From: Devosia insulae DS-56
GTDB lineage: Bacteria; Pseudomonadota; Alphaproteobacteria; Rhizobiales; Devosiaceae
Assembly (NCBI RefSeq): GCF_000970465.2
Contig: NZ_LAJE02000044.1
Span: 1-64,000, forward strand
Direction of reading: 5' to 3'
Length of the DNA stretch: 64,000 bases
Positions 1 to 64,000 of the stretch are shown piece after piece (within the stretch, counting starts at the first letter, position 1; each line of letters opens with the position of its first letter). The notes below the pieces were generated by a model. That model searched no databases. It was given only the letters and a program-made list of their open reading frames with translations, and was not told where the DNA came from. The position numbers and the translations under genes were made by a program.

Positions 1-2
1 GC

Positions 3-695
3 CAGCGCCAGCGCGTCGCCATCGGTCGCGCCATCGTCAAGGAGCCCAAGGCGTTCCTGTTCGACGAGCCGCTCAGCAACCTCGATGCGGAGCTCCGCAT
101 CAAGATGCGCAGCGAGTTGATCGCGCTGCACCAGCGGCTCGGCTCGACCATGATCTATGTCACCCACGACCAGGTCGAAGCGATGACCATGGCCGACCAG
201 ATCGTCGTACTGAACGAGGGCCGCGTCGAGCAGGTCGGCAGCCCGGTCGAGCTCTACGCGCAGCCGAAGAACCTGTTCGTCGCCCACTTCATCGGCGCCC
301 CGCCGATGAACACGCTCAAAGGCACGCTGCGGCGCGTGGCGGACGGTGCCGCCGTGGAACTTGCTTCCGGCGCAGTGATCCCCCTGCCCGGCCGCCAGTT
401 CGCATTCGCCGACGGCGCCAAAGTGACGCTGGGCATTCGCCCCGAGCACGCCGAACTCGGACAAGGGCCGTTCGAAGTGACCGCGACGACCACCGAGGTG
501 CTCGGCTCGGGCACCATCGTCCATACCAAAGACAGCGCCGGCAACGACTTCGCCCTCGCGCTGCGCGGCATCAGCCACGTCAAGGCAGGCGACAGGCTTT
601 CCATCCGGTTCCCCGAACATTTCGTGCATCTGTTCGATCAAGGGGGACAAACCATCGGCGCGCTGCCGGACTGGCGGGCGACTTACTTCAACTGA
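3..695 (+). CDS. ABC transporter ATP-binding protein, 3' part (sugar/glycerol-3-phosphate type)
   Basis: The 5' end lies outside the window. The visible 230 residues begin inside the ABC signature ([10 protein letters not shown]), followed by Walker B ([11 protein letters not shown]), the H-loop (YVTHDQVEA) and a long C-terminal region of the TOBE/MalK regulatory type. In this family such subunits energise uptake of sugars, sugar alcohols or glycerol-3-phosphate from a cytoplasmic position on the inner membrane. The UgpC/MsmK/MalK group fits, but the substrate cannot be told without the upstream permease and binding-protein genes. It ends with TGA at 693-695. Confidence 0.9.
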
Positions 696-782
696 GCGCG
701 GGGGTGTGGATGTCGGTCCGCCCCTCCCCGCATCAGGTCTGGATACGGGACCTTTGCACTCTTGGATTGCAATGAAGGGTTA

Positions 783-824
783 GAGCGGATGAAGGGAAGC
801 GAACCCTCGTCGTAGCTTGGGAAG
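783..824 (-). repeat. Degenerate copy of the 3' half of tRNA-Gly (attachment-site remnant)
   Basis: This stretch repeats, in the same orientation, the 3' half of the tRNA-Gly gene at 2690-2763 from the anticodon region to the acceptor end. I count about three mismatches and a one-base deletion over some 43 bases. It cannot form a tRNA because the 5' half is missing. A broken 3' tRNA copy about 1.9 kb beyond the 3' end of an intact tRNA is what tRNA-targeting integrative elements leave. The rest of 696-969 shows no convincing gene. Confidence 0.8.
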
Positions 825-969
825 GTGTCTCATCCGTCTTCTCACAATACCCCATCGGTACGAGGACGCTAACGATGATGAGGACTAATTCCATATGTCG
901 CGTAAGCTACGCCCGAATGCCGCTTCGTCAAGGAATCGGCGGGGGTTAGCTTTCCAGAAGGGGCTCTGA

Positions 970-1614
970 ATGGACTGGTTTTGGTGCGCCATGAACGCCA
1001 CTGGGAAGTGGCTGTATGACTGGCAGACGATGGTCGCTGCCATCATCGCGTTGATCGCGGCATTGTGGACGATCGGCGTCATGCGCCGACAGATGAAGGA
1101 CGAAAGCGACAGGCACAACGACGCCATGCGCCGCAAGCGGTTGGCGGCTCGTGCCCAAATGCCCGATGCTCTCAGCGAGCTTGGAGCGTATGTCAGAGGC
1201 TCTGCATCACGCCTCACTGGAAGGACGGAGACGCTGCCTCCGGAGCCCACATCTTCCATTGCAGCACTGAAGGAAGTCATTGAGTTCATCGACGATAAGG
1301 CTGCCGAGCGGACGTTCGAGCTCGTGTCCTGGTATCAGGTCCTCCGCGCCCGCACGAACCACGGCATTCCCACGCCTGGAACAGCAGCGTTTCCTGATCG
1401 AATGTACGATACGGCGCTACTGCAAACCTACATCAACAGTCTCTTCGACTACGCCCGGAACGAAGCGGACGATGTAGATACGGCGAAGCCTTCGCGCGAA
1501 GATATGATCGAGGGACTGAAGAACGCCTTCACGCTGGTCCACATGGTCCAGCACGAAGGGCTCTACGAGGGCGTTAAGGCGACCATCGTCCATCGGCACG
1601 CAGCAGCGGTGTGA
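970..1614 (+). CDS. Membrane-anchored hypothetical protein
   Basis: A 214-residue protein of unknown function. Residues about 21-40 form one hydrophobic segment (MVAAIIALIAALW), followed by a charged, Arg/Lys-rich stretch, so it is probably anchored in the inner membrane with a cytoplasmic C-terminal domain. The ATG at 970 is preceded by AAGGGG at a suitable distance. Small single-pass proteins of this sort are common in phage- and island-borne DNA, which agrees with its position between the tRNA repeats. No catalytic motif is recognised. Confidence 0.65.
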   Translation: MDWFWCAMNATGKWLYDWQTMVAAIIALIAALWTIGVMRRQMKDESDRHNDAMRRKRLAARAQMPDALSELGAYVRGSASRLTGRTETLPPEPTSSIAALKEVIEFIDDKAAERTFELVSWYQVLRARTNHGIPTPGTAAFPDRMYDTALLQTYINSLFDYARNEADDVDTAKPSREDMIEGLKNAFTLVHMVQHEGLYEGVKATIVHRHAAAV

Positions 1615-1644
1615 CCACTGTTATGCTGAAGGGGCTCATTCGGC

Positions 1645-1797
1645 ATGAAGGAGATGGTCTCCGAGACCCACGAGGACGTGAGGGAGCTCAAGGAGATCAT
1701 CCAGGCGATCCTTCGCGACCACGCTGAGAACACGAGCTTCCGGAAGAAGGCCATGTACGCGATCGCTCCGCTGGCGCCAGCCAAGAGCGCAACTTCA
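1645..1797 (+). pseudogene. Possible truncated small gene
   Basis: The first 50 or so codons from the ATG at 1645 read like a real amphipathic protein start (MKEMVSETHEDVRELKEIIQ), behind a GAAGGGG ribosome-binding-like sequence. The frame then runs on to 2088 only as antisense to the better supported minus-strand gene at 1795-2622. I infer the remnant of a gene cut by rearrangement. It could be chance, so confidence is low. Confidence 0.3.
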
Positions 1798-2622
1798 GTG
1801 CCTCTTTGGACCGTCGTCGTCCGGCCAAGAAAAGAGCTCTTCACGGGTCACGATCGGCACCGGGTAGAGCTTTTCGGCGATGTCGAGCAACTCCGTCGGC
1901 TCTTCGTCCTGCGAACCGTCCTGGACCCACACTTCCGTTGCAACCAGCAGGTTGATGAAGGTCCGCGCTGCCCAATAGCAGGCGAACTCTTCCCAGTAGC
2001 CGGCGAATGTACCGGACCCAATCGTCACCTTGCCCTTGCTGCCCCAGATGCGCCGCATGAGCTCGTGGGTCGAGAAGTGAACGAATGACGACGTGCCGTG
2101 GTAGAGGAAATTGTATTCCTTCTCCCTGCCCGCCGCTTTCGACACCCATTTGAACGTGGGCGGGCTCTTGTCCCATCCGAGCTTGGTTTTGAAAGCCATG
2201 AGTTCCTTCGCGACCGCTTCGCCATTTGCGGCATGGAACGCCACCTGCTCTGGCAGCCATCCGATCCGCAACGACGTGTTAGGTCCGAGATAGTCCGCCT
2301 GAGCCGTTACGCTCTTTGCGGCGCCACCGGCCGCCAGAAGTCGCAGAACGCGAGAGGCGTCCGACTTCACGGTGAGCAGATATTCGATCCAGATCATCTC
2401 TTCGTAGCTCGGCCGCAGCAGCGAAACGCCGAACGCGCCCTGCCCCGCTGCTGAAAGCGCCAGCTGAGCCTGCAGTGCCTCAAGCTGGCGGACGATAGCC
2501 GCACGTTGGATCAGACCGAAGAACTCATCTTCAGTCGGTCCGGTCCACTCGTGCTTCTTGAGAGGCTCTAGCTTGACTGCCAGCGCTTCGACGAGACGCT
2601 TGAGCTGATCGAGGTTTGACAT
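1795..2622 (-). CDS. Hypothetical protein, possibly DUF5677-like
   Basis: A 275-residue soluble protein with no signal peptide or clear transmembrane segment. The start at 2622 is chosen because an AGGAAGGAG ribosome-binding site lies just upstream; a longer frame to 2652 lacks one. The segment around YHGTSSFVHFSTHE, in a mostly helical context, recalls the DUF5677 group of proteins of unknown role, but I cannot confirm membership. It sits next to the tRNA-Gly gene inside the putative island, so an accessory or defence-related role is possible but unsupported. Confidence 0.6.
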   Translation of the reverse strand: MSNLDQLKRLVEALAVKLEPLKKHEWTGPTEDEFFGLIQRAAIVRQLEALQAQLALSAAGQGAFGVSLLRPSYEEMIWIEYLLTVKSDASRVLRLLAAGGAAKSVTAQADYLGPNTSLRIGWLPEQVAFHAANGEAVAKELMAFKTKLGWDKSPPTFKWVSKAAGREKEYNFLYHGTSSFVHFSTHELMRRIWGSKGKVTIGSGTFAGYWEEFACYWAARTFINLLVATEVWVQDGSQDEEPTELLDIAEKLYPVPIVTREELFSWPDDDGPKRH

Positions 2623-2689
2623 CCGATGCTCCTTCCTAGAAGCCCGAGCCAAAAAGGAGCTAAAATCCGGGAACCTGCGCTTAGGAGCT

Positions 2690-2763
2690 TGGAGCGGGTG
2701 AAGGGAATCGAACCCTCGTCGTAAGCTTGGGAAGCTTCTGCTCTACCATTGAGCTACACCCGC
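2690..2763 (-). tRNA. tRNA-Gly (anticodon CCC)
   Basis: Read on the minus strand, the sequence folds as a full cloverleaf: acceptor GCGGGTG with CACCCGC, D arm GCTC/GAGC, anticodon loop TTCCCAA and T arm with TTCGATT. The anticodon CCC is at 2729-2731 and the CCA tail is encoded at 2690-2692. It reads GGG glycine codons. Its 3' half is duplicated at 783-824, marking it as an integration target. Confidence 0.95.
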
Positions 2764-2914
2764 GACAGGGACGTATGTGCCGAATGCGGGGCGCGGCGTC
2801 AAGGTGGGCTGTAGACTCGCTTTGGCGTTCCGTTCGCCCGCGCTATACTCACCCAGCTGACCCGACATTACCGGGAGCTGATTTCGATGCGTGGTCAGTC
2901 AGGGAGGTCGTGAG

Positions 2915-3310
2915 ATGGTTCGGACTGCGATTGCAATTGCCGTTCTCTTACTGAGCGGCGGAGGAGCTTTGGCTCAGGGCGGCGACGCTGCGCTGGGCGA
3001 GACAGTGTTCAAGAAGTGCATGTCCTGCCACGCGGCGGGCGAAGGGGCGACGAACAAGGTTGGTCCTGTGCTGACCGGGGTGGTCGGACGGGCCGCCGGA
3101 ACCTACGAGGGCTTCAACTACTCCCAGGCGATGAAGGATGCCGGCGCCGGTGGGTTGGTGTGGACGCCCGAGAACCTGGCGCAATTCCTCGCCAAGCCCA
3201 GGGATTTCGTCAAAGGCACCAAGATGAGCTTCGCGGGACTGGCGAAGCCCGAAGACGCGATGAACGTTATCGCTTATCTCGCGTCGCTATCGCCCCCACC
3301 AGCCCAGTAG
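2915..3310 (+). CDS. Class I c-type cytochrome
   Basis: A 131-residue periplasmic cytochrome c. A signal peptide (about residues 1-20, ending GGGALA) precedes one heme-binding CMSCH at 35-39; Met104 in GTKMSF is the likely sixth ligand. It resembles the small mitochondrial/c2-type carriers that feed electrons to terminal oxidases. The start is set at 2915, just after a GGGAGG site; the ATG at 2891 lacks one. It is convergent with the oxidase operon on its right, its plausible electron acceptor. Confidence 0.9.
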   Translation: MVRTAIAIAVLLLSGGGALAQGGDAALGETVFKKCMSCHAAGEGATNKVGPVLTGVVGRAAGTYEGFNYSQAMKDAGAGGLVWTPENLAQFLAKPRDFVKGTKMSFAGLAKPEDAMNVIAYLASLSPPPAQ

Positions 3311-3325
3311 GCCTTGAGGCCAGCT

Positions 3326-3715
3326 TCAATGCACGACCGGCGCGGGCACTGCGGGGCTCGCGCCGAAGAACTCCATGCGCGTGAAGAAGGTGTAGTCCGC
3401 CTCGAACGCCATCAGGATCACGAAGACCAGCACCAGCACCGGCGGCACCAGGATGGCGTAGCTGAGCGCCAGCCGCTCCCACACCATGTGCATGAACACG
3501 GCGATGATCAGCCCGGCCTTGCCCACCATCAGCATGAGGATCAGGCCCCAGCGCAGGTACCCCTGGAACTGCAGCAGATCGACCGCGTAGGAGCAGGCGC
3601 TGAGAACGAACAGCCAGAACCAGACGATCAGGTAGAGGCGGATGGGGTGCTGCTGGCCCTCGGCATGGTCGGTCGGGGCCGCGAGGGTTTGTGAGCTCAT
3701 GTGTGCTTCAGCCAT
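3326..3715 (-). CDS. Cytochrome c oxidase subunit IV family protein
   Basis: A 129-residue protein with three hydrophobic helices (about residues 27-47, 53-77 and 86-106), including LILMLMVGKAGLIIAVFMHM, typical of the small bacterial CtaF/CyoD-type subunit IV. It is the last gene of the oxidase operon, nine bases after subunit III. In this family the protein is thought to help assembly or stability of the catalytic core and carries no metal site. Confidence 0.85.
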   Translation of the reverse strand: MAEAHMSSQTLAAPTDHAEGQQHPIRLYLIVWFWLFVLSACSYAVDLLQFQGYLRWGLILMLMVGKAGLIIAVFMHMVWERLALSYAILVPPVLVLVFVILMAFEADYTFFTRMEFFGASPAVPAPVVH

Positions 3716-3724
3716 GATTGCCTC

Positions 3725-4435
3725 TCACCACAAGTAGAACAGCGCGAAGATAAAGACCCACACCAGGTCAACGAAGTGCCAGTAGAGGCCGGTGATCTCG
3801 ACGATCTCCCAGCGGCCCTTGCGTGAGGTGAAAAAGCCCTTCTTGCCGGTGTCGAAATCGCCGCGCCACACCTTGCGGGCCATCAGCAGGAGGAAGATCA
3901 CCCCGATGGTGACGTGGGTGCCATGGAAGCCGGTGACCATGAAGAACACCGAGCCGAATTGCGGCGCGCCCCATGGGTTCTCCCACGGGCGGACGCCTTC
4001 GGAGATCAGCTTGGTCCACTCGAACGCCTGCATGCCGACAAAGGTGGCGCCGAGCGCCGCCGTCAGCAGCATCAGCACCGTGGTTTTTACCCGGTCGCGG
4101 CGGTAGCCGAAATTCACCGCCATCGCCATGGTGCCGCTCGAGGAGATCAGGACGAAGGTCATGATGGCGATGAGGATCAGCGGCATATGCACGCCGCCGA
4201 TCTCGAGCGCGAACACCTCGGACGGGTTCGGCCACGGCTCGGTGGTCGACATCCGCACCGTCATGTAGGCGATGAGGAAGCAACTGAAGATGAAGGTGTC
4301 CGAGAGCAGGAAGATCCAGATCATCGCCTTGCCCCAGGAGGCGGTCTTGAAGGCGGTCTTGTCGGACGACCAATCGGAGACGAAACCGGTGAGGCCTGGT
4401 TGCGGGTCGGTATGGGTCACGGCCGGATCGGACAT
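3725..4435 (-). CDS. coxP: Heme-copper oxidase subunit III (CoxP-like)
   Basis: A 236-residue, strongly hydrophobic protein with several transmembrane helices and the FHGTHVTIG segment typical of oxidase subunit III. It lies 12 bases after a second subunit III gene. In the four-gene coxMNOP operon of Bradyrhizobium both O and P are subunit III-like; the gene order here matches, which is the reason for the symbol. Role: an integral part of the membrane oxidase that reduces oxygen to water, without redox centres of its own. Confidence 0.82.
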   Translation of the reverse strand: MSDPAVTHTDPQPGLTGFVSDWSSDKTAFKTASWGKAMIWIFLLSDTFIFSCFLIAYMTVRMSTTEPWPNPSEVFALEIGGVHMPLILIAIMTFVLISSSGTMAMAVNFGYRRDRVKTTVLMLLTAALGATFVGMQAFEWTKLISEGVRPWENPWGAPQFGSVFFMVTGFHGTHVTIGVIFLLLMARKVWRGDFDTGKKGFFTSRKGRWEIVEITGLYWHFVDLVWVFIFALFYLW

Positions 4436-4447
4436 GTGAGGCTCCCC

Positions 4448-5152
4448 TCAGCTCAGCAACTGCTGGCAGAATGCGACGAAATCACTGGCCCAGCCGGCCA
4501 GCAGGCTGAGCAGCACCATCCAGACGAACAGCATGAACAGCCAGTAGGTGGCGCAGAGCTCGACATTGAGCCGGACACTGTCGACACCGCCCCTACCCCA
4601 GGCCTTGATGCCGGCCCAGCCCAGCGCCACGAGGCCGCCAAGGATGTGGAGCCCATGCAGCCCGGTGACGAGATAGAAGAAGCTGTTGGCCGGATTGCCG
4701 TCGACGAGGTAGCCGGACGCCGCAAGTTCGCTCCAGGCGAACAACTGGCCGGCGAGGAAGGTGATGGCGAACAGGCCCGCCGCGACGAGCCCGAAGCGGA
4801 GCTGGGTCTGGTTGCGCTGGCGCACCGCCCGCTGCGTCCATTCGAGCGCGATGCTCGAGGCCAGCAGCATCGCAGTATTGAACCAGAGGATCGGCGGTAC
4901 CGGCAACGGCTGCCAGTCGCCGAGTTCGCGGCGCATGAAATAGGCGCCGGTGAGCAAGGCGAAGAGCGAACCGATAACGGCCAGCAGGAAGCCGAGCCCG
5001 ACCCGCTTGGCCGGATCGCGCGAGGCCGCAAAATCCGGAACGCCTTCGATCACCCCCTGCTCCAGCCACGGCTTCACCGTCAGCCGCTGGCGCGCCAGCC
5101 ACCAGCCGGCGAGGCCGGCGATGATGGCAAAGAACATCACCACGACGCTCAT
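4448..5152 (-). CDS. coxO: Heme-copper oxidase subunit III (CoxO-like)
   Basis: A 234-residue membrane protein with about six to seven helices and the subunit III signature around residues 178-190 (LVTGLHGLHILGG). Its start overlaps the stop of the subunit I gene by four bases, showing translational coupling. Together with the following gene the operon encodes two subunit III proteins, as in coxMNOP systems. I cannot tell from sequence whether both join one complex. Confidence 0.82.
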   Translation of the reverse strand: MSVVVMFFAIIAGLAGWWLARQRLTVKPWLEQGVIEGVPDFAASRDPAKRVGLGFLLAVIGSLFALLTGAYFMRRELGDWQPLPVPPILWFNTAMLLASSIALEWTQRAVRQRNQTQLRFGLVAAGLFAITFLAGQLFAWSELAASGYLVDGNPANSFFYLVTGLHGLHILGGLVALGWAGIKAWGRGGVDSVRLNVELCATYWLFMLFVWMVLLSLLAGWASDFVAFCQQLLS

Positions 5153-6939
5153 GGCTTGGTGCCCTTACGCTTCCTGGGCGCCTCGGAGTGCGGCGGGTTG
5201 GTGCCGGGCTGGTTCTGCGGGATGAAGTCCTCGGCGGCGCCCGGCACGCTGTAGTCATAGGCCCAGCGATAGACCACCGGCAGTTCGCGGCCGAAATTGC
5301 CGTGCACGGGCGGCGTCTCGGGGGTCTGCCACTCGAGCGTGGTGGCTCGCCACGGGTTGCCGCCGGAGGGTTTGCCGTGCCGGATCGACCAGATCAGGTT
5401 GAAGACGAACACCAGCTGCGCCGCGCCGACGATCAGCGCCATCACGGTGATGAAGATGTTGAGATCATGCGCCGACGGCGGCTGGAACGAGATGTCGCCG
5501 GATTCGAAGTAGCGCCGCGGCACCCCCATGATGCCGAGATAGTGCATGGGGAAGAAGATCAGGTAGGCGCCGAGGAAGGTGACCCAGAAGTGGAGGTGCG
5601 CCATGGTGTTGTCGAGCATGCGCCCGGTGATCTTTGGGTACCAGTGGTAGATGGCGCCGAAGATCACCAGGATCGGCGCGACCCCCATCACCATGTGGAA
5701 ATGCGCCACGACGAACATGGTGTCCGACAGCGGTACGTCGACCACCACATTGCCGAGGAACAGCCCGGTGAGCCCGCCATTGACGAAGGTGACGATGAAG
5801 GCCAGGGCGAACAGCATGGGCGGATTGAGGTGGATGTCGCCGCGCCACAGCGTGAGCACCCAGTTGTAGACCTTGATCGCCGTCGGCACGGCGATGATCA
5901 GCGTGGTGACGGCGAAGAAGAACCCGAAATATGGGTTCATGCCGCTCACATACATGTGGTGGGCCCAGACCACGAAGCTCAGCGCGCCGATGATGACGAT
6001 GGCCCAGACCATCATGCGGTAGCCGAAGATGTTCTTTCGGGCATGGGTGCTGATCAGGTCGGAGACGATACCGAAAGCCGGCAGCGCCACGATGTAGACC
6101 TCGGGGTGGCCGAAGAACCAGAACAGGTGCTGGAACAGGATCGGGCTGCCGCCGTCATGCGGCAGCAGCTCACCCATCTCGACCAAAGCCGGCATGAAGA
6201 AGCTGGTGCCGAGCAGCTTGTCGAACAGCATCATGACGCAGGCGACGAACAGCGCCGGGAAGGCCAGCATGGCCATGACGGTGGCGATGAAGATGCCCCA
6301 GACGGTCAACGGCATGCGCATCAGCGTCATGCCGCGGGTGCGGCCCTGCAGCACGGTGACGATGTAGTTGAGCCCGCCCATGGTGAAGCCGATGACGAAC
6401 AGGATCAGCGACACCAGCATCAGGACGATGCCGGATTCCTGGCCGGGGGTGTTGGAGAGGATGGCCTGCGGTGGATAGAGGGTCCAGCCGGCGCCGGTCG
6501 GGCCGCCGGGGGTGAACCAACTGGCCACCAGCACCAGCACGGCCAGCAAATAGGTCCAGTAGCTGAGCATGTTGACGTAGGGGAACACCATGTCCCGCGC
6601 CCCCAGCATCAGCGGGATCAGGTAGTTGCCGAAGCCACCGAGGAACAGCGCGGTGATCAGGTAGATCACCATGATCATGCCGTGCATGGTGATGAACTGG
6701 TAGTAAGCCGCGGCGTCGATGAAGGTAAGGAAGCCGGGGAAGGCCAGCTGCATGCGCATCAGCCAGCTGAGCACCAGCGCCAGCATGCCGATGGCGAGCG
6801 CCGTACTGGCATACTGGATGGCGATCACCTTGGCGTCCTGCGAGAAGACGTAGCGCGTCCACCAGCTGCGCGGATGATAGAGTTCGACATCCGGAAACTC
6901 GGCGGCGTGGGCATCGGGCCCATGAGTGGCGTCGACCAT
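5149..6939 (-). CDS. coxN: Cytochrome c oxidase subunit I (CoxN-like)
   Basis: A 596-residue catalytic subunit. His86 (FITMHG) and His415 fit the low-spin heme ligands; His278 in HPEVY, with Glu280 for the proton channel, and His327/His328 (AHHMY) fit the CuB ligands; His413 in AHFHM fits the high-spin heme. About twelve to thirteen helices are visible. The start at 6939 (MVDATHG) follows GAGGAGG; the frame opens further but without such a site. It oxidises cytochrome c and reduces oxygen while pumping protons. Confidence 0.93.
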   Translation of the reverse strand: MVDATHGPDAHAAEFPDVELYHPRSWWTRYVFSQDAKVIAIQYASTALAIGMLALVLSWLMRMQLAFPGFLTFIDAAAYYQFITMHGMIMVIYLITALFLGGFGNYLIPLMLGARDMVFPYVNMLSYWTYLLAVLVLVASWFTPGGPTGAGWTLYPPQAILSNTPGQESGIVLMLVSLILFVIGFTMGGLNYIVTVLQGRTRGMTLMRMPLTVWGIFIATVMAMLAFPALFVACVMMLFDKLLGTSFFMPALVEMGELLPHDGGSPILFQHLFWFFGHPEVYIVALPAFGIVSDLISTHARKNIFGYRMMVWAIVIIGALSFVVWAHHMYVSGMNPYFGFFFAVTTLIIAVPTAIKVYNWVLTLWRGDIHLNPPMLFALAFIVTFVNGGLTGLFLGNVVVDVPLSDTMFVVAHFHMVMGVAPILVIFGAIYHWYPKITGRMLDNTMAHLHFWVTFLGAYLIFFPMHYLGIMGVPRRYFESGDISFQPPSAHDLNIFITVMALIVGAAQLVFVFNLIWSIRHGKPSGGNPWRATTLEWQTPETPPVHGNFGRELPVVYRWAYDYSVPGAAEDFIPQNQPGTNPPHSEAPRKRKGTKP

Positions 6940-6999
6940 CAGAGTGCCTCCTCGCACTTCGTCTGATGCAAAATCGCGCCCGGAAGTCCCGGCGGCCTC

Positions 7000-7021
7000 G
7001 AGCGTTTTGTTCGAAACGCTC
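7000..7021. other. Intercistronic hairpin between coxM and coxN
   Basis: GAGCGTTT and AAACGCTC form a perfect eight-base stem around a six-base loop, ending at the coxM stop codon. No clear T run follows on the minus strand. It may slow or terminate part of the transcripts or protect the mRNA end. A related TAGAGCG motif recurs at 43434. Confidence 0.5.
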
Positions 7022-7842
7022 TAGTCGATCGTGGCCGTCTTGAGCACCTCCGGGGCATAAAGCTGGGCGTAGGTCGACTGGCCGGCGAGCCAGGCGTCAT
7101 AGTCTTCCTGGGTGTCGACCACGACGCCACCGCGCATATAGGGGTGGCCGGTGCCGCAGAGCTCGGCGCAGAGCACTTCGAACTGGCCGGTGCGGGTGGG
7201 GGTGAACCAGAAATAGGTGACGGCGCCGGGGATCATGTCCATCTTGGAACGGAACTCGGCGACGTAGAAATCGTGCAGCGTATCGACCGAGCGCAGCAGC
7301 ATCTTCACCGGCTTGTCGATCGGCAGGTGCAGGTAATCGGCCTCGATCAGCACATCGTCATGGCCGTTGGGATCGTCGGGCTTGATGCCGTAGGGATTGT
7401 CGGCGGCAACGAGCCGGGTGTCGGACAGCCCCAGTTTGCCGTCAGCGCCGGGCAACCGGTACGACCATTGCCATTGTGCGCCGACCACTTCGGCTTCGGT
7501 GGCTTCGGCCGGCACCGTGATGAACTGGCCCCAGACGAACAGGCCGGGGATCAGCATGGCGGCAACGCCGACCGCAGTCAGCCCCATCAGCCAGTTCTCG
7601 AGCCGCTTGTTCTCGGGTTCGTAATCGGCCTTCTGCCCGTCCTTGTGGCGGAAGCGCCAGACGCAATAGGCGACGAACAGCACCACGGCCGCGAACACTG
7701 CGCCGGTGATCCAGAAGGTGATGATGATGGTGTTGTCGATATAGCCCCAGTTGGAGGCGATCGGCGTCCACCACCAGGGGCTCAGGAAGTGGAATGCCAC
7801 CGAGCCGACGACGATCAGGACGAGAACGACTGCTACGACCAT
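7021..7842 (-). CDS. coxM: Cytochrome c oxidase subunit II (CoxM-like)
   Basis: A 273-residue subunit with an N-terminal hydrophobic segment (1-20), two further helices (about 37-62 and 85-107) and a periplasmic cupredoxin domain. The CuA ligands are all present: His190, Cys225, Glu227, Cys229, His233 and Met236 in CAELCGTGHPYM. No fused cytochrome c domain follows, so electrons must come from a separate cytochrome such as the one at 2915. First gene of the oxidase operon (II-I-III-III-IV). No ctaB, ctaG or heme a synthase genes are nearby. Confidence 0.92.
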   Translation of the reverse strand: MVVAVVLVLIVVGSVAFHFLSPWWWTPIASNWGYIDNTIIITFWITGAVFAAVVLFVAYCVWRFRHKDGQKADYEPENKRLENWLMGLTAVGVAAMLIPGLFVWGQFITVPAEATEAEVVGAQWQWSYRLPGADGKLGLSDTRLVAADNPYGIKPDDPNGHDDVLIEADYLHLPIDKPVKMLLRSVDTLHDFYVAEFRSKMDMIPGAVTYFWFTPTRTGQFEVLCAELCGTGHPYMRGGVVVDTQEDYDAWLAGQSTYAQLYAPEVLKTATID

Positions 7843-8222
7843 CCCACTCCCCCTCCAGAGGGCAGACGATGAGGCAGTCGGCGCCTAATGCGGGCGCAAA
7901 ACAGACATCGGGCGCAGCAGGGTTTCTGCTCGTCTTCGGCCATGCATTGGCGCATCGCTACAGAGCAAACATGGCCCGTATGGTCTCAGGCCATATAGAA
8001 TCGGAGCCATATTTGCTTTAGGCACCGGCACTTAGGACTTGATGATCACATCGGTACACGGGCTTGTCAATTGCGACCTATTCTCGCAGCCCAGCCGATG
8101 ACCGGACCACGACGCTACCGCAACCGTGGCTTGTTTGGACCAGTTCTGAACGCTAAGGTACCAACAGGACTTGTAGCCGGTGGGGCTTGACGTCCGACCG
8201 GCGGGTCCATCGAGAGATGGCG
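7843..8222. other. Intergenic region between divergent oxidase and cyclase genes
   Basis: About 380 bases that must contain the promoters of both the oxidase operon and the cyclase cluster. I see no convincing sigma-70 hexamers, no FNR/FixK-type palindrome and no small gene with a good ribosome-binding site. Confidence 0.5.
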
Positions 8223-11200
8223 ATGCAGACGTGTCTCAAGTGCGGTTTCAGCAACCCGGACGCGGCTAAGTTTTGCGCCAATTGCGGTAATGCGCTCGAG
8301 GTCGCCCGACCCGTCGAAGGCGAACGCCGTTTTGCGACGGTGCTGTTTGCTGACGTGGCGCGCTCCACCACCATTGCCGAGCAGATGGACCCCGAGGATT
8401 GGGCCGGCATCATGAATGGCGCCTTCGCTTTCATGAATGCGGCGGTCTCGCACTATGGCGGCACGGTCTCGCGGCTGATGGGCGACGCGGTGCTGGCATT
8501 GTTCGGCGCGCCCATCGCGCATGAAGACGATGCCGAACGGGCGGTGCGCGCCGCACTCGAAATGCAGGACGCGGCAATGCGCTATGCCGGTGGCATCAAG
8601 CAGCAGCACGGGGTCGATTTCGATTTGAGGGTCGGGATCAATACCGGCATGGCGGTGCTGGCCTTTGTCGGCGATGCGATCAGAACCGAGTACACGGCGC
8701 TCGGCGACGCCGCCAATATTGCGGCGCGGCTGCAGTCGGCGGCCGAACCGGGCACGGTGCTGATCAGCGCCGATACCTACAAGCTGGTGCACGCGCTGTT
8801 CGATTTCCGGCCGCGCGGCCGGATCGAAATGAAGGGCAAGAGTGAGGCGGTCGAGTGCTACGAGGTCGCCGGCATCAAGGCGGTGCCCGAGGCGACGCGG
8901 GGGCTCGAAGGGCTGTCGTCGCCGCTGGTGGGCCGAGACCGTGAGATCGGGCTGCTGCGCGACCGGTTGAGTGACCTCACCATGGGCATCGGCTCGGTGG
9001 TGGCGGTGATCGGCGAAGCCGGCCTCGGCAAATCGCGGCTGATCGCCGAGTTGAAGCACCTGCGCGACGCCCTGCCCGAACCGCGGCCGATCTGGCGGGA
9101 ATCGCGGGCTATCTCCTACGGCCAGTCGGTGCCCTACTATCCGTGGCGACAGCTGGGTCGGGTCATCGTCGGCGCCGACGACATGGATGCGGCGCCCGCC
9201 GTGCGCGACAAGATTGCCGCGTGGGTCGAGCGGCTGGGGCTGAAGTCGAGCGATATCCCGTTCTACGAAACGATGATCGCGGTGGAAGGGGATCAGAGCC
9301 GCATGGCGCTCCGCGCCATGTCCGGCGAGACGGTGGTCAACGGCGTCGCGGCAGCGATCGTCAACGCCATCAAGACTGTGATGCACGCCGACAGCGGCAT
9401 GACCCCCTACGTGATGGTGATGGATGACCTCCACTGGTCCGACTCGGCGACACTGGAGCTGATCGCCCAGGTGGCGACGCTGGCGGCGTTCGAGCCGATC
9501 ATGCTGGTGACGATCCTCAGGCCCGACAGGAAAGCGGCCAGCTGGCAGCTGCTGGATCGGCTGCAGGGGAGCCTGGGCAGTAGTTTTTCGCGCATCGATC
9601 TCGAACCGCTCGATGCGGCAGGTTCGAGCGAGTTGCTGGGGAACCTCCTCCACATCGAGGACCTGCCCGAGAGCATCCGGGCGCAGATCCTCGAGCGCTC
9701 CGAGGGCAACCCGTTTTATCTCGAGGAAGTGCTGCGTTCGTTGATCGACGGTGGCCAGGTGGTGCGCGAGGACGAGCACTGGCGGGCCACCCGCGCCATC
9801 CTCGAGGCAACCATCCCCGATACGCTGGCGGGCGTGCTCAGTGCACGCATTGATCGGCTGCCCGACACCACCAAGCGGGTGGCGCAGACGGCGGCGGTGA
9901 TCGGCCGGGTGTTCCAGCACCGGGTGCTGGAATCGGTGCTGCAAAGTGGGCCGGCGCTGGAGCGGATCGAGCATATTGAGCCGCACCTCGCGACCCTCAG
10001 CTACGAGCAACTGGTGCGCGAGAAAGCCCGCGACCCCGAGCGGGAATACATCTTCAAGCACGCACTTACCTGCGAGGCGGCCTACGACCTGCTGCTGCGG
10101 TCGCGGCGCAGGGACCTCCATGCGCGCTGCGGCTCGGCGCTGGAACTGTTGTTCGCCGAACGGCGCGAGGAGTTCGCGGCCATGCTGGCGCATCATTTCG
10201 AGGAGGCCGGCGATCTCGAACGGACATTGCAATATGCAAGGGTCGCCGCCGACAATGCGCGGCGGGTCTACGCGGTGCGCGAAGAACTCGAGCATCGCGA
10301 CCGGATTCTGTCGACGCTCGAGAAGATGCCGAGCGCCATGCCGGCCGACCTGATCGATGCAATTCTCGAATGGGCCTGGGTGCGCAATCGCCGCGGCCAG
10401 TACGAGGGGATGCTGGAAAAGATCGAGCAGGCGGTGCAGATCGCCCGCGAGCTCGGCGACAAGCGGCGGCTCGGTCTGGCGCTGTCGTGGATGGGCAACG
10501 TCCACATGGTCACCGGCTTCCCGTCACGCGGCTTCCCCTATCTCGAACAGGCGCAGTTGCTGGCAACGGAGACCGGCGATGACCAGGTGCTGCTGCTGCC
10601 GCTGTTCATCGCCACCTGGTCGCTGGTCGAGCGGGACGCCCGCTCGGGCGAAGAAAAGCTGGCCGAAGTGATCGAGATGGCGCGCAAGCAGGACGCGCCG
10701 GATATCCTTGGCCACGCCCTGACCTATCGGGCGATTGCGCTGGCGCGACTGGGCCAGTTCGAGGAAGCCAATACATTGGTCGAGGAGGCGTTGGCGCTGA
10801 TCCCCACCATCGGTTCGCCGGTGAAGCGGGCCGACGTCCACATCGGCGCGAGCATGGCTTACTACGACATGGGCGAGATCGAGCGGGGGCTGGAACACGC
10901 GCATATCGGCGCCGACCTCGCCATGTCCGCCAATGGTCTCGAATGTGCCTGCGCCGGATATTTCGGCGTGGGGCGGGGCGAACTCGACAAACGCAATATC
11001 GACGATGCGCTGGCGCAGTTCCGGCGCTCGCTGAAGCTCGCCGATGCAGTGGGCATGGACTATTATATCAACCTGATCCGCGCCGGCGTGGCAGAGGCCG
11101 AGTTCGAGCAGGGCTCGATGGATTCGATCGAGAAGCTGCGCGGCGCCATCGACAGCGCGCGCTCGACCGATGACGACTTCGTGGTCGCGGCGCTGGCCAT

Positions 11201-11456
11201 GCCGTTTTCACGGGCGCTGCTGCGGCTCAAGCGGGCAAGCGAGGCGCGCGAGACCATCAGCTCGGCGATCGGCTATTTCCGCCGCATGGACCTGAAGCCA
11301 TATCTCGCCAACGCCCTGAGCGTGCTTGGCGATGTTGCCGATGCGCTGGGCGAGCCGGAGGCGGCGGCCGAGGCGCGTGAAGAGGCGGCGAGCCTCAGGG
11401 ACGAGATCAAGCTGCCACTACCGGCCGCTCCCCTGCCCCACATCATCCAGGCCTAG
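8223..11456 (+). CDS. Class III adenylate/guanylate cyclase with zinc ribbon, AAA-type ATPase and TPR region
   Basis: About 1077 residues. A zinc ribbon opens the protein (CLKCG...CANCG). A class III cyclase domain follows (about 33-210), with the metal-binding Asp in LFADVARSTT and the second in RLMGDAVLALFG. A P-loop (GEAGLGKS) starts the ATPase region, with a Walker B-like VMDDLHWSD, and the last third is helical and TPR-like. Such proteins make a cyclic nucleotide under control of the ATPase/TPR part. The downstream kinase has a cyclic-nucleotide-binding domain, suggesting a local circuit. ATGs at 8217 and 8223 are both possible; GAGAG spacing favours 8223. Confidence 0.85.
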   Translation: MQTCLKCGFSNPDAAKFCANCGNALEVARPVEGERRFATVLFADVARSTTIAEQMDPEDWAGIMNGAFAFMNAAVSHYGGTVSRLMGDAVLALFGAPIAHEDDAERAVRAALEMQDAAMRYAGGIKQQHGVDFDLRVGINTGMAVLAFVGDAIRTEYTALGDAANIAARLQSAAEPGTVLISADTYKLVHALFDFRPRGRIEMKGKSEAVECYEVAGIKAVPEATRGLEGLSSPLVGRDREIGLLRDRLSDLTMGIGSVVAVIGEAGLGKSRLIAELKHLRDALPEPRPIWRESRAISYGQSVPYYPWRQLGRVIVGADDMDAAPAVRDKIAAWVERLGLKSSDIPFYETMIAVEGDQSRMALRAMSGETVVNGVAAAIVNAIKTVMHADSGMTPYVMVMDDLHWSDSATLELIAQVATLAAFEPIMLVTILRPDRKAASWQLLDRLQGSLGSSFSRIDLEPLDAAGSSELLGNLLHIEDLPESIRAQILERSEGNPFYLEEVLRSLIDGGQVVREDEHWRATRAILEATIPDTLAGVLSARIDRLPDTTKRVAQTAAVIGRVFQHRVLESVLQSGPALERIEHIEPHLATLSYEQLVREKARDPEREYIFKHALTCEAAYDLLLRSRRRDLHARCGSALELLFAERREEFAAMLAHHFEEAGDLERTLQYARVAADNARRVYAVREELEHRDRILSTLEKMPSAMPADLIDAILEWAWVRNRRGQYEGMLEKIEQAVQIARELGDKRRLGLALSWMGNVHMVTGFPSRGFPYLEQAQLLATETGDDQVLLLPLFIATWSLVERDARSGEEKLAEVIEMARKQDAPDILGHALTYRAIALARLGQFEEANTLVEEALALIPTIGSPVKRADVHIGASMAYYDMGEIERGLEHAHIGADLAMSANGLECACAGYFGVGRGELDKRNIDDALAQFRRSLKLADAVGMDYYINLIRAGVAEAEFEQGSMDSIEKLRGAIDSARSTDDDFVVAALAMPFSRALLRLKRASEARETISSAIGYFRRMDLKPYLANALSVLGDVADALGEPEAAAEAREEAASLRDEIKLPLPAAPLPHIIQA

Positions 11457-11458
11457 CG

Positions 11459-13159
11459 ATGGAAAAACCGGTGATCCTTGCCGTCGACGACGAACCTTCG
11501 GTTCTCGCCGCGGTGACTCGCGACCTGAGGCGGCACTACGCGGCGAGCTATGATATCGAGCGTGCGGCCTCCGGGGCAGAAGCCCTCGAGGTGCTCGGAG
11601 AGCTCAAGCTGGCCAACCGGGTGATCGCGCTGTTCATCGCCGACCAGCGGATGCCGCAGATGAGCGGCGTCGAGTTCCTGGCGCGGGCAATGGAGCTCTA
11701 CCCGGACGCGCGGCGCGTGCTGCTCACCGCCTACGCCGATACCGACGCGGCGATCCGGGCGATCAACGAGGTGAAGCTCGACCACTACCTGATGAAGCCG
11801 TGGCACCCGCCGGAAGAGCAGCTCTACCCGGTGCTCGACGACCTCTTGGACGACTGGCGGGCCAACTATCAGCCGGTGTTCGAGGGGGTGCGGGTGGTCG
11901 GCCATCGCTGGCTGGCCGACGGCCACCGGGTGCGCGACTTCCTCGCCCGCAACCTCGTGCCGTATCGTTGGCTCGACATCGAAACCGACGCCGAGGCGAC
12001 GACGCTGCGCGAGCTGGCGGGGGCCGCGGCGGAACCACTGCCGCTGGTGATCCTCGCCGACGGCACCGCACTGTCGCGCCCGACCATCGCCGCGCTGGCC
12101 GAAAAGGTCGGGCTGCACACCCATGCGGTGGCCGAAACCTATGACCTGGTGGTGGTCGGGACCGGGCCGGCCGGATTGGCAGCGGCCGTCTATGGTGCGT
12201 CGGAAGGCTTGCGGACGCTGCTGATCGAGCGCGAGGCGCCCGGCGGGCAGGCGGGCACCAGCTCGCGGATTGAGAACTATCTCGGCTTTCCTGTGGGACT
12301 CAGCGGCGCCGACCTGACGCGCCGCGGCGTGCAACAGGCGCGGCGCTTCGGGGCGGAGATCCTGACGCCGGTCGAGGCGCTGAGCCTCGAGACGCGGGAC
12401 GGCTACCACATCCTGACGCTGAGCAATGGCAGCAAGGTCGCGGCGCAGGCGCTGATCGTCGCGACCGGGGTATCGTATCGGCTGCTCGATGTGCCGGGAG
12501 CGGAGCGGCTGTCGGGCGCCGGGCTCTATTATGGCGCGGCGATGACCGAGGCGATGGGGACGGCCGGACAGGATGTCTTCGTCGTCGGCGCCGGCAACTC
12601 CGCCGGCCAGGCGGCGCTGCACCTGGCGCGTTACGCCCGCTCGGTGACGCTGCTGGTGCGTGGAAAATCGCTGGCCGACAGCATGTCGCAATACCTGATC
12701 GAGCGGATCGAGGAGGCCGAGAACGTCGCGGTACAGACCGGCGCCTCGATCCATGCGCTGGTCGGCGAGGCAAGCCTCGAGGCGGTGGCGGTGCTCGACA
12801 GCGCCAGCGGCGCGGTCACCGAGGTGCCGGCGCGGGCGGTGTTCGTGTTCATCGGCGCCTCGCCCCGCACCGACTGGCTGAAGGATAAGCTGCAGCTCGA
12901 TGCGCAGGGCTTTATCCTTTCGGGAGCGGACCTGGTGCGCGAGGCTGGTCGCAAACCGGAGGGCTGGTTAGCGGAACGCGAGCCGTTCTGGCTGGAAACC
13001 AGCGTGCCGGGGATTTTCGTCGCGGGCGATGTGCGGCGGCAATCGACCAAGCGCATCGCTTCGGCGGTCGGCGAAGGGGCGATGGCGGTGACCTTTGTGC
13101 ACCAGCATCTGCGTGGCCCTGCCCCGGCGCAGCGACCGCCGCCGGCGGCCGGTGGCTGA
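11459..13159 (+). CDS. Response regulator receiver fused to thioredoxin-reductase-like flavoprotein
   Basis: A 566-residue fusion. Residues 1-125 form a CheY-like receiver with Asp62 (phosphoacceptor) and Lys113. A linker domain of about 100 residues leads to an FAD/NAD(P)H oxidoreductase: FAD motif GTGPAG at 234-239 and NADPH motif GAGNSAG at 377-383. The CxxC that defines thioredoxin reductase is missing; the matching place reads YYGA near 358-361. It therefore cannot reduce thioredoxin through the normal disulfide relay. It starts two bases after the cyclase stop and precedes a histidine kinase, its likely phosphodonor. Confidence 0.88.
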   Translation: MEKPVILAVDDEPSVLAAVTRDLRRHYAASYDIERAASGAEALEVLGELKLANRVIALFIADQRMPQMSGVEFLARAMELYPDARRVLLTAYADTDAAIRAINEVKLDHYLMKPWHPPEEQLYPVLDDLLDDWRANYQPVFEGVRVVGHRWLADGHRVRDFLARNLVPYRWLDIETDAEATTLRELAGAAAEPLPLVILADGTALSRPTIAALAEKVGLHTHAVAETYDLVVVGTGPAGLAAAVYGASEGLRTLLIEREAPGGQAGTSSRIENYLGFPVGLSGADLTRRGVQQARRFGAEILTPVEALSLETRDGYHILTLSNGSKVAAQALIVATGVSYRLLDVPGAERLSGAGLYYGAAMTEAMGTAGQDVFVVGAGNSAGQAALHLARYARSVTLLVRGKSLADSMSQYLIERIEEAENVAVQTGASIHALVGEASLEAVAVLDSASGAVTEVPARAVFVFIGASPRTDWLKDKLQLDAQGFILSGADLVREAGRKPEGWLAEREPFWLETSVPGIFVAGDVRRQSTKRIASAVGEGAMAVTFVHQHLRGPAPAQRPPPAAGG

Positions 13160-13162
13160 GCC

Positions 13163-14608
13163 ATGCCCGCTGCCGCCACCGATTTGGGACACGGCACCGA
13201 CCTGATCCGCCAGGTGCCGATCTTTGCCGAACTGAACGAGGCCGAGGCGAGCGAGCTGTGGCATGCCGGCGAGCGAGTCAATGTCGCGCCTGGCGAGGTG
13301 TTCATCCGTGAGGGCGAGCAAGGCGGCTCGCTTTACATCATCCTCGTGGGCGCCGTGGAGGTGACCAAGCAGGATGGCGAGCATGAGGTGACGCTGGCGA
13401 CGCGCGGGCCGGGGGAGTTCCTTGGCGAAATGTCGCTGCTCGAGCAGGCAGCCCGTACCGCGTCGGTGCGGGCTACCGAGCCGAGCGAGTTGCTGGCCAT
13501 CGGCTCGGAGGCATTCCGGCAGTTGCTGGCGCGACGGCCGGAGGCGGCGGCAACGCTGCTGCGCACGGTGACCTCGCGGCTCAGAAGCACCGAGGCCTCG
13601 CTGGTGCAGTCGGACAAGCTGGCGGCGCTGGGCACGCTGGCGGCCGGGCTGGCGCATGAACTCAATAACCCCGCGGCGGCGATCCAGCGCTCCACTGGCT
13701 ATCTCAGCGAAGCGTTCGAGGGGTGGCGGCGCCGCACGGTCGAACTCAGCATGCTGGCGATGACACAAGAGGAGCGGCAGGGCTTGGCGGAGCTGGAGCG
13801 CAGCATTGCCGATTGCCGGGCGACCCGCTGCTCGGACGCCGAGGCGCGGCGGATCGAATCCCGGCTGAGCCAGCGGCTCGAAGCACTCGGGATCGCCGAG
13901 CCCTGGGAAATCGCTCCGGCCATGGCGGCCTATGGCTGGTCGGTCGAGCGCCTCGAGCCGGTGCTGGCCATCTTCGCCGCGGCGCATGTCGACCCGGTGC
14001 TGCAGTGGCTGGGGCGCGGACTGGCGGCGCAACAGCTGATGGAAGAAATCGAGGTCGCCTCCAAGGCCATCTCGAGCATCGTTCGGTCGGTGAAGTCCTA
14101 TGCCTATCTCGACCAGGCGCCGGTGCAGGATGTCGATATCGCCATGAGCCTCGACGATACGCTGATGATCCTCAACCACAAGCTGAAGCAAGGCGTTGCG
14201 GTCACGAGGATGTACGAGCCGGCACTGCCCCGGATCGAGGCCTATGCCGGCGAGCTGAACCAGGTGTGGACCAACCTGATCGACAACGCCGTGCAGGCGA
14301 TGGGTGGCGAGGGCCGGCTCGAAGTGGGAGCAAAGCGGCTGGGCGATGAAGTCGAAGTGCTGATCGCCGATAGCGGGCCGGGTATCCCCGAGGAGGTCGG
14401 GCGCCGCATTTTCGAGCCGTTCTTCACCACCAAGGCGCAAGGCGTCGGCACGGGCCTCGGACTCCACATCGCGCACAATATCGTGGTCAACCGGCACCGC
14501 GGCCGCATCAGTTTCACCTCGCGCCCCGGGCGGACGGAATTCCGCATCGTGCTGCCGTTGCGGCTCGGCCACCCGGCGACACCGGAGAAAACCTATGTCG
14601 TTCGATGA
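13163..14608 (+). CDS. Cyclic-nucleotide-binding sensor histidine kinase
   Basis: A 481-residue soluble kinase. The N-terminal cNMP-binding domain (about 15-135) keeps the phosphate-binding cassette, with FLGEMSLL and the Arg of ARTASV near residue 98. The H-box is AHELNNP with His165, followed by a long helical insertion and an HATPase domain with N box ([10 protein letters not shown]) and G boxes (DSGPGIP, GTGLGL). No transmembrane segment is present. It lies between the receiver-flavoprotein gene and the zinc-finger gene, overlapping the latter by 14 bases. Inferred role: senses a cyclic nucleotide and signals to the receiver-flavoprotein. Confidence 0.87.
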
Positions 14609-14894
14609 GGTCGGGCGCTGCGCGCATGACGCACTGATCCGCGATGTCGAGCCGAGTTCGGCCGACACCTGCCCCGAGTGCGTGGCGCGCGGCGAGGAGT
14701 GGGTGCATCTGAGGGTCTGCCTCGTCTGCGGCCATGTCGGCTGCTGCGATGAATCGCCCAACCGCCACGCCCGCCGGCATTTTCACGCCACGGGCCACCC
14801 GGTGATCCAGTCGTACGAGATCGGTGAGAACTGGCGCTACTGCTTCATCGACGATGTCGAGCTGCCGGAGGGGGAGCCGTTGCGCCGACGCTGA
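14595..14894 (+). CDS. UBP-type zinc finger protein
   Basis: A 99-residue protein dominated by a zinc-binding fold: Cys9, His11, Cys26, Cys29, Cys42, Cys45, Cys50/51 and a His cluster (NRHARRHFHATGH, 57-68). This matches the ZnF-UBP domain that in eukaryotes binds the ubiquitin C-terminus; bacterial copies have no settled role. It overlaps the kinase gene by 14 bases, so it is very likely co-translated and may bind one of the partners in this four-gene set. Confidence 0.85.
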   Translation: MSFDEVGRCAHDALIRDVEPSSADTCPECVARGEEWVHLRVCLVCGHVGCCDESPNRHARRHFHATGHPVIQSYEIGENWRYCFIDDVELPEGEPLRRR

Positions 14895-14959
14895 GGGAGG
14901 ACGGCTGGTCCGGCTCGGCGCCCAACGCCCCGACCTGGGTCATAATAGTGGCGCAACTC

Positions 14960-16096
14960 TTACAGGCAGGTCAGGGCGAGACGCGTCAGCAGTGACACCA
15001 GCTCGGATTGACGGCGCGTGCCAGTTTTCCGCATGACGCCGACCAGCTGATTGCGCAGCGTCTGCTTGGAGACCTCGCGCTCCCTGGCAAAGTCGGCCAG
15101 GGTGTCGCCGTTGAGCAGCGCTTCGGCCAGACGGGCCTCCGATTCAGTGAGCGAGAAGGCGCGCCACAGCAGGTCAGTGGGCAGCGACGACATCTCGAGG
15201 CTGCCATGCACTACGAGCATGACCAGCGGGCCTGGATCGAGAATGGCGTCGTGCAGCTGATAGTGCTGTCCACCGCGCACGGCGAGACGCGCGATGGCGA
15301 AGTAGCGCTCATCGTTACTCGGCTCGCTCAATTGCAGCACCGAGGTCGGGGTGCGCCGCGACGAAATCACCTTGAGAACCAGGTTACGCAAGCTGGCGTC
15401 GGAACGCTCGTCGGTGGCGCGCAGCACGCCATCAGCGCTGCTGAACGGCCCTTCGTGCTGCCGTCTCAGGCTCTCGGCATGGAAGTTCGAATAGTGGATA
15501 CGCATGTTCGCATCGACGAAGAACACGGTGAACGGCAGATCGGCGACGACCCCCTCCAGATAACCGCGGCCATCGGCGAAGCGGCTGCGCCCGACGATTT
15601 CGAAGGCTCGACCGAAATGCTGGGCGGCCTCGCCCAGGATGCCGGCGATGCGGGGACGCAACTCTGCCTGACGTTGCGGCGAGTAGTGTATGGTGACCGC
15701 CAGTTGGCGAGCCCCTTCGCGCAGCACCACAACGCCGCTCGAGGCGGCGAAATCGCCCTGCTGCGACAGCCACTCGCGATGAAAGCGGCCTTGCGCCGCC
15801 TCAGCACGATCGACGAGCTGATCATCGTGGAATAACTGATGGGTGGCGACTTCGGCAGCGCGCCGCGTCACCGGGTTGAGAGCGGCATAGGTGGCAATAT
15901 AGCTCGCCACCGCCGGTGGCGTGAGACCCCGCTGAGCAAAGGCCAGATTGGCCCCACTCGCGATATCGTCGCCTGACGCGGTGACGAGACATCCGGGGAA
16001 GCTTGCGGCCAGGATGTCGAGAATACTGTCCCAGTTTGAGCGGCCCAAGGCCATCTCATAGATGGCACTGGTCAGACTGTTCTGAGAATACCCCAT
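14960..16096 (-). CDS. LuxR-family transcriptional regulator with PAS-like sensor region
   Basis: A 378-residue protein. The last 65 residues hold a LuxR/FixJ-type helix-turn-helix (LTESEARLAEALLNGDTLAD, then VSKQTLRNQL). The middle (about 175-290) looks PAS-like (LPFTVFFVDANMRIHYSN). There is no receiver domain, so it probably responds to a ligand or protein. It is divergent from the curlin-like gene across an 822-base gap. LuxR-type CsgD controls curli in enterics, so control of the neighbour is a reasonable but unproven guess. Confidence 0.82.
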   Translation of the reverse strand: MGYSQNSLTSAIYEMALGRSNWDSILDILAASFPGCLVTASGDDIASGANLAFAQRGLTPPAVASYIATYAALNPVTRRAAEVATHQLFHDDQLVDRAEAAQGRFHREWLSQQGDFAASSGVVVLREGARQLAVTIHYSPQRQAELRPRIAGILGEAAQHFGRAFEIVGRSRFADGRGYLEGVVADLPFTVFFVDANMRIHYSNFHAESLRRQHEGPFSSADGVLRATDERSDASLRNLVLKVISSRRTPTSVLQLSEPSNDERYFAIARLAVRGGQHYQLHDAILDPGPLVMLVVHGSLEMSSLPTDLLWRAFSLTESEARLAEALLNGDTLADFAREREVSKQTLRNQLVGVMRKTGTRRQSELVSLLTRLALTCL

Positions 16097-16918
16097 AGAC
16101 TTACACCTGTACTCATAGGCGCCCCCGCCGCTCCTTGGCGCCCGCAGTGGCCGTACGCGTGGCCCTGCCCCTGTTGACCTTCACCGGTGCGGCCTCATCA
16201 TGCACCGGCATCCCTTTCCGGATCATCTCCGATCCGGTCACCTCCGCAGTCATTCGTCAGAACGATTGCGTTGATTTCTCCACCTCGACGGCGAACAACT
16301 GCCCGCCCGGCTTCGATGACAACAAATAGGCCGGATAACCCTCCGTTAGCAATCTATATACCATATAAATGGTTACCGCGACGCCGGTAATCCGCGATGG
16401 TAGCGGTCACATCGGCGCGACCAACAGGCAATGTCTCCTGCCACCAAAGGTGGCCGAAGACAGGCTGCAGCCGTGCCGAGACGACAGCGCTCTGCAGCTA
16501 AATCATTGCACTGGCAAAACTAATTCGACGAGCACCTCAAAACGAGAGCGCCAATGGGCGATCTCGCCAATCGCAAGGCTTACGACAGGAGCCGCCCCCA
16601 GCCGGATGCCCTCACCTTCGGTACGGTACGTTCATACCAATACACTGCACTTTCGCGCTACCGCGTTGAGCGTCGGTCGCTCGGATCGCTCAATCGTACT
16701 GCAATTATCACAGATATACCAAGATCGACGCATGCTTATGTGCGAATACCACCAATATGACGGCTCAATCTGGTAAATGCATCCCGCCAAGGGCGTTCTA
16801 TTGCATAGTTTCTATACGCTAGATTGTTTGGCCAAAAACTCCACATGCGCTTTGATAGTTTTCAACAGCAAGCCGGCTTGGATTACGGCGCTGGGCTATT
16901 TTTCACATGGAGGAATAC
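16097..16918. other. Long intergenic region upstream of the curlin-like gene
   Basis: About 820 bases, more AT-rich than the surroundings, between a divergent regulator and the curlin-like gene. Several open frames exist, but none has a good ribosome-binding site or protein-like composition, so I do not call them. The length suggests a complex control region, as is usual upstream of extracellular-matrix genes. No operator could be assigned. Confidence 0.5.
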
Positions 16919-17920
16919 ATGCGTTCTGTTCTACTCGCTGCATCCGCTCTGGCGATGGTCGCCGTTACCGCGGCTCCTGCGCTCTCAGCACCGCCGGCTG
17001 GTTGGCCGAAACTGATCGTCAACCAGAATGGCAACGGCAATTACGTCGTGAACAGCCAGTCGGGGAACGGCAAGAGCAAGTTCGACATCTATTCGGATGG
17101 CGACAACAATGTCGGCGTTAACACTCAGAAGGCCGGCGGTGGCTGCATCTTCATTATCTGCGCGTACGGCGAGAACAACGACGTCGTCACACAGTACGGC
17201 AACCGCAACAAGACCGACGTCAATCAGGAAATCGGGCTCGGCAAGAACAACTCCAACATTCTGCAGGACGGCAATCGCAACTCGGCCAAGGTGAAGCAGA
17301 AGGCCACCGCTGGCCTGCTGAACTCGAACATTCAGCAGCAGGGCTCGTGGAACAAGGCCGATATCGACCAAGAAGCAACTCTCGGCGCGCAGGACTCGAC
17401 CGTTTATCAGGTCGGCCTGGGCAACTACGCCAAGAAGAAGCAGCGTAGCACCGTCGGGGCCAACACCTCGTTCACGCTGCAGGCCGGCGCCCTCAACTAC
17501 TCTGACACCGACCAGAAGGGGACCAACGGCGAGGCGACTGTCCAGCTTGGTATTCTCAATGGCGCGAAGACCAAGCAGGACGGCGACCTAAATGTCTCGC
17601 TGACCGGCCAGCTTGGCGTTCTCAATGGCTCGGTTACCGACCAGAAGGGCGATGAAAACACCGCCGTTACGCTGCAGGGCGGTGCGGTACAGTTCTCCAA
17701 GACAAAGCAGGAAGGCGACGGCAACAGCGCGGCGACCGTCCAGCTCGGTGCGCTCAACACCTCGCAGACCGACCAGCACGGCAACGACAACGAGTCGACC
17801 GTGGTGCAGACCGGCGTCGGCAATGCTTCGCATGTCGACCAGAATGTCACCAACGGTGGCTGGTCGTCGGTCAGCCAGACCGGCAACGGCAACACCGTGA
17901 TCAGCTACCAGAACAACTGA
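16919..17920 (+). CDS. Curlin-repeat (CsgA/CsgB-like) secreted amyloid protein
   Basis: A 333-residue protein with a signal peptide (about 1-24, ending ALS-A) and then many imperfect repeats of some 20 residues built on Q-x-G-x-x-N and Q/N-rich beta strands, for example QNGNGNYVV, QTGVGNASHVDQ and QTGNGNTVISYQNN at the C terminus. This matches curlin repeats, whose stacking forms extracellular amyloid fibres. An insertion with two cysteines (GGCIFIICAYG) is unusual. The start is at 16919, after GGAGG. No csgG, csgE or csgF secretion genes are nearby, so export would depend on genes elsewhere. Confidence 0.83.
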   Translation: MRSVLLAASALAMVAVTAAPALSAPPAGWPKLIVNQNGNGNYVVNSQSGNGKSKFDIYSDGDNNVGVNTQKAGGGCIFIICAYGENNDVVTQYGNRNKTDVNQEIGLGKNNSNILQDGNRNSAKVKQKATAGLLNSNIQQQGSWNKADIDQEATLGAQDSTVYQVGLGNYAKKKQRSTVGANTSFTLQAGALNYSDTDQKGTNGEATVQLGILNGAKTKQDGDLNVSLTGQLGVLNGSVTDQKGDENTAVTLQGGAVQFSKTKQEGDGNSAATVQLGALNTSQTDQHGNDNESTVVQTGVGNASHVDQNVTNGGWSSVSQTGNGNTVISYQNN

Positions 17921-18461
17921 TAGCTGCCATTGATTGATAGGGGCGGCGCCGCAGCAATGCGGTGCCGCTCTGCGTTCTAGGATGCCTTCTCGGGAGCGGC
18001 GGCGTAATAGCCGCTCGACTGGGTGGGTTTGCATCGCTTTCAGGTTACGCGTGCCACATCGTATGCGGCCTGCTGGCCACTCGAGGCCGAGCCGGCCTCC
18101 GTCGGCGACCATCATCCATGAGGACGGAAGCTCCACAGAGCGTAGGCGGCAGACGGCCTCGCCGGTGCTGCTCTTGTCGGGGAGCAACGGAGACGCCAGG
18201 TGCGGCGTCGAACCCCAAGCGATTTCGTCGTCCCTGCACCGCAGCAGACGTCAGCCTGGAGCCCGCCGGTCAAGCTTCGTGCTTCAGGGAATCGGCCCCC
18301 GGCGTCCACAGTATGGGCCCGTCTCCCCTGCCCGTTTCGTTAGCCGAAGCTCGGCCCCGCAACAGGCCTGATCGCGCGATTCACGCCGCCGGCCATCTTC
18401 CAACGGCGGGACCAGTTGCAACCGATAGATCCATCGCGGGGGTGTCCAGCGGGACTAAAAA
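17921..18461. other. Convergent intergenic region
   Basis: About 540 bases between the curlin-like gene and the terminator of the outer-membrane gene. A 167-codon open frame on the plus strand has Arg/Pro-rich, low-complexity composition and no ribosome-binding site, so it is not called. Nothing else is recognised. Confidence 0.5.
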
Positions 18462-18493
18462 GTAAGAGGGCGGCACAAGTGCCGCCCTCTTAC
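18462..18493 (-). terminator. Rho-independent terminator of the outer-membrane protein gene
   Basis: A perfect 15-base inverted repeat (GTAAGAGGGCGGCAC and its complement) around two bases. On the minus strand it is followed by CTTTTTAG, a classic intrinsic terminator 20 bases after the stop of the gene at 18513. The A-rich flank on the other side could also let it end plus-strand transcripts. Confidence 0.9.
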
Positions 18494-18512
18494 TCGAAAA
18501 CGGATCCCGAGG

Positions 18513-19904
18513 TCAGAACTGACCGGTCAACGACGCGGTCAAACCGAAGCCCCACATATCGCCAAAAGTCAGCGAGGCAGCAGTGCTGGCTGGCGAGTCA
18601 TAAACAGCCTCGCCTTCGTCCGATCCGGGCGCGTATGTATTCGTCGACAGGATATCATCAGCGCTGCCAGGCGAAGCCACGGCGACACGCGAGAGATACT
18701 CCACAGAGCCACCAAAACCGATCTGCATCGTGTCGGAAACCGCAAACGACAGACCGGCCTGTCCCTTGGCGCCGAACGCCATGCCGGAGTCCTCGATCGA
18801 ACCGCTTTGAGCCGTCACGCTGTCGCCATCGACCGGGATGCCCGCGACGCCGCTGCCACCCTCAATGCTGTAGGTGTCGCTCCCCGACAGGGTGCTGTTG
18901 GCGTAGTAGATGTTGCCCTCCGCCCCCAGGGTGAGGGTCAAGGTGTCCGAGAGCAGATGCGACAGGGTAAACCCCGCGACGCCGCCCAGATAGTGCGTCG
19001 TGATATCCTGTTCGCGATCGATTGACAGCGTCGGATAGACGGTGAGACCACCATACGGCGCAGCCGCTTCTGGAATATCGATCGAGATCGAGGTCTCGGA
19101 GCCCTGCGACATATAGCGGTAGCTCGGACCAAAGAAGCCCTGCACCTGCGTGGTCTCATCGGTAGCCTTGCCGAGGCCGAGCGTAATGTCCGCACCAGCG
19201 TAAGCGAAGGTGCCGCTGGTCTCAGTCGAAATCTCGAGACCCGAAATGTCGCCCGACGCGACGAAGATTCCACCTGTCGAACTGGCGATGAAGCCGTAGC
19301 CTGCCGAGCCAATGTCCGCGGGGCCGCCGCCCGGATCTGGACCATCCGCGTCTGCGCTCGTGGTCCGCGCCGCAAAGATGAAGCCGCTCGGTGTGGGCTC
19401 GTACTGTCCTGCGTCCGTAGCCGCATCGTCGCCTATGACAGAACCAGAGTAACCGCCTGCGTTGCTGCCCTCGAACGACACCAGAACATCCGAGGAAACG
19501 TCATCTCCACCAGACGGGTTCGTATCAATACCGATGTATCCCGCTGGCGTCGTAAACCCAGGGATCACTACCACGCCGGGTTCGTCGTAGGTCCTTACAA
19601 CAGAGGAGCCAGAGATATTGCCGTAGGTGATGAAGCCGTTGAAGCCGATAGAAGCGTCAAAATCGCCCCACTGTCCGATACCGGCAGCCGCGCCCAGGCC
19701 GACCGTGCCGCCAATCACTGTGCTCTCGACGGTTTCCGCCTCGCCATCGACGATTGCACCCGTCGCGACGTCAGGCAGGTTGTAGTAAACCGCGCCACCG
19801 TTCAGCGACAGAACGAAATAATCGGACGCCGCCTCCTGCGCCAGTACCGATGTTGTCGTGAGCAGAAGCGGCAATGCCGCCAGCGCAAACTTCGTAACCG
19901 TCAT
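18513..19904 (-). CDS. Beta-barrel outer-membrane protein
   Basis: A 463-residue protein with a signal peptide (about 1-22, TTTSVLAQ), a sequence rich in Gly, Ser, Thr and acidic residues with alternating hydrophobic strands, and a terminal Phe (SLTGQF), which is typical of outer-membrane barrels inserted by BamA. It has almost no Cys and low Lys. I cannot place it in a named porin family; it may be a structural or adhesive barrel. A strong terminator follows and it is transcribed alone. Confidence 0.7.
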   Translation of the reverse strand: MTVTKFALAALPLLLTTTSVLAQEAASDYFVLSLNGGAVYYNLPDVATGAIVDGEAETVESTVIGGTVGLGAAAGIGQWGDFDASIGFNGFITYGNISGSSVVRTYDEPGVVVIPGFTTPAGYIGIDTNPSGGDDVSSDVLVSFEGSNAGGYSGSVIGDDAATDAGQYEPTPSGFIFAARTTSADADGPDPGGGPADIGSAGYGFIASSTGGIFVASGDISGLEISTETSGTFAYAGADITLGLGKATDETTQVQGFFGPSYRYMSQGSETSISIDIPEAAAPYGGLTVYPTLSIDREQDITTHYLGGVAGFTLSHLLSDTLTLTLGAEGNIYYANSTLSGSDTYSIEGGSGVAGIPVDGDSVTAQSGSIEDSGMAFGAKGQAGLSFAVSDTMQIGFGGSVEYLSRVAVASPGSADDILSTNTYAPGSDEGEAVYDSPASTAASLTFGDMWGFGLTASLTGQF

Positions 19905-20375
19905 AACGTCCCGCTCCCCGGACCTAACTTTGTCAAGTTGCTCTCAAACTGCCGCTTTTCAGCCGCAAAGTCGAGGCCTTTTGCTGTTCAACCGTTCTAG
20001 ACGATTATGCTTAATAACCCGTTAGTCGCGGGGACGCAGGCGTTTTCCCATCAGTGCTACTCCCTTGCAATCTAAGCGCTTTTCCTTCGATGTACGTGTC
20101 AATGCTGACGGCGTTCGCTCCGATCCACGAAAGCCAGGGCGTTGCTGATCAGCAACACAGTCGGGCGCTTGCTGCTATCGACACAGGAGGCGGGTCGAAT
20201 CGGCGCGATGTATTGCGGCGCCCCCACGTCGAACTCTGCTGTTGATCGTAGCGACACGAACAGCGCGCAAAAGACGTTTCGCGGCGGGCAATTGGCCAAG
20301 CACCGTATTTGCCGCGCGCCCGGATCGCTCTACAGGCGCGATGAAGTAGATCACGCCACCAGAGCTTCGCCGGTG
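19905..20375. other. Intergenic region upstream of the outer-membrane protein gene
   Basis: About 470 bases between two minus-strand genes. It must carry the promoter of the outer-membrane gene. No confident hexamers, no hairpin with a T run after the deaminase gene, and no small gene with good start signals were seen. Confidence 0.5.
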
Positions 20376-21485
20376 CTAAATGGCGAACGGCTTGAAGTGC
20401 TTGCTCAGTTTCAGCGTCTGCGCCTGGTAGTTCGAACCGAGCCCGGTGCCGTAGAGCCGGTCGGGGGCTTCGGCGAGGCGCTCGTAGATCAGGCGGCCGA
20501 TGGTCTGGCCATGGCCGAGCAGGAACGGCACCTCGCGGCTGCGGACTTCCAGCACGGCACGGCTGCCGGTGCCGCCGGCGGCGGAATGGCCGAAGCCGGG
20601 ATCGAAGAAGCCGGCATAGTGGACGCGGAACTCGCCGACCAGCGGATCGAACGGCACCATCTCGGCGGCATAGGCCGGCGGCACGTGCACGCTCTCGCGC
20701 GACACAAGAATGTAGAACTCGTCGGGATCGAGGATGAACTCATCGGTGCCGCGCTTGATCAGCGGCTCCCAATAATCGAGGACATCGAGATTGTCCTTGA
20801 TGTCCATGTCGATAACCGGGGTGTGGCGCTTCGAGCGGAAGCCGATGAGCCCGTTGCGGTCAGTGCCCTTCAGGTCGATCGACAGCAGCACGCCCTCGCC
20901 GACCTCGGCATTGGCGTCGAACACCAGCGTTTCGACATTGTGCAGCGATTTGTGCTCGAACAGGGTGAGCCGGCTATCGCCGACGCGGAAGCGCATCTGG
21001 CTGAGGCGCGAGCCGGTGCGCACGCGAACCGGGAAGGTGCGCGGGCTGATCTCGAGATAGAGCGGGCCCTTATAGCCATGCGGCAGCGTGTCGAAGCCGC
21101 GGGCGTGGTCGCCGATGACGCGGGTGAAGACATCGAGCCGGCCAGTTGAGCTCTTGGGGTTGGCGCCGGCGGATACCGTGTCCGGCAGGTTCAAGCTTTC
21201 CTGCAGCGGCACCAGATAGACGCAGCCGCGCTCGAGCACGGCGCTGTTGGTGAGATCGAGCTCATGCAGCTTCAGCGTCTCGATGCGCTCGGCGACGGTG
21301 TGTTCGGGGCCGGGCAGAAAGCTCGAGCGGATGCGATAGGCGATTTTGCCCAGCCGCAGGTCGAGGCTCGCCGGCTGCACCTGGTCGGCGTCGAACGGAC
21401 GATCGCTGACGATATTGCCGCGCGCCGCCAACCGCTCGATGAAACGGGCGGGAAACACGCCCTTGGCCCAAAGCTCACTATCCAA
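20376..21485 (-). CDS. dcd: 2'-deoxycytidine 5'-triphosphate deaminase (long, two-domain form)
   Basis: About 369 residues from a TTG start at 21485, preceded by GGGGA; this matches the length usual for the alphaproteobacterial two-domain form. An ATG at 21548 would add 21 residues without family support. The first half holds QPASLDLRLG and LERGCVYLVPL, and the second repeats the dUTPase-like fold (FDPGFGHSAAGG). It converts dCTP to dUTP, feeding dTMP synthesis. It is divergent from metZ. Confidence 0.85.
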   Translation of the reverse strand: MDSELWAKGVFPARFIERLAARGNIVSDRPFDADQVQPASLDLRLGKIAYRIRSSFLPGPEHTVAERIETLKLHELDLTNSAVLERGCVYLVPLQESLNLPDTVSAGANPKSSTGRLDVFTRVIGDHARGFDTLPHGYKGPLYLEISPRTFPVRVRTGSRLSQMRFRVGDSRLTLFEHKSLHNVETLVFDANAEVGEGVLLSIDLKGTDRNGLIGFRSKRHTPVIDMDIKDNLDVLDYWEPLIKRGTDEFILDPDEFYILVSRESVHVPPAYAAEMVPFDPLVGEFRVHYAGFFDPGFGHSAAGGTGSRAVLEVRSREVPFLLGHGQTIGRLIYERLAEAPDRLYGTGLGSNYQAQTLKLSKHFKPFAI

Positions 21486-21593
21486 TGGTTTTCCCCGCAA
21501 CCTGGATACATCCCCTAGCAACCTGAGGCGTTGACGCCAAGACGCCATGGGTCGTATATCCACGCTATGCGCCTTTGCGGTGACGCTCGGGCC

Positions 21594-21648
21594 TTGGTGG
21601 TGATTTGGCCGGTCTGATTGCAGCCACCTAAAACAAGTCGCTAAAGGG
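21594..21648 (+). promoter_or_regulatory. SAM-II riboswitch upstream of metZ
   Basis: The stretch contains the conserved blocks of the SAM-II (metA motif) RNA: GGTGATTTGG, CCGG, TTGCAGCCAC and AAACAAGTCGCTAAAG, which form the H-type pseudoknot that binds S-adenosylmethionine. SAM-II elements are largely alphaproteobacterial and sit before methionine biosynthesis genes such as metA and metZ. Here it ends about 55 bases before metZ. Confidence 0.92.
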
Positions 21649-21655
21649 ACCTTCG

Positions 21656-21690
21656 AGCCGGCCGCCAATCGCGTGCCGGCTTTTTTGTTT
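21656..21690 (+). terminator. Intrinsic terminator between SAM-II riboswitch and metZ
   Basis: AGCCGGC at 21656-21662 pairs with GCCGGCT at 21675-21681, with inner CGC/GCG pairing, followed by TTTTTTGTTTT. It lies directly after the riboswitch and 14 bases before the metZ start, so SAM binding may act by transcription termination rather than only by blocking translation. Confidence 0.85.
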
Positions 21691-21703
21691 TCGAGGCAAG
21701 GAC

Positions 21704-22915
21704 ATGTCTAAGTCGAAGAACCCGCTGAGCGACGAAAAGAACCGCGCGCCGGCCACCATGCTCGTCCATGGCGGCACGCAGCGCAGCCAGTTCAAAGAGA
21801 CCTCCGAAGCGATCTTCATGAACTCGGGCTATTCCTACCCGAGCTCGCAATATGCCGAAGACCTGTTCCTCAACAAGATCAACAAGCCGGCGCATAACTA
21901 TTCGCGCTTCGCCAACCCGACGATGGACATGTTCCAGGATCGGATGGCGCTGCTTGAAGGGGCAGAAGCGGCGCGGGCCTTCGCCACCGGCATGTCGGCG
22001 GTCACCAACGCGGTGATGAGCCAGGTGCGGGCCGGCGACCATATCGTTGCGGCGCGGGCGCTGTTCGGGGGCTGTCGCTACGTGGTCGAAGACCTGATGC
22101 CGCGGTTTGGCGTCAGCTCGACGCTGGTGGATGGGCGCGACCCCGCGAACTTCGAGCGGGCGATGCAGCCCAATACCAAGGTGATCTTCATCGAGACGCC
22201 GACCAACCCGACGCTCGAGCTGGTCGACATCGCCGCGGTGGCCAAGATCGCCAAGGCGCACGGCGCCAAGCTGATCGTCGACAATGTGTTCGCCACCGCC
22301 CTGTTCCAGAAGCCGCTGCAACTGGGCGCTGACCTCGTCACCTATTCGGCGACCAAGCATATCGACGGCCAGGGCCGGGCGCTGGGCGGCATTGTGCTCG
22401 GTTCGAAAGCGCTGATCGAGGGCGACGTGCACACCCTGCTCCGGCAGACCGGGCCGTCGCTCTCGCCGTTCAATGCCTGGGTGCTGCTGAAGGGGCTCGA
22501 GACGCTGCCGATCCGGGTCAAGCAGATGACCGAGAGCGCTGCCAAGGTGGCTGAGTTCCTCGCCGGCCATCCCAAGATCGAGCGGATCTCTTATCCGTTT
22601 CACCCCTCGCACCCGCAATACGAGCTGGCGAAGCGCCAGATGGCCAGCGGCTCGACGCTGGTGGCGCTTGAGGTGAAAGGCGGACGCGAGGCGGCGTTCG
22701 CGCTGTCAGACTCGCTGGCGGTGATCCTGATCTCGAACAATCTTGGCGATGCCAAGTCGCTGATCACCCATCCGGGCACCACGACGCATGCCCGGTTCAC
22801 CGAGGAAGTACGGCTGGAATCGGGGATCACGCCGGGCCTGCTGCGGCTTTCGGTGGGGCTCGAGGACGCGGACGATTTGATCCGCGATCTCGAGTACGGG
22901 CTCAGCCAGGTCTAG
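21704..22915 (+). CDS. metZ: O-succinylhomoserine sulfhydrylase
   Basis: A 403-residue PLP enzyme of the Cys/Met metabolism family. The PLP lysine is in SATKHIDGQGR, with YSRFANPT near residue 65 and ETPTNPTLELVD in the expected order. It joins O-succinylhomoserine with sulfide to give homocysteine in methionine synthesis. A SAM-II riboswitch and terminator precede it, so it should be repressed when S-adenosylmethionine is plentiful. It ends in CTAG, shared with the stop of the convergent carrier-protein gene. Confidence 0.93.
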   Translation: MSKSKNPLSDEKNRAPATMLVHGGTQRSQFKETSEAIFMNSGYSYPSSQYAEDLFLNKINKPAHNYSRFANPTMDMFQDRMALLEGAEAARAFATGMSAVTNAVMSQVRAGDHIVAARALFGGCRYVVEDLMPRFGVSSTLVDGRDPANFERAMQPNTKVIFIETPTNPTLELVDIAAVAKIAKAHGAKLIVDNVFATALFQKPLQLGADLVTYSATKHIDGQGRALGGIVLGSKALIEGDVHTLLRQTGPSLSPFNAWVLLKGLETLPIRVKQMTESAAKVAEFLAGHPKIERISYPFHPSHPQYELAKRQMASGSTLVALEVKGGREAAFALSDSLAVILISNNLGDAKSLITHPGTTTHARFTEEVRLESGITPGLLRLSVGLEDADDLIRDLEYGLSQV

Positions 22916-23133
22916 CGGCCCAACAGTTCGGCGACGCGCCGGACTGAGGTAATCGAAGCGATCTGCTCGGCCGTGAGGCTACGGCCGAGCGCGCTCTCGA
23001 TGCCAGCGACAATCGCCATATGGCCGAGACTGTCCCAGGCGGCGACCGAGCTCATGTCGGCGCCGATGGCGATGGCGCCAGGGCAGTTGAGGGCGTCGCC
23101 GACAATGGCGCAGGCCTGCTCATCGGGGCTCAT
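22912..23133 (-). CDS. Acyl/peptidyl carrier protein of the RiPP-like operon
   Basis: A 73-residue, mostly acidic helical protein with the phosphopantetheine attachment motif DSLGHM (Ser about residue 35) and the following helix IVAGIESALGRSL, typical of carrier proteins. The start at 23133 lies inside the end of the GNAT gene (14-base overlap). It is the last gene of the seven-gene overlapping operon. Inferred role: holds an acyl group activated by the adenylate-forming ligase and presents it to the acetyltransferase-like protein. Confidence 0.82.
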   Translation of the reverse strand: MSPDEQACAIVGDALNCPGAIAIGADMSSVAAWDSLGHMAIVAGIESALGRSLTAEQIASITSVRRVAELLGR

Positions 23134-23701
23134 CGGGCGCCTTCCAGAACGGCCCGCGCATCCACTGATCGCGGAACATCTCGAAGTTGACGAAGTCGAT
23201 GATGTCGCCGGTGACCGGGTTCTGCTTCTGCCGGTGCCAGGTGCCGACATGGTCGAACCCCAGCCGGCGGTAGCTGAAGATCGACGAAACGTTGCGGGAA
23301 TCGACCACACCGTAGAAGCGTTCGATGCCGCAATTGGCGAAGAAGTGGTTGAGCAGCCGGGCGCGAACCTCGACCACGACGTTCTTGCCCCACCAGTCGC
23401 GATCATGCAGCGCGACAGTGCCGAAGGCCGAGCGGTAGCCCTGCAGCCGCACCATGTGGGCGCCGATCGGCACCGCCTCACCCTTGGGGATAATGGCGAA
23501 GGCAAAGCGGTTCCTGGTGCGGGGCAGCGGTCCACGCAGCAGCCAGTGCGGCATCGACCGCGGCTTGGTGGTCTGCATCAGGCCGTTGAGGATATCCGGG
23601 TCATGCCGCCAGCGGTTGGTGACGCGCAGGGTTTCGAGCATCCCCATCGGCTTCAACATGAAGCGCTCGGTTTCCAGCGGGCCGATAACCAGCTTGCTCA
23701 T
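23120..23701 (-). CDS. GNAT-family N-acyltransferase
   Basis: A 193-residue GNAT protein of the RimJ/RimL-like type: LETERFMLKPM at the start, a central beta region (FAFAIIPKGE..IGAHMVR), then WWGKNVVVEVRARLLNHFF as the acyl-CoA-binding segment and NVSSIFSYRRLGFDHVG near the end. It begins within the stop of the ligase gene (ATGA overlap). With ligase and carrier next to it, transfer of an acyl group from the carrier to a peptide amine is more likely than plain acetylation; this is inference. Confidence 0.83.
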   Translation of the reverse strand: MSKLVIGPLETERFMLKPMGMLETLRVTNRWRHDPDILNGLMQTTKPRSMPHWLLRGPLPRTRNRFAFAIIPKGEAVPIGAHMVRLQGYRSAFGTVALHDRDWWGKNVVVEVRARLLNHFFANCGIERFYGVVDSRNVSSIFSYRRLGFDHVGTWHRQKQNPVTGDIIDFVNFEMFRDQWMRGPFWKAPDEPR

Positions 23702-25089
23702 TGGCGTTCGACCATGGCGCGGACGTCGGCGCGGACGATCTTGCCGCGATCGTTGCGCGGGATCGCGGCAACAGCGAACAGCTTTGAGGGCACCGCCTCG
23801 TCGCGAACGCGGGCCCGGCACCAGGCCTTCAGCGCTTCGGGATCGAACGTTGCCCCGTCAGCGAGGACGATGGCCGCCGCTACCGCCTCGCCGGCAATGG
23901 CGTCGGGGATACCGAAGGCACAGGCCTCGACGATCGCCTCATGCCGCTCCAGCAGCATGTCGATCTCCTCGGCCTGGATCTTGATGCCACCGCGGTTGAT
24001 CTCCGATTTGCTGCGCCCGACGAGGATGAGGTTGCCCGCTGCGTCCAGTTCGCCGATATCGCCGGTGCGGAACCAGCCATTGGTGAACGCGGCTGCATCG
24101 AGATCGGGGCGCTGCCAGTACCCCAGCATCATCGAGGGGCTCTGCACCAGCACCTCGCCGCGCCCGCCGCCATCGATGGCGACGCTGCCGCCCCAGAGCC
24201 GGCCGACATAGCCGTCGCGCGCCTCGGCCTCATCGAGGCTGCCGCCGCCGATCCAGTTGGCCGTCTCGGTCATGCCGAACATGTTGAACACCCGGCGCGT
24301 GCCGCACCACTCGGCGATGGCCCGCCAGTGCTCGATCGAGAGCGGCGCCGAGCCGACATGCACCCGCTCGAGCACCGGCTCGGGCCGGGCCGAAACGCGC
24401 AGCGCCAGCTTCCAGAAAGAGGGGACCGAACTCATGAAGCTGATGCGGTTGGTGGACAGGTAGCCGGCGAGGCCACCGAGCTCGCTGAGCGCCGGGCCGG
24501 GCCAGAGATGCACCCGTCCGCCGGCCAGCAGCGGTGTCAGCACATTGCCGATCAGGCCGTGGCCGAAGAACACCGGCAGCACGCAGAGCGTTTCGCGCAG
24601 CACCTCGGGGCCGATCTCAGCGATATTCAGCGCGGCGCGGGCGAACAGGCTGCGCACCGAGTGAACGATGCCCTTGGGCCGGCCGGTGGTGCCCGAGGTC
24701 ATCAAGATGAGCGCCGGCTCATCGAGGCGCAGCGGCCTCGGCTCGGACGTTCCCGCGGCCTCTTCGCGCGGTCGCTGTGGTCCGAGCCACAGCGACGCGC
24801 CGGTGGTCTCGACCACGTTCTCGCACTCTTCCGGCCGCAGGCCCGGGTTGACCGCGACCGCAATAAGTCCGACCTCCCAGCAGGCGAAGATGGCGATCAG
24901 GTAGTCGACTGGATTGGCCTCGGCCACCACGGCGCGGGCGCCCGATGTCACGCCGTGGCGCGACAGCTCGGCGGCCTTCTCCTTCACCCGCAGGCGGATG
25001 CCCGCCGCATCGAGCGTTGTGCCCGTCCGGACGTCGACGAGGGCCGCGCTGGCCGGAAGCATGGCGGTGAAGGAGAGGTTGCCGATCAT
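23698..25089 (-). CDS. Adenylate-forming acyl ligase (AMP-dependent synthetase)
   Basis: A 463-residue ANL-family enzyme with all core motifs: LILMTSGTTGRPKGIVHS (A3), NMFGMTETANW (A5), GWFRTGDIGELD (A7), GRSKSEINRGGIKI (A8) and the catalytic Lys in NDRGKIVR (A10). It activates a carboxylic acid as an acyl-AMP and passes it to a thiol. It is somewhat shorter than typical acyl-CoA synthetases. Overlaps both neighbours by four bases. In this operon it occupies the activation role that an asparagine-synthetase-like cyclase has in lasso clusters, but its substrate is unknown. Confidence 0.85.
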   Translation of the reverse strand: MIGNLSFTAMLPASAALVDVRTGTTLDAAGIRLRVKEKAAELSRHGVTSGARAVVAEANPVDYLIAIFACWEVGLIAVAVNPGLRPEECENVVETTGASLWLGPQRPREEAAGTSEPRPLRLDEPALILMTSGTTGRPKGIVHSVRSLFARAALNIAEIGPEVLRETLCVLPVFFGHGLIGNVLTPLLAGGRVHLWPGPALSELGGLAGYLSTNRISFMSSVPSFWKLALRVSARPEPVLERVHVGSAPLSIEHWRAIAEWCGTRRVFNMFGMTETANWIGGGSLDEAEARDGYVGRLWGGSVAIDGGGRGEVLVQSPSMMLGYWQRPDLDAAAFTNGWFRTGDIGELDAAGNLILVGRSKSEINRGGIKIQAEEIDMLLERHEAIVEACAFGIPDAIAGEAVAAAIVLADGATFDPEALKAWCRARVRDEAVPSKLFAVAAIPRNDRGKIVRADVRAMVERQ

Positions 25090-26057
25090 CCGGCGCCTCG
25101 CGGCACGATGCGCTGCAGGCCGCGGAAGCTGTGGCGGCGGACCTTGGAGAGGAAAGCCGTCGGCGCAGCCAGCACCGCGGCGCCGTCGACGAGGCGCGTT
25201 GCAAGGCGGCTGGCGCTGCCGCCGGCGATCCGGCCGGCAGCGACGCCGGCCCCGGGGGCGTCGAACAGCTCGGCGACAAGCTCAAGACAGAGGCGCGCCT
25301 CGAGGGCGAGACCCAGTTGGCGGGCAATCTCGGGCAGCGCAGTCACCTCGTCGGGCGAGAGGTGGCGAAACGCCTGCAGCAGGTCGACCAGCAGGCGCAA
25401 CTGGTGGAACTTGTGCCCGAGCGCCGCGTGGACCACCGCGACGAAGAACTGCGGCATGCCGGCGTTTGCATTGCCCTGGCCGCTCTGCATGAACTCGGCA
25501 TAGCCGAAGCTGATGCGCCGGCGCAGGCCCTGATAGTGAACGAGGTTGCCGTGTACTTCGATGAGCAGCGCATCCATGCTGGGCTGGATCCACTTTTCTT
25601 CCTGGTTCTGCTCGGTGTGATCGAGCAGCGGCTTCAGGAACAGCTGGTAGCCGAGACTGGTCAGCAGTTCGCCGATCGGCGCGCGGGCCGAGGGCGCGAC
25701 CATGATGTCGATGTCGGTGAACGGGCGATCCGATGGCGTTGGGTAGATCTGGCGGGCGAACACCGGGCCTTTGACGATCACCGCCTCGAGCTGCCGGTCG
25801 GCAATATAGCGGTCGACCTTGGCGGCGATGCCGCGCAGATGCAACGACAGGCCGATAAGCAGGGTCAGCTCGCTTCGCGCCGCCTCGAGGTCGGCAGTGC
25901 GGTGCTGGGCTGCAAGCTTGCGGGTCACCACCGGCAGGACGTTGTGATCGCGCGCCAGCTTGAGCAGCGGGTCGACAGCCTCCGCTGGTACGGTCACAGC
26001 CGGCGCCTCGGGGTCGGCCAGGCGGCAGAGCAGCGTGTCGCGCTCGGCCGGCGTCAT
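25086..26057 (-). CDS. Nucleotidyltransferase-fold protein of the kind found in lasso-type clusters
   Basis: A 323-residue protein of the uncharacterised nucleotidyltransferase group (PF14907-like). The NTase signature is VIVKGPVFARQIY followed by FTDIDIMV, with the metal-binding D-x-D near residue 116. Members occur as tailoring genes in lasso peptide clusters beside HPr-kinase-like genes. It overlaps the kinase and ligase genes by four bases on each side. The reaction is unknown; nucleotidylation of the peptide or of a partner protein is possible. Confidence 0.8.
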   Translation of the reverse strand: MTPAERDTLLCRLADPEAPAVTVPAEAVDPLLKLARDHNVLPVVTRKLAAQHRTADLEAARSELTLLIGLSLHLRGIAAKVDRYIADRQLEAVIVKGPVFARQIYPTPSDRPFTDIDIMVAPSARAPIGELLTSLGYQLFLKPLLDHTEQNQEEKWIQPSMDALLIEVHGNLVHYQGLRRRISFGYAEFMQSGQGNANAGMPQFFVAVVHAALGHKFHQLRLLVDLLQAFRHLSPDEVTALPEIARQLGLALEARLCLELVAELFDAPGAGVAAGRIAGGSASRLATRLVDGAAVLAAPTAFLSKVRRHSFRGLQRIVPRGAG

Positions 26058-27049
26058 GCGAGAAGCTTCGGGATGTTGAGCGCCGCCAGCATGACCGGCG
26101 CCAGGTCGGTCGGATCCGACCCCGCAGATAGCCGATAAGCGGGTACGGCTCGAACCAACTCGCCGAGCCGCTTGAACAGCTCGCGCTCGACCTGCGGGAC
26201 CCCGGCACGTGTCGAGCGCACGTTGTCGGCGACGGCCAGGGCAAGCACCTCGGCCTTGCTGGTTGGCTCACAGCGGCTTGCCAACTCGCCGCTGCGTTCG
26301 AGCACGAAGACCGCGGCGATCTCGCGGGCGGCGATACTCTCGACGCTCACCGTCGTGCGGAGTGCCGACAGCGCCACCGGCCGCTCGTCTTCGGCGCTCC
26401 AGTCGCCGCTCAACAGCGGCTGCACCCAAGGTAGCATTTCGGCGGTTCGCCGATGCACCTTGAGACTGCGCGGCATACCCCAGGCAGTCGGACGTTCGCC
26501 GGAGACGTTGCATGCCATGGCATCGTCGGAACAGAGGCCGAGGCCGCCGGCGGCCATAGCCAAGGTCGAAGTGGTCTTGCCGGCGCCACTGCGGCCGAAG
26601 ATCAGCGCCACGCGGCCATCCGGCAAGGTCAGGCCGGCGGCATGAACGAGAAACTGGTTCGCGGCGAGCAGGGCCGCCTGCAGAGCCAGTTGCCCGCAGG
26701 TCATGACGATACGCTCTTCGGCACCCGGGGCGACGATGATACTGGCCTCGCGCGCCGTGTCGGAGAGCGAGAGCGAGATGATGCCGGGAAACACCAGCAC
26801 CCGGGCGTCGGGGCCCTGCCAAAACTGGGCATCACCCTCATCGAGGATCGGCCCCTCGTAGAGCGGCTCGGTGTCTTCGGGCATCGACAGCGGCTGGCCC
26901 GAGGTGATCGTGAGGCCGTAGGCAAGCGCAGAGGTCGGCAGGGGGCGGGAGCGGCCGGCAAAGATGCGGCCGTAGAAATCCACGAGCACCGGCTGCACGG
27001 CGGTGACGCGCAGCGTGGCGCCCTGCAGATCGAAGAACTTCTGGATCAA
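26054..27049 (-). CDS. HPr-kinase-like peptide kinase
   Basis: About 331 residues from a TTG start at 27049, overlapping the stop of the B2 gene (TTGA) and preceded by AGGGGAG; upstream codons in frame are antisense-like and lack a start. The C-terminal half has the P-loop FGRSGAGKTTS and the CSDDAMACN motif of HPr kinase. Relatives in paeninodin-type lasso clusters phosphorylate a serine of the precursor. Every precursor tail here contains a Ser, a possible target. Confidence 0.8.
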   Translation of the reverse strand: MIQKFFDLQGATLRVTAVQPVLVDFYGRIFAGRSRPLPTSALAYGLTITSGQPLSMPEDTEPLYEGPILDEGDAQFWQGPDARVLVFPGIISLSLSDTAREASIIVAPGAEERIVMTCGQLALQAALLAANQFLVHAAGLTLPDGRVALIFGRSGAGKTTSTLAMAAGGLGLCSDDAMACNVSGERPTAWGMPRSLKVHRRTAEMLPWVQPLLSGDWSAEDERPVALSALRTTVSVESIAAREIAAVFVLERSGELASRCEPTSKAEVLALAVADNVRSTRAGVPQVERELFKRLGELVRAVPAYRLSAGSDPTDLAPVMLAALNIPKLLA

Positions 27050-27519
27050 ATACCGGCTCCCCTGGGGTCCGCCGGGGTGTGACCCGGGGCCGCGTGCACG
27101 TGAATCTGCACCTGACCCGGAATGCGGGCGTTGATGACTTCGACACCGTCGAGCGTCACCCAGCAATGGGCACTGAGACTGGGTTTCCCCATGGATTTGG
27201 GGTCGACGGAGAAATGCAGTCGCGGGTCGTAGCCACAGCGCCGCAACGCGGCAAAGCCCACGAGGCCGGTGCGGAGGCACCGATTGTTGCGCATCAGGAT
27301 CGGCCAGCGCGCGACTCGCCGAACGGCGCGCGCGATATATGACACCGGGAAACGCGGCCAGCTGCTGGGCGGCACCGACGAGGCATCGGACAGAATCTGG
27401 GAGAAATCGCGCCCGGCGATGCGGGCCGGCAGCGTTCGCGCGCTGATCCAGACCTGCAGCCGAAACGCCAGCCGCGCTAGCAGCCCGGCCCCAGCCCGCT
27501 CGGACAGCTCATGCGGCAT
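27046..27519 (-). CDS. Lasso-type B2 leader peptidase (transglutaminase fold)
   Basis: A 157-residue protein matching the lasso B2/PF13471 peptidases. The catalytic Cys is in NNRCLRTGLVGFAALRRCG, the His in LSAHCWVTL and the Asp shortly after in DGVEV, in the normal order and spacing. These enzymes cut the leader peptide after it is delivered by a PqqD-like B1 protein, encoded just upstream with an 11-base overlap. The gene is followed by the kinase with a four-base overlap. Confidence 0.85.
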   Translation of the reverse strand: MPHELSERAGAGLLARLAFRLQVWISARTLPARIAGRDFSQILSDASSVPPSSWPRFPVSYIARAVRRVARWPILMRNNRCLRTGLVGFAALRRCGYDPRLHFSVDPKSMGKPSLSAHCWVTLDGVEVINARIPGQVQIHVHAAPGHTPADPRGAGI

Positions 27520-27778
27520 GCACGATGATGCCTTCGGCCACGAGGCCGGCGATCAGCTCGGGCAGGTCGTCGGCAAGTGTTGCAGCCTCGATCTCGAATT
27601 CGTCGGCCATGCGCTGCGCCACCGCTTCGACGGAGCGAACCCCGTCGAGGTGCTGCAGAAACGAGAGCGAAGTGTCGTTACAGGAGTAAAGCTGGCCGCT
27701 GCCGAGCAGCAGAATGACAGCGCCCTCACCTACGGGTTCGAACGAAACATCGTCACCGAGGCGATACACTGCATCCAT
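27509..27778 (-). CDS. PqqD-like RiPP recognition element (lasso B1-type)
   Basis: An 89-residue PqqD-family protein: a three-stranded winged-helix fold with YRLGDDVSFEPVG, AVILLLGSGQLYSCNDTS and helices ending LIAGLVAEGIIV. Such proteins bind the leader of RiPP precursors and bring it to the peptidase. It is the first gene of the enzymatic operon, downstream of five precursor-like genes and a hairpin. Its ribosome-binding site is weak. Confidence 0.85.
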   Translation of the reverse strand: MDAVYRLGDDVSFEPVGEGAVILLLGSGQLYSCNDTSLSFLQHLDGVRSVEAVAQRMADEFEIEAATLADDLPELIAGLVAEGIIVHAA

Positions 27779-27810
27779 CTACGCACCAGAGAACCTGCGA
27801 AAAACAACAT

Positions 27811-27842
27811 TGCAGATCCGGCAGCCTAGCTGCCGGACTGCA
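27811..27842 (-). terminator. Hairpin with T run between precursor array and enzyme operon
   Basis: TGCAG-A-TCCGGCAG (27811-27824) pairs with CTGCCGGA-CTGCA (27830-27842). On the minus strand it is followed by TGTTGTTTTT. It should end most transcripts from the precursor genes and let only some read into the enzymes, giving a high peptide to enzyme ratio. Confidence 0.75.
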
Positions 27843-27883
27843 GGAGAAATCTCAGGGCCGGCAGAAGGTGCCCCGAGCAACCG

Positions 27884-27967
27884 TCACTTCGGCTTGCTGG
27901 TAACGGCGACGACCGACGCAAGCTTCTGTTCCTTTGCGAACGTCGGCTTGGTATAGATCTTCTTCAT
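27884..27967 (-). CDS. RiPP precursor-like peptide 1
   Basis: A 27-residue gene with a GGAGG ribosome-binding site. The leader (1-21) starts MKKIYTKPTF and continues with a K-x-QKL block; it shares the Y-x-K-P pattern seen in lasso leaders. The tail after the leader is VTSKPK. The peptide has no acidic residue at tail position 7-9, so no lasso ring is possible. It is nearest to the PqqD gene. Confidence 0.8.
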   Translation of the reverse strand: MKKIYTKPTFAKEQKLASVVAVTSKPK

Positions 27968-27979
27968 TGCAGCCTCCAC

Positions 27980-27994
27980 AGACCTATCAGGTCT
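27980..27994 (-). other. Small hairpin at the stop codon of precursor 2
   Basis: AGACCT and AGGTCT form a six-base stem with a three-base loop overlapping the stop codon. There is no T run after it on the minus strand, so it is probably not a terminator. Confidence 0.4.
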
Positions 27995-28070
27995 TCTTGC
28001 TGACCACTGCGGTGATCGCAGCCAGCTTCTGCTGCTTGGCAAGCGTTGGCTTGGCATACACTTTCTTCAT
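27987..28070 (-). CDS. RiPP precursor-like peptide 2
   Basis: A 27-residue paralogue beginning MKKVYAKPTLAKQQKL, with the leader ending in ITA and the tail VVSKKT. A GAGGGA site lies upstream. It keeps the Y, K-P, QKL and I-T-A positions of the other copies, which shows that the peptide, not just the DNA, is under selection. Confidence 0.82.
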   Translation of the reverse strand: MKKVYAKPTLAKQQKLAAITAVVSKKT

Positions 28071-28185
28071 ATCGATCCCTCATGAGTCTGCCCCGATGCA
28101 GACCGGCAGTATAGCAGAGCTACCGTGCCGAGTGAACTCACGCTTGGCTCTGGCGTGGCGCACGCATCTGGTAAATTACAAAACG

Positions 28186-28209
28186 CGCGTGCCGATGGCT
28201 CGGCACGCG
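28186..28209 (-). terminator. Terminator after precursor 3
   Basis: A perfect ten-base stem (CGCGTGCCGA with TCGGCACGCG) around TGGC, then CGTTTTGTAAT on the minus strand. It separates precursor 3 from precursor 2. Confidence 0.75.
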
Positions 28210-28237
28210 GTTGAAATTCTCAGAAACCGACCGAAAA

Positions 28238-28321
28238 TCAGACCGGCTTGCTCGAAACGGCAGTAATCGCCGCCAGCTTCTGATCCTTGACGAACGTCGG
28301 CTTGGTGTAGGTCTTCTTCAT
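28238..28321 (-). CDS. RiPP precursor-like peptide 3
   Basis: A 27-residue paralogue beginning MKKTYTKPTFVKDQKL, with leader end ITA and tail VSSKPV. GAGGG upstream. Codons differ from the other copies mainly at third positions, again pointing to a translated peptide. Confidence 0.83.
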   Translation of the reverse strand: MKKTYTKPTFVKDQKLAAITAVSSKPV

Positions 28322-28424
28322 AACTATGCCCTCGTGGTGCCTGCCCTAGTGCAGTCAATCGAGTCATCCTAGCAGAAGTATGGCCTGCCGTGAACCGCGC
28401 TCGAACCCGGTGACAACAGAAAAC

Positions 28425-28449
28425 CCGCGCGCCGAAGTTCGGCACGCGG
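28425..28449 (-). terminator. Terminator after precursor 4
   Basis: CCGCG/GCCGA pairs with TCGGC/CGCGG around a three-base loop with one mismatch pair, followed by GTTTTCTGTT on the minus strand. It closely resembles the hairpin after precursor 3, so the unit of gene plus hairpin seems to have duplicated together. Confidence 0.7.
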
Positions 28450-28472
28450 TTCATGCATCAGAAAATCGAGGA

Positions 28473-28565
28473 TCAGGCAGGGTTCTTGCTGGTAACCGGC
28501 ACGGCGGTGATCGCGGCCAGCTTCTGTTCTTTGACCAGCGAGGGCTTGGTGTAGGTTTTCTTCAT
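28473..28565 (-). CDS. RiPP precursor-like peptide 4
   Basis: The longest copy, 30 residues, beginning MKKTYTKPSLVKEQKL, leader end ITA, tail VPVTSKNPA. The tail shares V-T/S-S-K with the other copies. Its ribosome-binding site is weaker (GGACGTGAAG). Confidence 0.82.
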   Translation of the reverse strand: MKKTYTKPSLVKEQKLAAITAVPVTSKNPA

Positions 28566-28623
28566 CTTCACGTCCAAATATCTAGCGGCAGGGCCAGGCT
28601 AGGCTGCCCCCTGATGCCGGCAA

Positions 28624-28710
28624 TCAGTTCTTGCTCGAAACCGGTTCGGCGGTGATCGTGGTCAGCTTCTGCTCCTTGACGAGCACCGGCTTGGAATAGG
28701 TCTTCTTCAT
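28624..28710 (-). CDS. RiPP precursor-like peptide 5
   Basis: A 28-residue copy beginning MKKTYSKPVLVKEQKL, leader end ITA, tail EPVSSKN. It is the first of the array in transcription order, preceded by GGGG and by the terminator of the upstream gene, so a promoter between 28711 and about 28800, or read-through, must drive the array. Confidence 0.82.
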   Translation of the reverse strand: MKKTYSKPVLVKEQKLTTITAEPVSSKN

Positions 28711-28720
28711 AGTATGCCCC

Positions 28721-28746
28721 AAAAAACTCCCTGCTCGAACAGCAGG
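28721..28746 (-). terminator. Terminator of the small gene at 28804
   Basis: CCTGCT and AGCAGG form a six-base stem around a five-base loop (28730-28746). On the minus strand it is followed by GAGTTTTTT. It separates the 76-residue gene from the precursor array. Confidence 0.78.
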
Positions 28747-28803
28747 ATAGGGGCAAACTAGCTGAGTCGGCGGATCCCGCAACCCGCCCAGTTCGCAAGC
28801 GTG

Positions 28804-29034
28804 CTAGAGTTTGCGGTAGAACATCACCCGTTGCGCGAGTTCGCTGCCCTCGTAGCGCGTCACCTCGGCGACCAGGTTGGCGAAATGACCGTTCAGCACC
28901 AACGGCTGGTCGGTCAACTGGCGCGCCGCCGACATCGGTTCGGGCGCCTCCACCGTTTGCGGCAGGGTGACGCTGGGTGGCTTGGCCCGGAAGTCGTAGA
29001 GCGTGACCGTGTATTTGGGCATCGACATTTCCAT
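28804..29034 (-). CDS. Small hypothetical protein
   Basis: A 76-residue soluble protein of unknown function with a beta-rich start (KYTVTLYDFRAK) and an Arg-rich end. In-frame ATGs at 29034, 29028 and 29022 are all possible. It is transcribed toward the precursor array but a terminator intervenes, so a link with the peptides is doubtful. Confidence 0.6.
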   Translation of the reverse strand: MEMSMPKYTVTLYDFRAKPPSVTLPQTVEAPEPMSAARQLTDQPLVLNGHFANLVAEVTRYEGSELAQRVMFYRKL

Positions 29035-29205
29035 CGCCTGAACTCGGATCGCGATAGCCGACGTTAGCGAAGCCTAGCTGACAGTTCGCTGAACTCACGC
29101 CCGACCTTGCGAAGAATTCACCCACCTTACCAAGCCCTAATGCGACGTCTTGACCGGTGCGCTCTACTTTAGCTGCAACGGGTATTGGGTTCCGAAGGTG
29201 CGGCG

Positions 29206-30417
29206 ATGCAGCGGTGGTTGAAATGGATTGTCCTCGTGGTGTTGCTCGGCGCGGGCGGCGCCGGTTGGCTGGTATTCAGCGCCCCCGCCAAGGATGAGGT
29301 GCCGCGGACCACGCCGGTAGCGCGCGGCAATGTCGAGGAGACGGTGCTGGCGTCCGGCGTTATCCAGGCCAGCTCGCTGGTCAGCGTCGGCGCCGAGGTT
29401 TCGGGCCGGATCAAGACGCTCAACGTGCAGTTGGGCGACGATGTGAAGGCGGGTGATGTGATCGCCGAGATCGACTCGCTGAACCAGCAGAACGCGGTCA
29501 AAGCCGCGCAGGCCTCGCTCGCCAATACCGAGGCACAGAAGACCATCCAGACCGCCAACCTGGGCCAGGCGAAAACCGCGCTTGAGCGGGCCGAAAAGCT
29601 GAGCCCGCAGAAGCTGATTTCGGATGCCGACCTGCAGACGGCGCAACTGGCGGTTGAGACGGCCGAGGGGCAGTTGCAGGCGATCGGGGCGCAGATCCAG
29701 CAGGCCCAGATCAACGTCGAGGCAGCACAGCTCAACCTCGACCGCACCAAGATCGTGGCGCCGTCGGACGGCACGGTGGTCGCCGTGTCGGTCGAGGTCG
29801 GCCAGTCGGTCAACGCCAACAATTCCTCGCCGACCATCGTCAAGCTCGCCAACCTCGACAAGATGGTGGTGAAGGCCGAGATCTCGGAGGCCGACGTGCC
29901 GCGGGTAGAGCCTGGACAGCAGGTGTATTTCACCATCCTCGGCGACCCGGATACCCGCATCAACGCGACGCTCCGCGCGGTCGAGCCGGCGCCGGACTCG
30001 ATTGCCTCGGACGACACCACAGCGAGCTCGTCGAGCACCGCCGTCTACTATAATGGCCTGTTCGACGTGGATAATCCGGGTCACAAGCTACGCATCTCGA
30101 TGACGGCGCAGGTGACGATCGTGCTGAAATCGGCGGATGACGTGCTGACGGTGCCGGCCTCGGTGCTCGGCCGCAAGGGCCGCGACGGCAGCTACACGCT
30201 TCAGGTGTGGGACCAGCAGAAGGCGGCGGCCGAGCCCAGGCAGGTTACCATCGGGCTCAACAACAACGTGACGGCGGAGGTGCTCTCCGGGCTCGACGAA
30301 GGCGATCTGGTGGTCAATGCCACGGCAGCCGTTCCGGCGACCCGCAGCGGTAACGGCCAGGGCGCCAACCGGAACATCCTCGCCGGCGGCCCGCCGGGCG
30401 GCGGGTTCGGGCGCTGA
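29206..30417 (+). CDS. macA: MacA-like periplasmic adaptor of an efflux system
   Basis: A 403-residue membrane-fusion protein. An N-terminal hydrophobic anchor (about 5-25), a lipoyl-like barrel half, a long coiled hairpin rich in Ala/Gln (NQQNAVKAAQASLANTEAQK and onward), the second barrel half (ADVPRVEPGQQVYF) and a C-terminal membrane-proximal domain. It links an inner-membrane MacB pump to an outer-membrane channel. The start at 29206 follows GAAGGTG. macB follows ten bases later; no TolC-like gene is nearby. Confidence 0.87.
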   Translation: MQRWLKWIVLVVLLGAGGAGWLVFSAPAKDEVPRTTPVARGNVEETVLASGVIQASSLVSVGAEVSGRIKTLNVQLGDDVKAGDVIAEIDSLNQQNAVKAAQASLANTEAQKTIQTANLGQAKTALERAEKLSPQKLISDADLQTAQLAVETAEGQLQAIGAQIQQAQINVEAAQLNLDRTKIVAPSDGTVVAVSVEVGQSVNANNSSPTIVKLANLDKMVVKAEISEADVPRVEPGQQVYFTILGDPDTRINATLRAVEPAPDSIASDDTTASSSSTAVYYNGLFDVDNPGHKLRISMTAQVTIVLKSADDVLTVPASVLGRKGRDGSYTLQVWDQQKAAAEPRQVTIGLNNNVTAEVLSGLDEGDLVVNATAAVPATRSGNGQGANRNILAGGPPGGGFGR

Positions 30418-30427
30418 GGCCGAGGCG

Positions 30428-32380
30428 ATGACCGAACCACTGATTTCCATCCGGCAGTTGCGCCGGGAGTATCCGATCGGCGCCGAGAGCATCACGGTGC
30501 TCAAGGATATCGACCTCGACATCGAGGCCGGCGAGATGATCGCCATTATCGGCCAATCAGGCTCGGGCAAGTCGACGCTGATGAACGTGCTGGGCTGCCT
30601 CGACAATGGCTGGACCGGCGAATACCGGCTGGCCGGGCGCGACATCGCCCGGCTGGCGCCGGACGAGCTGGCAGAACTGCGCCGCGAGCATTTCGGCTTC
30701 ATCTTCCAGCGCTACCAGCTACTGGCCGATCTCGATGCGCTCGAGAATGTCGAGGTGCCGGCGATCTATGCCGGCGCCCGAAAGGAAGCGCGGCGTGAGC
30801 GGGCCCACCAGCTGCTGGAACGGCTGGGGCTCGGCGAACGCCTGACGCACCGGCCGAACGCGCTGTCCGGCGGCCAGCAGCAGCGCGTCAGCGTGGCGCG
30901 GGCGCTGATCAATGGCGGCGAGATTATCCTCGCGGACGAGCCGACCGGAGCGCTTGATTCGAAGAGCGGCAAGGAGCTGATGGCGCTGCTCAAGGAGCTC
31001 AACGCGGAGGGCCATACCATCATCATCGTTACCCACGATCCAACCGTCGCGTCACAGGCCGACCGGGTGGTGGAACTGAGCGACGGGGTGATCATTGCCG
31101 ACCGGCGCAAGGACGATGCCGCCGCGCCGGTGCGGAAGGCCGCGGAGACGATCAAGCGGATTCCGCGCTGGCGCGAGGCGCTGGACCGGGTCGGCGAGGC
31201 GTTCCAGATGGCGCTCCGGGCGCTGTCGAGCCATCGGCTGCGCACCTTCCTCACCATGCTCGGCATCATTATCGGCATCGCCTCGGTGGTGTCGGTGGTG
31301 GCGCTCGGGCAAGGCAGCCAGCAGACGGTGCTCGACCGGATCAGCTCGATCGGCACCAACACCATCAACGTCATGCCCGGCACCAGCGCCGCCGACCGGC
31401 GACGCGACGCGATCCGCACGCTGGTGCCGGCCGATGCCGCCGCCATTGCGGCCAAGGCATATGCCGACAGCGTCACGCCGCAGGTGTCGAGCAACGGCCA
31501 GGCGCGCTATCGTAACGTCAGCGCCGCGGCGCAGATCCAGGGCGTCGGCGCCGATTATTTTCGGGTGAACAACCGCAGTTTCGTCGAAGGCGCGGCATTC
31601 GACGAGACGAGCACCGGCGCGCTGGCACAGGTGGCGGTGATCGACACCACGGCGCGCGATACGCTGTTCACCAATGGCGAAGACGCAGTCGGGCAAGTGG
31701 TGCTGGTCGGCAACGTGCCGCTGCGGATCATCGGCGTCGTTGCAGCGAGCACCAACAATTTCGGCCCGCAGTCGAGTTCGATCAGCATCTGGATGCCCTA
31801 CACCACCGCGATGTCGCGGATTCTGGGGCAGAGCTGGCTCTCGACCATCACCGTCCGTATCGCCGACAGCGCCGATGTCACCGAGGCGCAGGCACAAATC
31901 CAGGCACTGCTCGAGCAGCGACACGGGACGGTGGACTTCAGCCTGCAGAACACCGACACGATCCGCGAGACCATCCAATCAACCTCGCAGACGCTGACGC
32001 TGCTGATCTCGGCCATCGCAGTGATCTCGCTGATCGTCGGCGGCATCGGGGTGATGAACATCATGCTGGTGTCGGTGCGCGAGCGGACGCGGGAGATCGG
32101 CGTGCGCATGGCGGTCGGAGCGCGGCAGGGCGATATCCTGCAGCAGTTCCTGATCGAGGCGGTGCTGGTCTGCCTGATCGGCGGCACGGTGGGTGTGCTG
32201 CTGTCGCTGGGGATCGGTTTTGGGGTCGAGAAGCTGGTGAGCGGGCTGAGCTTCATCTACTCGCCGACGACGATCATCGCGGCCTTCGTCTCGTCGAGCC
32301 TGATCGGCGTGCTGTTCGGCTTCATGCCGGCGCGCTCGGCGGCGCGGCTCGATCCGGTGGTGGCGCTGGCCAGCGAGTGA
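30428..32380 (+). CDS. macB: MacB-like ABC exporter (ATPase and permease in one chain)
   Basis: A 650-residue protein. The ATPase domain spans about 1-225: Walker A GQSGSGKST (42-50), signature LSGGQQQR and Walker B LADEPTGALD. Then a first transmembrane helix (about 275-297), a large periplasmic domain and three C-terminal helices with the FtsX-type VGGIGVMNIMLVSV region. Systems of this type export macrolides, peptides or lipids through a TolC-like channel. With the precursor array 2 kb away it could export the peptide product, but this is only proximity. Confidence 0.88.
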   Translation: MTEPLISIRQLRREYPIGAESITVLKDIDLDIEAGEMIAIIGQSGSGKSTLMNVLGCLDNGWTGEYRLAGRDIARLAPDELAELRREHFGFIFQRYQLLADLDALENVEVPAIYAGARKEARRERAHQLLERLGLGERLTHRPNALSGGQQQRVSVARALINGGEIILADEPTGALDSKSGKELMALLKELNAEGHTIIIVTHDPTVASQADRVVELSDGVIIADRRKDDAAAPVRKAAETIKRIPRWREALDRVGEAFQMALRALSSHRLRTFLTMLGIIIGIASVVSVVALGQGSQQTVLDRISSIGTNTINVMPGTSAADRRRDAIRTLVPADAAAIAAKAYADSVTPQVSSNGQARYRNVSAAAQIQGVGADYFRVNNRSFVEGAAFDETSTGALAQVAVIDTTARDTLFTNGEDAVGQVVLVGNVPLRIIGVVAASTNNFGPQSSSISIWMPYTTAMSRILGQSWLSTITVRIADSADVTEAQAQIQALLEQRHGTVDFSLQNTDTIRETIQSTSQTLTLLISAIAVISLIVGGIGVMNIMLVSVRERTREIGVRMAVGARQGDILQQFLIEAVLVCLIGGTVGVLLSLGIGFGVEKLVSGLSFIYSPTTIIAAFVSSSLIGVLFGFMPARSAARLDPVVALASE

Positions 32381-32694
32381 GGTGCGGCCTCCGGAGCTTG
32401 GGGCCGCAACGACGCTCAATCCGCCTCACTCCCCCGGGAGATCAGGGCTATCGCATATGACGGCGTTGGGCACCTCTTGCCTTCTCCCCTTGTGGGAGAA
32501 GGTGCCCGAAGGGCGGATGAGGGGTCCGCGCAACGAAGTGTAGCGCGGCCGGAGCGAAGCGACGGACGACGAGTACGCGGAGAGAACCCCTCATCCGGCC
32601 TTCGGCCACCTTCTCCCACAAGGGGAGAAGGCCACCTAACTACGGTCCGTGCACCATCTGCGATTACCCTGCCCCCGAGAGGGAGCGAACCGCC
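32381..32694. other. Intergenic region with a long inverted repeat
   Basis: Between macB and the convergent Hsp33 gene. Apart from the inverted repeat at 32479-32632 nothing is recognised. Confidence 0.5.
32479..32632. repeat. Long palindromic intergenic repeat, family A
   Basis: A left arm of about 46 bases (32479-32524) is nearly repeated in inverse at 32585-32632, around a 60-base centre. Each arm itself has a short hairpin (CTTCTCCC with GGGAGAAG). Similar repeats occur widely between Hyphomicrobiales genes. The position between convergent genes suits two-way termination. Confidence 0.8.
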
Positions 32695-33708
32695 CTAATG
32701 CTGGTGCGGGTGCTGCTCGTCGAACTCGTGCGGCTTGAAGTGGTAGTCGGCCGAGCAGAACTCGCACACCACCTCGATCTCGCCATCGACCACCATCTCC
32801 TGGCGCTCTTCGGCGGAGAAGTTATCGCGCAGCATCGCCTCGATCCGTTCGGCCGAGCAGGTGCAGCGCTCCTCGAGCGCGATCGGCTCGAAGATGCGGA
32901 CGCCCGGCTCGTTGAACAGCCGAAACAGCAGGCGCTCGGCTGAAAGCTCGGGATCGGCGAGTTCGTCGTCGCCGACGGTCGAGAGATAGGCCCGGGTGGT
33001 CGTCCACTTGTCGTCCTCGACGAAATCCGGATCGGCCATCTCGGGGTTGTCGAAGTTGCCATCACCGGGCAGGTCCGGCATCACCGACTGGCCATGCGGC
33101 GGCAGGAACTGCACCAGTGCCCCACCGGCCCGCCACTGCGGGCCGCCGGCGCCGCGCACCGAATGCTCGGCGACGGCGAGGCGCACCAAAGTCGGGATCT
33201 GCTCGGACTGCTGGAAGTAGGCATGCGCCACATCCTCGAGCGTGCCGCCCTCGAGCGCCACGATCCCCTGGTAGCGTTCCATATGGACGCCCTGGTCGAC
33301 GGTCATCGCGAGGTGGCCCTTGCCGAGCAGTTGCCCCGGCTTGGTCTCGCCGCGCTCGATCGCCATCATCACCGCGTCGGCGTCGAAGCGGGCATAGCCA
33401 CGCAGGCCGTCCGGCGCGTCGAGGTCGACGACGATCAGGTTCACCGGACCATCGGTCTGGGTCTGCATGATAAAGCGGCCCTCGAACTTCAGCGAGGAGC
33501 CGATGAGCGAGGCCAACACCACTGCTTCGCCGAGCAGGCGCGCCACCGGAGCGGGGTAATTGTGCCGGGTGAGGATTGCATCGAGCGCCGGCCCGAGGCG
33601 AACCACGCGGCCACGGCTGTCGAGCCCATCGAGGGTGAAGGGCACCACGACATCATCGCCCGACTCCGGGCGATCGAGGCCATAGGTGCTGAGCTCAGTC
33701 TGAGTCAT
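32695..33708 (-). CDS. hslO: Hsp33 redox-activated chaperone
   Basis: A 337-residue cytoplasmic holdase. Four zinc-binding cysteines lie near the C terminus as C-x-C (282, 284) and C-x-x-C (315, 318). Oxidation releases zinc and activates binding of unfolded proteins. The His/Glu-rich tail (HEFDEQHPHQH) is an extension past the usual end. It lies upstream of nothing in the same direction; argF precedes it by 93 bases and may be co-transcribed. Confidence 0.93.
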   Translation of the reverse strand: MTQTELSTYGLDRPESGDDVVVPFTLDGLDSRGRVVRLGPALDAILTRHNYPAPVARLLGEAVVLASLIGSSLKFEGRFIMQTQTDGPVNLIVVDLDAPDGLRGYARFDADAVMMAIERGETKPGQLLGKGHLAMTVDQGVHMERYQGIVALEGGTLEDVAHAYFQQSEQIPTLVRLAVAEHSVRGAGGPQWRAGGALVQFLPPHGQSVMPDLPGDGNFDNPEMADPDFVEDDKWTTTRAYLSTVGDDELADPELSAERLLFRLFNEPGVRIFEPIALEERCTCSAERIEAMLRDNFSAEERQEMVVDGEIEVVCEFCSADYHFKPHEFDEQHPHQH

Positions 33709-33801
33709 CCATAATCCAATCTCGCGGGGAACAGCCCCGCTCCGCTACCGGATCGGGGGCCCGCGCTGGTTCGTGTCGCGCATAATAGTATCGCAGAACG
33801 G

Positions 33802-34737
33802 CTAGATGTTCTGCCGGTCTTGGCCCAGGGCCCAGCAAAGGATTGCCTTCTGAGCGTGAAGCCGATTTTCGGCTTCATCAAAGACCACCGATTGCGGCCC
33901 GTCTATGACCTCGTCGGTCACCTCGTCGCCGCGATGGGCCGGAAGGCAGTGCATGAACAGCGCGTCCTTTTCGGCCAAGCCCATCAATTGGGTATTCACC
34001 TGGTAGGGTTTCAAGGCCCGGCGGCGCTCGGCGGCGTCGGTATCGCCCATCGAGACCCAGGTGTCGGTGATGACGAGGTCGGCGCCGCGTACGGCTTCCT
34101 CGGGGTCCTCGATCAGCCGGACGGCCGGACCGGCCTTCTTGATATCGGCGAGCAGGTCCTTTTCCGGGGCATATTCCTCCGGCACGGCAATGGTGAGCTC
34201 GGCGCCGAACAGCTCGGCGGCGTTCACCCAGCTGGCGAGCACGTTGTTGCTGTCGCCGACCCAGGCGACTTTGGCGCCTTTGATGTTGCCGCGGTGCTCT
34301 TCGAAGGTCATGACGTCGGCCATCACCTGGCACGGGTGAGCGCGACGGGTGAGGCCGTTGATCACCGGCACGGTGGCGGCTTCGGCCAGATCAAGCAGAT
34401 CCTGGTGGGTGAGGATGCGGATCATGATCGCATCGACGTAGCGCGACATCACCTTGGCGGTGTCGGCTAGCGTCTCCTCACGGGAAAGCTGCATTTCCTG
34501 GCCGGTGAGAAAGATGGTCTCGCCGCCGAGCTGGCGCATGCCGACATCGAAGCTGACGCGGGTCCGGGTGGATTGGCGCTCGAAGATCATCGCCAGCACC
34601 TTGTCCTTGAGGAGCAGCGGTCGATCGCCCTTTTTCAATCGGTCTTTGAGTTCGACAGCCTGGTTGAGCATGCCGCGCAGCGTCGTGGCATCGAAATCGT
34701 CGAGGTTGAGGAAGTGCCTAGGTGGGGTAGCGGTCAT
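33802..34737 (-). CDS. argF: Ornithine carbamoyltransferase
   Basis: A 311-residue enzyme. Carbamoyl-phosphate site STRTR (in [12 protein letters not shown]) and ornithine-binding [13 protein letters not shown] near the C terminus are intact. It makes citrulline in arginine synthesis. A good AGGAGAGG site precedes the ATG. It follows argD in the same direction, a common alphaproteobacterial arrangement. Confidence 0.94.
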
Positions 34738-34816
34738 TTTGGGACCTCTCCTGTTCGGAACGCGCCGAGCGGGAGCTGCTGTCTCCCGCCCTTCAGATCG
34801 CGTGCCGTGAATGGGG

Positions 34817-36013
34817 TCAGGCGGTTGCCTTGCTGGGGGCTTCGGCCTCGATGGCCTCGAAGACTGCCGCGAGCTTACCCACCGCCTCCTCGATCTCGGC
34901 TTCGGTGACCACCAACGGCGGCAACAGGCGGAGCACGTTCTCGTTGGCGGTCATGGCCAGCATGTGGTGCTCGTCGCGCAGCCGCGCCGCGACGTCGCGC
35001 ACCGGCGAAGCGATGCGGATGCCGGCAAGCAGGCCCTTGCCGCGCAGCTCGAGCACCTGGCTCGGGAAGCGCTGCGCCAGCTGCTGCAGGTGCCAGTTGA
35101 GCCGCTGGCCCATTTTCTCGACGTGTTCGAAAAAGCCGGGCGCCAGCATGCGATCGAGCACGGCGTTGCCCATGGCCGAAGCCAGGGGGTTGCCGCCATA
35201 GGTAGAGCCGTGCGTGCCGGGGATCATCGACTTCGCCACCTCGCCCTTGGCGAGACAGGCGCCGAGCGGGAAGCCGGCGCCAATACCCTTGGCGACGGCC
35301 ATGATGTCGGGCTCGATGCCGCTCCACTCATAGGCGAAGAACTTGCCGGTGCGGCCGTAGCCGCACTGCACTTCATCGAGGATCAGCAGCATGCCGTGCT
35401 TATCGCAGAGCGCACGGAGACCCCGCATATACTCGGCGGTCATGGCGGTAACACCGCCCTCGCCCTGCACCGGCTCGATCAGGATGGCGCAGGTTTTTGG
35501 GGTGATGGCAGCTTCAACGGCCTTCAGGTCGCCGGGCGCCAGATGCTTGAAGCCTTCAAGCGGCGGGCCAAACCCTTCGAGGTAGTGGTCGTTGCCGGAG
35601 GCGGCGATCATGCCCATGGTGCGGCCATGGAAGGAGCCGGTAAAGGCGATGATCTCGTAGCGATCCTTCTCGCCCTTGGCCCAGAAATAGTGCCGGGCGG
35701 TCTTGACCGCGCACTCCACGGCCTCGGTGCCCGAGTTGGTGAAAAAGCACGCGTCGGCGAAGGTGTTTTCGACCAGCCGCTGGCCGAGCCGCTCCTGCTC
35801 GGGAATGGTGAAGGTATTGGCGGTGTGCCAGACCTTCTCGGCCGCCGCCTTCAGCGCCGCCACCATATGCGGATCGCCGTGGCCGAGCGCGTTGACCGCC
35901 ACACCGGCGTGGAAATCGAGGTAGGGCGTGCCGTCCTGCGCGAACAATCGCACACCCTCGCCCCGCTCAAAAGCGAGGTCGGACCGGGCATACGTACCGT
36001 ACAGCGCAGACAT
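34817..36013 (-). CDS. argD: Acetylornithine aminotransferase
   Basis: A 398-residue class III PLP aminotransferase. PLP lysine in [11 protein letters not shown], with [11 protein letters not shown] ahead of it and GSFHGRTMG upstream. It makes N-acetylornithine and may also act on succinyldiaminopimelate for lysine. The start at 36013 (MSALYGTYA) follows an AAAGGGG site; the frame stays open far upstream but there becomes antisense to gcrA. A hairpin with T run lies 60-85 bases upstream. Confidence 0.92.
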
Positions 36014-36406
36014 CTTCGCACCCCTTTCATGGGCCAGTTTCGGGACTGTTGCAAAAGCCCCACAAAAACCAAAAACGCGCTGCGAAAATGCGGCGCGTTG
36101 CAGGCTCTCCATATGCCTTTGTGGAGTACTTAAGTCAACGGAAACGGGGCTTGCCGCTCTCAAGTGCCTGATTTGAAGCGGCTTCCGGCGACCGCCAAAT
36201 TGCAGACGCTTTTTCCCCGTGTAAAACGGCAGCGACTCTTGCACCGGATTCCGCGACCCGTGTAGTATCAAGGCATTGGGACACGATATCTCGTGTGGCG
36301 GACCCATCAGACCTACGATGCGTAGCGTATCGGGCTGTTGCTGAGGCAACGGCACGGCTGAGGAGTCTGTCAGAGTCCTGAATGGCGGTTTAGGAGCGGA
36401 TAGTTG
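36014..36406. other. Intergenic region between argD and gcrA
   Basis: About 390 bases with the divergent promoters of argD and gcrA. Besides the attenuator-like hairpin no confident promoter boxes or small genes are recognised. Confidence 0.5.
36060..36098 (-). promoter_or_regulatory. Attenuator-like hairpin in the argD leader
   Basis: ACGCGCTGC (36075-36083) and GCGGCGCGT (36090-36098) pair with one mismatch. On the minus strand the stem is followed by TTTTTGGTTTTTG, like an intrinsic terminator, about 50 bases before argD. This would allow attenuation of argD; it could also end upstream transcripts. Confidence 0.55.
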
Positions 36407-36976
36407 ATGGGCTGGACTGAAGAACGCGTCGAGCTGCTCAAGAAACTTTGGCTTGAGGGGCTGAGCGCCAGTCAGATCGCGGGCGTATTGGGCGAAGGCG
36501 TTACCCGAAATGCGGTGATCGGCAAGGTGCATCGGCTGAAGCTCTCGGGCCGCGCCAAACCGGCGACGTCGACCCCACGGGTGCGCAGCGCACCACGTCC
36601 GGCTGCCCGCCGTGTTTCCTCGCCGGCCAGCACCTCGCGGTCGAGCGGGTTGGGCACGGTGATGAAGACCCGCAACTCGATGAATGTCGGCGGCGGCGGT
36701 GGTGGCGGTGGCGCCATTCACGGCGCAACGGCGCTGAAGATGGAAGAAGAGTTCGCGGTCGAGATGGAGATGGCGCCGCAGGCGGCCGAGCTCTTCATCC
36801 CGGTGGAGCAGCGGCTGACGCTGCTGCAGCTCAGCGAACACACCTGCAAGTGGCCGATCGGCGACCCGCTGACGCCCGACTTCTATTTCTGCGGCCAGCA
36901 CTCGAATGAGGGCAAGCCCTATTGCGAGTTCCACTCGCGCCGGGCGTACCACCAGATCGACAAGAAGAAGCGCTGA
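36407..36976 (+). CDS. gcrA: GcrA cell-cycle regulator
   Basis: A 189-residue GcrA protein. The N-terminal DNA-binding helix-turn-helix is clear (WTEERVELLKKLWLEG, then VTRNAVIGKVHRLKL), a Pro/Ser/Arg and polyglycine linker follows, and the C-terminal part contains LSEHTCKWPIGDP with conserved Cys/His. GcrA binds methylated GANTC promoters with sigma-70 RNA polymerase in alphaproteobacteria. The ATG at 36407 is used; a terminator follows. Confidence 0.93.
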   Translation: MGWTEERVELLKKLWLEGLSASQIAGVLGEGVTRNAVIGKVHRLKLSGRAKPATSTPRVRSAPRPAARRVSSPASTSRSSGLGTVMKTRNSMNVGGGGGGGGAIHGATALKMEEEFAVEMEMAPQAAELFIPVEQRLTLLQLSEHTCKWPIGDPLTPDFYFCGQHSNEGKPYCEFHSRRAYHQIDKKKR

Positions 36977-36994
36977 GCCGCGCTTGAGTTTTCC

Positions 36995-37020
36995 AAAGGC
37001 CGGGAGTGATCCCGGCCTTT
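36995..37020 (+). terminator. Terminator of gcrA
   Basis: AAAGGCCGGG pairs perfectly with CCCGGCCTTT around a six-base loop, 19 bases past the gcrA stop. The T run is short. Confidence 0.82.
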
Positions 37021-37056
37021 GTCATTTCTTGCGTCTGAGCGAAGCGGGAGGACAGC

Positions 37057-37617
37057 ATGGCGGACACCACCTACCTGGCGCTGTTGCGCGGCATCAATGT
37101 CGGCGGCAAGAACAAGGTGCCGATGGCGGGGTTGAAGACGCTGCTCGAGGAGATCGGGCTCGAGGATGTCTCGACCTATATCGCCTCAGGCAATGCCATG
37201 TTCCGCTCGAAACTGACGGCCTCGAGCATTGCTCGAAAGATCGAGGATGGACTGACCGCGACGTTCAAGCTCGATGACGAGCTGGTCAAGGTACTGGTGC
37301 TCAGCCACGACCAGTTGAAGGCGATTGTCGACAAACGGCCCAAGGGGTTTGGCGACGCGCCCGACAAATACCACAGCGATGCGGTGTTCCTGATGGACAT
37401 CGACCGCGACGAGGCGTTCGCCCTGTTCAAGCCGCGCGACGGCGTCGACAAGGTGTGGCCCGGCGAGGCCATGATCTACTCGCAGCGGCTCAGTGCCGAG
37501 CGGACCAAGAGCCGGCTCAGCAAAATCATGGAGTCGCCGCTCTACAAATCGATGACCATCCGCAGCTGGCAGACGACGCAGAAACTGCTGGAACTGCTGG
37601 AGGCGATGAAGCGGTAG
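37057..37617 (+). CDS. DUF1697 domain protein
   Basis: A 186-residue protein that starts with the DUF1697 signature (YLALLRGINVGGKNKVPM) and continues with YIASGNAMF. The family is small, cytoplasmic and uncharacterised. A GGGAGGACAGC site sets the start. No functional partner is visible. Confidence 0.88.
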   Translation: MADTTYLALLRGINVGGKNKVPMAGLKTLLEEIGLEDVSTYIASGNAMFRSKLTASSIARKIEDGLTATFKLDDELVKVLVLSHDQLKAIVDKRPKGFGDAPDKYHSDAVFLMDIDRDEAFALFKPRDGVDKVWPGEAMIYSQRLSAERTKSRLSKIMESPLYKSMTIRSWQTTQKLLELLEAMKR

Positions 37618-38081
37618 GCCGGGATCGCGAACTGAGCCACCCAATCGCAGCCGCTGCGCCACCGTCGAGCTTACCCACAGCGATCACCCCATACTCGATG
37701 TCATCCCAGCGAAAGCTCATGTGCGCTAAGTTAGGGTCGTGCCCCACCCACGGGGTCATTCCCGCGAAAGCGGGAACCTCTGTTTTCTTGGCCTGCGGCA
37801 CGATCGCAAACGGAGTTCCCCGCTTCCGCGGGGATGACACCGAGTTTGGGGGACCTGCAGAGCCTCGGTTCGCATACCCGGCGTCACCCCATTTGGGAGC
37901 TAAGGTGGCGTCCATCAGGCCAACCGAAATCGCTAACTTAGCGCCTATGAGCGAAAGCTGGGACCCAACTCGCAGCCCGCACCAGTGGATAGATGGGTCC
38001 CAGCTTTCGCTGGGATGACCCCGGTGAGTGGGGCGAGTCAGAGCGCAATCAGCTTCATGAAACGATCCGCGCCGTTAGCGT
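37618..38081. other. Intergenic region full of palindromic repeats
   Basis: About 460 bases. It holds a family B palindrome at 37752-37841 and a longer composite of inverted segments at 37689-38028. No gene is supported. Confidence 0.6.
37689..38028. repeat. Composite palindromic repeat cluster, family B
   Basis: At 37752-37784 GGGGTCATTCCCGCGAAAGC is followed by its near inverse at 37809-37841. Around it, a segment with GCGCTAAGTTAG at 37722-37735 returns inverted at 37932-37944, and TCCCAGC-type short hairpins lie near 37703 and 37995. The pattern suggests nested insertions of short palindromic elements. Confidence 0.7.
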
Positions 38082-38453
38082 CTACATGAGCGCTTCCACC
38101 GCCCCAGCCAGCACCTCATGCACATCCTGCCGGCTGCCATCCGGCCCGACAATCCTCAATCGCTGCACGGTGTGGCCGTTGTAGAGGCTGACCATAAAGT
38201 CCTCGACGCCGAGCTTGCTATACTCGGCGAGCGGCACTTCGACGGCTTCGGTGATCAGCTCGACCCGGCCGGCGACCAGGTCGAAGATGGTGGCGAGCGC
38301 CGGGTGCACACTGGCCAGTCCGGCACGAAACTCCAGCACATCGGCGGCCGGTTCGGCGCGGGCGCTGAACAGCCGGTCGGCATAGGCATCGACCAGGTGC
38401 GCCGCCAGCATCGCCTTCTTGCGCGACAGCATGGCCGTCCTGGCGTCGGCCAC
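38082..38453 (-). CDS. Hypothetical protein following the dienelactone hydrolase
   Basis: About 123 residues if a GTG at 38453 is used; an ATG at 38432 would give 116. Protein-like composition extends even further upstream into the end of the hydrolase gene, but no standard start exists there. The helical start (RTAMLSRKKAMLAAHLVDAYADRLF) and the conserved-looking end (YNGHTVQRLRIVG) suggest a real gene of unknown role, probably co-transcribed with the hydrolase. Confidence 0.5.
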   Translation of the reverse strand: MADARTAMLSRKKAMLAAHLVDAYADRLFSARAEPAADVLEFRAGLASVHPALATIFDLVAGRVELITEAVEVPLAEYSKLGVEDFMVSLYNGHTVQRLRIVGPDGSRQDVHEVLAGAVEALM

Positions 38454-38487
38454 CGCCTCCTCGAGATAGGCGAGGTGACGGACGAGG

Positions 38488-39162
38488 TCAGCCGAGATGC
38501 TTATGGAAGAACTCCAGCGAGCGCACCGAGGCCTTGGTGCAGGAGGCCTCGTCGAACTTCTCCGGGCGGTCGCTGTTACAGAAGCCATGATCGCCGCTGT
38601 AGACATAGATGTCGGCTTCGGGGTGGCGGGCCTTCAGCTGCTCGACCTGCTCGAGCGGGATGCCCTGGTCCTTGTCGCCATAGTGCATCTCGATCGGCAC
38701 CTTGGGCGTCAGCTCGATATAGTTCTGTACGCCGCCGCCATAGTAGCCGGAAGCGGCGCTGAGGCCTTCCAGCCTGCTGGCGGCGATCCAGCTGACCCGA
38801 CCGCCAAAGCAATAGCCGGTGATGCCGACCTTACCGGCTGCGGAAGCAGCCGCGATGGCGGCTTCGACATCGGTCATGGCGGTCTCCATCGAGAACTTCT
38901 TCATCAGCTCGCCGACCAGCGGGAAGTGGTCGGCGCCGTAGTTCTCGCTCTCGAAACCGTACTCGGCGCGGTCGAACATTGCCGGAGCGATGGTCAGGTA
39001 GCCGTGGCGGGCCCAGCGGTCGGCGACGCTGCGGATCCAGTTGCTGAGGCCCCAGACCTCCTGGATCAGCACGACGCCGCCGCGCGGCTTGCCCTCCGGC
39101 GCGGCGCGGTAGGCGTTGAGGACGAAGCCATCGGCAGCAGTGAGTTTGATGCGTTCGCCCAT
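38488..39162 (-). CDS. Dienelactone hydrolase family protein
   Basis: A 224-residue alpha/beta hydrolase. The catalytic Cys118 sits in GYCFGG, Glu35 in IQEVWG, and a His in YSGDHGFCNS. The family hydrolyses dienelactones in chlorocatechol degradation, but many members act on other esters. It lies 33 bases after an aldo/keto reductase gene, probably in one transcript. Substrate not predictable. Confidence 0.87.
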   Translation of the reverse strand: MGERIKLTAADGFVLNAYRAAPEGKPRGGVVLIQEVWGLSNWIRSVADRWARHGYLTIAPAMFDRAEYGFESENYGADHFPLVGELMKKFSMETAMTDVEAAIAAASAAGKVGITGYCFGGRVSWIAASRLEGLSAASGYYGGGVQNYIELTPKVPIEMHYGDKDQGIPLEQVEQLKARHPEADIYVYSGDHGFCNSDRPEKFDEASCTKASVRSLEFFHKHLG

Positions 39163-39195
39163 GGGGCCTCCAGAAGTTGGACGTTGAAGCGTAGC

Positions 39196-40236
39196 TTACG
39201 CCAGGATCGGGGTAACGGGGCCAGGCGCATTCGGATGCAGCAGGCCCGCCTCGCGGAGCTCGGCCCACAACGCATCAGGGATGGGTTTGCGGTAGCCGGC
39301 AAGGTTGTCGTTGAACTCGGCGACGTTGGAGAAGCCGGGGATGATGGCGGTGATCGCCGAGTGGCCGAGCGGGAAGTTGAGCGCGGCGCGGATCAACGTG
39401 GTGCCGTGCTTGCTGCACAGCGCCTCGATGCGGCGGGTCTTTTCGATCATTTCGGGGCTGGCCTGGGCGTAATCGTAGATGGCGTTGGGAACCGGCCCGG
39501 TGGCGAGGATGCCGCTGTTGAGCGGGGCGCCGTCGACGATCGCCACGCCTTCGCGCTCTACCCGCGGCAAGAGGGTATCGATCACCTGCTGGTCGAGCAG
39601 GGTGTAGCGGTTGGCAAGGAGGAAGATATCGAAGCGGGCATGGTTCATCAGCTCGTCGATGATCTGCCACTCGTTGACCCCTGCCCCGATGGCCTTCACC
39701 GCACCGGCGGCGCGCAACTCTTCGAGCGCGAGGATGCCGCCGCCTTCAAGCGCCTGCGCCATGGTCTCGGCGTGCCGCTCGCGCTGGCTGAAAGCGCCGA
39801 TGTCGTGCAGGAACAGGATGTCGATGCTTTCGAGCCCGAGCCGCTGCAGCGAGTTCTCGTAGCTCCGCATCACTCCGTCATAGCTGAAATCGAACTTCGG
39901 CCGGAACGGCAGGGAGCGCGGGTCGCCATGGCGTTCCATCGCAAAGGCGCGGTCGGGGATCAACAACCGGCCGACCTTGGTCGACAGCACATAGCTATCC
40001 CGAGGCTTGTCGCGCAGGAAATCGCCGATCCGTCGCTCCGACAGGCCGGCGCCGTAGAAGGGGGCGGTATCGAAATAGCGGATGCCGGCGTCCCAGGCAG
40101 CCTCGAGCAGTTCGCGGGCTCCGGCATCGGTGGGGGCGCGCCGGAGGTCGCCGAGCGGCGCGCCGCCAAAGCCGATGCGGCTGATCTCGAGACCGGTCGA
40201 GCCGACCGGGCGGGGCGGGATCAGCGGGCTGCCCAC
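39196..40236 (-). CDS. Aldo/keto reductase
   Basis: A 346-residue AKR. The tetrad is visible: Asp and Tyr in FDTAPFYG, Lys in LSTKVGR and a downstream His (LHDIGAF). The length and GSTGLEISRIGFGGAPLG start agree with the L-fucose/D-threo-aldose dehydrogenase subgroup, which oxidises sugars using NAD(P). Overlaps the ThuA-like gene by 16 bases, implying co-translation. Confidence 0.85.
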   Translation of the reverse strand: MGSPLIPPRPVGSTGLEISRIGFGGAPLGDLRRAPTDAGARELLEAAWDAGIRYFDTAPFYGAGLSERRIGDFLRDKPRDSYVLSTKVGRLLIPDRAFAMERHGDPRSLPFRPKFDFSYDGVMRSYENSLQRLGLESIDILFLHDIGAFSQRERHAETMAQALEGGGILALEELRAAGAVKAIGAGVNEWQIIDELMNHARFDIFLLANRYTLLDQQVIDTLLPRVEREGVAIVDGAPLNSGILATGPVPNAIYDYAQASPEMIEKTRRIEALCSKHGTTLIRAALNFPLGHSAITAIIPGFSNVAEFNDNLAGYRKPIPDALWAELREAGLLHPNAPGPVTPILA

Positions 40237-40862
40237 AGCAGCCCCCGGTGCAGGATGGTCTTGATCTCGGGCTTGTCGAGCTCGGCCGGCTTATGGCCGA
40301 GCGCGGTGTAAAAGACCCGGCCGTGGCCATAGGCCGACTTATAGACCACCGGCATCTGAGCGCCCTTCTTCCAGAAGGCGTGCTCCCCCGAAAAGGTCGT
40401 TGTGGCGAGCACCTCAACGGTGGGGTCGACATGCATATAGTACTGCTCCGACGTGTGCTCGAAGCTCTTGATGCCGGCCATGATCGGGTCGTCGGTCCGC
40501 TTGGGGTCGACCTGGTAGCTGATGATGTCGCCCGGGTGGGTGGCGAAGGTGCAGCCGCCGAGGAAGCGGATCCGCGCGTTGCCCTGGAAGCTGGTGGCAA
40601 GACCATGGTGGAAAGCGGCAAGGCCGGTCCCGGCTTCGACGGCGGCGCAGAAACGGATCGAATTCTCGCGGTCGAGCTCGCCACCGGTGATCTGCGGCAC
40701 GATCAGGTCGTAGGAGCCGACATTCTCGCCACCCAGCGCCGTATAGTCGCCGGTGACATCGACCTCAAAACCCTCGCCCTCGAGGATTTCGCGCACGATA
40801 TGCGCGCCTTTTTCGGGCTCGTGCAGCTCGAGCCCACCCCATACGACCAATGCTGTCTTCAT
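40221..40862 (-). CDS. ThuA-like protein
   Basis: A 213-residue protein of the ThuA/trehalose-utilisation family, with a class I glutamine-amidotransferase-like fold: VVWGGLELHEPEKG at the start and GTGLAAFHHGLA in the middle. ThuA helps convert keto-trehalose in rhizobia. The neighbouring reductase suggests sugar or keto-sugar metabolism. Start at the ATG 40862, after GAGG. Confidence 0.85.
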   Translation of the reverse strand: MKTALVVWGGLELHEPEKGAHIVREILEGEGFEVDVTGDYTALGGENVGSYDLIVPQITGGELDRENSIRFCAAVEAGTGLAAFHHGLATSFQGNARIRFLGGCTFATHPGDIISYQVDPKRTDDPIMAGIKSFEHTSEQYYMHVDPTVEVLATTTFSGEHAFWKKGAQMPVVYKSAYGHGRVFYTALGHKPAELDKPEIKTILHRGLLWAAR

Positions 40863-41027
40863 AGTCCTCGTCCCTCGCCGCTTGCCGGCGGCAGACCTGA
40901 ACAAAAGCAGCGGGTTAAGGCAAGCGGGAATTGGTATGGCAGGCGCCCCCTTGCCCCACCTAACGGTGCATTGTGCGGGGGACGCTTCGTGTCGAGTATC
41001 CCCCTCAATAACAAGGAGGGGGCAAAC

Positions 41028-42509
41028 ATGCCGACAAGCGACTTTTCCTATCTGAGCGCCACCGAACTGGCGCGGCAGATCCGCCAGCGCGAAGTGTCGC
41101 CGGTCGAGGTGATGGAGGCCACCATCAGCCGGATCGAGACGCGCAACCCAAGCCTCAATGCGTTGATTTATCTGGACTTCGAAGATGCGCGGCGCGAGGC
41201 GAAAACAGCCGAGGCGGCGGTGATGAGCGGCGCGACGCTGCCGCCGCTGCACGGAGTGCCCGCGGCGATCAAGGACCTGTTCGACTTCAAGCCGGGCTGG
41301 CCGACGACCTTCGGCGGGGTGCGGGCACTCAGGGACAATATCGCGCAGTTCCACTGCCCGTTCGCCGAGCGGATCGAGAAAGGCGGCGCGATCCTCGTGG
41401 GCAAGACCAATGCGCCGGTGATGGGGTTGCGCGGTGTCACCGATAACTACCTGTTCGGGCCGACCAATAACCCGTTCGATACGACGCGCAATCCGGGCGG
41501 CTCCTCCGGCGGCAGCGCGGCGATCGTTGCCGATGGCTTGGTGTCCATCGCCGAGGGCACCGATGCCGGCGGTTCGATCCGCATCCCGGCGGCCTGGTGT
41601 GGGGTCTATGGCTACAAGCCAGCCTTCGGGCGCGTGCCCGTGGTGATGCGGCCCAACGCCTTTGCCGGCGACCTGCCCTATGTGTTCGAGGGACCGATTA
41701 CCCGCACGGTGGAAGACGCGGCGCTGGCGATGAGCGTGCTCGGCGGCTATGACCCGCGCGACCCGCTGAGCCTCGACGAGACGGTCGATTATCTCGGCGC
41801 CCTGAAGCAATCGATCAAAGGCTTCCGGATCGGCTACAGCCCCAACCTCGACGTGTTCCCGGTCGACCCGCGCGTGGCGGAGACGGTGAAGCGGGCCGTC
41901 GCAGCGTTCAGCGAGGCCGGTGCGGAGGTCGAAGAGATCAAGCTTGGCATCCGCTACTCGCAACGCGAGCTGAGCGACTTGTGGCTGCGGCTGATGATGC
42001 CGCTCAATATGGGGACGCTCGAGGCAGTGAAGGCCGGCGGACTCGACCTCCTGGCAGACCATCGCGGCGACTTCCCGCCGGAGTACCTGCACTGGATCGA
42101 AAGCTATGGGCAGACGATGACCGCGGCCGACCTCCGTTGTGACCAGGCGATGCGGTCGGAGATCTATGACGCCTTCCAGGCCGCCTTCGCGACCTATGAC
42201 CTGGTGATCACCCCGACGGTTGCCGCGCTACCGGTGAAGAACGAGACCGGCGGCAACACGCAGGGGCCGCGCGAGGTGAATGGCGAGGCGGTCGACCAGG
42301 GGATCGGCTGGTGCCTCACCTACCCGCTCAACTTCACCGGGCATCCGGCCGCGTCGATCCCCGCCGGATTGGTGGATGGCTTACCGGTCGGCATGCAGAT
42401 CATCGGGCGGCGCTATGCCGATGCCGATGTGCTGGCGGCGAGCGCGACGTTCGAGCGGTTGCGGCCGTGGGCGGAGAGTTATCGGATCTGCGCGGATCGG
42501 GCGATTTAG
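41028..42509 (+). CDS. Amidase
   Basis: A 493-residue amidase-signature enzyme. The Ser-cisSer-Lys triad is present: Lys82 (AIKDLFD), Ser159/160 in GGSSGGS and Ser183 in GTDAGGSIRIP. It hydrolyses a carboxamide; the substrate is unknown. A strong AAGGAGGGGG site precedes it. It is alone on its strand and divergent from the ThuA-like gene. Confidence 0.9.
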   Translation: MPTSDFSYLSATELARQIRQREVSPVEVMEATISRIETRNPSLNALIYLDFEDARREAKTAEAAVMSGATLPPLHGVPAAIKDLFDFKPGWPTTFGGVRALRDNIAQFHCPFAERIEKGGAILVGKTNAPVMGLRGVTDNYLFGPTNNPFDTTRNPGGSSGGSAAIVADGLVSIAEGTDAGGSIRIPAAWCGVYGYKPAFGRVPVVMRPNAFAGDLPYVFEGPITRTVEDAALAMSVLGGYDPRDPLSLDETVDYLGALKQSIKGFRIGYSPNLDVFPVDPRVAETVKRAVAAFSEAGAEVEEIKLGIRYSQRELSDLWLRLMMPLNMGTLEAVKAGGLDLLADHRGDFPPEYLHWIESYGQTMTAADLRCDQAMRSEIYDAFQAAFATYDLVITPTVAALPVKNETGGNTQGPREVNGEAVDQGIGWCLTYPLNFTGHPAASIPAGLVDGLPVGMQIIGRRYADADVLAASATFERLRPWAESYRICADRAI

Positions 42510-42519
42510 CACTCGCTTG

Positions 42520-42684
42520 CCCCACCAACCGGCCGTCATCCCGACGAAAGTCGGGACCCAGCGCACCGGCCGATCCACCCGTGCCGAACTGTCCGACCTT
42601 GCCGTGATGGACCGGCGCAGTTCGAGTCTACCCAACCCTCCGAGCAGTGGGTCCCGGCGTTCGCCGGGATGACGGCCGGTGGGG
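42520..42684. repeat. Palindromic intergenic repeat, family C
   Basis: A left arm (42520-42560), with CCGGCCGTCATCCCGACG, and a right arm (42648-42684), with GGGATGACGGCCGGTGGGG, are near-inverse. Each arm contains a small CGAAAG or GTTCG hairpin. It lies between the convergent amidase and phoB genes. Confidence 0.8.
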
Positions 42685-42720
42685 AGGTGCGGTCAAAAGG
42701 ACACCGGTGAATCCGGCCGT

Positions 42721-43422
42721 TCAGCTGACCGCGGCAAAGCGCTCGTCAAACGCATAACCGGCGCCGCGGACGGTGCGGATCGGGTCCGCGTCGCGGTGGC
42801 GGTTGATGGCCTTGCGCAGCCGCCCGACATGTACGTCGACGGTGCGCTCGTCGACATAGACGTCATTGCCCCAGACGCCGTCGAGCAGCTGCTCGCGAGA
42901 ATAGACGCGGCCGGGGTGGCGCATCAGGTATTCGAGCAGGCGGTACTCAGTGGGGCCGAGATGCACTTCGCGGCCGCCGCGCCGGACGCGGTGGCTGGTA
43001 CGGTCGAGCTCGAGGTCGCCGGCCTTCAGCACCGCGGTGACGAGCTGCGGGCTCGAACGGCGAAGCAGCGCGTTGATGCGGGCGAGCAACTCGGGGATCG
43101 AGAAGGGCTTCACCACATAGTCGTCGGCGCCGGTGGCAAGGCCGCGGACCCGCTCTTCTTCCTCGCCGCGCGCGGTAATCATGATGATCGGGGTGCGGGC
43201 GGTTTCCTCGCGTGAGCGCCAGCGGCGGCAGAGCTCGATGCCAGAAAGGCCCGGCAGCATCCAGTCGAGCAGGATCAGGTCCGGGACGCCATCGCGGATG
43301 CGCTCCACCGCCTCGTCGCCCGAGGCGGCGGTGGCGACCCGGAAACCTTCGGCTTCGAGGTTGTAGCGCAGCAGGACGGCCAGATCGGCTTCGTCTTCGA
43401 CGATCAGGATGGTGGCAGACAT
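42721..43422 (-). CDS. phoB: Phosphate regulon response regulator PhoB
   Basis: A 233-residue OmpR-type regulator. Receiver with acidic pocket (VEDEAD), Asp53 and Lys105 (VVKPFS), then winged-helix DNA-binding domain (TEYRLLEYLMRHPG...VDVHVGRLRKAI). It is the last gene of the pst-phoU-phoB operon and binds PHO boxes, which are found ahead of pstS and ppk2. The kinase phoR lies upstream of pstS. Confidence 0.92.
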   Translation of the reverse strand: MSATILIVEDEADLAVLLRYNLEAEGFRVATAASGDEAVERIRDGVPDLILLDWMLPGLSGIELCRRWRSREETARTPIIMITARGEEEERVRGLATGADDYVVKPFSIPELLARINALLRRSSPQLVTAVLKAGDLELDRTSHRVRRGGREVHLGPTEYRLLEYLMRHPGRVYSREQLLDGVWGNDVYVDERTVDVHVGRLRKAINRHRDADPIRTVRGAGYAFDERFAAVS

Positions 43423-43434
43423 CGGATCACCCCT

Positions 43435-43514
43435 AGAGCGCTTTCGGGAAAGTCGCGGACTTTTCGAAAGCTCTGGAAATCAAAGAGCGCTTCGCCGCCT
43501 CAACAAGCGGCGAA
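43435..43514. other. Two hairpins between phoU and phoB
   Basis: The first (43435-43474) pairs AGAGC..CTTTC..AAAGTC with GACTTTTCGAAAGCTCT. The second (43491-43514) pairs TTCGCCGC with GCGGCGAA. There is no clear T run. They may regulate or process the phoB end of the operon mRNA. Confidence 0.5.
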
Positions 43515-43519
43515 ACGAT

Positions 43520-44215
43520 TTAGCGCGGCTGGCGCTGCTGTTCCTCGGCGCCGAGATGACGGCCGGTTTCGAGGTAGTAGGCAGCTTCCGCGATATTGGT
43601 CGCGTGGTCGCCGACGCGCTCGAGGCTCTTGGTGCAGAACAACAGGTGCGTGCACTGCGTGATGTTGCGCGGATCTTCCATCATGTAGGTGAGGAGTTCG
43701 CGGAACAGCGAGTTGTACATCGCGTCGACCTCGTCATCGCGGCTGCAGACCTCAACGGCCGCGGCAGCGTCGCGATTGAGGTAGGCATCGATGGCGCTCT
43801 TCAGCTGCCGCGCCACCAGTTCCTTCATGTGCTTGACGCCATTGTAGAACTTTGGCGCGAGACCGAGGGACTCGATCTGCATGGCGCGCTTGGCCAATTG
43901 CTTGGCCATATCGCCGGTGCGCTCGAGATCGTTGGCGACCTGGATCGAGGTCACCACCATGCGCAGGTCGGCCGCCATCGGCTGGCGGCGCGCGATGATC
44001 GACACGGCCGCATCGTTGATGCGCTGCTGCATCTCGTCGATCTTCTTGTCAAACAGGCGCACGTCCTGAGCCTGTTTGTGATCGAGCTTGAGCAAGGCGA
44101 CGGCCGACTCGGTGATGGCCTGTTCGACCATGCCACCCATCTCGGAAATGGCCTTATTGAGGTTGGTCAGTTCGTCCTCGTAGGAGGAAACGATGTGCTC
44201 GTTGAGCGATGCCAT
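43520..44215 (-). CDS. phoU: Phosphate transport regulator PhoU
   Basis: A 231-residue helical protein with two PhoU repeats: MGGMVEQAITESA and DLRMVVTSIQVANDLERTGD in the first half, and LERVGDHATNIAEAAYYLETG near the end, with the conserved acidic metal-binding E/D-x-x-x-D motifs. It links the Pst transporter to PhoR signalling, keeping the regulon off when phosphate is plentiful. Confidence 0.93.
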   Translation of the reverse strand: MASLNEHIVSSYEDELTNLNKAISEMGGMVEQAITESAVALLKLDHKQAQDVRLFDKKIDEMQQRINDAAVSIIARRQPMAADLRMVVTSIQVANDLERTGDMAKQLAKRAMQIESLGLAPKFYNGVKHMKELVARQLKSAIDAYLNRDAAAAVEVCSRDDEVDAMYNSLFRELLTYMMEDPRNITQCTHLLFCTKSLERVGDHATNIAEAAYYLETGRHLGAEEQQRQPR

Positions 44216-44235
44216 ATTATCGATCCTCTTGGACG

Positions 44236-45054
44236 TCAGCCGATACGGCCGGTGATGTAGTCCTGCGTCTGCTTGTTCTTGGGATTGGTGAAGATGTCCT
44301 CGGTCTTGCCTTCCTCGATGAGCTTACCGAGGTGGAAGAAGGCGGTCTTCTGGCTGACGCGGGCGGCCTGCTGCATGGAGTGGGTGACGATGACGATGGT
44401 GAAGTTCTCACGCAGCTCGTCGATCAGTTCCTCGATGACGGCGGTGGCGATCGGATCGAGCGCCGAGCAGGGCTCGTCCATCAGCAGCACTTCGGGCTTG
44501 GTGGCGATGGCGCGAGCAATGCAGAGGCGCTGCTGCTGACCACCGGAAAGGCCGGTGCCCGGCTCCTGCAGGCGATCCTTCACTTCGTTCCAGAGGCCCG
44601 CACGGCGCAGCGAGGAATGCACGATCTCATCGAGATCGGCCTTGTTGCGAGCGATGCCGTGGATCTTGGGACCGTAAGCGACGTTCTCGTAGATCGACTT
44701 GGGGAACGGATTGGGCTTCTGGAACACCATGCCGACGCGGGCGCGCAGTTCCACCACGTCGATCGACGGATCGTAGATATCATCCTCGTCGAGGTTGATC
44801 TTGCCGGTGACGCGGCAGCCATCGATCGTGTCGTTCATGCGGTTGAGCGAGCGCAGGAACGTCGACTTGCCGCAGCCCGATGGGCCGATCAGCGAGGTGA
44901 CGTTGAACTGTTCGATCTTCAGGTTGACGTCGAACAGCGCCTGCTTGGCCCCATAGAACACCCCGACATTCTCGCCGGTCATCTTCGGCGGAGCGTTGGG
45001 ACGCGAGACGGGAGCGGCAAGGGTCGCAGCGGATTCGAGGGACATGTCGGTCAT
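44236..45054 (-). CDS. pstB: Phosphate ABC transporter ATP-binding protein
   Basis: A 272-residue ATPase with Walker [10 protein letters not shown], signature LSGGQQQR and Walker [12 protein letters not shown]. The start of the chain carries an extra 20 residues compared with the common form. It drives high-affinity phosphate uptake together with PstC and PstA. Gene order is pstS-C-A-B-phoU-phoB. Confidence 0.94.
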
Positions 45055-45066
45055 CCAGGTCAGGGG

Positions 45067-46386
45067 TTACCAGCGGCGCTCGAAGCGGCGGCGGAGGAGA
45101 ATGGCGGCGAGGTTCATCAGGGCGAGGAACAGCAGCAGCACGATGATGGCGCCCGAGGTGCGCTCGACGAAGGCGCGCTCGGCCTCGTTGGCCCACATAT
45201 AGATCTGCACGGGCAGAGCGGTGGCCGGATCGAGCGGCGTGGTCGGGCGGTCGGCGACGAAGGCCACCATGCCGATGAGCAGCAGCGGCGCGGTTTCACC
45301 GAGCGCTCGGGCGAGACCGATAATGGTGCCGGTCAGGATGCCCGGGGTGGCGAGCGGCAGCACGTGGTCGAACACCATCTGCATCTTCGAGGCGCCGATG
45401 CCGAGCGCCGCAGAGCGGATCGAGGGCGGCACTGAACGGAGCGCGGCGCGGGTAGCGATGATGATGGTGGGAAGTGTCATCAACGTCAGGACCAGGCCAC
45501 CGACGATCGGCGCCGAACGCGGCATGCCGAAGAAGTTGATGAACACTGCGAGCCCGAGCAGGCCGAAGACGATCGACGGCACGGCGGCGAGGTTGTTGAT
45601 GTTCACCTCGATGAAGTCGGTGAAGCGGTTCTTCTTGGCGAATTCCTCGAGATAGATCGAGGCGGCGACGCCGATGGGGAGCGCGCAGAGCAGCACGATC
45701 GCCATCATGTAGAGCGAGCCGACCAGCGCCACACCGAGGCCGGCGGTCTCGGGACGGCTGGAGGCGCCGAAAGTAATGAGGCCCCAATTGAACGGCGTCG
45801 AGATAGCGCCTTCCTGCTTCAGCTGCTCGAGCCAGCCAACCTGCAGGTCGGAGACCTTGCGCTTATCCTGGGGCACCGTGAGATCGATCTGGCCCTTGTT
45901 GGCGCTGTCGATATCGGCGGCGGCGAGGAGCGTCACGTTGCGGGTGGTGCCGATCACCGAGGGGTCGGCGACGACGATGTCGCGCAGCATCGAACGCGAG
46001 CCGTCGGAGACGAACTTGGCGATCTCGCGCATTGCCGCCTTGTCGTCGGTCGAGACGCCGAGCGCCTTGGCCACGGCATTGCGAGCGATGATCGGGTAGT
46101 TGGCAGAGACGAGGACGCGCGGGTTGGTGGCGCGCTCGTTATCCTTGTCGATGATCGAGGCCGAGAACTCGACCGGCACGGTGATCGCGGTCTGCACGAA
46201 CGCCGTGTAGCCCTTGCCGACGATCGAAACGAGCAGGATGGCGAGGAAGCCGAGGCCGATGATGATGGCCACGATGCCATAGAGGCGGAAGCGGAACTCG
46301 GCGGCGTGGCGGCGCTTCAGGCCGAAATCACGACGGGTCGAAGCGCCAGTGGTCACGGTGGCGTGGGGCAAGGCTGCGTCGGTCAT
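45067..46386 (-). CDS. pstA: Phosphate ABC transporter permease PstA
   Basis: A 439-residue permease, longer than the E. coli form because of an extra N-terminal region (about residues 1-150) with one helix and a periplasmic part, as is usual in rhizobia-like bacteria. The C-terminal half has the BPD transmembrane domain with the EAA-type loop (SAALGIGASKMQMVFDHVL). Its start overlaps the pstC stop by four bases. Confidence 0.92.
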   Translation of the reverse strand: MTDAALPHATVTTGASTRRDFGLKRRHAAEFRFRLYGIVAIIIGLGFLAILLVSIVGKGYTAFVQTAITVPVEFSASIIDKDNERATNPRVLVSANYPIIARNAVAKALGVSTDDKAAMREIAKFVSDGSRSMLRDIVVADPSVIGTTRNVTLLAAADIDSANKGQIDLTVPQDKRKVSDLQVGWLEQLKQEGAISTPFNWGLITFGASSRPETAGLGVALVGSLYMMAIVLLCALPIGVAASIYLEEFAKKNRFTDFIEVNINNLAAVPSIVFGLLGLAVFINFFGMPRSAPIVGGLVLTLMTLPTIIIATRAALRSVPPSIRSAALGIGASKMQMVFDHVLPLATPGILTGTIIGLARALGETAPLLLIGMVAFVADRPTTPLDPATALPVQIYMWANEAERAFVERTSGAIIVLLLFLALMNLAAILLRRRFERRW

Positions 46387-47852
46387 TCATACTGCTCCCG
46401 ATACTTGCGCACGATGTAGAGCGCGTAGACGTTCATGCCGAGCGTCAGCGTGAAGAGGGTGAGGCCGAGGGCGAAGGCGACCAGGGTCTGCGGCGAGTTG
46501 AACTCGAGGTCGCCGGTGAGCTGGTTGACGATCTTGACCGTGATGGTGGTCATCGCCTCGAACGGGTTGAAGTTGATGCGGGCGGCGACACCGGCGGCGA
46601 GCACCACGATCATGGTTTCGCCGATGGCGCGCGAGGCGGTGAGCAGCAGCGCGCCGACGATGCCGGGGAGCGCAGCGGGGAGGATCACCTTGCGGATGGT
46701 CTCGGACCGGGTGGCCCCGAGCGCCAGCGAGCCGTCACGCATGGCGCGGGGCACCGCGGTGATCACGTCATCGGAGAGCGAAGAGACCACCGGGATCAGC
46801 ATCACGCCCATGACGATACCGGCGGTGAGCACCGACTGCGCCTGGATGAAGGAGAAGCCGCCGGCGAGCGCCGCCGAGAGATCGCGGAAGAACGGCCCGA
46901 GCGTCACCACGGCGAAGATGCCGTAGACGATGGTGGGGATGCCGGCGAGCAGCTCGAGCAGCGGCTTGACGGTCGAGCGCACCCGGTTCGAGGCGTACTC
47001 GCCCATGTAGACGGCGGCCATCAGGCCGACCGGCACGGCGAAGAGCATCGAGACCAACGCGATGTAGAGCGTGCCCATCAGCAGCGGGATAAGGCCGAAC
47101 TGGCCCTCGCTGCCGCCGGAGCCGGCCGCGGCGAAACGCGGGTCCCAGACGGTGCCGAAGAAGAAGGTCAGCGGGTTGACGTCGGAGAAGAAGTGGATGG
47201 TTTCGCCCAGCATCGAGAGGATGATGCCGACAGTGGTGAGGACGGCGACGGTGGACGCCGCCAGCAACGACCACAGCACGACGCGCTCGACCTGGTTGCG
47301 GGCCCGGAGGCGCAGGCGGATGCGGGAATAGGAGAAGGCAGCGCCGGCGAGCGCCAGCAGCAGCGTCAGGCCCTGACCGATGAGCTTGTGGACGCCGGCA
47401 TCGGCATTCACGCTGGCAGCAAGCGGCACCATGTAATCCTCGCCGCTCTCGGCCAGGCTGATACCGGCGGATGTCGCCATGTCGCGCAGCGCGGCATAGG
47501 AGGCCGGCACATTGGCGCCCGACAGGCCGAGCTGGCCCAGCGCGTTCGAGGTGTTGTGGACCATGCCGATGGAAAGGCTGGCGGCCGCCGGGTCGGCGAT
47601 ATGGGTCGCGACCTCGGTGCGGATGCGGCCCTCGAGCAGACCCGAGGAAACCGAGCTGACCACGAGAAAGACCAGGAGCGCGGGAACGGTGGCGAAAATG
47701 AAGGCAAGCCAGCCGTGGTAGGTCGGGAGCGAATGCGGGACTTCCTTGGCCCGGTCGGTGCTGTCGCGCTGCACGCGGGCGCGCTGAGCGGCGAAGAAAT
47801 AGGCTACGGCACCAATGGCCAGAACGATTGCAACTACCCAGCCTGCTGACAT
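46383..47852 (-). CDS. pstC: Phosphate ABC transporter permease PstC
   Basis: A 489-residue permease with an extended N-terminal region (helix at 1-20, second helix at about 50-70) before the conserved transporter domain (LLELLAGIPTIVYGIFAVVT and GATRSETIRKVILP). It pairs with PstA to form the membrane channel. A 24-base perfect palindrome lies in the gap between this gene and pstS. Confidence 0.92.
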   Translation of the reverse strand: MSAGWVVAIVLAIGAVAYFFAAQRARVQRDSTDRAKEVPHSLPTYHGWLAFIFATVPALLVFLVVSSVSSGLLEGRIRTEVATHIADPAAASLSIGMVHNTSNALGQLGLSGANVPASYAALRDMATSAGISLAESGEDYMVPLAASVNADAGVHKLIGQGLTLLLALAGAAFSYSRIRLRLRARNQVERVVLWSLLAASTVAVLTTVGIILSMLGETIHFFSDVNPLTFFFGTVWDPRFAAAGSGGSEGQFGLIPLLMGTLYIALVSMLFAVPVGLMAAVYMGEYASNRVRSTVKPLLELLAGIPTIVYGIFAVVTLGPFFRDLSAALAGGFSFIQAQSVLTAGIVMGVMLIPVVSSLSDDVITAVPRAMRDGSLALGATRSETIRKVILPAALPGIVGALLLTASRAIGETMIVVLAAGVAARINFNPFEAMTTITVKIVNQLTGDLEFNSPQTLVAFALGLTLFTLTLGMNVYALYIVRKYREQYE

Positions 47853-47917
47853 GACGCCTCACTTGCCCCGGTTATGCCGCCAGAAGGCGGATCGACCCCG
47901 TTATGCGCGGGGGAGGT

Positions 47918-47941
47918 GGCGCGGGCCTCGAGGCCCGCGCC
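47918..47941. other. Perfect palindrome between pstS and pstC
   Basis: GGCGCGGGCCTC is followed directly by its reverse complement. No T run follows, so it is more likely an mRNA-stabilising or decay-blocking hairpin that keeps pstS mRNA more abundant than pstC, as in other pst operons. Confidence 0.6.
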
Positions 47942-47951
47942 GATAGTGGTA

Positions 47952-48974
47952 TCAGAGAGCCGTACCGGCTTCGAACTTGGCGCGGATCTCTTCGCGCTCG
48001 GCATCGGGAGCCGCCACGAGGCCGTACTGAGCGAGCGGCGAGTCCGGCCCGATCATGTCGTCCGAGATGAAGAAGTCGACATATTCCTTGAGGCCCGGGA
48101 TGACGCCGATGTGGGCCTTCTTGACGTAGAAGAACAGCGGACGGGAAACCGGGTACTCACCCGACGAGATGGTCGCGGTCGAGGGAACGATGCCGCCGAC
48201 GGTCGCGACCTTCAGCTTGTCAGCATTGTTCTCGTAGAAGGCGAGGCCGAAGACGCCGACGCCGGTCTTGTTGCTGTCGATACGGGCCAGGGTCTCGGTG
48301 TAATCGCCATCGATGTCGACGGCCTTGCCGTCCTTGCGGATCGCAACGCAGGTCTTGAACAGATCGGCGTCGGCAATGCCGGCGGCGGTCAGAGCGGGCT
48401 TGTCGCAGCCGGCCTCGAGGAGCTTGGTCTCGAAAACTTCACGGGTGCCGTGCTTTTCGCCCGGGATGTAGGCGGCGATATCCCACTCGGGGAACGCGGC
48501 GTTCACTTCCGACCACTTGGTGTAGGGGTTGGCAACGAGCTTGCCGTCCACGATCACCTGAGCGGCGAGCGCCTTGTAGATGTCGGCGGGCTGAATGGCG
48601 AAATCCGGGCCGGCGATGTCGGTGGCAAACACGATGCCGTCATAGCCGATCTTGACTTCCTCGACGTCGGCGACGCCGTTGGTCTTGCAGGTCTCGAGCT
48701 CTTCGGCCTTCATCGGGCGCGAGGAGTTGGCGATGTCGATCTTGTCTTCGCCGACGCCTTCACAGAACTGCTTGATGCCAGCGCCCGAACCACCGGACTC
48801 GACGACCGGGGTCTTGAAGTCGGGGAAGGCCTCGCCGAACGACTCGGCGACGATCTTGGCATAGGGGAGAACGGTGGACGAACCGGCGACCTGGACCTGG
48901 TCGCGCGCCGCGGCCGCACCAAGGCCAGCGGCAAGCGCGATAACCGCGGCGCTCGCGAAAACTGCAATCTTCAT
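47952..48974 (-). CDS. pstS: Phosphate-binding periplasmic protein
   Basis: A 340-residue PstS-like protein with a signal peptide (about 1-23, LAAGLGAAAARD). Phosphate-site segments are AGSSTVLPYAK near the start, SGGSGAGIKQF and GTREVFETK. It captures phosphate for the PstCAB permease. Two PHO boxes lie 100-140 bases upstream, so it is induced by phosphate starvation. Confidence 0.93.
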   Translation of the reverse strand: MKIAVFASAAVIALAAGLGAAAARDQVQVAGSSTVLPYAKIVAESFGEAFPDFKTPVVESGGSGAGIKQFCEGVGEDKIDIANSSRPMKAEELETCKTNGVADVEEVKIGYDGIVFATDIAGPDFAIQPADIYKALAAQVIVDGKLVANPYTKWSEVNAAFPEWDIAAYIPGEKHGTREVFETKLLEAGCDKPALTAAGIADADLFKTCVAIRKDGKAVDIDGDYTETLARIDSNKTGVGVFGLAFYENNADKLKVATVGGIVPSTATISSGEYPVSRPLFFYVKKAHIGVIPGLKEYVDFFISDDMIGPDSPLAQYGLVAAPDAEREEIRAKFEAGTAL

Positions 48975-49073
48975 GATGATGTTCCCTTTTCGGAAGGATC
49001 GGCCCTTTCAGGCCAGTCGACGGTTCCGGTTCCTCCGGCCGCCCTGTCTGCAAGCGGAACCTAGGAGCGTTGG

Positions 49074-49113
49074 CACAACGTTTTATGACAGTGGGATTGC
49101 ATTTCTGTGACAG
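49074..49113 (-). promoter_or_regulatory. Two PHO boxes upstream of pstS
   Basis: On the minus strand CTGTCATAAAACGTTGTG (49074-49091) fits the 7-4-7 PhoB-site pattern, with the first half perfect. A second, weaker site, CTGTCACAGAAATGCAAT, lies at 49096-49113, 22 bases away, i.e. on the same face of the helix. Confidence 0.82.
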
Positions 49114-49183
49114 CCTAGGCCGCTGATCCGAAAGGATTATTCCTGAGAATCGGAACTCCGGCCTGTGGAAACCGCGGCAACTG

Positions 49184-50464
49184 TCATTTTCTGAGCAGCA
49201 CGTCCACGCGGGTGCCCTGCCCCGGCTGGCTCTTGATCGTCAGCACGCCGTGATGGCGGGTGACGATGTGCTTGACGATGGCGAGGCCGAGCCCGGTGCC
49301 CTTCTTCTTGCGGCTGCTGTCGGCATCGACGCGGTAGAACCGCTCGGTGAGGCGCGGCACGTGCTCGGCAGCGACGCCGACCCCGTGATCGACCACCGAA
49401 ACGATGGCGTCGAAGCCGCGCCGGCCGGCCTCCGGGGACAGCGTGATGTCGATGGTATCGCCGTCGGCGCCGTACTTGATGGCGTTGTCGATGAGGTTCT
49501 CGAACACCTCGTAAAGCTCGTCGCGATCACCACTGACGGTGACCGGCTCGTCCGGCGCCTGAACCCTGAGCTTGGTGTCGGTGTCTTCGGCCAGCTTGTG
49601 CAGCCCCTCGGCGACTTCGCGAAGCAGCGCGCCCAGCTCGACCGGAGCGGTGGGGCGCATGTGCTGGCGCATCTCGATGCGGCTCAGCGACAAGAGGTCC
49701 TCGATGAGCTTGGCCATCCGGGCGGCCTGACCACGCATCAGCCCGAGGAAGCGCTCGCGCGCCTCCTTGTCGTTGGCGGCGGGGCCAAGCAGCGTATCGA
49801 TGAAGCCGACCAGCGAGGTCAGCGGGGTGCGGAGCTCATGGCTGGCATTGGCGATGAAATCGGTGCGCAGCATTTCGAGGCGCTTTTCCTCGGTCTGGCT
49901 CTGCAGCGTGATGACCAGCACGCCGTCGTTGAGCGGATCGCCGGCGGCGAGCGGCGCCACGGTCGCCTTGTACCAGGTCTCGGTGGGGACGGTCTGGTGC
50001 AGCTCGATGGTTTGTGAAGCGCCAAGCCGCGCCGCCTCGATGGCGGCAAGCAGTTGCGGAAAGCGCATGGTGAAGCCGATCGGGCTGCCGGCAACGACAC
50101 CAGGGAAGTGCCGCGCCGCATGGCCGTTGAGGTGCACGATAACGCTGCGGCGATCGATGACGATGGAAGGATCAGGCAGCGCATCGGCGAAATGCCGGAC
50201 CGCATCGGCGAAGGCCAATTCCGTGGTGCTGGCGCCGGGAGCGGCGCCTGTGGTCGACTCGCTGGTTTCGGGAACCAGCGCGGCGATGCCGACGACGATG
50301 GCGTAAGCGAGGATATCGAGCCAGGGATCGATGAGGTTGAGCCCGGCCAGCGTCATGAACACCAGCCCCATGGCGAGCAGCATCAGCAGCCGGCCATAGA
50401 GCCGGGCCTTGACCGTATCGAACCAGGTGCTCCCCGTCGCCGAGCGCTGCGCGTCTTCCGCCAT
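49184..50464 (-). CDS. phoR: Phosphate regulon sensor histidine kinase PhoR
   Basis: A 426-residue kinase. Two N-terminal membrane helices (about 24-66), a PAS-like region (about 85-195), the H-box FIANASHELRTPL (His209), N box (NLIDNAIKYG) and G boxes ([18 protein letters not shown]). The start at 50464 follows AAGGAAGG. It phosphorylates PhoB when PstSCAB-PhoU report low phosphate. It lies upstream of pstS in the same orientation with its own promoter. Confidence 0.9.
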   Translation of the reverse strand: MAEDAQRSATGSTWFDTVKARLYGRLLMLLAMGLVFMTLAGLNLIDPWLDILAYAIVVGIAALVPETSESTTGAAPGASTTELAFADAVRHFADALPDPSIVIDRRSVIVHLNGHAARHFPGVVAGSPIGFTMRFPQLLAAIEAARLGASQTIELHQTVPTETWYKATVAPLAAGDPLNDGVLVITLQSQTEEKRLEMLRTDFIANASHELRTPLTSLVGFIDTLLGPAANDKEARERFLGLMRGQAARMAKLIEDLLSLSRIEMRQHMRPTAPVELGALLREVAEGLHKLAEDTDTKLRVQAPDEPVTVSGDRDELYEVFENLIDNAIKYGADGDTIDITLSPEAGRRGFDAIVSVVDHGVGVAAEHVPRLTERFYRVDADSSRKKKGTGLGLAIVKHIVTRHHGVLTIKSQPGQGTRVDVLLRK

Positions 50465-50532
50465 CGAGCCTTCCTTGCATCCCGGAGGCGATTCACCCCG
50501 GCTTGCCAGATGGGGGTGTTCATAGCACGGTT

Positions 50533-50550
50533 GTGACACCGTCATGACAG
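50533..50550. promoter_or_regulatory. PHO box between phoR and ppk2
   Basis: On the minus strand CTGTCATGACGGTGTCAC fits the 7-4-7 PHO box well in both halves. It lies 17 bases before the ppk2 start and 69 before phoR, so PhoB probably controls one or both. Confidence 0.75.
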
Positions 50551-50566
50551 GCCACGGAGTTCGTTC

Positions 50567-51424
50567 ATGTCCAACGCATTGGAGGGCTTCGACCTCGAAG
50601 ACCCGGTGCTACCCCGCGCGATCAAGAAGAAGGCGCTCGAATCCGGAGGCTTTCCCTATGACGAGAAGCTGGATTCCGAGATCTACGACACCGAAATGCT
50701 GCAGGTGCAGCGGCAGCTGGCGCTGCTGCAGCACGATCAGCAGAAGACCGGCAAGCGCATCGTCATCGTGTTCGAGGGGCGCGACGCCGCCGGCAAGGGC
50801 GGCTCGATCGCCAGCTACCTCGAGAACCTCAACCCCCGCTACAACATGTCGGTGGCCCTGCCCAAGCCATCGGATCGCGAACGCACGCAATGGTACTTCC
50901 AGCGCTATGTCGACTGGATGCCGGCGGCAGGCGAGCAGGTGTTGTTCGACCGCTCCTGGTACAACCGGGCGGGGGTCGAGCCGGTGATGGGGTTCTGCAC
51001 GCCGGAGGAAACCACGCGCTTCCTCGAGGCGGTGCCGGATTTCGAGAAGATGCTGGTGGAGGACGGTATCCACCTGTTCAAATTCTGGTTGACCATCGGC
51101 CGCGAGATGCAGCTCAAGCGCTTCCACGACCGGCGGCACGATCCGCTGAAGGTGTGGAAGCTCTCGCCCATCGACCTCGAGGCGCTGAAGCGCTTCGACG
51201 ACTACACCAAGGCGCGCAACCGGATGCTGGAGGCGAGCCACACCGAGCATGCACCGTGGCGGATCGTGTTCAATAACGACAAGAAGCGCGGGCGGCTGGG
51301 AATCATCCGCTCAGTGCTGCAGGCGCTCAGTTACGAGGGCAAGGACGACAAGCTGATCGGCGCGGTGGACGGCAAGATCGTCGTTGACCCGCAGGCCTTC
51401 ATGAAGTCCCACAGCGAGATGTAG
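50567..51424 (+). CDS. ppk2: Polyphosphate kinase 2
   Basis: A 285-residue PPK2 enzyme. The P-loop-like Walker A (EGRDAAGKGGS), lid (RTQWYFQRYVDWMPAAGE) and Walker B region (VLFDRSWYNRAGVEPVMGFC) are intact. It uses polyphosphate to phosphorylate nucleoside diphosphates or makes polyphosphate. Divergent from phoR across a PHO box, which ties polyphosphate to phosphate starvation. Confidence 0.92.
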   Translation: MSNALEGFDLEDPVLPRAIKKKALESGGFPYDEKLDSEIYDTEMLQVQRQLALLQHDQQKTGKRIVIVFEGRDAAGKGGSIASYLENLNPRYNMSVALPKPSDRERTQWYFQRYVDWMPAAGEQVLFDRSWYNRAGVEPVMGFCTPEETTRFLEAVPDFEKMLVEDGIHLFKFWLTIGREMQLKRFHDRRHDPLKVWKLSPIDLEALKRFDDYTKARNRMLEASHTEHAPWRIVFNNDKKRGRLGIIRSVLQALSYEGKDDKLIGAVDGKIVVDPQAFMKSHSEM

Positions 51425-51432
51425 CGGATGGA

Positions 51433-51448
51433 TTGACCAGACGGTCAA
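51433..51448. promoter_or_regulatory. Palindromic operator-like site
   Basis: TTGACC and GGTCAA flank AGAC, making a 16-base palindrome of the kind bound by TetR-like or GntR-like repressors, just after ppk2 and about 115 bases ahead of the amidohydrolase gene. No such regulator gene is adjacent. Confidence 0.4.
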
Positions 51449-51563
51449 AAACCCGTCAACTGCCTGTTAACGATCCGCTCGAGAGGGCCTCGGGCGGACC
51501 GAAAGCAGGGGCGAAGGCTTGGGGCTGGAAGGCTGGGGGCCGGCACGTCCCACAGGGGTCAGT

Positions 51564-52400
51564 ATGGTGGGCCACGGGGCCGGCGCGAACCAAGAGGCAA
51601 GCGTCATTCCGCCAGTGCTGGTGTTCAACGCCGAGGGGCGCTCCCCCTTCGTGCTGGCCTGCGACCACGCCTCGAACCGCTTTCCCGATCGCTATGGCGA
51701 CCTCGGCCTGACAGCGCACCAGCGGCTGATGCATGTCGCCTGGGACCCGGGCGCGATGGCGGTGGCGCTGCAGCTCAGCGAATTGCTCGAGGCGCCGCTG
51801 GTGGCCTCGACCATCAGCCGGCTGGTGATCGACTGCAACCGCGACCATGACGCGCCCGACCTGATCCCGGTGGTGTCGGAGCGGACCGATATTCCCGGCA
51901 ACAAGGGGATCGGCGACAACGAGCGGGCGGAGCGGATCGGGGCCTATCACGCGCCGTTTCATGCGGCGCTGCAGGATGTGCTCGACCGGCGCAAGGCCGC
52001 CGGGGTCGAGACGGTGCTGGTGACAGTGCATTCGTTCACCCCGGTCTACAAGGATGTGCCGCGGCCATGGCCGATCGGGCTGATCCACGGGCGGGACGAC
52101 CGCTTCACCGCGGCGCTGCGCGAGGCGCTGGCGGCGGATGAGGCAGGCCTCGAGATCGGCTGGAACCAGCCCTACTCGGCGCTCAACGGCGTCACCTACA
52201 CGCTGGAGCATCACGGCGACGGGCGAGCGCTCGAATCGTCGATGATCGAGATCCGGCATAACGAAATTCTCGAACCAGAAGGGGTGCGCCTGTGGGCCGC
52301 CCGGCTGGCCCGCTGCCTCACAGCCGCGCTTGGGTCGCGCGGCGGGGCAGCGGCTATCTCGCCGACCGACCAGAACACGTCAGTTCACAGGAGGGTTTGA
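51564..52400 (+). CDS. N-formylglutamate amidohydrolase family protein
   Basis: A 278-residue hydrolase with the family motifs ACDHASNRFPDRYG, VIDCNRDHDAPDLI and VHSFTPVYK, and a late conserved TLEHHGDGR. Classic members split N-formylglutamate in histidine breakdown, but no hut genes are present. Its stop overlaps the start of the ethanolamine-type permease (TGATG), so cleavage of another N- or gamma-glutamyl compound is likelier. Start at 51564 chosen over the 51519 frame opening for its GGGG site. Confidence 0.82.
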   Translation: MVGHGAGANQEASVIPPVLVFNAEGRSPFVLACDHASNRFPDRYGDLGLTAHQRLMHVAWDPGAMAVALQLSELLEAPLVASTISRLVIDCNRDHDAPDLIPVVSERTDIPGNKGIGDNERAERIGAYHAPFHAALQDVLDRRKAAGVETVLVTVHSFTPVYKDVPRPWPIGLIHGRDDRFTAALREALAADEAGLEIGWNQPYSALNGVTYTLEHHGDGRALESSMIEIRHNEILEPEGVRLWAARLARCLTAALGSRGGAAAISPTDQNTSVHRRV

Positions 52401-53923
52401 TGGCTGACATTCCGTCTAGTGCCACGGGCACGCAGGCGGGTGGTGTGAAATACGCCACCCGCGACAAGACTTACTTCGAGAAGCGCGGCCTGCAGCGCTA
52501 TGCCGGCATCTGGTCACTGTGGGCGCTGGGCGTCGGCGCGGTGATCTCGGGCCACTTCTCGGGCTGGAATTTCGGCTTTGCCACCGGCGGCTGGGGCGGC
52601 ATGCTGGTGGCCGGCGTCATCATCGCCATCATGTATCTGGGCCTGACCTTCTCGATCGCCGAGATGAGCCCGGCGCTGCCGCATACCGGCGCCGCCTACT
52701 CGTTCGCGCGTAGCTCGATGGGACCCTGGGGCGGGTTCGTCACCGGACTGTTCGAGAACGTCGAGTACGTGCTGACGCCGGCGGTGATCTGTACGTTCAT
52801 CTCGGCGTATTTCGGCTCGATCACCGGGCTCGATACATCGCTCTACCCAGTCTTATGGATCGTGTTCTACGCGATCTTCCTGGCGCTCAACATTTTCGGG
52901 GTGGCGCTGAGCTACAAGGTGACGCTGGCGGTGACGCTGATCTCGCTGGCGGGCCTGGCATTCTTCTACATCAGCGCCTTCGGGCATATCGACTTCTCGC
53001 GCTGGGCGCTGAACATCGCACCTGATGGCTCGGAGCTGCCGGAAGGCGGCGGTGACTGGTTCCCCAAGGGCTTTGGTGGCGTACTCGCCACCCTGCCCTT
53101 CGCTGTCTGGCTGTTCCTTGCCATCGAGCAGGTGCCGCTGGCGGCAGAAGAGTCGGTCGATCCGAAGCGCGATATGCCGCGCGGCATCATGCTGGGCTTT
53201 GCGACGCTGGCACTGTCGGCGTTCCTCGTGGTGCTGCTCAACCCCTCGATCGCAGGGGTCGGTTCGTTCGCACTGGGTTCGTCGCTGGAGCCGGCGCTCG
53301 ACGGCATCCGCGCCATGTTCCCGGATGTGAGCTGGGCCACATCGGCCTTCGGCGTCGTGGCGCTGATCGGCCTCGTCGCCTCGTTCCACACCATCCTCTA
53401 CGCCCAGGGCCGGCAGGTCTATTCGCTGAGCCGCGCCGGCTATTTCCCGTCGGCGCTGTCTGAAACGCACGCCAAGTACAAAACCCCGCATTTCGCGATG
53501 ATCGCCGGCGCCGCGCTCGGCCTCGGCGTGATGCTGGTGATCTGGTACGCCAATGGTGGTGGTGGCAGCGGCGAGACGCAGCTGGGTGACGACATTATCG
53601 GCTCGGTGCTGCTCAACATGGCGGTGTTCGGCGCGATGCTGAGCTACATCGCGCAGGCGGTGAGCTTCATCATCCTCAGGCGCAAACTGCCCAACATAGA
53701 GCGCCCCTTCCGCAGCCCGGTGGGCGTTCCCGGTGCGGTGGTGACCATCATCATCGCGGCGGTGACGCTGGGCTACCAGATCCAGGACCCGAACTTCTTC
53801 AAGGGCGTGATCTGGGTGATCGTCTGGTGCGCCGTCGGCATCGTCTACTTCGCACTGGTCGGGCGCCACAAGCTCATCCTCTCGCCCGAGGAAGAGTTCG
53901 CGCTCGAACACGCCAAGAAATAG
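52400..53923 (+). CDS. eat: Ethanolamine permease-like amino acid/amine transporter
   Basis: A 507-residue APC-family transporter with about 12 helices. The start (GGVKYATRDKTYFEKRGLQR) and the GHFSGWNFGFATGGWGGML segment resemble the ethanolamine permease group. A strong GGAGGG site precedes the ATG at 52400. It is coupled to the amidohydrolase and followed by a glutamine-synthetase-like gene, which supports import of ethanolamine or a related amine. Confidence 0.83.
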   Translation: MADIPSSATGTQAGGVKYATRDKTYFEKRGLQRYAGIWSLWALGVGAVISGHFSGWNFGFATGGWGGMLVAGVIIAIMYLGLTFSIAEMSPALPHTGAAYSFARSSMGPWGGFVTGLFENVEYVLTPAVICTFISAYFGSITGLDTSLYPVLWIVFYAIFLALNIFGVALSYKVTLAVTLISLAGLAFFYISAFGHIDFSRWALNIAPDGSELPEGGGDWFPKGFGGVLATLPFAVWLFLAIEQVPLAAEESVDPKRDMPRGIMLGFATLALSAFLVVLLNPSIAGVGSFALGSSLEPALDGIRAMFPDVSWATSAFGVVALIGLVASFHTILYAQGRQVYSLSRAGYFPSALSETHAKYKTPHFAMIAGAALGLGVMLVIWYANGGGGSGETQLGDDIIGSVLLNMAVFGAMLSYIAQAVSFIILRRKLPNIERPFRSPVGVPGAVVTIIIAAVTLGYQIQDPNFFKGVIWVIVWCAVGIVYFALVGRHKLILSPEEEFALEHAKK

Positions 53924-53998
53924 CGACCACGGGGATCGCGGCCCGACGCTGCGATCCCCTCAGCAACAACAAGACCAGCGTTCTGAGGGAGTTCTGCC

Positions 53999-55366
53999 AT
54001 GGCACAAGCCGCCTATACGCTCGATCAACTGAAGGCCGACGTGAAAGCCGGCGATATCGACACCGTGCTGGTGGCGTTTCCCGACATGCAGGGCCGGCTG
54101 ATCGGCAAGCGCTTTCAGGCCGAGTTCTTCCTCGACGGGGCGATCGACGAGACGCATGGCTGCGACTATCTGCTCGCCAACGATATCGATATGGAGCCGG
54201 TACCCGGCTACGAGGCGGCCAACTGGGCCAAGGGCTATGGCGATTTTGTCATGAAACCCGACCTCGCAACGCTGATGAAGGCGGCCTGGCTCGAGGGCAC
54301 GGCGATCATCCTCGCCGACCTCGTCGACCATCACCATCACGAGCCGATCCCGCATAGCCCGCGCGCCATCCTCAAGGCGCAGCTGAAGCGGCTGGAAAAG
54401 CTCGGGCTGACGGCGAACTTCGCCTCGGAGCTGGAGTTCTACCTGTTCGACGAGAGTTTCCGCTCGGCCTGGGACAAAGGTTACAGGAACCTCACCACCG
54501 CCGGCTATTACATCCAGGATTACCACATCTTCCAGACCACCAAGGAAGAAGGCGTGCTGCGCGACATGCGGCGGCAGTTGCAGGCTTCCGGCATCCCGGT
54601 GGAGAATTCCAAGGGCGAATGGGGCCCGGGGCAGGAAGAGCTCAACGTGCGCTATGCCGATGCGCTGACCATGGCGGACCGGCACGTGGTGATGAAGAAC
54701 GCGATGAAGGAAATCGCGCATAACCACGGCAAGGCCATCACCTTCATGGCCAAGTGGGACTTTGGGCTCGCCGGCTCGTCGAGCCATATCCACATGAGCC
54801 TCGCCAAAGGCGGCAAGAACGCCTTCATCGATAGCAAGGACAAGCTCGGCATGTCCGACCTGATGAAGCATTTCATGCAGGGGCTGCTGACCTATGCCGG
54901 CGACATCACCTATTTCCTCGCGCCGTTCATCAACTCCTACAAGCGCTTCCAGGCCGGCACCTTCGCGCCGACCAAGGCGATCTGGTCGTCGGACAACCGT
55001 ACGGCGGGCTTCCGCCTCTGCGGCGAGAACACCAAGGGGGTGCGCGTAGAATGCCGGATCGGCGGCGCCGATCTCAACCCCTACCTCGCCTATGCGGCGC
55101 TGATCGCGGCGGGGCTGAAGGGCGTCGAGGACAAGCTGCCGCTGGAGCCGGCCTTCACCGGCGACGCCTATGTGGGCGAAAAGCTGCGTGAAGTGCACAA
55201 GACGCTGCGCGACGCGATCGCCGCGATGCAGAACTCGAGCATGCTGCGTGAGGCGTTCGGCGAGCCGGTGATCGGGCACTATGTGCATACCGGCAACTGG
55301 GAGCAGTTCGAGTATGACCGCCGGGTCACCGATTGGGAGTTGAAGCGCGGGTTCGAGCGCAGCTAG
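53999..55366 (+). CDS. Glutamine-synthetase-like gamma-glutamyl-amine ligase
   Basis: A 455-residue GS-fold protein with NFASELEFYLF and GSSSHIHMSL (catalytic core) and FAPTKAIWSSDNRTAGFR, but with the short N-terminal domain and divergent loops of PuuA/IpuC/GlnA4-type enzymes. These join glutamate to an amine such as ethanolamine, putrescine or isopropylamine. With the permease and two dehydrogenases around it, gamma-glutamylation of ethanolamine or another amino alcohol is the best guess. Confidence 0.82.
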   Translation: MAQAAYTLDQLKADVKAGDIDTVLVAFPDMQGRLIGKRFQAEFFLDGAIDETHGCDYLLANDIDMEPVPGYEAANWAKGYGDFVMKPDLATLMKAAWLEGTAIILADLVDHHHHEPIPHSPRAILKAQLKRLEKLGLTANFASELEFYLFDESFRSAWDKGYRNLTTAGYYIQDYHIFQTTKEEGVLRDMRRQLQASGIPVENSKGEWGPGQEELNVRYADALTMADRHVVMKNAMKEIAHNHGKAITFMAKWDFGLAGSSSHIHMSLAKGGKNAFIDSKDKLGMSDLMKHFMQGLLTYAGDITYFLAPFINSYKRFQAGTFAPTKAIWSSDNRTAGFRLCGENTKGVRVECRIGGADLNPYLAYAALIAAGLKGVEDKLPLEPAFTGDAYVGEKLREVHKTLRDAIAAMQNSSMLREAFGEPVIGHYVHTGNWEQFEYDRRVTDWELKRGFERS

Positions 55367-55385
55367 TTACTATTGTGACTCGAGT

Positions 55386-55395
55386 GTACATGTAC
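55386..55395. promoter_or_regulatory. Palindrome upstream of the toxin-antitoxin pair
   Basis: GTACATGTAC, a perfect ten-base palindrome 27 bases ahead of the antitoxin-position gene, within what should be its promoter. Such sites are often bound by the antitoxin for autorepression. Confidence 0.4.
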
Positions 55396-55421
55396 TATCT
55401 TACAGTCCGGAGGATTTCCGG

Positions 55422-55850
55422 ATGGCCAAGTACGATGCGCTGTTGAACCTGCTGGAAGAAGCGACTGGCGAAGTCGAGCTAACGTTCGAGCAGATCGAGC
55501 AGACGCTGGGATTCGATTTGCCGGTTTCGGCACGGCGCTACCCCGCGTGGTGGAGCAACAGCGGCGGGACACATGTGCAGGCGTCGGCCTGGATGGATGC
55601 AGGGTACCGCACGGCAGACGTCAATGTCGGAGCGGGCCGGGTGCGGTTTGTGCCGCACCTTGGATCGGGGTTTGGGGAAATGAAGCAAGCGAAGTTCGAA
55701 CCTGAGGCTCCCAAGACGCAAGAGAAGGGACCCAGCGGGCACCATCCTGCTTATGGCGCCCTCAAGGGTCTGATCACGATTCCGGCCGACGTCGACCTCG
55801 CTCAGCCGGCGTATGAAGACTGGAAGAGCCTCTATGGCGAAGCCGAGTGA
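55422..55850 (+). CDS. Putative antitoxin (DUF-type protein)
   Basis: A 142-residue protein that begins with a helical region (KYDALLNLLEEATGEVELTF) and the block LPVSARRYPAWWSN. It lies directly before a PIN-domain gene with a 17-base overlap, the usual antitoxin place, but has no AbrB, RHH or Phd fold that I can recognise. A good GGAGG site precedes it. Confidence 0.7.
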   Translation: MAKYDALLNLLEEATGEVELTFEQIEQTLGFDLPVSARRYPAWWSNSGGTHVQASAWMDAGYRTADVNVGAGRVRFVPHLGSGFGEMKQAKFEPEAPKTQEKGPSGHHPAYGALKGLITIPADVDLAQPAYEDWKSLYGEAE

Positions 55851-56256
55851 CTTGCTGCTCGACACCTGCGCGGCCATCTGGATGGCGCAGGGGGCGCATC
55901 TCGAGCCCGATGCCCTGGGGGCCATCGACCAGTCAGGCGAGGAAGGGCGACCCATTCGGCTGTCGCTGATCACCGCGTGGGAGCTGGGGTTGTTGGCGAA
56001 GCGTGGGCGGGCAGCGATGGCGCAACCGCCGGGCGCGATCTTCCGCGCCTTTCTGCAGCTGCCGGGGATCGTGCAACAGGACCTGACAGCGGACATCCTG
56101 ATCGACTCTTCGCAGCTTCCTCAGCCGGTTCACGGCGATCCGGCGGATCGGATCATCATTGCCACCGCGCGGGCGCTTGACTTGACGATCGTGACGCGCG
56201 ACCGACTCATCCTCGATTATGCGGCCCTTGGGCACGTGCGGGCATTGGCCTGCTAA
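55834..56256 (+). CDS. PIN-domain toxin (VapC-like)
   Basis: A 140-residue PIN nuclease. The first acidic residue is Asp10 (LLLDTCAAIWM), then Glu in ITAWELGLL and Asp in HGDPADRIIIATA, with IVTRDRLI at the end; the active-site set is complete. Toxins of this kind cut tRNA or rRNA when the antitoxin decays. The start at 55834 is preferred for its GGAAGAG site; an ATG at 55813 is possible. Confidence 0.82.
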   Translation: MAKPSDLLLDTCAAIWMAQGAHLEPDALGAIDQSGEEGRPIRLSLITAWELGLLAKRGRAAMAQPPGAIFRAFLQLPGIVQQDLTADILIDSSQLPQPVHGDPADRIIIATARALDLTIVTRDRLILDYAALGHVRALAC

Positions 56257-56277
56257 TGGCTTGGAGATGAAGCAACA

Positions 56278-57660
56278 ATGACCGACAGGGTCCAGATCGT
56301 CTCGCCCATCGACGGGCGCGTATATGCCGAGCGCAAGGTCGCCACCGGCGCCGAGATCGACACGGCGGTGGCCAAGACCCGGCGGGCGCGCGAGGTGTGG
56401 GCCGAGGTGACGGTCAAGGAGCGGGTGAAGTTCCTCGAGCACTTCCTCGATGCGCTGCTGGCCAGGAACGACGAGATCGTACCGGAACTGGCCTGGCAGA
56501 TGGGCCGGCCGGTGCGCTACGGCGGCGAAAAGCGCGGCGTCGAAGAACGCTCGCGCCATATGATCGGCATCGCCGAGGAGAGCCTCAAGCCGTCGATGCG
56601 GCCGGACAAGCCGGGTTTTCAGCGCTGGATATCGCGCGAGCCGCTGGGCACGGTGATGGTGATCGCGCCGTGGAACTACCCCTACCTTACGGCGATCAAC
56701 ACCATCGTGCCGGCATTGATGGCGGGCAACGCGGTGCTCCTCAAGCACGCCTCGCAGACGCTGCTGGTGGGGGAGCGCTTCGCCGAGGCGTTCCAGGCGG
56801 CTGGGATGCCCGACGGGCTGTTCCAGAACCTGGTGCTGAACCACGCCGATACCGAAAAGCTGATCGGCTCGGGCAAGATCGACCACGTCAACTTCACCGG
56901 CTCGGTGGAAGGCGGGCGGCGGATCGAGCGCGCCGCGGCAGGGACATTTGCAACGCTGGGACTGGAGCTCGGCGGCAAGGACCCGGCCTATGTACGCGAA
57001 GATGCCAACCTGACGCACGCGGTGGAGAACCTGGTCGACGGTTCGTTCTTCAACTCCGGGCAGAGCTGCTGCGGGGTGGAGCGCATCTATGTGCACGCCT
57101 CGGTCTATGATCGCTTCGTCAAGGATTTCGTCGAGAACGCCAGGGGCTGGACGCTGGGTAACCCGCTCGACGCCGACACCATGGTCGGTCCGATGGCGAC
57201 GCCGCGTTTCGCCGACCTGGTGCGCGGGCAGACGCTGGAAGCGCTGCGCAAAGGCGCCAAGGCGCATCTCAACACCAAGCACGACCTCGACGAGGAGAGC
57301 TCGCCTTACCTCGCACCCGAAGTGCTGACCAACGTCAACCACCAGATGGCGGTGATGCGCGAGGAAAGCTTCGGGCCGGTGGTCGGCATCATGAAGGTGC
57401 GCGACGACGCCGAGGCGATCGAGCTGATGAACGACAGCCCGTATGGACTCACCGCCTCGATCTGGACCGAGGACCTCGAGGCGGCAGCCAAGCTTGGATC
57501 GAAAGTCGAGACCGGCACGGTGTTCGCCAATCGCTGCGACTATCTCGACCCGGCGCTGGTGTGGACCGGGGTCAAGGAAACCGGCAAGGGCGGCGCGCTG
57601 AGCGAGATCGGCTATGCCAACCTGACGCAGGCGAAGAGCTATCATCTGAAGAAGGTTTAG
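56278..57660 (+). CDS. Aldehyde dehydrogenase
   Basis: A 460-residue NAD(P)-dependent enzyme. Catalytic Cys in NSGQSCCGVERIY, Glu in LELGGKDP and the NAD-binding FTGSVEGGRRIER are intact. It should oxidise the aldehyde formed from the gamma-glutamylated amino alcohol by the iron alcohol dehydrogenase next to it. It begins 21 bases after the toxin gene. Confidence 0.88.
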   Translation: MTDRVQIVSPIDGRVYAERKVATGAEIDTAVAKTRRAREVWAEVTVKERVKFLEHFLDALLARNDEIVPELAWQMGRPVRYGGEKRGVEERSRHMIGIAEESLKPSMRPDKPGFQRWISREPLGTVMVIAPWNYPYLTAINTIVPALMAGNAVLLKHASQTLLVGERFAEAFQAAGMPDGLFQNLVLNHADTEKLIGSGKIDHVNFTGSVEGGRRIERAAAGTFATLGLELGGKDPAYVREDANLTHAVENLVDGSFFNSGQSCCGVERIYVHASVYDRFVKDFVENARGWTLGNPLDADTMVGPMATPRFADLVRGQTLEALRKGAKAHLNTKHDLDEESSPYLAPEVLTNVNHQMAVMREESFGPVVGIMKVRDDAEAIELMNDSPYGLTASIWTEDLEAAAKLGSKVETGTVFANRCDYLDPALVWTGVKETGKGGALSEIGYANLTQAKSYHLKKV

Positions 57661-57698
57661 GGCACCGCCTCGTTGGGGCACGGTTGGTGCCACCCTCG

Positions 57699-57784
57699 CC
57701 GGGTCATTCCCGCGAAAGCGGGAAACTCCGTTTGGGGTGGTGAGACGTAAAACAGAGATCCCCGCTTTCGCGGGAATGACCCGG
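57699..57784. repeat. Palindromic intergenic repeat, family B
   Basis: CCGGGTCATTCCCGCGAAAG at the left returns inverted at 57749-57784, both carrying a CGAAAGCG-type small hairpin. Close to the element at 37752-37841. It separates the two dehydrogenase genes. Confidence 0.8.
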
Positions 57785-57813
57785 TGGAGAACTGGGCTAT
57801 CGGGAGAGCGGGA

Positions 57814-58971
57814 ATGACGACCAAGGCCAACTGGAATTACCCCACCGCCGTGAAGTTCGGCGCCGGCCGCATTGCGGAGCTGCCGGAGGCGCTGAAGACG
57901 GCGGGGATTGCCCGGCCTTTGCTGGTGACCGATGCCGGGCTGGTGAATTTGCCGGTGACGCAGAACACGCTGAAGCTGCTGCGCGATGCCGGGATCGAGG
58001 TTGGCGTGTTCGCCGACGTCAAGCCCAACCCGATCTCGGCCAACGTCAATGCCGGCATCGAGGTGCTGCGCCAGGGAGGGCATGACGGGGTGATCGCCTT
58101 CGGCGGCGGCTCGGGGCTCGATACCGGCAAGGTGATCGCCTTCATGGCAGGGCAGACCCGGCCGATGTGGGATTTCGAGGATATCGGCGACTGGTGGACC
58201 CGCGCCGACCCCAAGGGGATTTTCCCGATCGTCGCGGTGCCGACCACCGCCGGGACCGGGTCGGAAGTCGGCCGCGCCGGGGTGATCACCGACGAGACGA
58301 CGCATACCAAGAAGGTGATCTTCCACCCGCTGATGATGCCCAGGGTGGTGATCGCCGACCCCGAACTGACCGTCGGCATGCCGACCTTCATCACCGTCGG
58401 CACCGGGTTCGATGCGCTGGCGCATTGCCTCGAGGCCTATTGTGCCAAAGGCTATCATCCGCTGGCCGACGGCATCGCGGTGGAAGGCGTGCGGCTGGCG
58501 CTCGAGAACCTGCCCAAGGTGGTGGAGGACCCCAACGATATCGAAGCGCGCGGCCACCTGATGAGTGCGGCAGCGATGGGCGCCGCGGCATTCCAGAAGG
58601 GGCTGGGCGCCATCCACTCGCTGAGCCACCCGGTGGGCTCGCTCTACGACACGCATCACGGCATGACCAATGCGGTGTTCATGCCCTATGTGCTGGTCGC
58701 CAACCGCGATGCGATCGAAGCCAAGATCGCCCGGCTCGCTGCCTATTGCGGGCTCTCGCCCAACTTCGATTCGTTCCTGCGCGCCATCAACGGGTTGCGC
58801 GCCCGGCTCAACGTTCCCAACACGTTGAAGGACTTCAAGGTGAGCGGCGAGAAGCGAGAGCTGATCGGCGACATGGCGATCGTCGACCCGACGGCGGGCG
58901 GCAACCCGGTGGAGCTGACCAAGAAGCTGGCGCTGGAAATCTTCGACCGGGCGATGGAGGGGCGGCTGTAG
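57814..58971 (+). CDS. Iron-containing alcohol dehydrogenase
   Basis: A 385-residue group III alcohol dehydrogenase. The metal ligands fit: Asp near residue 196-200, His in ALAHCLEAYC and the two His of GAIHSLSHPVG with DTHHG after. The nucleotide segment is GGGSGLDTGK. ATG 57814 is chosen because of its GGGAGAGCGGG site. Presumed to oxidise the hydroxyl of a gamma-glutamyl amino alcohol. Confidence 0.88.
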   Translation: MTTKANWNYPTAVKFGAGRIAELPEALKTAGIARPLLVTDAGLVNLPVTQNTLKLLRDAGIEVGVFADVKPNPISANVNAGIEVLRQGGHDGVIAFGGGSGLDTGKVIAFMAGQTRPMWDFEDIGDWWTRADPKGIFPIVAVPTTAGTGSEVGRAGVITDETTHTKKVIFHPLMMPRVVIADPELTVGMPTFITVGTGFDALAHCLEAYCAKGYHPLADGIAVEGVRLALENLPKVVEDPNDIEARGHLMSAAAMGAAAFQKGLGAIHSLSHPVGSLYDTHHGMTNAVFMPYVLVANRDAIEAKIARLAAYCGLSPNFDSFLRAINGLRARLNVPNTLKDFKVSGEKRELIGDMAIVDPTAGGNPVELTKKLALEIFDRAMEGRL

Positions 58972-59047
58972 CCGCTTGCGACGCGGTACCTCTCATCCGG
59001 CGTTACGCGACGAGGGCTTTTGGCCGTCTACCTGTAGACTGGCGAAC

Positions 59048-59182
59048 TGCCCCTCACCCGCCCGCTGCGCGGGCACCCTCTCCCTCAAGGGGAGAGGGAT
59101 GCGTGGGACAATATCGTGCCACAACGCCCCTCTCCCCCTGAGGGAGAGGGTGGCTCGGCGAAGCCGAGACGGGTGAGGGGCA
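59048..59182. repeat. Long palindromic intergenic repeat, family A
   Basis: Left arm 59048-59098 and right arm 59126-59182 are near inverse, each with small hairpins (CCGCTGCGCGGG; CTCGGCGAAGCCGAG). It lies between convergent genes, like the family A repeat at 32479. Confidence 0.8.
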
Positions 59183-59184
59183 GG

Positions 59185-60663
59185 TCAGCCGAGGCGCCGC
59201 ACCGCTTCCTTCGCCCCGTTTTCCAGCAGCGATTTCAGGTGGTTGGTGACGGTATCGCGGAACACCGCGACCTGCGGCAGGTCAGTGCCGAAGACTTCCG
59301 TCACGGCGAGGAGGCCGTTCGCCAGTTTCTCGGGATCGCGCCCAGCCTCGTCGGCAATCTGCCGTAGCCGCGCCGCCAACGGGTCCTTGACCTCGATCGG
59401 CTGACCGGCTTCGTCGATGCCGGTGACGTAGCGCATCCAGGCGGCGACACCCAGCGCCAGGCGCGGGAATGGCTGCGCCGCCTTGAGGCGGTCGCGGATG
59501 GTGCCGAGCAGGCGTTGCGGCAGTTTCTGCGTGCCATCCATGGCGATCTGCCAGGTGCGGTGCTTGAGGGCGGGGTTGGCGAAGCGGGCCAGCAACTGGT
59601 CGCGATAGGCCTCGAGCGTCGCGCGTGCCATCGGCAGGGTCGGCATCGCCTCCTCGGTCATCAGCCCGTGAACCAGCTTCGCGATGCCGGCGTCGGCGAT
59701 GGCTTCGTTGACGTATTGGTAGCCCGAGAGATAGCCGAGATAGGCCATGGTGGAGTGGCTGCCATTGAGCATCCTCAGCTTCATCAGCTCGAACGGCTCG
59801 ACATCTTCGACCAGTTCAGCGCCGACACTCTCGAATGGCGGGCGGCCGGCGGGAAAATCGTCCTCGATCACCCACTGGGTGAAGGGCTCGGTCATGATCG
59901 GCCAGGCGTCGTCGAAACCGGTGATGTCGGCGACGATGCTCCGGTCGGCGTCGGTGGTGGCGGGTACGATCCGGTCGATCATGGTCGAGGGGAAGCTCAC
60001 GGACTGAACATAGTCCGCAAGGTCGGTCCCTGCCCCGCCCAGCTCGGCGAAGCGGCGCACGATGCGGCCGGCGGTTTTGCCGTTCGAGGGGAGATTGTCG
60101 CAGCTCATCACCGTGAAGGGGGCCAGTCCGCGCTGCCGGCGGCGTTCGAGAGCGGCGACGATGATACCGGGGGCGCTGATCGGCGTCTCCGGATGCGCCA
60201 GATCGTGGACGATATCGGGGTGCTTCTCGTCGAGTTCCCCGGTCGAAGGGTCGTGGCAATAACCCTTCTCGGTGACGGTCAGCGAGACGATGCGGATCGA
60301 CGGGTCCGCCATGGTTTCAATCAGCTGGGCGCGCTGAGTGTTGGCATCGAGCACATCGAGGATCGAGCCGATAATACGCGGCTTGGTGCCCGAGGCGTCG
60401 CGGATGGCGAGGGTGTAAAGGAAATCCTGCGGCTGTAATGCGTCGCGGGTATCGGGCCGGCGGAGCGAGGCGCCGATAATGCCCCAGCTGGGGTTTTTGG
60501 CCAGCAGGCTGTCGACATAGGCAGCCATATGGGCGCGATGAAAGGCGCCGATGCCGAGGTGGACGATACCAGGGGTGATGGTCGACCGGTCGTAATCCAT
60601 GGCGTGAATGCCACGTGCGCGAAGGGTGCCTGAGTGGATTTCGGACATGGACAGACGTGGCAT
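59185..60663 (-). CDS. Mannitol dehydrogenase family oxidoreductase (fructuronate reductase-like)
   Basis: About 492 residues from the ATG at 60663 (a second ATG at 60648 is possible). The nucleotide-binding start is GIVHLGIGAFHRAHMA and the catalytic Lys is in ELMKLRMLNGSHS. Family members reduce fructuronate (UxuB), tagaturonate or oxidise mannitol. The divergent 2-keto-3-deoxygluconate-type kinase points to hexuronate breakdown, so fructuronate reductase is the likeliest role. Confidence 0.82.
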   Translation of the reverse strand: MPRLSMSEIHSGTLRARGIHAMDYDRSTITPGIVHLGIGAFHRAHMAAYVDSLLAKNPSWGIIGASLRRPDTRDALQPQDFLYTLAIRDASGTKPRIIGSILDVLDANTQRAQLIETMADPSIRIVSLTVTEKGYCHDPSTGELDEKHPDIVHDLAHPETPISAPGIIVAALERRRQRGLAPFTVMSCDNLPSNGKTAGRIVRRFAELGGAGTDLADYVQSVSFPSTMIDRIVPATTDADRSIVADITGFDDAWPIMTEPFTQWVIEDDFPAGRPPFESVGAELVEDVEPFELMKLRMLNGSHSTMAYLGYLSGYQYVNEAIADAGIAKLVHGLMTEEAMPTLPMARATLEAYRDQLLARFANPALKHRTWQIAMDGTQKLPQRLLGTIRDRLKAAQPFPRLALGVAAWMRYVTGIDEAGQPIEVKDPLAARLRQIADEAGRDPEKLANGLLAVTEVFGTDLPQVAVFRDTVTNHLKSLLENGAKEAVRRLG

Positions 60664-60856
60664 ATTTCGGTGTTCCCTCTGATAGACGAAGTGCCTCTCC
60701 ACCACCCCTCGGGTGATCCCCTCCCCCGCCGCGCGGCGCGGGATCGTGAGACGCACGTGCATCAATATCGGAGCATCTCGGGGACTGCCATACCAGGCGG
60801 TTGCGTGGGCAAAATATCCCCGGCATAAGCATTGGGCAGTTGAGGGGAAAGACGGC

Positions 60857-61774
60857 GTGACCAAACGGTTCGTGAGTATCGGCGAAGCCATGATCGAAAT
60901 GTCTGGCGGCGAAGGCGGCATGTACCGCCTCGGTTATGCCGGCGATACGCTGAACACTGCCTGGTACGCGCGGGCCCTGCTGCCGGAGGGCTGGGACGTC
61001 GACTATGTGACGGCGCTCGGCGACGACATGTACTCGGGCGAAATGCGGGCCTTCATCAAGAAGGCCGGGATCGGCACCGAGCGGATCCAGACCATCGCCA
61101 ACCGCCGGCCCGGGCTCTACATGATCCACCAGGAAAAGGGCGACCGGCATTTCACCTATTGGCGCGGGCAATCGGCGGCAAAGCTCCTTGCCGACGATGT
61201 CGAGGCGCTGGAGGCGGCGGTGGTGGGCGCCGATACGGTGTATTTCTCGGGCATTTCGATGGCGATCCTCGCACCGCGAGCCCGCGGCAAGCTGATGCGC
61301 ACCATCGTCAAGGCGCGTGATGCCGGCGCGACGGTGGTGTTCGATACCAACCTCAGGCCCGCGCTGTGGACCAGCCCGCGGATCATGGCCTCGACCCTCA
61401 CGGCAGCGGCGGCGATCGCCGATATCGTGCTGCCGACCCACACTGACGAAGCGCCGCTGTTCGGCGACGCCTCGCCCGAGGCGACGGCAGAGCGTTACCT
61501 GAAGCTCGGAGCTCAGGAAGTGGTGGCCAAAGACGGCTCGAAACCGGCTTTCGTCGCCACCGCCGACGGGGTGCGCCAGTACGTGCCGGCACCACAGGCC
61601 GAAAAGGTCGTCGATGCCACCGGAGCCGGCGACTCGTTCAACGGCGGCTATCTCAGCGGCCGGGCCCGCGGCCTGTCGCCGGTCGAAGCCGCCGAGCGCG
61701 CCCACCGGGTGGCCGGGGTGGTGATTGGCCACAAGGGTGCGCTGGTGGATCCCGAGTTGGTGCGCGAGGTCTAG
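60857..61774 (+). CDS. kdgK: 2-Keto-3-deoxygluconate kinase-like sugar kinase
   Basis: A 305-residue PfkB-family kinase starting with GTG at 60857, preceded by AGGGGAA. FVSIGEAMIEMS opens the chain, and the ATP/sugar motif DATGAGDSFNGGY with catalytic Asp is near the end. KDG kinases phosphorylate 2-keto-3-deoxygluconate in hexuronate breakdown, which fits the divergent fructuronate-reductase-like gene. Other sugar specificity cannot be excluded. Confidence 0.85.
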   Translation: MTKRFVSIGEAMIEMSGGEGGMYRLGYAGDTLNTAWYARALLPEGWDVDYVTALGDDMYSGEMRAFIKKAGIGTERIQTIANRRPGLYMIHQEKGDRHFTYWRGQSAAKLLADDVEALEAAVVGADTVYFSGISMAILAPRARGKLMRTIVKARDAGATVVFDTNLRPALWTSPRIMASTLTAAAAIADIVLPTHTDEAPLFGDASPEATAERYLKLGAQEVVAKDGSKPAFVATADGVRQYVPAPQAEKVVDATGAGDSFNGGYLSGRARGLSPVEAAERAHRVAGVVIGHKGALVDPELVREV

Positions 61775-61895
61775 ACGGCGGGGAGACCGAGGCTCCTCGC
61801 GCCTCGACGCATTGCGGCGCACCGGCAGGCCGAACCATTGCCACATCAGGCGCTCATGCTGATTCAATCTATCTCTCCAGCGGAAGCCAGATACG

Positions 61896-62282
61896 ATGTC
61901 TGATGAGCAGCCAGCCAAATCCGTATTAGCCATTGGCCTTGATCCCGCATTTGTCGACCTGAGCGCGATGCCCGGGTTCACCGCAGCGATGGTGCGGGCC
62001 TACCTGGAGAGCCAGATCAACCGGATCAGTGAGCTCGGCCACGAGGTGCAGAGTTGCCTCATCGACACCGGCGAAACGGCCGAGCAGGTTGTTGAAGCGG
62101 CATTGCGGGCACGGCGGTTCGACTGCGTCGTGATCGGCGCCGGGTTGCGCGAGCCGCAGGAGCTGCTGCTGTTGTTCGAGAAAGTGCTGAACCTCGTGCA
62201 CCGCCTCGCGCCGAGAGCCACAATTGCGTTCAACTCAAGCCCAACGGATACAGCGGAGGCGGCGCAGCGGTGGCTGGGTTAG
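61896..62282 (+). CDS. Small conserved-looking hypothetical protein
   Basis: A 128-residue alpha/beta protein, soluble, with LAIGLDPAFVDLSAMPGF at the start and FDCVVIGAGLREPQELLLLFEKVL in the centre, a pattern compatible with a Rossmann-like or response-regulator-like fold without an obvious active site. No function assigned. Start chosen at the ATG 61896. Confidence 0.65.
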   Translation: MSDEQPAKSVLAIGLDPAFVDLSAMPGFTAAMVRAYLESQINRISELGHEVQSCLIDTGETAEQVVEAALRARRFDCVVIGAGLREPQELLLLFEKVLNLVHRLAPRATIAFNSSPTDTAEAAQRWLG

Positions 62283-62308
62283 CCACGCGGCGCCAGTCCC
62301 CTCTGGCA

Positions 62309-63214
62309 TCAGGAGGCCTTTGATTGATTGTCGAGGGCGCTCTCGGCCAGCAGCCAGTCGCGGAAGGCTCGGACCCGGCGCTGGCGCAGGGCGCTCTGCA
62401 GGTAGACGACATAGTATTTTGAGCTCGCCTTGAGCTCGAGGCCGAAGGGGCGGACGAGGCGCCCGGCGGCGAGGTCGGCGGAGACCAGGGTGCTGCGGCC
62501 GAGCAGCACGCCCTCGCCATGCACGGCGGCCTCGGTGGCATAGGTAGCGGAATCGAAGCGAACGCCACTATCGGGGTTGATGTCGGTGACACCGGCGCGC
62601 TCCAGCCAGGTCTTCCAGTCGATCGGAAAACCGTCATGGATCAGCGTGTGGTGCCTCAGGTCCGCCGGCGCGCGGAGCGGATGCTCGCCGCCCAGAAGTT
62701 CGGGGCTGCAGACCGGAAATACATCCACCTCGGAAAGCAACTCCGACACTGCGCCCTCGTAATCGCCAGCGCCGTAGCGGATGGCGATATCGACGCCGTC
62801 GCGGACGAAATCGGCGAGCAGGCCCGAGGTCGAGATGCGCACGTCGATATCGCGGTGGGCGCGGTGGAAGCGGTAGAGCCGCGGCACCAGCCAGCGGCCG
62901 GCAAAGCCGTCTGAGGTGCTGACATTCAGCACGCCGGCCGGACGCGGCGCCGCCACCGCCATGGTGGCCGTGCTGATCTGGTCGAGCGCCGCGGCGACCT
63001 CGGCGGCGTAGGCAGCTCCCTCGGGGGTCAGGCTGACCGAGCGGGTGCCGCGCTCGAACAACTGTACGCCCAGCCGGTCCTCGATGTTGCGGACGGCGCG
63101 GCTGATGGCGCCGTGCGTGAGGTTCAGTTCGGCGGCGGCGTTGGTGAAGCTCAGGTGCCGGGCCGCCGCATCGAAGGCGGGCAGTGCGGACAACGGCGGA
63201 AGTTTTCGAGGCAT
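62309..63214 (-). CDS. LysR-family transcriptional regulator (GcvA-like)
   Basis: A 301-residue LysR regulator. The winged helix-turn-helix fills 1-65 (LSFTNAAAELNLTHGAISRA), and the substrate-binding domain follows (GRWLVPRLYRFHRAHRDIDV). The ATG at 63214 is preferred to the frame opening at 63238. The divergent DUF1127 gene, 141 bases away, is the first candidate target; its ligand is unknown. Confidence 0.9.
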   Translation of the reverse strand: MPRKLPPLSALPAFDAAARHLSFTNAAAELNLTHGAISRAVRNIEDRLGVQLFERGTRSVSLTPEGAAYAAEVAAALDQISTATMAVAAPRPAGVLNVSTSDGFAGRWLVPRLYRFHRAHRDIDVRISTSGLLADFVRDGVDIAIRYGAGDYEGAVSELLSEVDVFPVCSPELLGGEHPLRAPADLRHHTLIHDGFPIDWKTWLERAGVTDINPDSGVRFDSATYATEAAVHGEGVLLGRSTLVSADLAAGRLVRPFGLELKASSKYYVVYLQSALRQRRVRAFRDWLLAESALDNQSKAS

Positions 63215-63355
63215 ATGCCGCCTGTGAGTAATTCTCACAGATCGTGCAGCAATTCTCGTTTGTTGTCCATGCCGGAGACGCGCAGGTTACCGCCATGGAA
63301 GCAGCGGTTTCCAGCAGATCACCGACGATCTCATAACAAGCGAAAGGAACATCCT

Positions 63356-63604
63356 GTGAGCAACTATCACGCCTATGCCGACGACTGCCAGGCCGCCACC
63401 GTGTCCGGCTGGCAAGCCGCAGCCGACCTCGCCGCCGCGTTGCGGAGCGGCTTCCGCACGGCAATCGCGCCGCTCCACAACGCCATGCTGCGCCGCGCCA
63501 CCGAGCAACGGGTCGCGGATTTCCCCGACCATTTGCTGCGCGACCTCGGTTACGAGCGCGACTGGGATGGTGCGATCCACCCGGTCGGCCGTGACAACGC
63601 CTGA
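63356..63604 (+). CDS. DUF1127-like small protein
   Basis: An 82-residue protein starting with GTG, preceded by AAAGGAA. The end matches the DUF1127 pattern (RRATEQRVADFPDHLLRDLGYERDW), a short Arg-rich family with roles in RNA and phosphate/carbon metabolism in some alphaproteobacteria. It is probably co-transcribed with the VOC gene, 12 bases later. Confidence 0.8.
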   Translation: MSNYHAYADDCQAATVSGWQAAADLAAALRSGFRTAIAPLHNAMLRRATEQRVADFPDHLLRDLGYERDWDGAIHPVGRDNA

Positions 63605-63616
63605 GGGAGAAGAACC

Positions 63617-64000
63617 ATGGCAAAACTCTTTCCTCACCTCTGGTTCCAGGACCAGGCCGAAGCTGCGATGGCGTTCTACGCGTCGATCTTCAAGGACGCC
63701 AAAGTGCTCGGGCGCAGCGTGATGCCCGATCCGGAACTGTCGGTGGTGCGCTTCGAACTCGCCGGCCAGCCGGTGGTGGCGCTCAATGCCAACTCGCCGG
63801 CGCACTACAACGAATCCTTCTCGTTCCTGATCGAGACCGAAGACCAGGAGGAGACCGACTATTATTGGAACGCGCTGATCGCCGATGGCGGCAAGGAGCA
63901 GCCCTGCGGCTGGCTCACCGACAAGTTCGGGGTCTACTGGCAGGTATCGCCGACCCGGCTATCGCAACTGCTGGCGGACCCGGACCGTGAAAAGGCCGGC
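63617..64000 (+). CDS. VOC/PhnB-like protein, 5' part
   Basis: The first 128 residues of a glyoxalase-superfamily protein of the PhnB/3-demethylubiquinone-methyltransferase-like type: LFPHLWFQDQAEAAMAFY at the start, LAGQPVVALN and WLTDKFGVYWQVSP near the end. The remainder lies beyond the window. Members bind a metal and often act on small reactive compounds or only bind them; function not set. Confidence 0.87.
   Translation, partial: MAKLFPHLWFQDQAEAAMAFYASIFKDAKVLGRSVMPDPELSVVRFELAGQPVVALNANSPAHYNESFSFLIETEDQEETDYYWNALIADGGKEQPCGWLTDKFGVYWQVSPTRLSQLLADPDREKAG

Follow-up and report, generated by a model that had tools for sequence, protein, structure and literature searches.

The operon described here, from a 64,000-nucleotide stretch of Devosia insulae DS-56 DNA (the window), probably encodes a lasso-derived RiPP pathway from which the cyclase was lost or in which it was never present, and which would make families of short linear peptides whose serine is phosphorylated, further decorated and perhaps acylated. 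Judged from the sequences of its proteins, the operon has the enzymes of a phosphorylated lasso pathway minus the cyclase, plus a module consisting of an AMP-forming ligase, a GNAT acyltransferase-like protein and a carrier protein (ACP).

Precursor array and leader peptides

Five open reading frames on the minus strand at 27884 to 28710 were found to encode peptides of 27 to 30 residues, each with a common 21-residue leader and a tail of 6 to 9 residues. Precursor 5 (28624 to 28710; 28 residues), which is transcribed first and has counterparts in two relatives, has the leader MKKTYSKPVLVKEQKLTTITA and the tail EPVSSKN. It is followed by precursor 4 (28473 to 28565; 30 residues), precursor 3 (28238 to 28321; 27 residues) and precursor 2 (27987 to 28070; 27 residues), whose leaders end in ITA and whose tails are VPVTSKNPA, VSSKPV and VVSKKT, respectively, and then by precursor 1 (27884 to 27967; 27 residues), with a leader ending in VVA and the tail VTSKPK. 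The presence of five short minus-strand paralogues, as originally predicted, was borne out when copy 4 was searched against its own genome (5.75 Mb, 410 contigs): at E ≤ 10 precisely these five places and no others were recovered (E 4.8e-14 to 1.3e-4), and all five first-look candidates proposed were array copies. The Ser-Lys pair claimed for every tail was seen in all five, and the claim of a common leader stands, with one correction: precursor 1 reads V-V-A in place of I-T-A. Ribosome-binding sites had been expected on most copies, and a purine-rich stretch was recognized by eye ahead of copies 1, 2, 3 and 5; the corresponding stretch of copy 4 was weak, also by eye.

The differences between copies had been said to fall often at third codon positions, and this position indeed held the largest share in the window leaders (70 of 137). 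Pairwise leader differences at the three codon positions were 47/20/70 in the window and 46/56/85 in the related locus L009 (third position, 85 of 187). The proposed dN/dS check was run on the leaders as pN/pS and gave 0.35 for the window array, short of the value near 1 that had been named as refuting. Values of 0.39 and 0.29 were obtained for the arrays of two relatives, 0.34 across all 13 copies and 0.18 between the first array copies of three genomes. For PqqD and the kinase (window versus L009), pN was 0.10 and 0.08 and pS was 0.56 and 0.48, respectively; the paralogous leaders are less constrained than these two enzymes.

An alignment of 13 leaders, comprising the five window copies and eight from two relatives (one GTG start being taken as M), contained the invariant residues M1, K2, Y5, P8, K12, Q14, L16 and A21. 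The pattern of the window leaders is YxKPx[LF]xKxQKLxxxxA, and its YxKPx[LF] portion, present in 5/5, corresponds to the lasso-type RRE motif [Y/W]xxPx[L/V/I/F..]. Thr occupies position -2 in four of the five window leaders; among the 13 aligned leaders, Val is found there in 2 and Ser in 1. The NCBIfam lasso precursor model NF033528 gave weak matches (E 0.011 to 0.1, under the curated cut-off) to the three window copies that were scanned. By their motifs, the leaders are of lasso type.

By analogy with lasso precursors, the cut was placed one residue beyond the Thr(-2) position, and what follows it was counted as core. A serine was present within core positions 3 to 6 in all 39 cores collected (within-core shuffles: mean, 22.7; maximum, 32), a set that includes related copies and the weak rows L040, L043 and L048 (E 0.26 to 0.56; L040 was also found by pattern). 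At these positions S[KG] was found in 32 of the 39 (within-core shuffles: mean, 4.9; maximum, 13). Of the 39 cores, 23 had been collected with a leader-only pattern, 4 by eye and 12 with a profile; because that profile included core columns, the 12 precursors found with it are not independent of core sequence. The cores ranged from 6 to 18 residues with a median of 9, the 18-residue core being one weak row and the others having 6 to 12. Asp or Glu occurred at core positions 7 to 9 in 4/39, all from other genera, and in none of the five window cores.

A hairpin with a T run on the minus strand (28729 to 28747) abuts the ribosome-binding site of precursor 5 on its upstream side, and by eye a near-identical sequence precedes the first precursor in L009 and L014. 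This candidate could be the terminator of the upstream gene for a 76-residue protein or an attenuator for the array. Terminator-like hairpins on the same strand also follow precursor 4 (28425 to 28449) and precursor 3 (28186 to 28209); with three terminator-like sites in the region against a shuffle mean of 3.8, such sites are not above chance by count.

Operon enzymes and the inserted block

On the same strand, the array is followed by genes for PqqD/RRE, B2, an HPr-kinase-like protein, an NTP_transf_5 protein, an AMP-ligase, a GNAT protein and an ACP, and adjacent enzyme genes overlap by 4 to 14 bases when the kinase start is taken as the TTG at 27049. The predicted position of the array directly ahead of PqqD and B2 genes was correct. 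The PqqD-like RiPP recognition element (B1/RRE; 27509 to 27778) matched PF05402 (E 2.3e-12), and its top solved-structure match was TfuB1 (6jx3; E 1.9e-5), which we take to be a lasso B1 protein. The B2 transglutaminase-like leader peptidase (27046 to 27519) matched PF13471 (E 3.4e-13) and NF033537, lasso_biosyn_B2 (50.2 bits; cut-off, 33). Its Cys81, His118 and Asp124, presumably the catalytic residues, were invariant in an alignment of 4 sequences; the solved-structure search with B2 gave no match.

The 331-residue kinase-like protein (26054 to 27049) was assigned through a profile of eight relatives, which matched the HPr kinases 1ko7/1jb1 (E 4e-4 to 6e-4). As a single sequence it scored 13.5 bits with PF07475 (cut-off, 33.3), was also below the cut-off for TIGR04355/TIGR04352 and found only P-loops among solved structures. 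Its P-loop and Asp-Asp pair were invariant in 8 sequences. It is described here as a remote relative of HPr kinase. The following genes encode an NTP_transf_5 nucleotidyltransferase-like protein (25086 to 26057; PF14907, E 1.8e-23), an AMP-forming acid ligase (23698 to 25089; PF00501, E 8.8e-51; PF13193, E 3.8e-13) with many CoA/AMP ligases among its solved-structure matches, a GNAT acyltransferase-like protein (23120 to 23701; PF13302, E 2.1e-8) with remote structure matches only, and an acyl/peptidyl carrier protein with an intact D-S-L-G-H motif (22912 to 23133; PF00550, 22.2 bits; cut-off, 20.8). All of these lie on the minus strand, as does the gene for the 76-residue protein (28804 to 29034), for which there was no Pfam match at E ≤ 0.1; homologues were found at the same place in L009 and L014, and none was matched in L016.

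Of 136 genomes of the family, 4 (counting the own genome) gave a B2 match; they belong to a single genus, and B2 identity to the window copy was 45 to 77% across the genus operons. In each of the four, an array of precursors lies directly upstream of PqqD, with five in the window, five in L009, three in L014 and three, read from the ORF list, in L016. The prediction of RiPP precursor-like genes beside PqqD and B2 was thus confirmed and extended to conservation (3 to 5 genes in 4/4 genomes with the operon), and the proposed comparison with related genomes showed similar short genes adjoining the homologous operon in 3/3 genus relatives. By eye, L009 also has what looks like a leader remnant near 6193 to 6240, whose ATG is in a different frame.

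The operon forms part of a block of about 6.2 kb (22916 to 29100, edges approximate) that is present here and absent at the same site in relatives, and that holds the seven enzyme genes, the array and the 76-residue gene. It is flanked by genes for a metZ-like PLP enzyme of Cys/Met metabolism and an HlyD-type (macA-like) protein, which were matched in 17 and 15 of 19 genus genomes, respectively. The gap between these flanks was 6.0 to 6.4 kb in the window, G088 and G087, which have the block, and 102 to 419 bases in G098, G102, G085, G095 and G097, which do not. In the other genus genomes, one flank was missing or the flanks lay on different contigs, and in G101 the operon was on a different contig from metZ. 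At four of the empty sites (G098, G102, G085 and G095), comparison of the junction DNA showed homology to the window as far as the metZ stop codon and again from about 29100. From the junctions and flank gaps together it was deduced that the 76-residue gene, five precursors and seven enzymes come or go together at this site. Neither an exporter nor a signal-peptidase match was found among the eight non-precursor genes of the block. The HlyD/MacB-type genes next door were set aside as a dedicated exporter because the HlyD-type gene, the one covered by this comparison, is also present at the five empty sites.

The missing cyclase and the wider distribution of the cassette

No lasso macrolactam cyclase is encoded in the operon. 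Asn_synthase searches of the own genome at E ≤ 0.01 gave three partial matches, two of them above the Pfam cut-off, and each was ruled out as a lasso cyclase: they were a tRNA thiouridylase-type protein, the N-acetyl sugar amidotransferase WbuX (314 bits; cut-off, 203) and NAD+ synthase (754 bits; cut-off, 479). In the three genus relatives with the operon, there was no Asn_synthase match at E ≤ 1e-8.

Across the order, a B2 model search located 31 places in 25/394 genomes, 16 of them in kinase cassettes and the other 15 being those without a kinase-profile match beside them. An Asn_synthase match within 5 kb accompanied 0/16 of the B2 genes in kinase cassettes and 13/15 of the others, with Asn_synthase thresholds that differed within the count (0.01, 1e-8 and 1e-6) and with no probability attached, because the rows are related. 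In those 13 places the distance was 0.1 to 3.5 kb, the exceptions being G455 and contig 3 of G210; in the kinase cassettes the nearest match was 9.4 kb from B2 (G267). Two cassettes were close to contig ends, one in G290, which has two Asn_synthase matches on other contigs, and one in G406, which has none in the genome. Five g76 genomes hold both a B2/Asn_synthase locus and a kinase cassette, 9 to 30 kb apart, and the search was therefore able to detect cyclases beside B2.

The kinase profile (8 rows) matched 20/397 genomes of the order, own included, and at the class level (385 genomes) only the own genome; in both searches scoring was limited to the best 5 first-look candidates of each genome, so that the negatives are weak. 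In the stretches around the 19 other matches, PqqD, B2, kinase and NTP_transf_5 stood together in 16, and in L053 to L055, one of them on a 6.5-kb contig, the kinase-like gene alone was matched. Among the 20 cassettes considered (own, 3 genus relatives and 16 others), 13 had short genes with a leader of this type, at 1 to 6 precursors per cassette outside the window, and in 7 (L037, L038, L039, L041, L042, L049 and L050) none was found. L042 does contain a leader-like stretch (E 0.015), which runs on into a longer protein.

The trio of ligase, GNAT and ACP was found beside 6/20 cassettes, those of the own genome, three genus members and L043 and L052 of two other families; in L052, five precursors directly adjoin the ligase. 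In the fetched stretches of the other 14 the trio was not found, while kinase and NTP_transf_5 were retained, and in 11 of these 14 the ligase family was matched more distantly (E 1e-13 to 2e-30), with neither GNAT nor ACP. The carrier protein of L014, one of the four operons of the genus, has an internal deletion, and acylation may be dispensable there because the deletion removes the phosphopantetheine motif. A class-level GNAT search matched 12/385 genomes, own included. Ligase and GNAT occurred together in 10 of the 11 others, nine with an ACP and the tenth with a weak ACP match. No match to PqqD, B2, kinase, NTP_transf_5 or precursor was obtained in the 12 larger GNAT loci, which comprised those of 10 other genomes (all but G634), a second in G512 and the own second copy. 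The trio was consequently no longer regarded as specific to the RiPP pathway; since it also stands away from matched RiPP genes, it looks like a recruited module. The second GNAT/ACP pair of the own genome (L075) has neighbours from unrelated gene families.

Known systems, proposed pathway and alternatives

The closest comparisons are Linear Polyphosphorylated Peptides (LPP) and phosphorylated lasso peptides. According to Popov et al. (2026; PMC13381572), LPP are cyclase-less RiPPs of Bacillota with HPr-kinase-like kinases; LppK polyphosphorylates Ser3 of a cyclase-free precursor, activity of LppN was not seen, and the authors state that LPP are restricted to Bacillota. The window system resembles LPP in its discrete RRE, HPrK-like kinase (remote here), NTP transferase, lack of a macrolactam cyclase, YxxP leader and variable cores. 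LPP and lasso clusters are often side by side, and here kinase cassettes and B2/Asn_synthase loci occur together in the five g76 genomes. The differences are that the leader peptidase is an archaeal-type signal peptidase (SpI-like) in LPP and B2 in the window block; that LPP have an MsbA-like exporter; that the leader motif is YxxPxVLxHQxIxFETxxS in LPP, against the window pattern given above; that LPP have 1 to 3 precursors of 35 to 200 residues with a tested core of 45 residues, against five precursors with cores of 6 to 9 residues; and that the host here belongs to Alphaproteobacteria, with an acyl module in some cassettes.

Phosphorylated lasso peptides (paeninodin type, pseudomycoidin and Bsf) likewise have a lasso-type leader, B1, B2 and an HPr-kinase-like kinase, and an NTP transferase is common to the window operon, pseudomycoidin and Bsf (PMC10368454, PMC9266682). 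In Bsf of Bradymonas, BsfK phosphorylates Ser3 of the lasso precursor (PMC10368454). Elsewhere, the presence of hexoses on phospho-Ser depends on PsmN, and the review leaves room for their addition by a host enzyme (PMC9266682). The pathways of phosphorylated lasso peptides include a cyclase, and their cores are of a length that allows threading through a ring; the window system has neither: an RRE-motif leader, B1 (RRE) and B2 were found in it, and an Asn-synthetase-family cyclase and a threadable core with Asp/Glu at 7 to 9 were not. Because it departs from LPP in three features and from lasso peptides in two, it was filed as a variant of lasso-derived linear phosphopeptides. Selidamides, lipolanthines and goadvionins are lipidated RiPPs in which a GNAT-fold acyltransferase gene lies beside a short precursor; they are not known to rely on a lasso-type leader with B2 or on an HPr-kinase-like kinase. 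The open-licence literature searched yielded no account of a B2/kinase system lacking a cyclase in Alphaproteobacteria. The original statement that no characterized RiPP has tails this short and lacks ring-closing acidic residues holds in part: the lack of ring-closing acidic residues has a precedent in LPP (PMC13381572), and no B2 processing with such short arrayed cores was found described in the open-licence literature searched.

In the pathway proposed, the RRE (PqqD) would bind the YxKPx[LF] leader, and the HPr-kinase-like protein would phosphorylate or polyphosphorylate the conserved core Ser, which in most cores precedes a Lys or Gly. This phosphate may then receive a further group from the NTP_transf_5 protein. 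RRE-guided B2 would cut one residue past the conserved Thr (T-A/core), so that all five precursors would yield a core of 6 to 9 residues. An acid is probably activated by the AMP-ligase and charged onto the ACP, from which the GNAT protein may move it to an amine, most simply, as a guess, the new N terminus or a core Lys. Phosphorylation, capping by the further group and B2 cleavage are inferred from homology to characterized relatives; acylation is proposed from gene content only and, with its acceptor, export and function, is guessed. It is conceivable, though we hold it only tentatively, that these cassettes constitute a separate RiPP class of Hyphomicrobiales, in which RRE and B2 release arrays of 6- to 12-residue linear peptides with a (poly)phosphorylated, NTP_transf_5-capped Ser that in some lineages are N-acylated, so that one operon would yield a combinatorial set of short phospho-(lipo)peptides.

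Linear peptides that are mainly acylated (lipopeptide-like), with the acyl or carrier part and not the core Ser as the target of kinase and NTP_transf_5, would fit the ligase, GNAT and ACP inside the block and the occurrence of the trio next to the cassettes of L043 and L052, from two further families. This is unlikely, as kinase and NTP_transf_5 are kept in the 14 cassettes where the trio was not found, the core Ser is universal in the collected set and the L014 carrier is truncated. A true lasso pathway, with its cyclase encoded elsewhere or recently lost from a decaying cluster, is very unlikely even though the leader, the RRE and B2 all resemble those of lasso pathways and other genomes of the order have B2 beside Asn_synthase, in the five g76 genomes at a short distance from a kinase cassette. 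Against it stand the identity of the three own-genome Asn_synthase matches as other enzymes, the lack of any in the three relatives at the threshold used and window cores of 6 to 9 residues that have no Asp/Glu at 7 to 9; decay is made less likely by the leader pN/pS and the open enzyme frames, though the L014 carrier is truncated.

The lack of an exporter in the block, and the hairpins round the array, which may mean regulation, would agree with modified leaderless tails that remain unsecreted and act as intracellular signals or scaffolds, for instance as tags or as regulators of the block. Variable tails and several paralogues per genome would usually be taken to mark secreted products, and this reading is considered quite improbable. 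That the genes are chance open reading frames or an open DNA repeat (REP-like) is barely credible: frames of less than 31 codons might suggest it, yet they occur at only five places in the genome, show the third-position excess and low pN/pS and are conserved in leader and position in other species.

Lasso-derived linear phosphopeptides are the preferred reading, and they suggest that lasso leader recognition is apparently used without lasso formation outside Bacillota, with its own B2 kept. The discrete lasso RRE model of RRE-Finder is reported to have retrieved almost 8,000 proteins, of which only about 4,000 co-occur with a leader peptidase and lasso cyclase, and the remaining proteins were treated as possible false positives (PMC7470986). 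Cassettes of the present kind may account for part of this remainder. Genes of 27 to 30 codons are often skipped by gene finders, and such pathways are therefore easily overlooked. With a conserved core Ser, a kinase, NTP_transf_5 and cores of fewer than 10 residues, the operon would offer a small, tractable system for the role of NTP_transf_5 in lasso and LPP clusters.

Precursor and carrier genes within the inserted block

The 76-aa protein encoded within the inserted block (28804-29034, minus strand) matched no Pfam family and was found to be conserved in two loci of genus relatives carrying the same operon, L009 (Devosia sp. Root413D1) and L014 (G087). In G087, the carrier protein has an internal deletion (L014:11766-11939) that removes the phosphopantetheine-attachment motif, whereas the remaining enzyme genes of the operon gave strong matches. 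Inspection by eye of the precursor array in Devosia sp. Root413D1 showed a sixth leader-like remnant (L009:6193-6240) with an ATG that is not in its frame. From this out-of-frame remnant, likewise judged by eye, the precursor copies appear to undergo birth and death.

GNAT and carrier genes away from the operon

A second pair of GNAT and carrier protein genes is present in the genome that the window comes from (L075:8648-9537, contig C197), with no AMP-ligase matched alongside. The motif of this carrier is W-S-S-L rather than W-D-S-L, and the pair is adjoined by a frame that we take to be alpha/beta-hydrolase-like. AMP-ligase/GNAT pairs were observed in ten other genomes of the class (L062 to L071), in most cases with an ACP alongside, and the ORF lists of three of the ten (L077, L080, and L081) revealed no consistent neighbors.

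Leaders and B2 genes at other loci

The precursor profile matched a lasso-type leader, YHKPTLTKGSVLSDVTA, in the kinase cassette locus L042 (7357-7755, minus strand; E 0.015). Beyond this leader the chain continues as a longer protein, in which an IRLKRDI-like stretch resembles S74/tail-fiber chaperone domains.

The B2 genes of L087 (G210, contig 3) and L091 (G455) had neither a matched kinase cassette nor an Asn_synthase match nearby and possibly represent further cyclase-less types. In five genomes of genus g76 (G267, G202, G237, G337, and G356), a B2 gene beside Asn_synthase, a lasso-type arrangement, lies on the same contig as a cyclase-less kinase cassette, 9 to 30 kb away. This pairing resembles that of the LPP and paeninodin clusters of Bacillota (PMC13381572).
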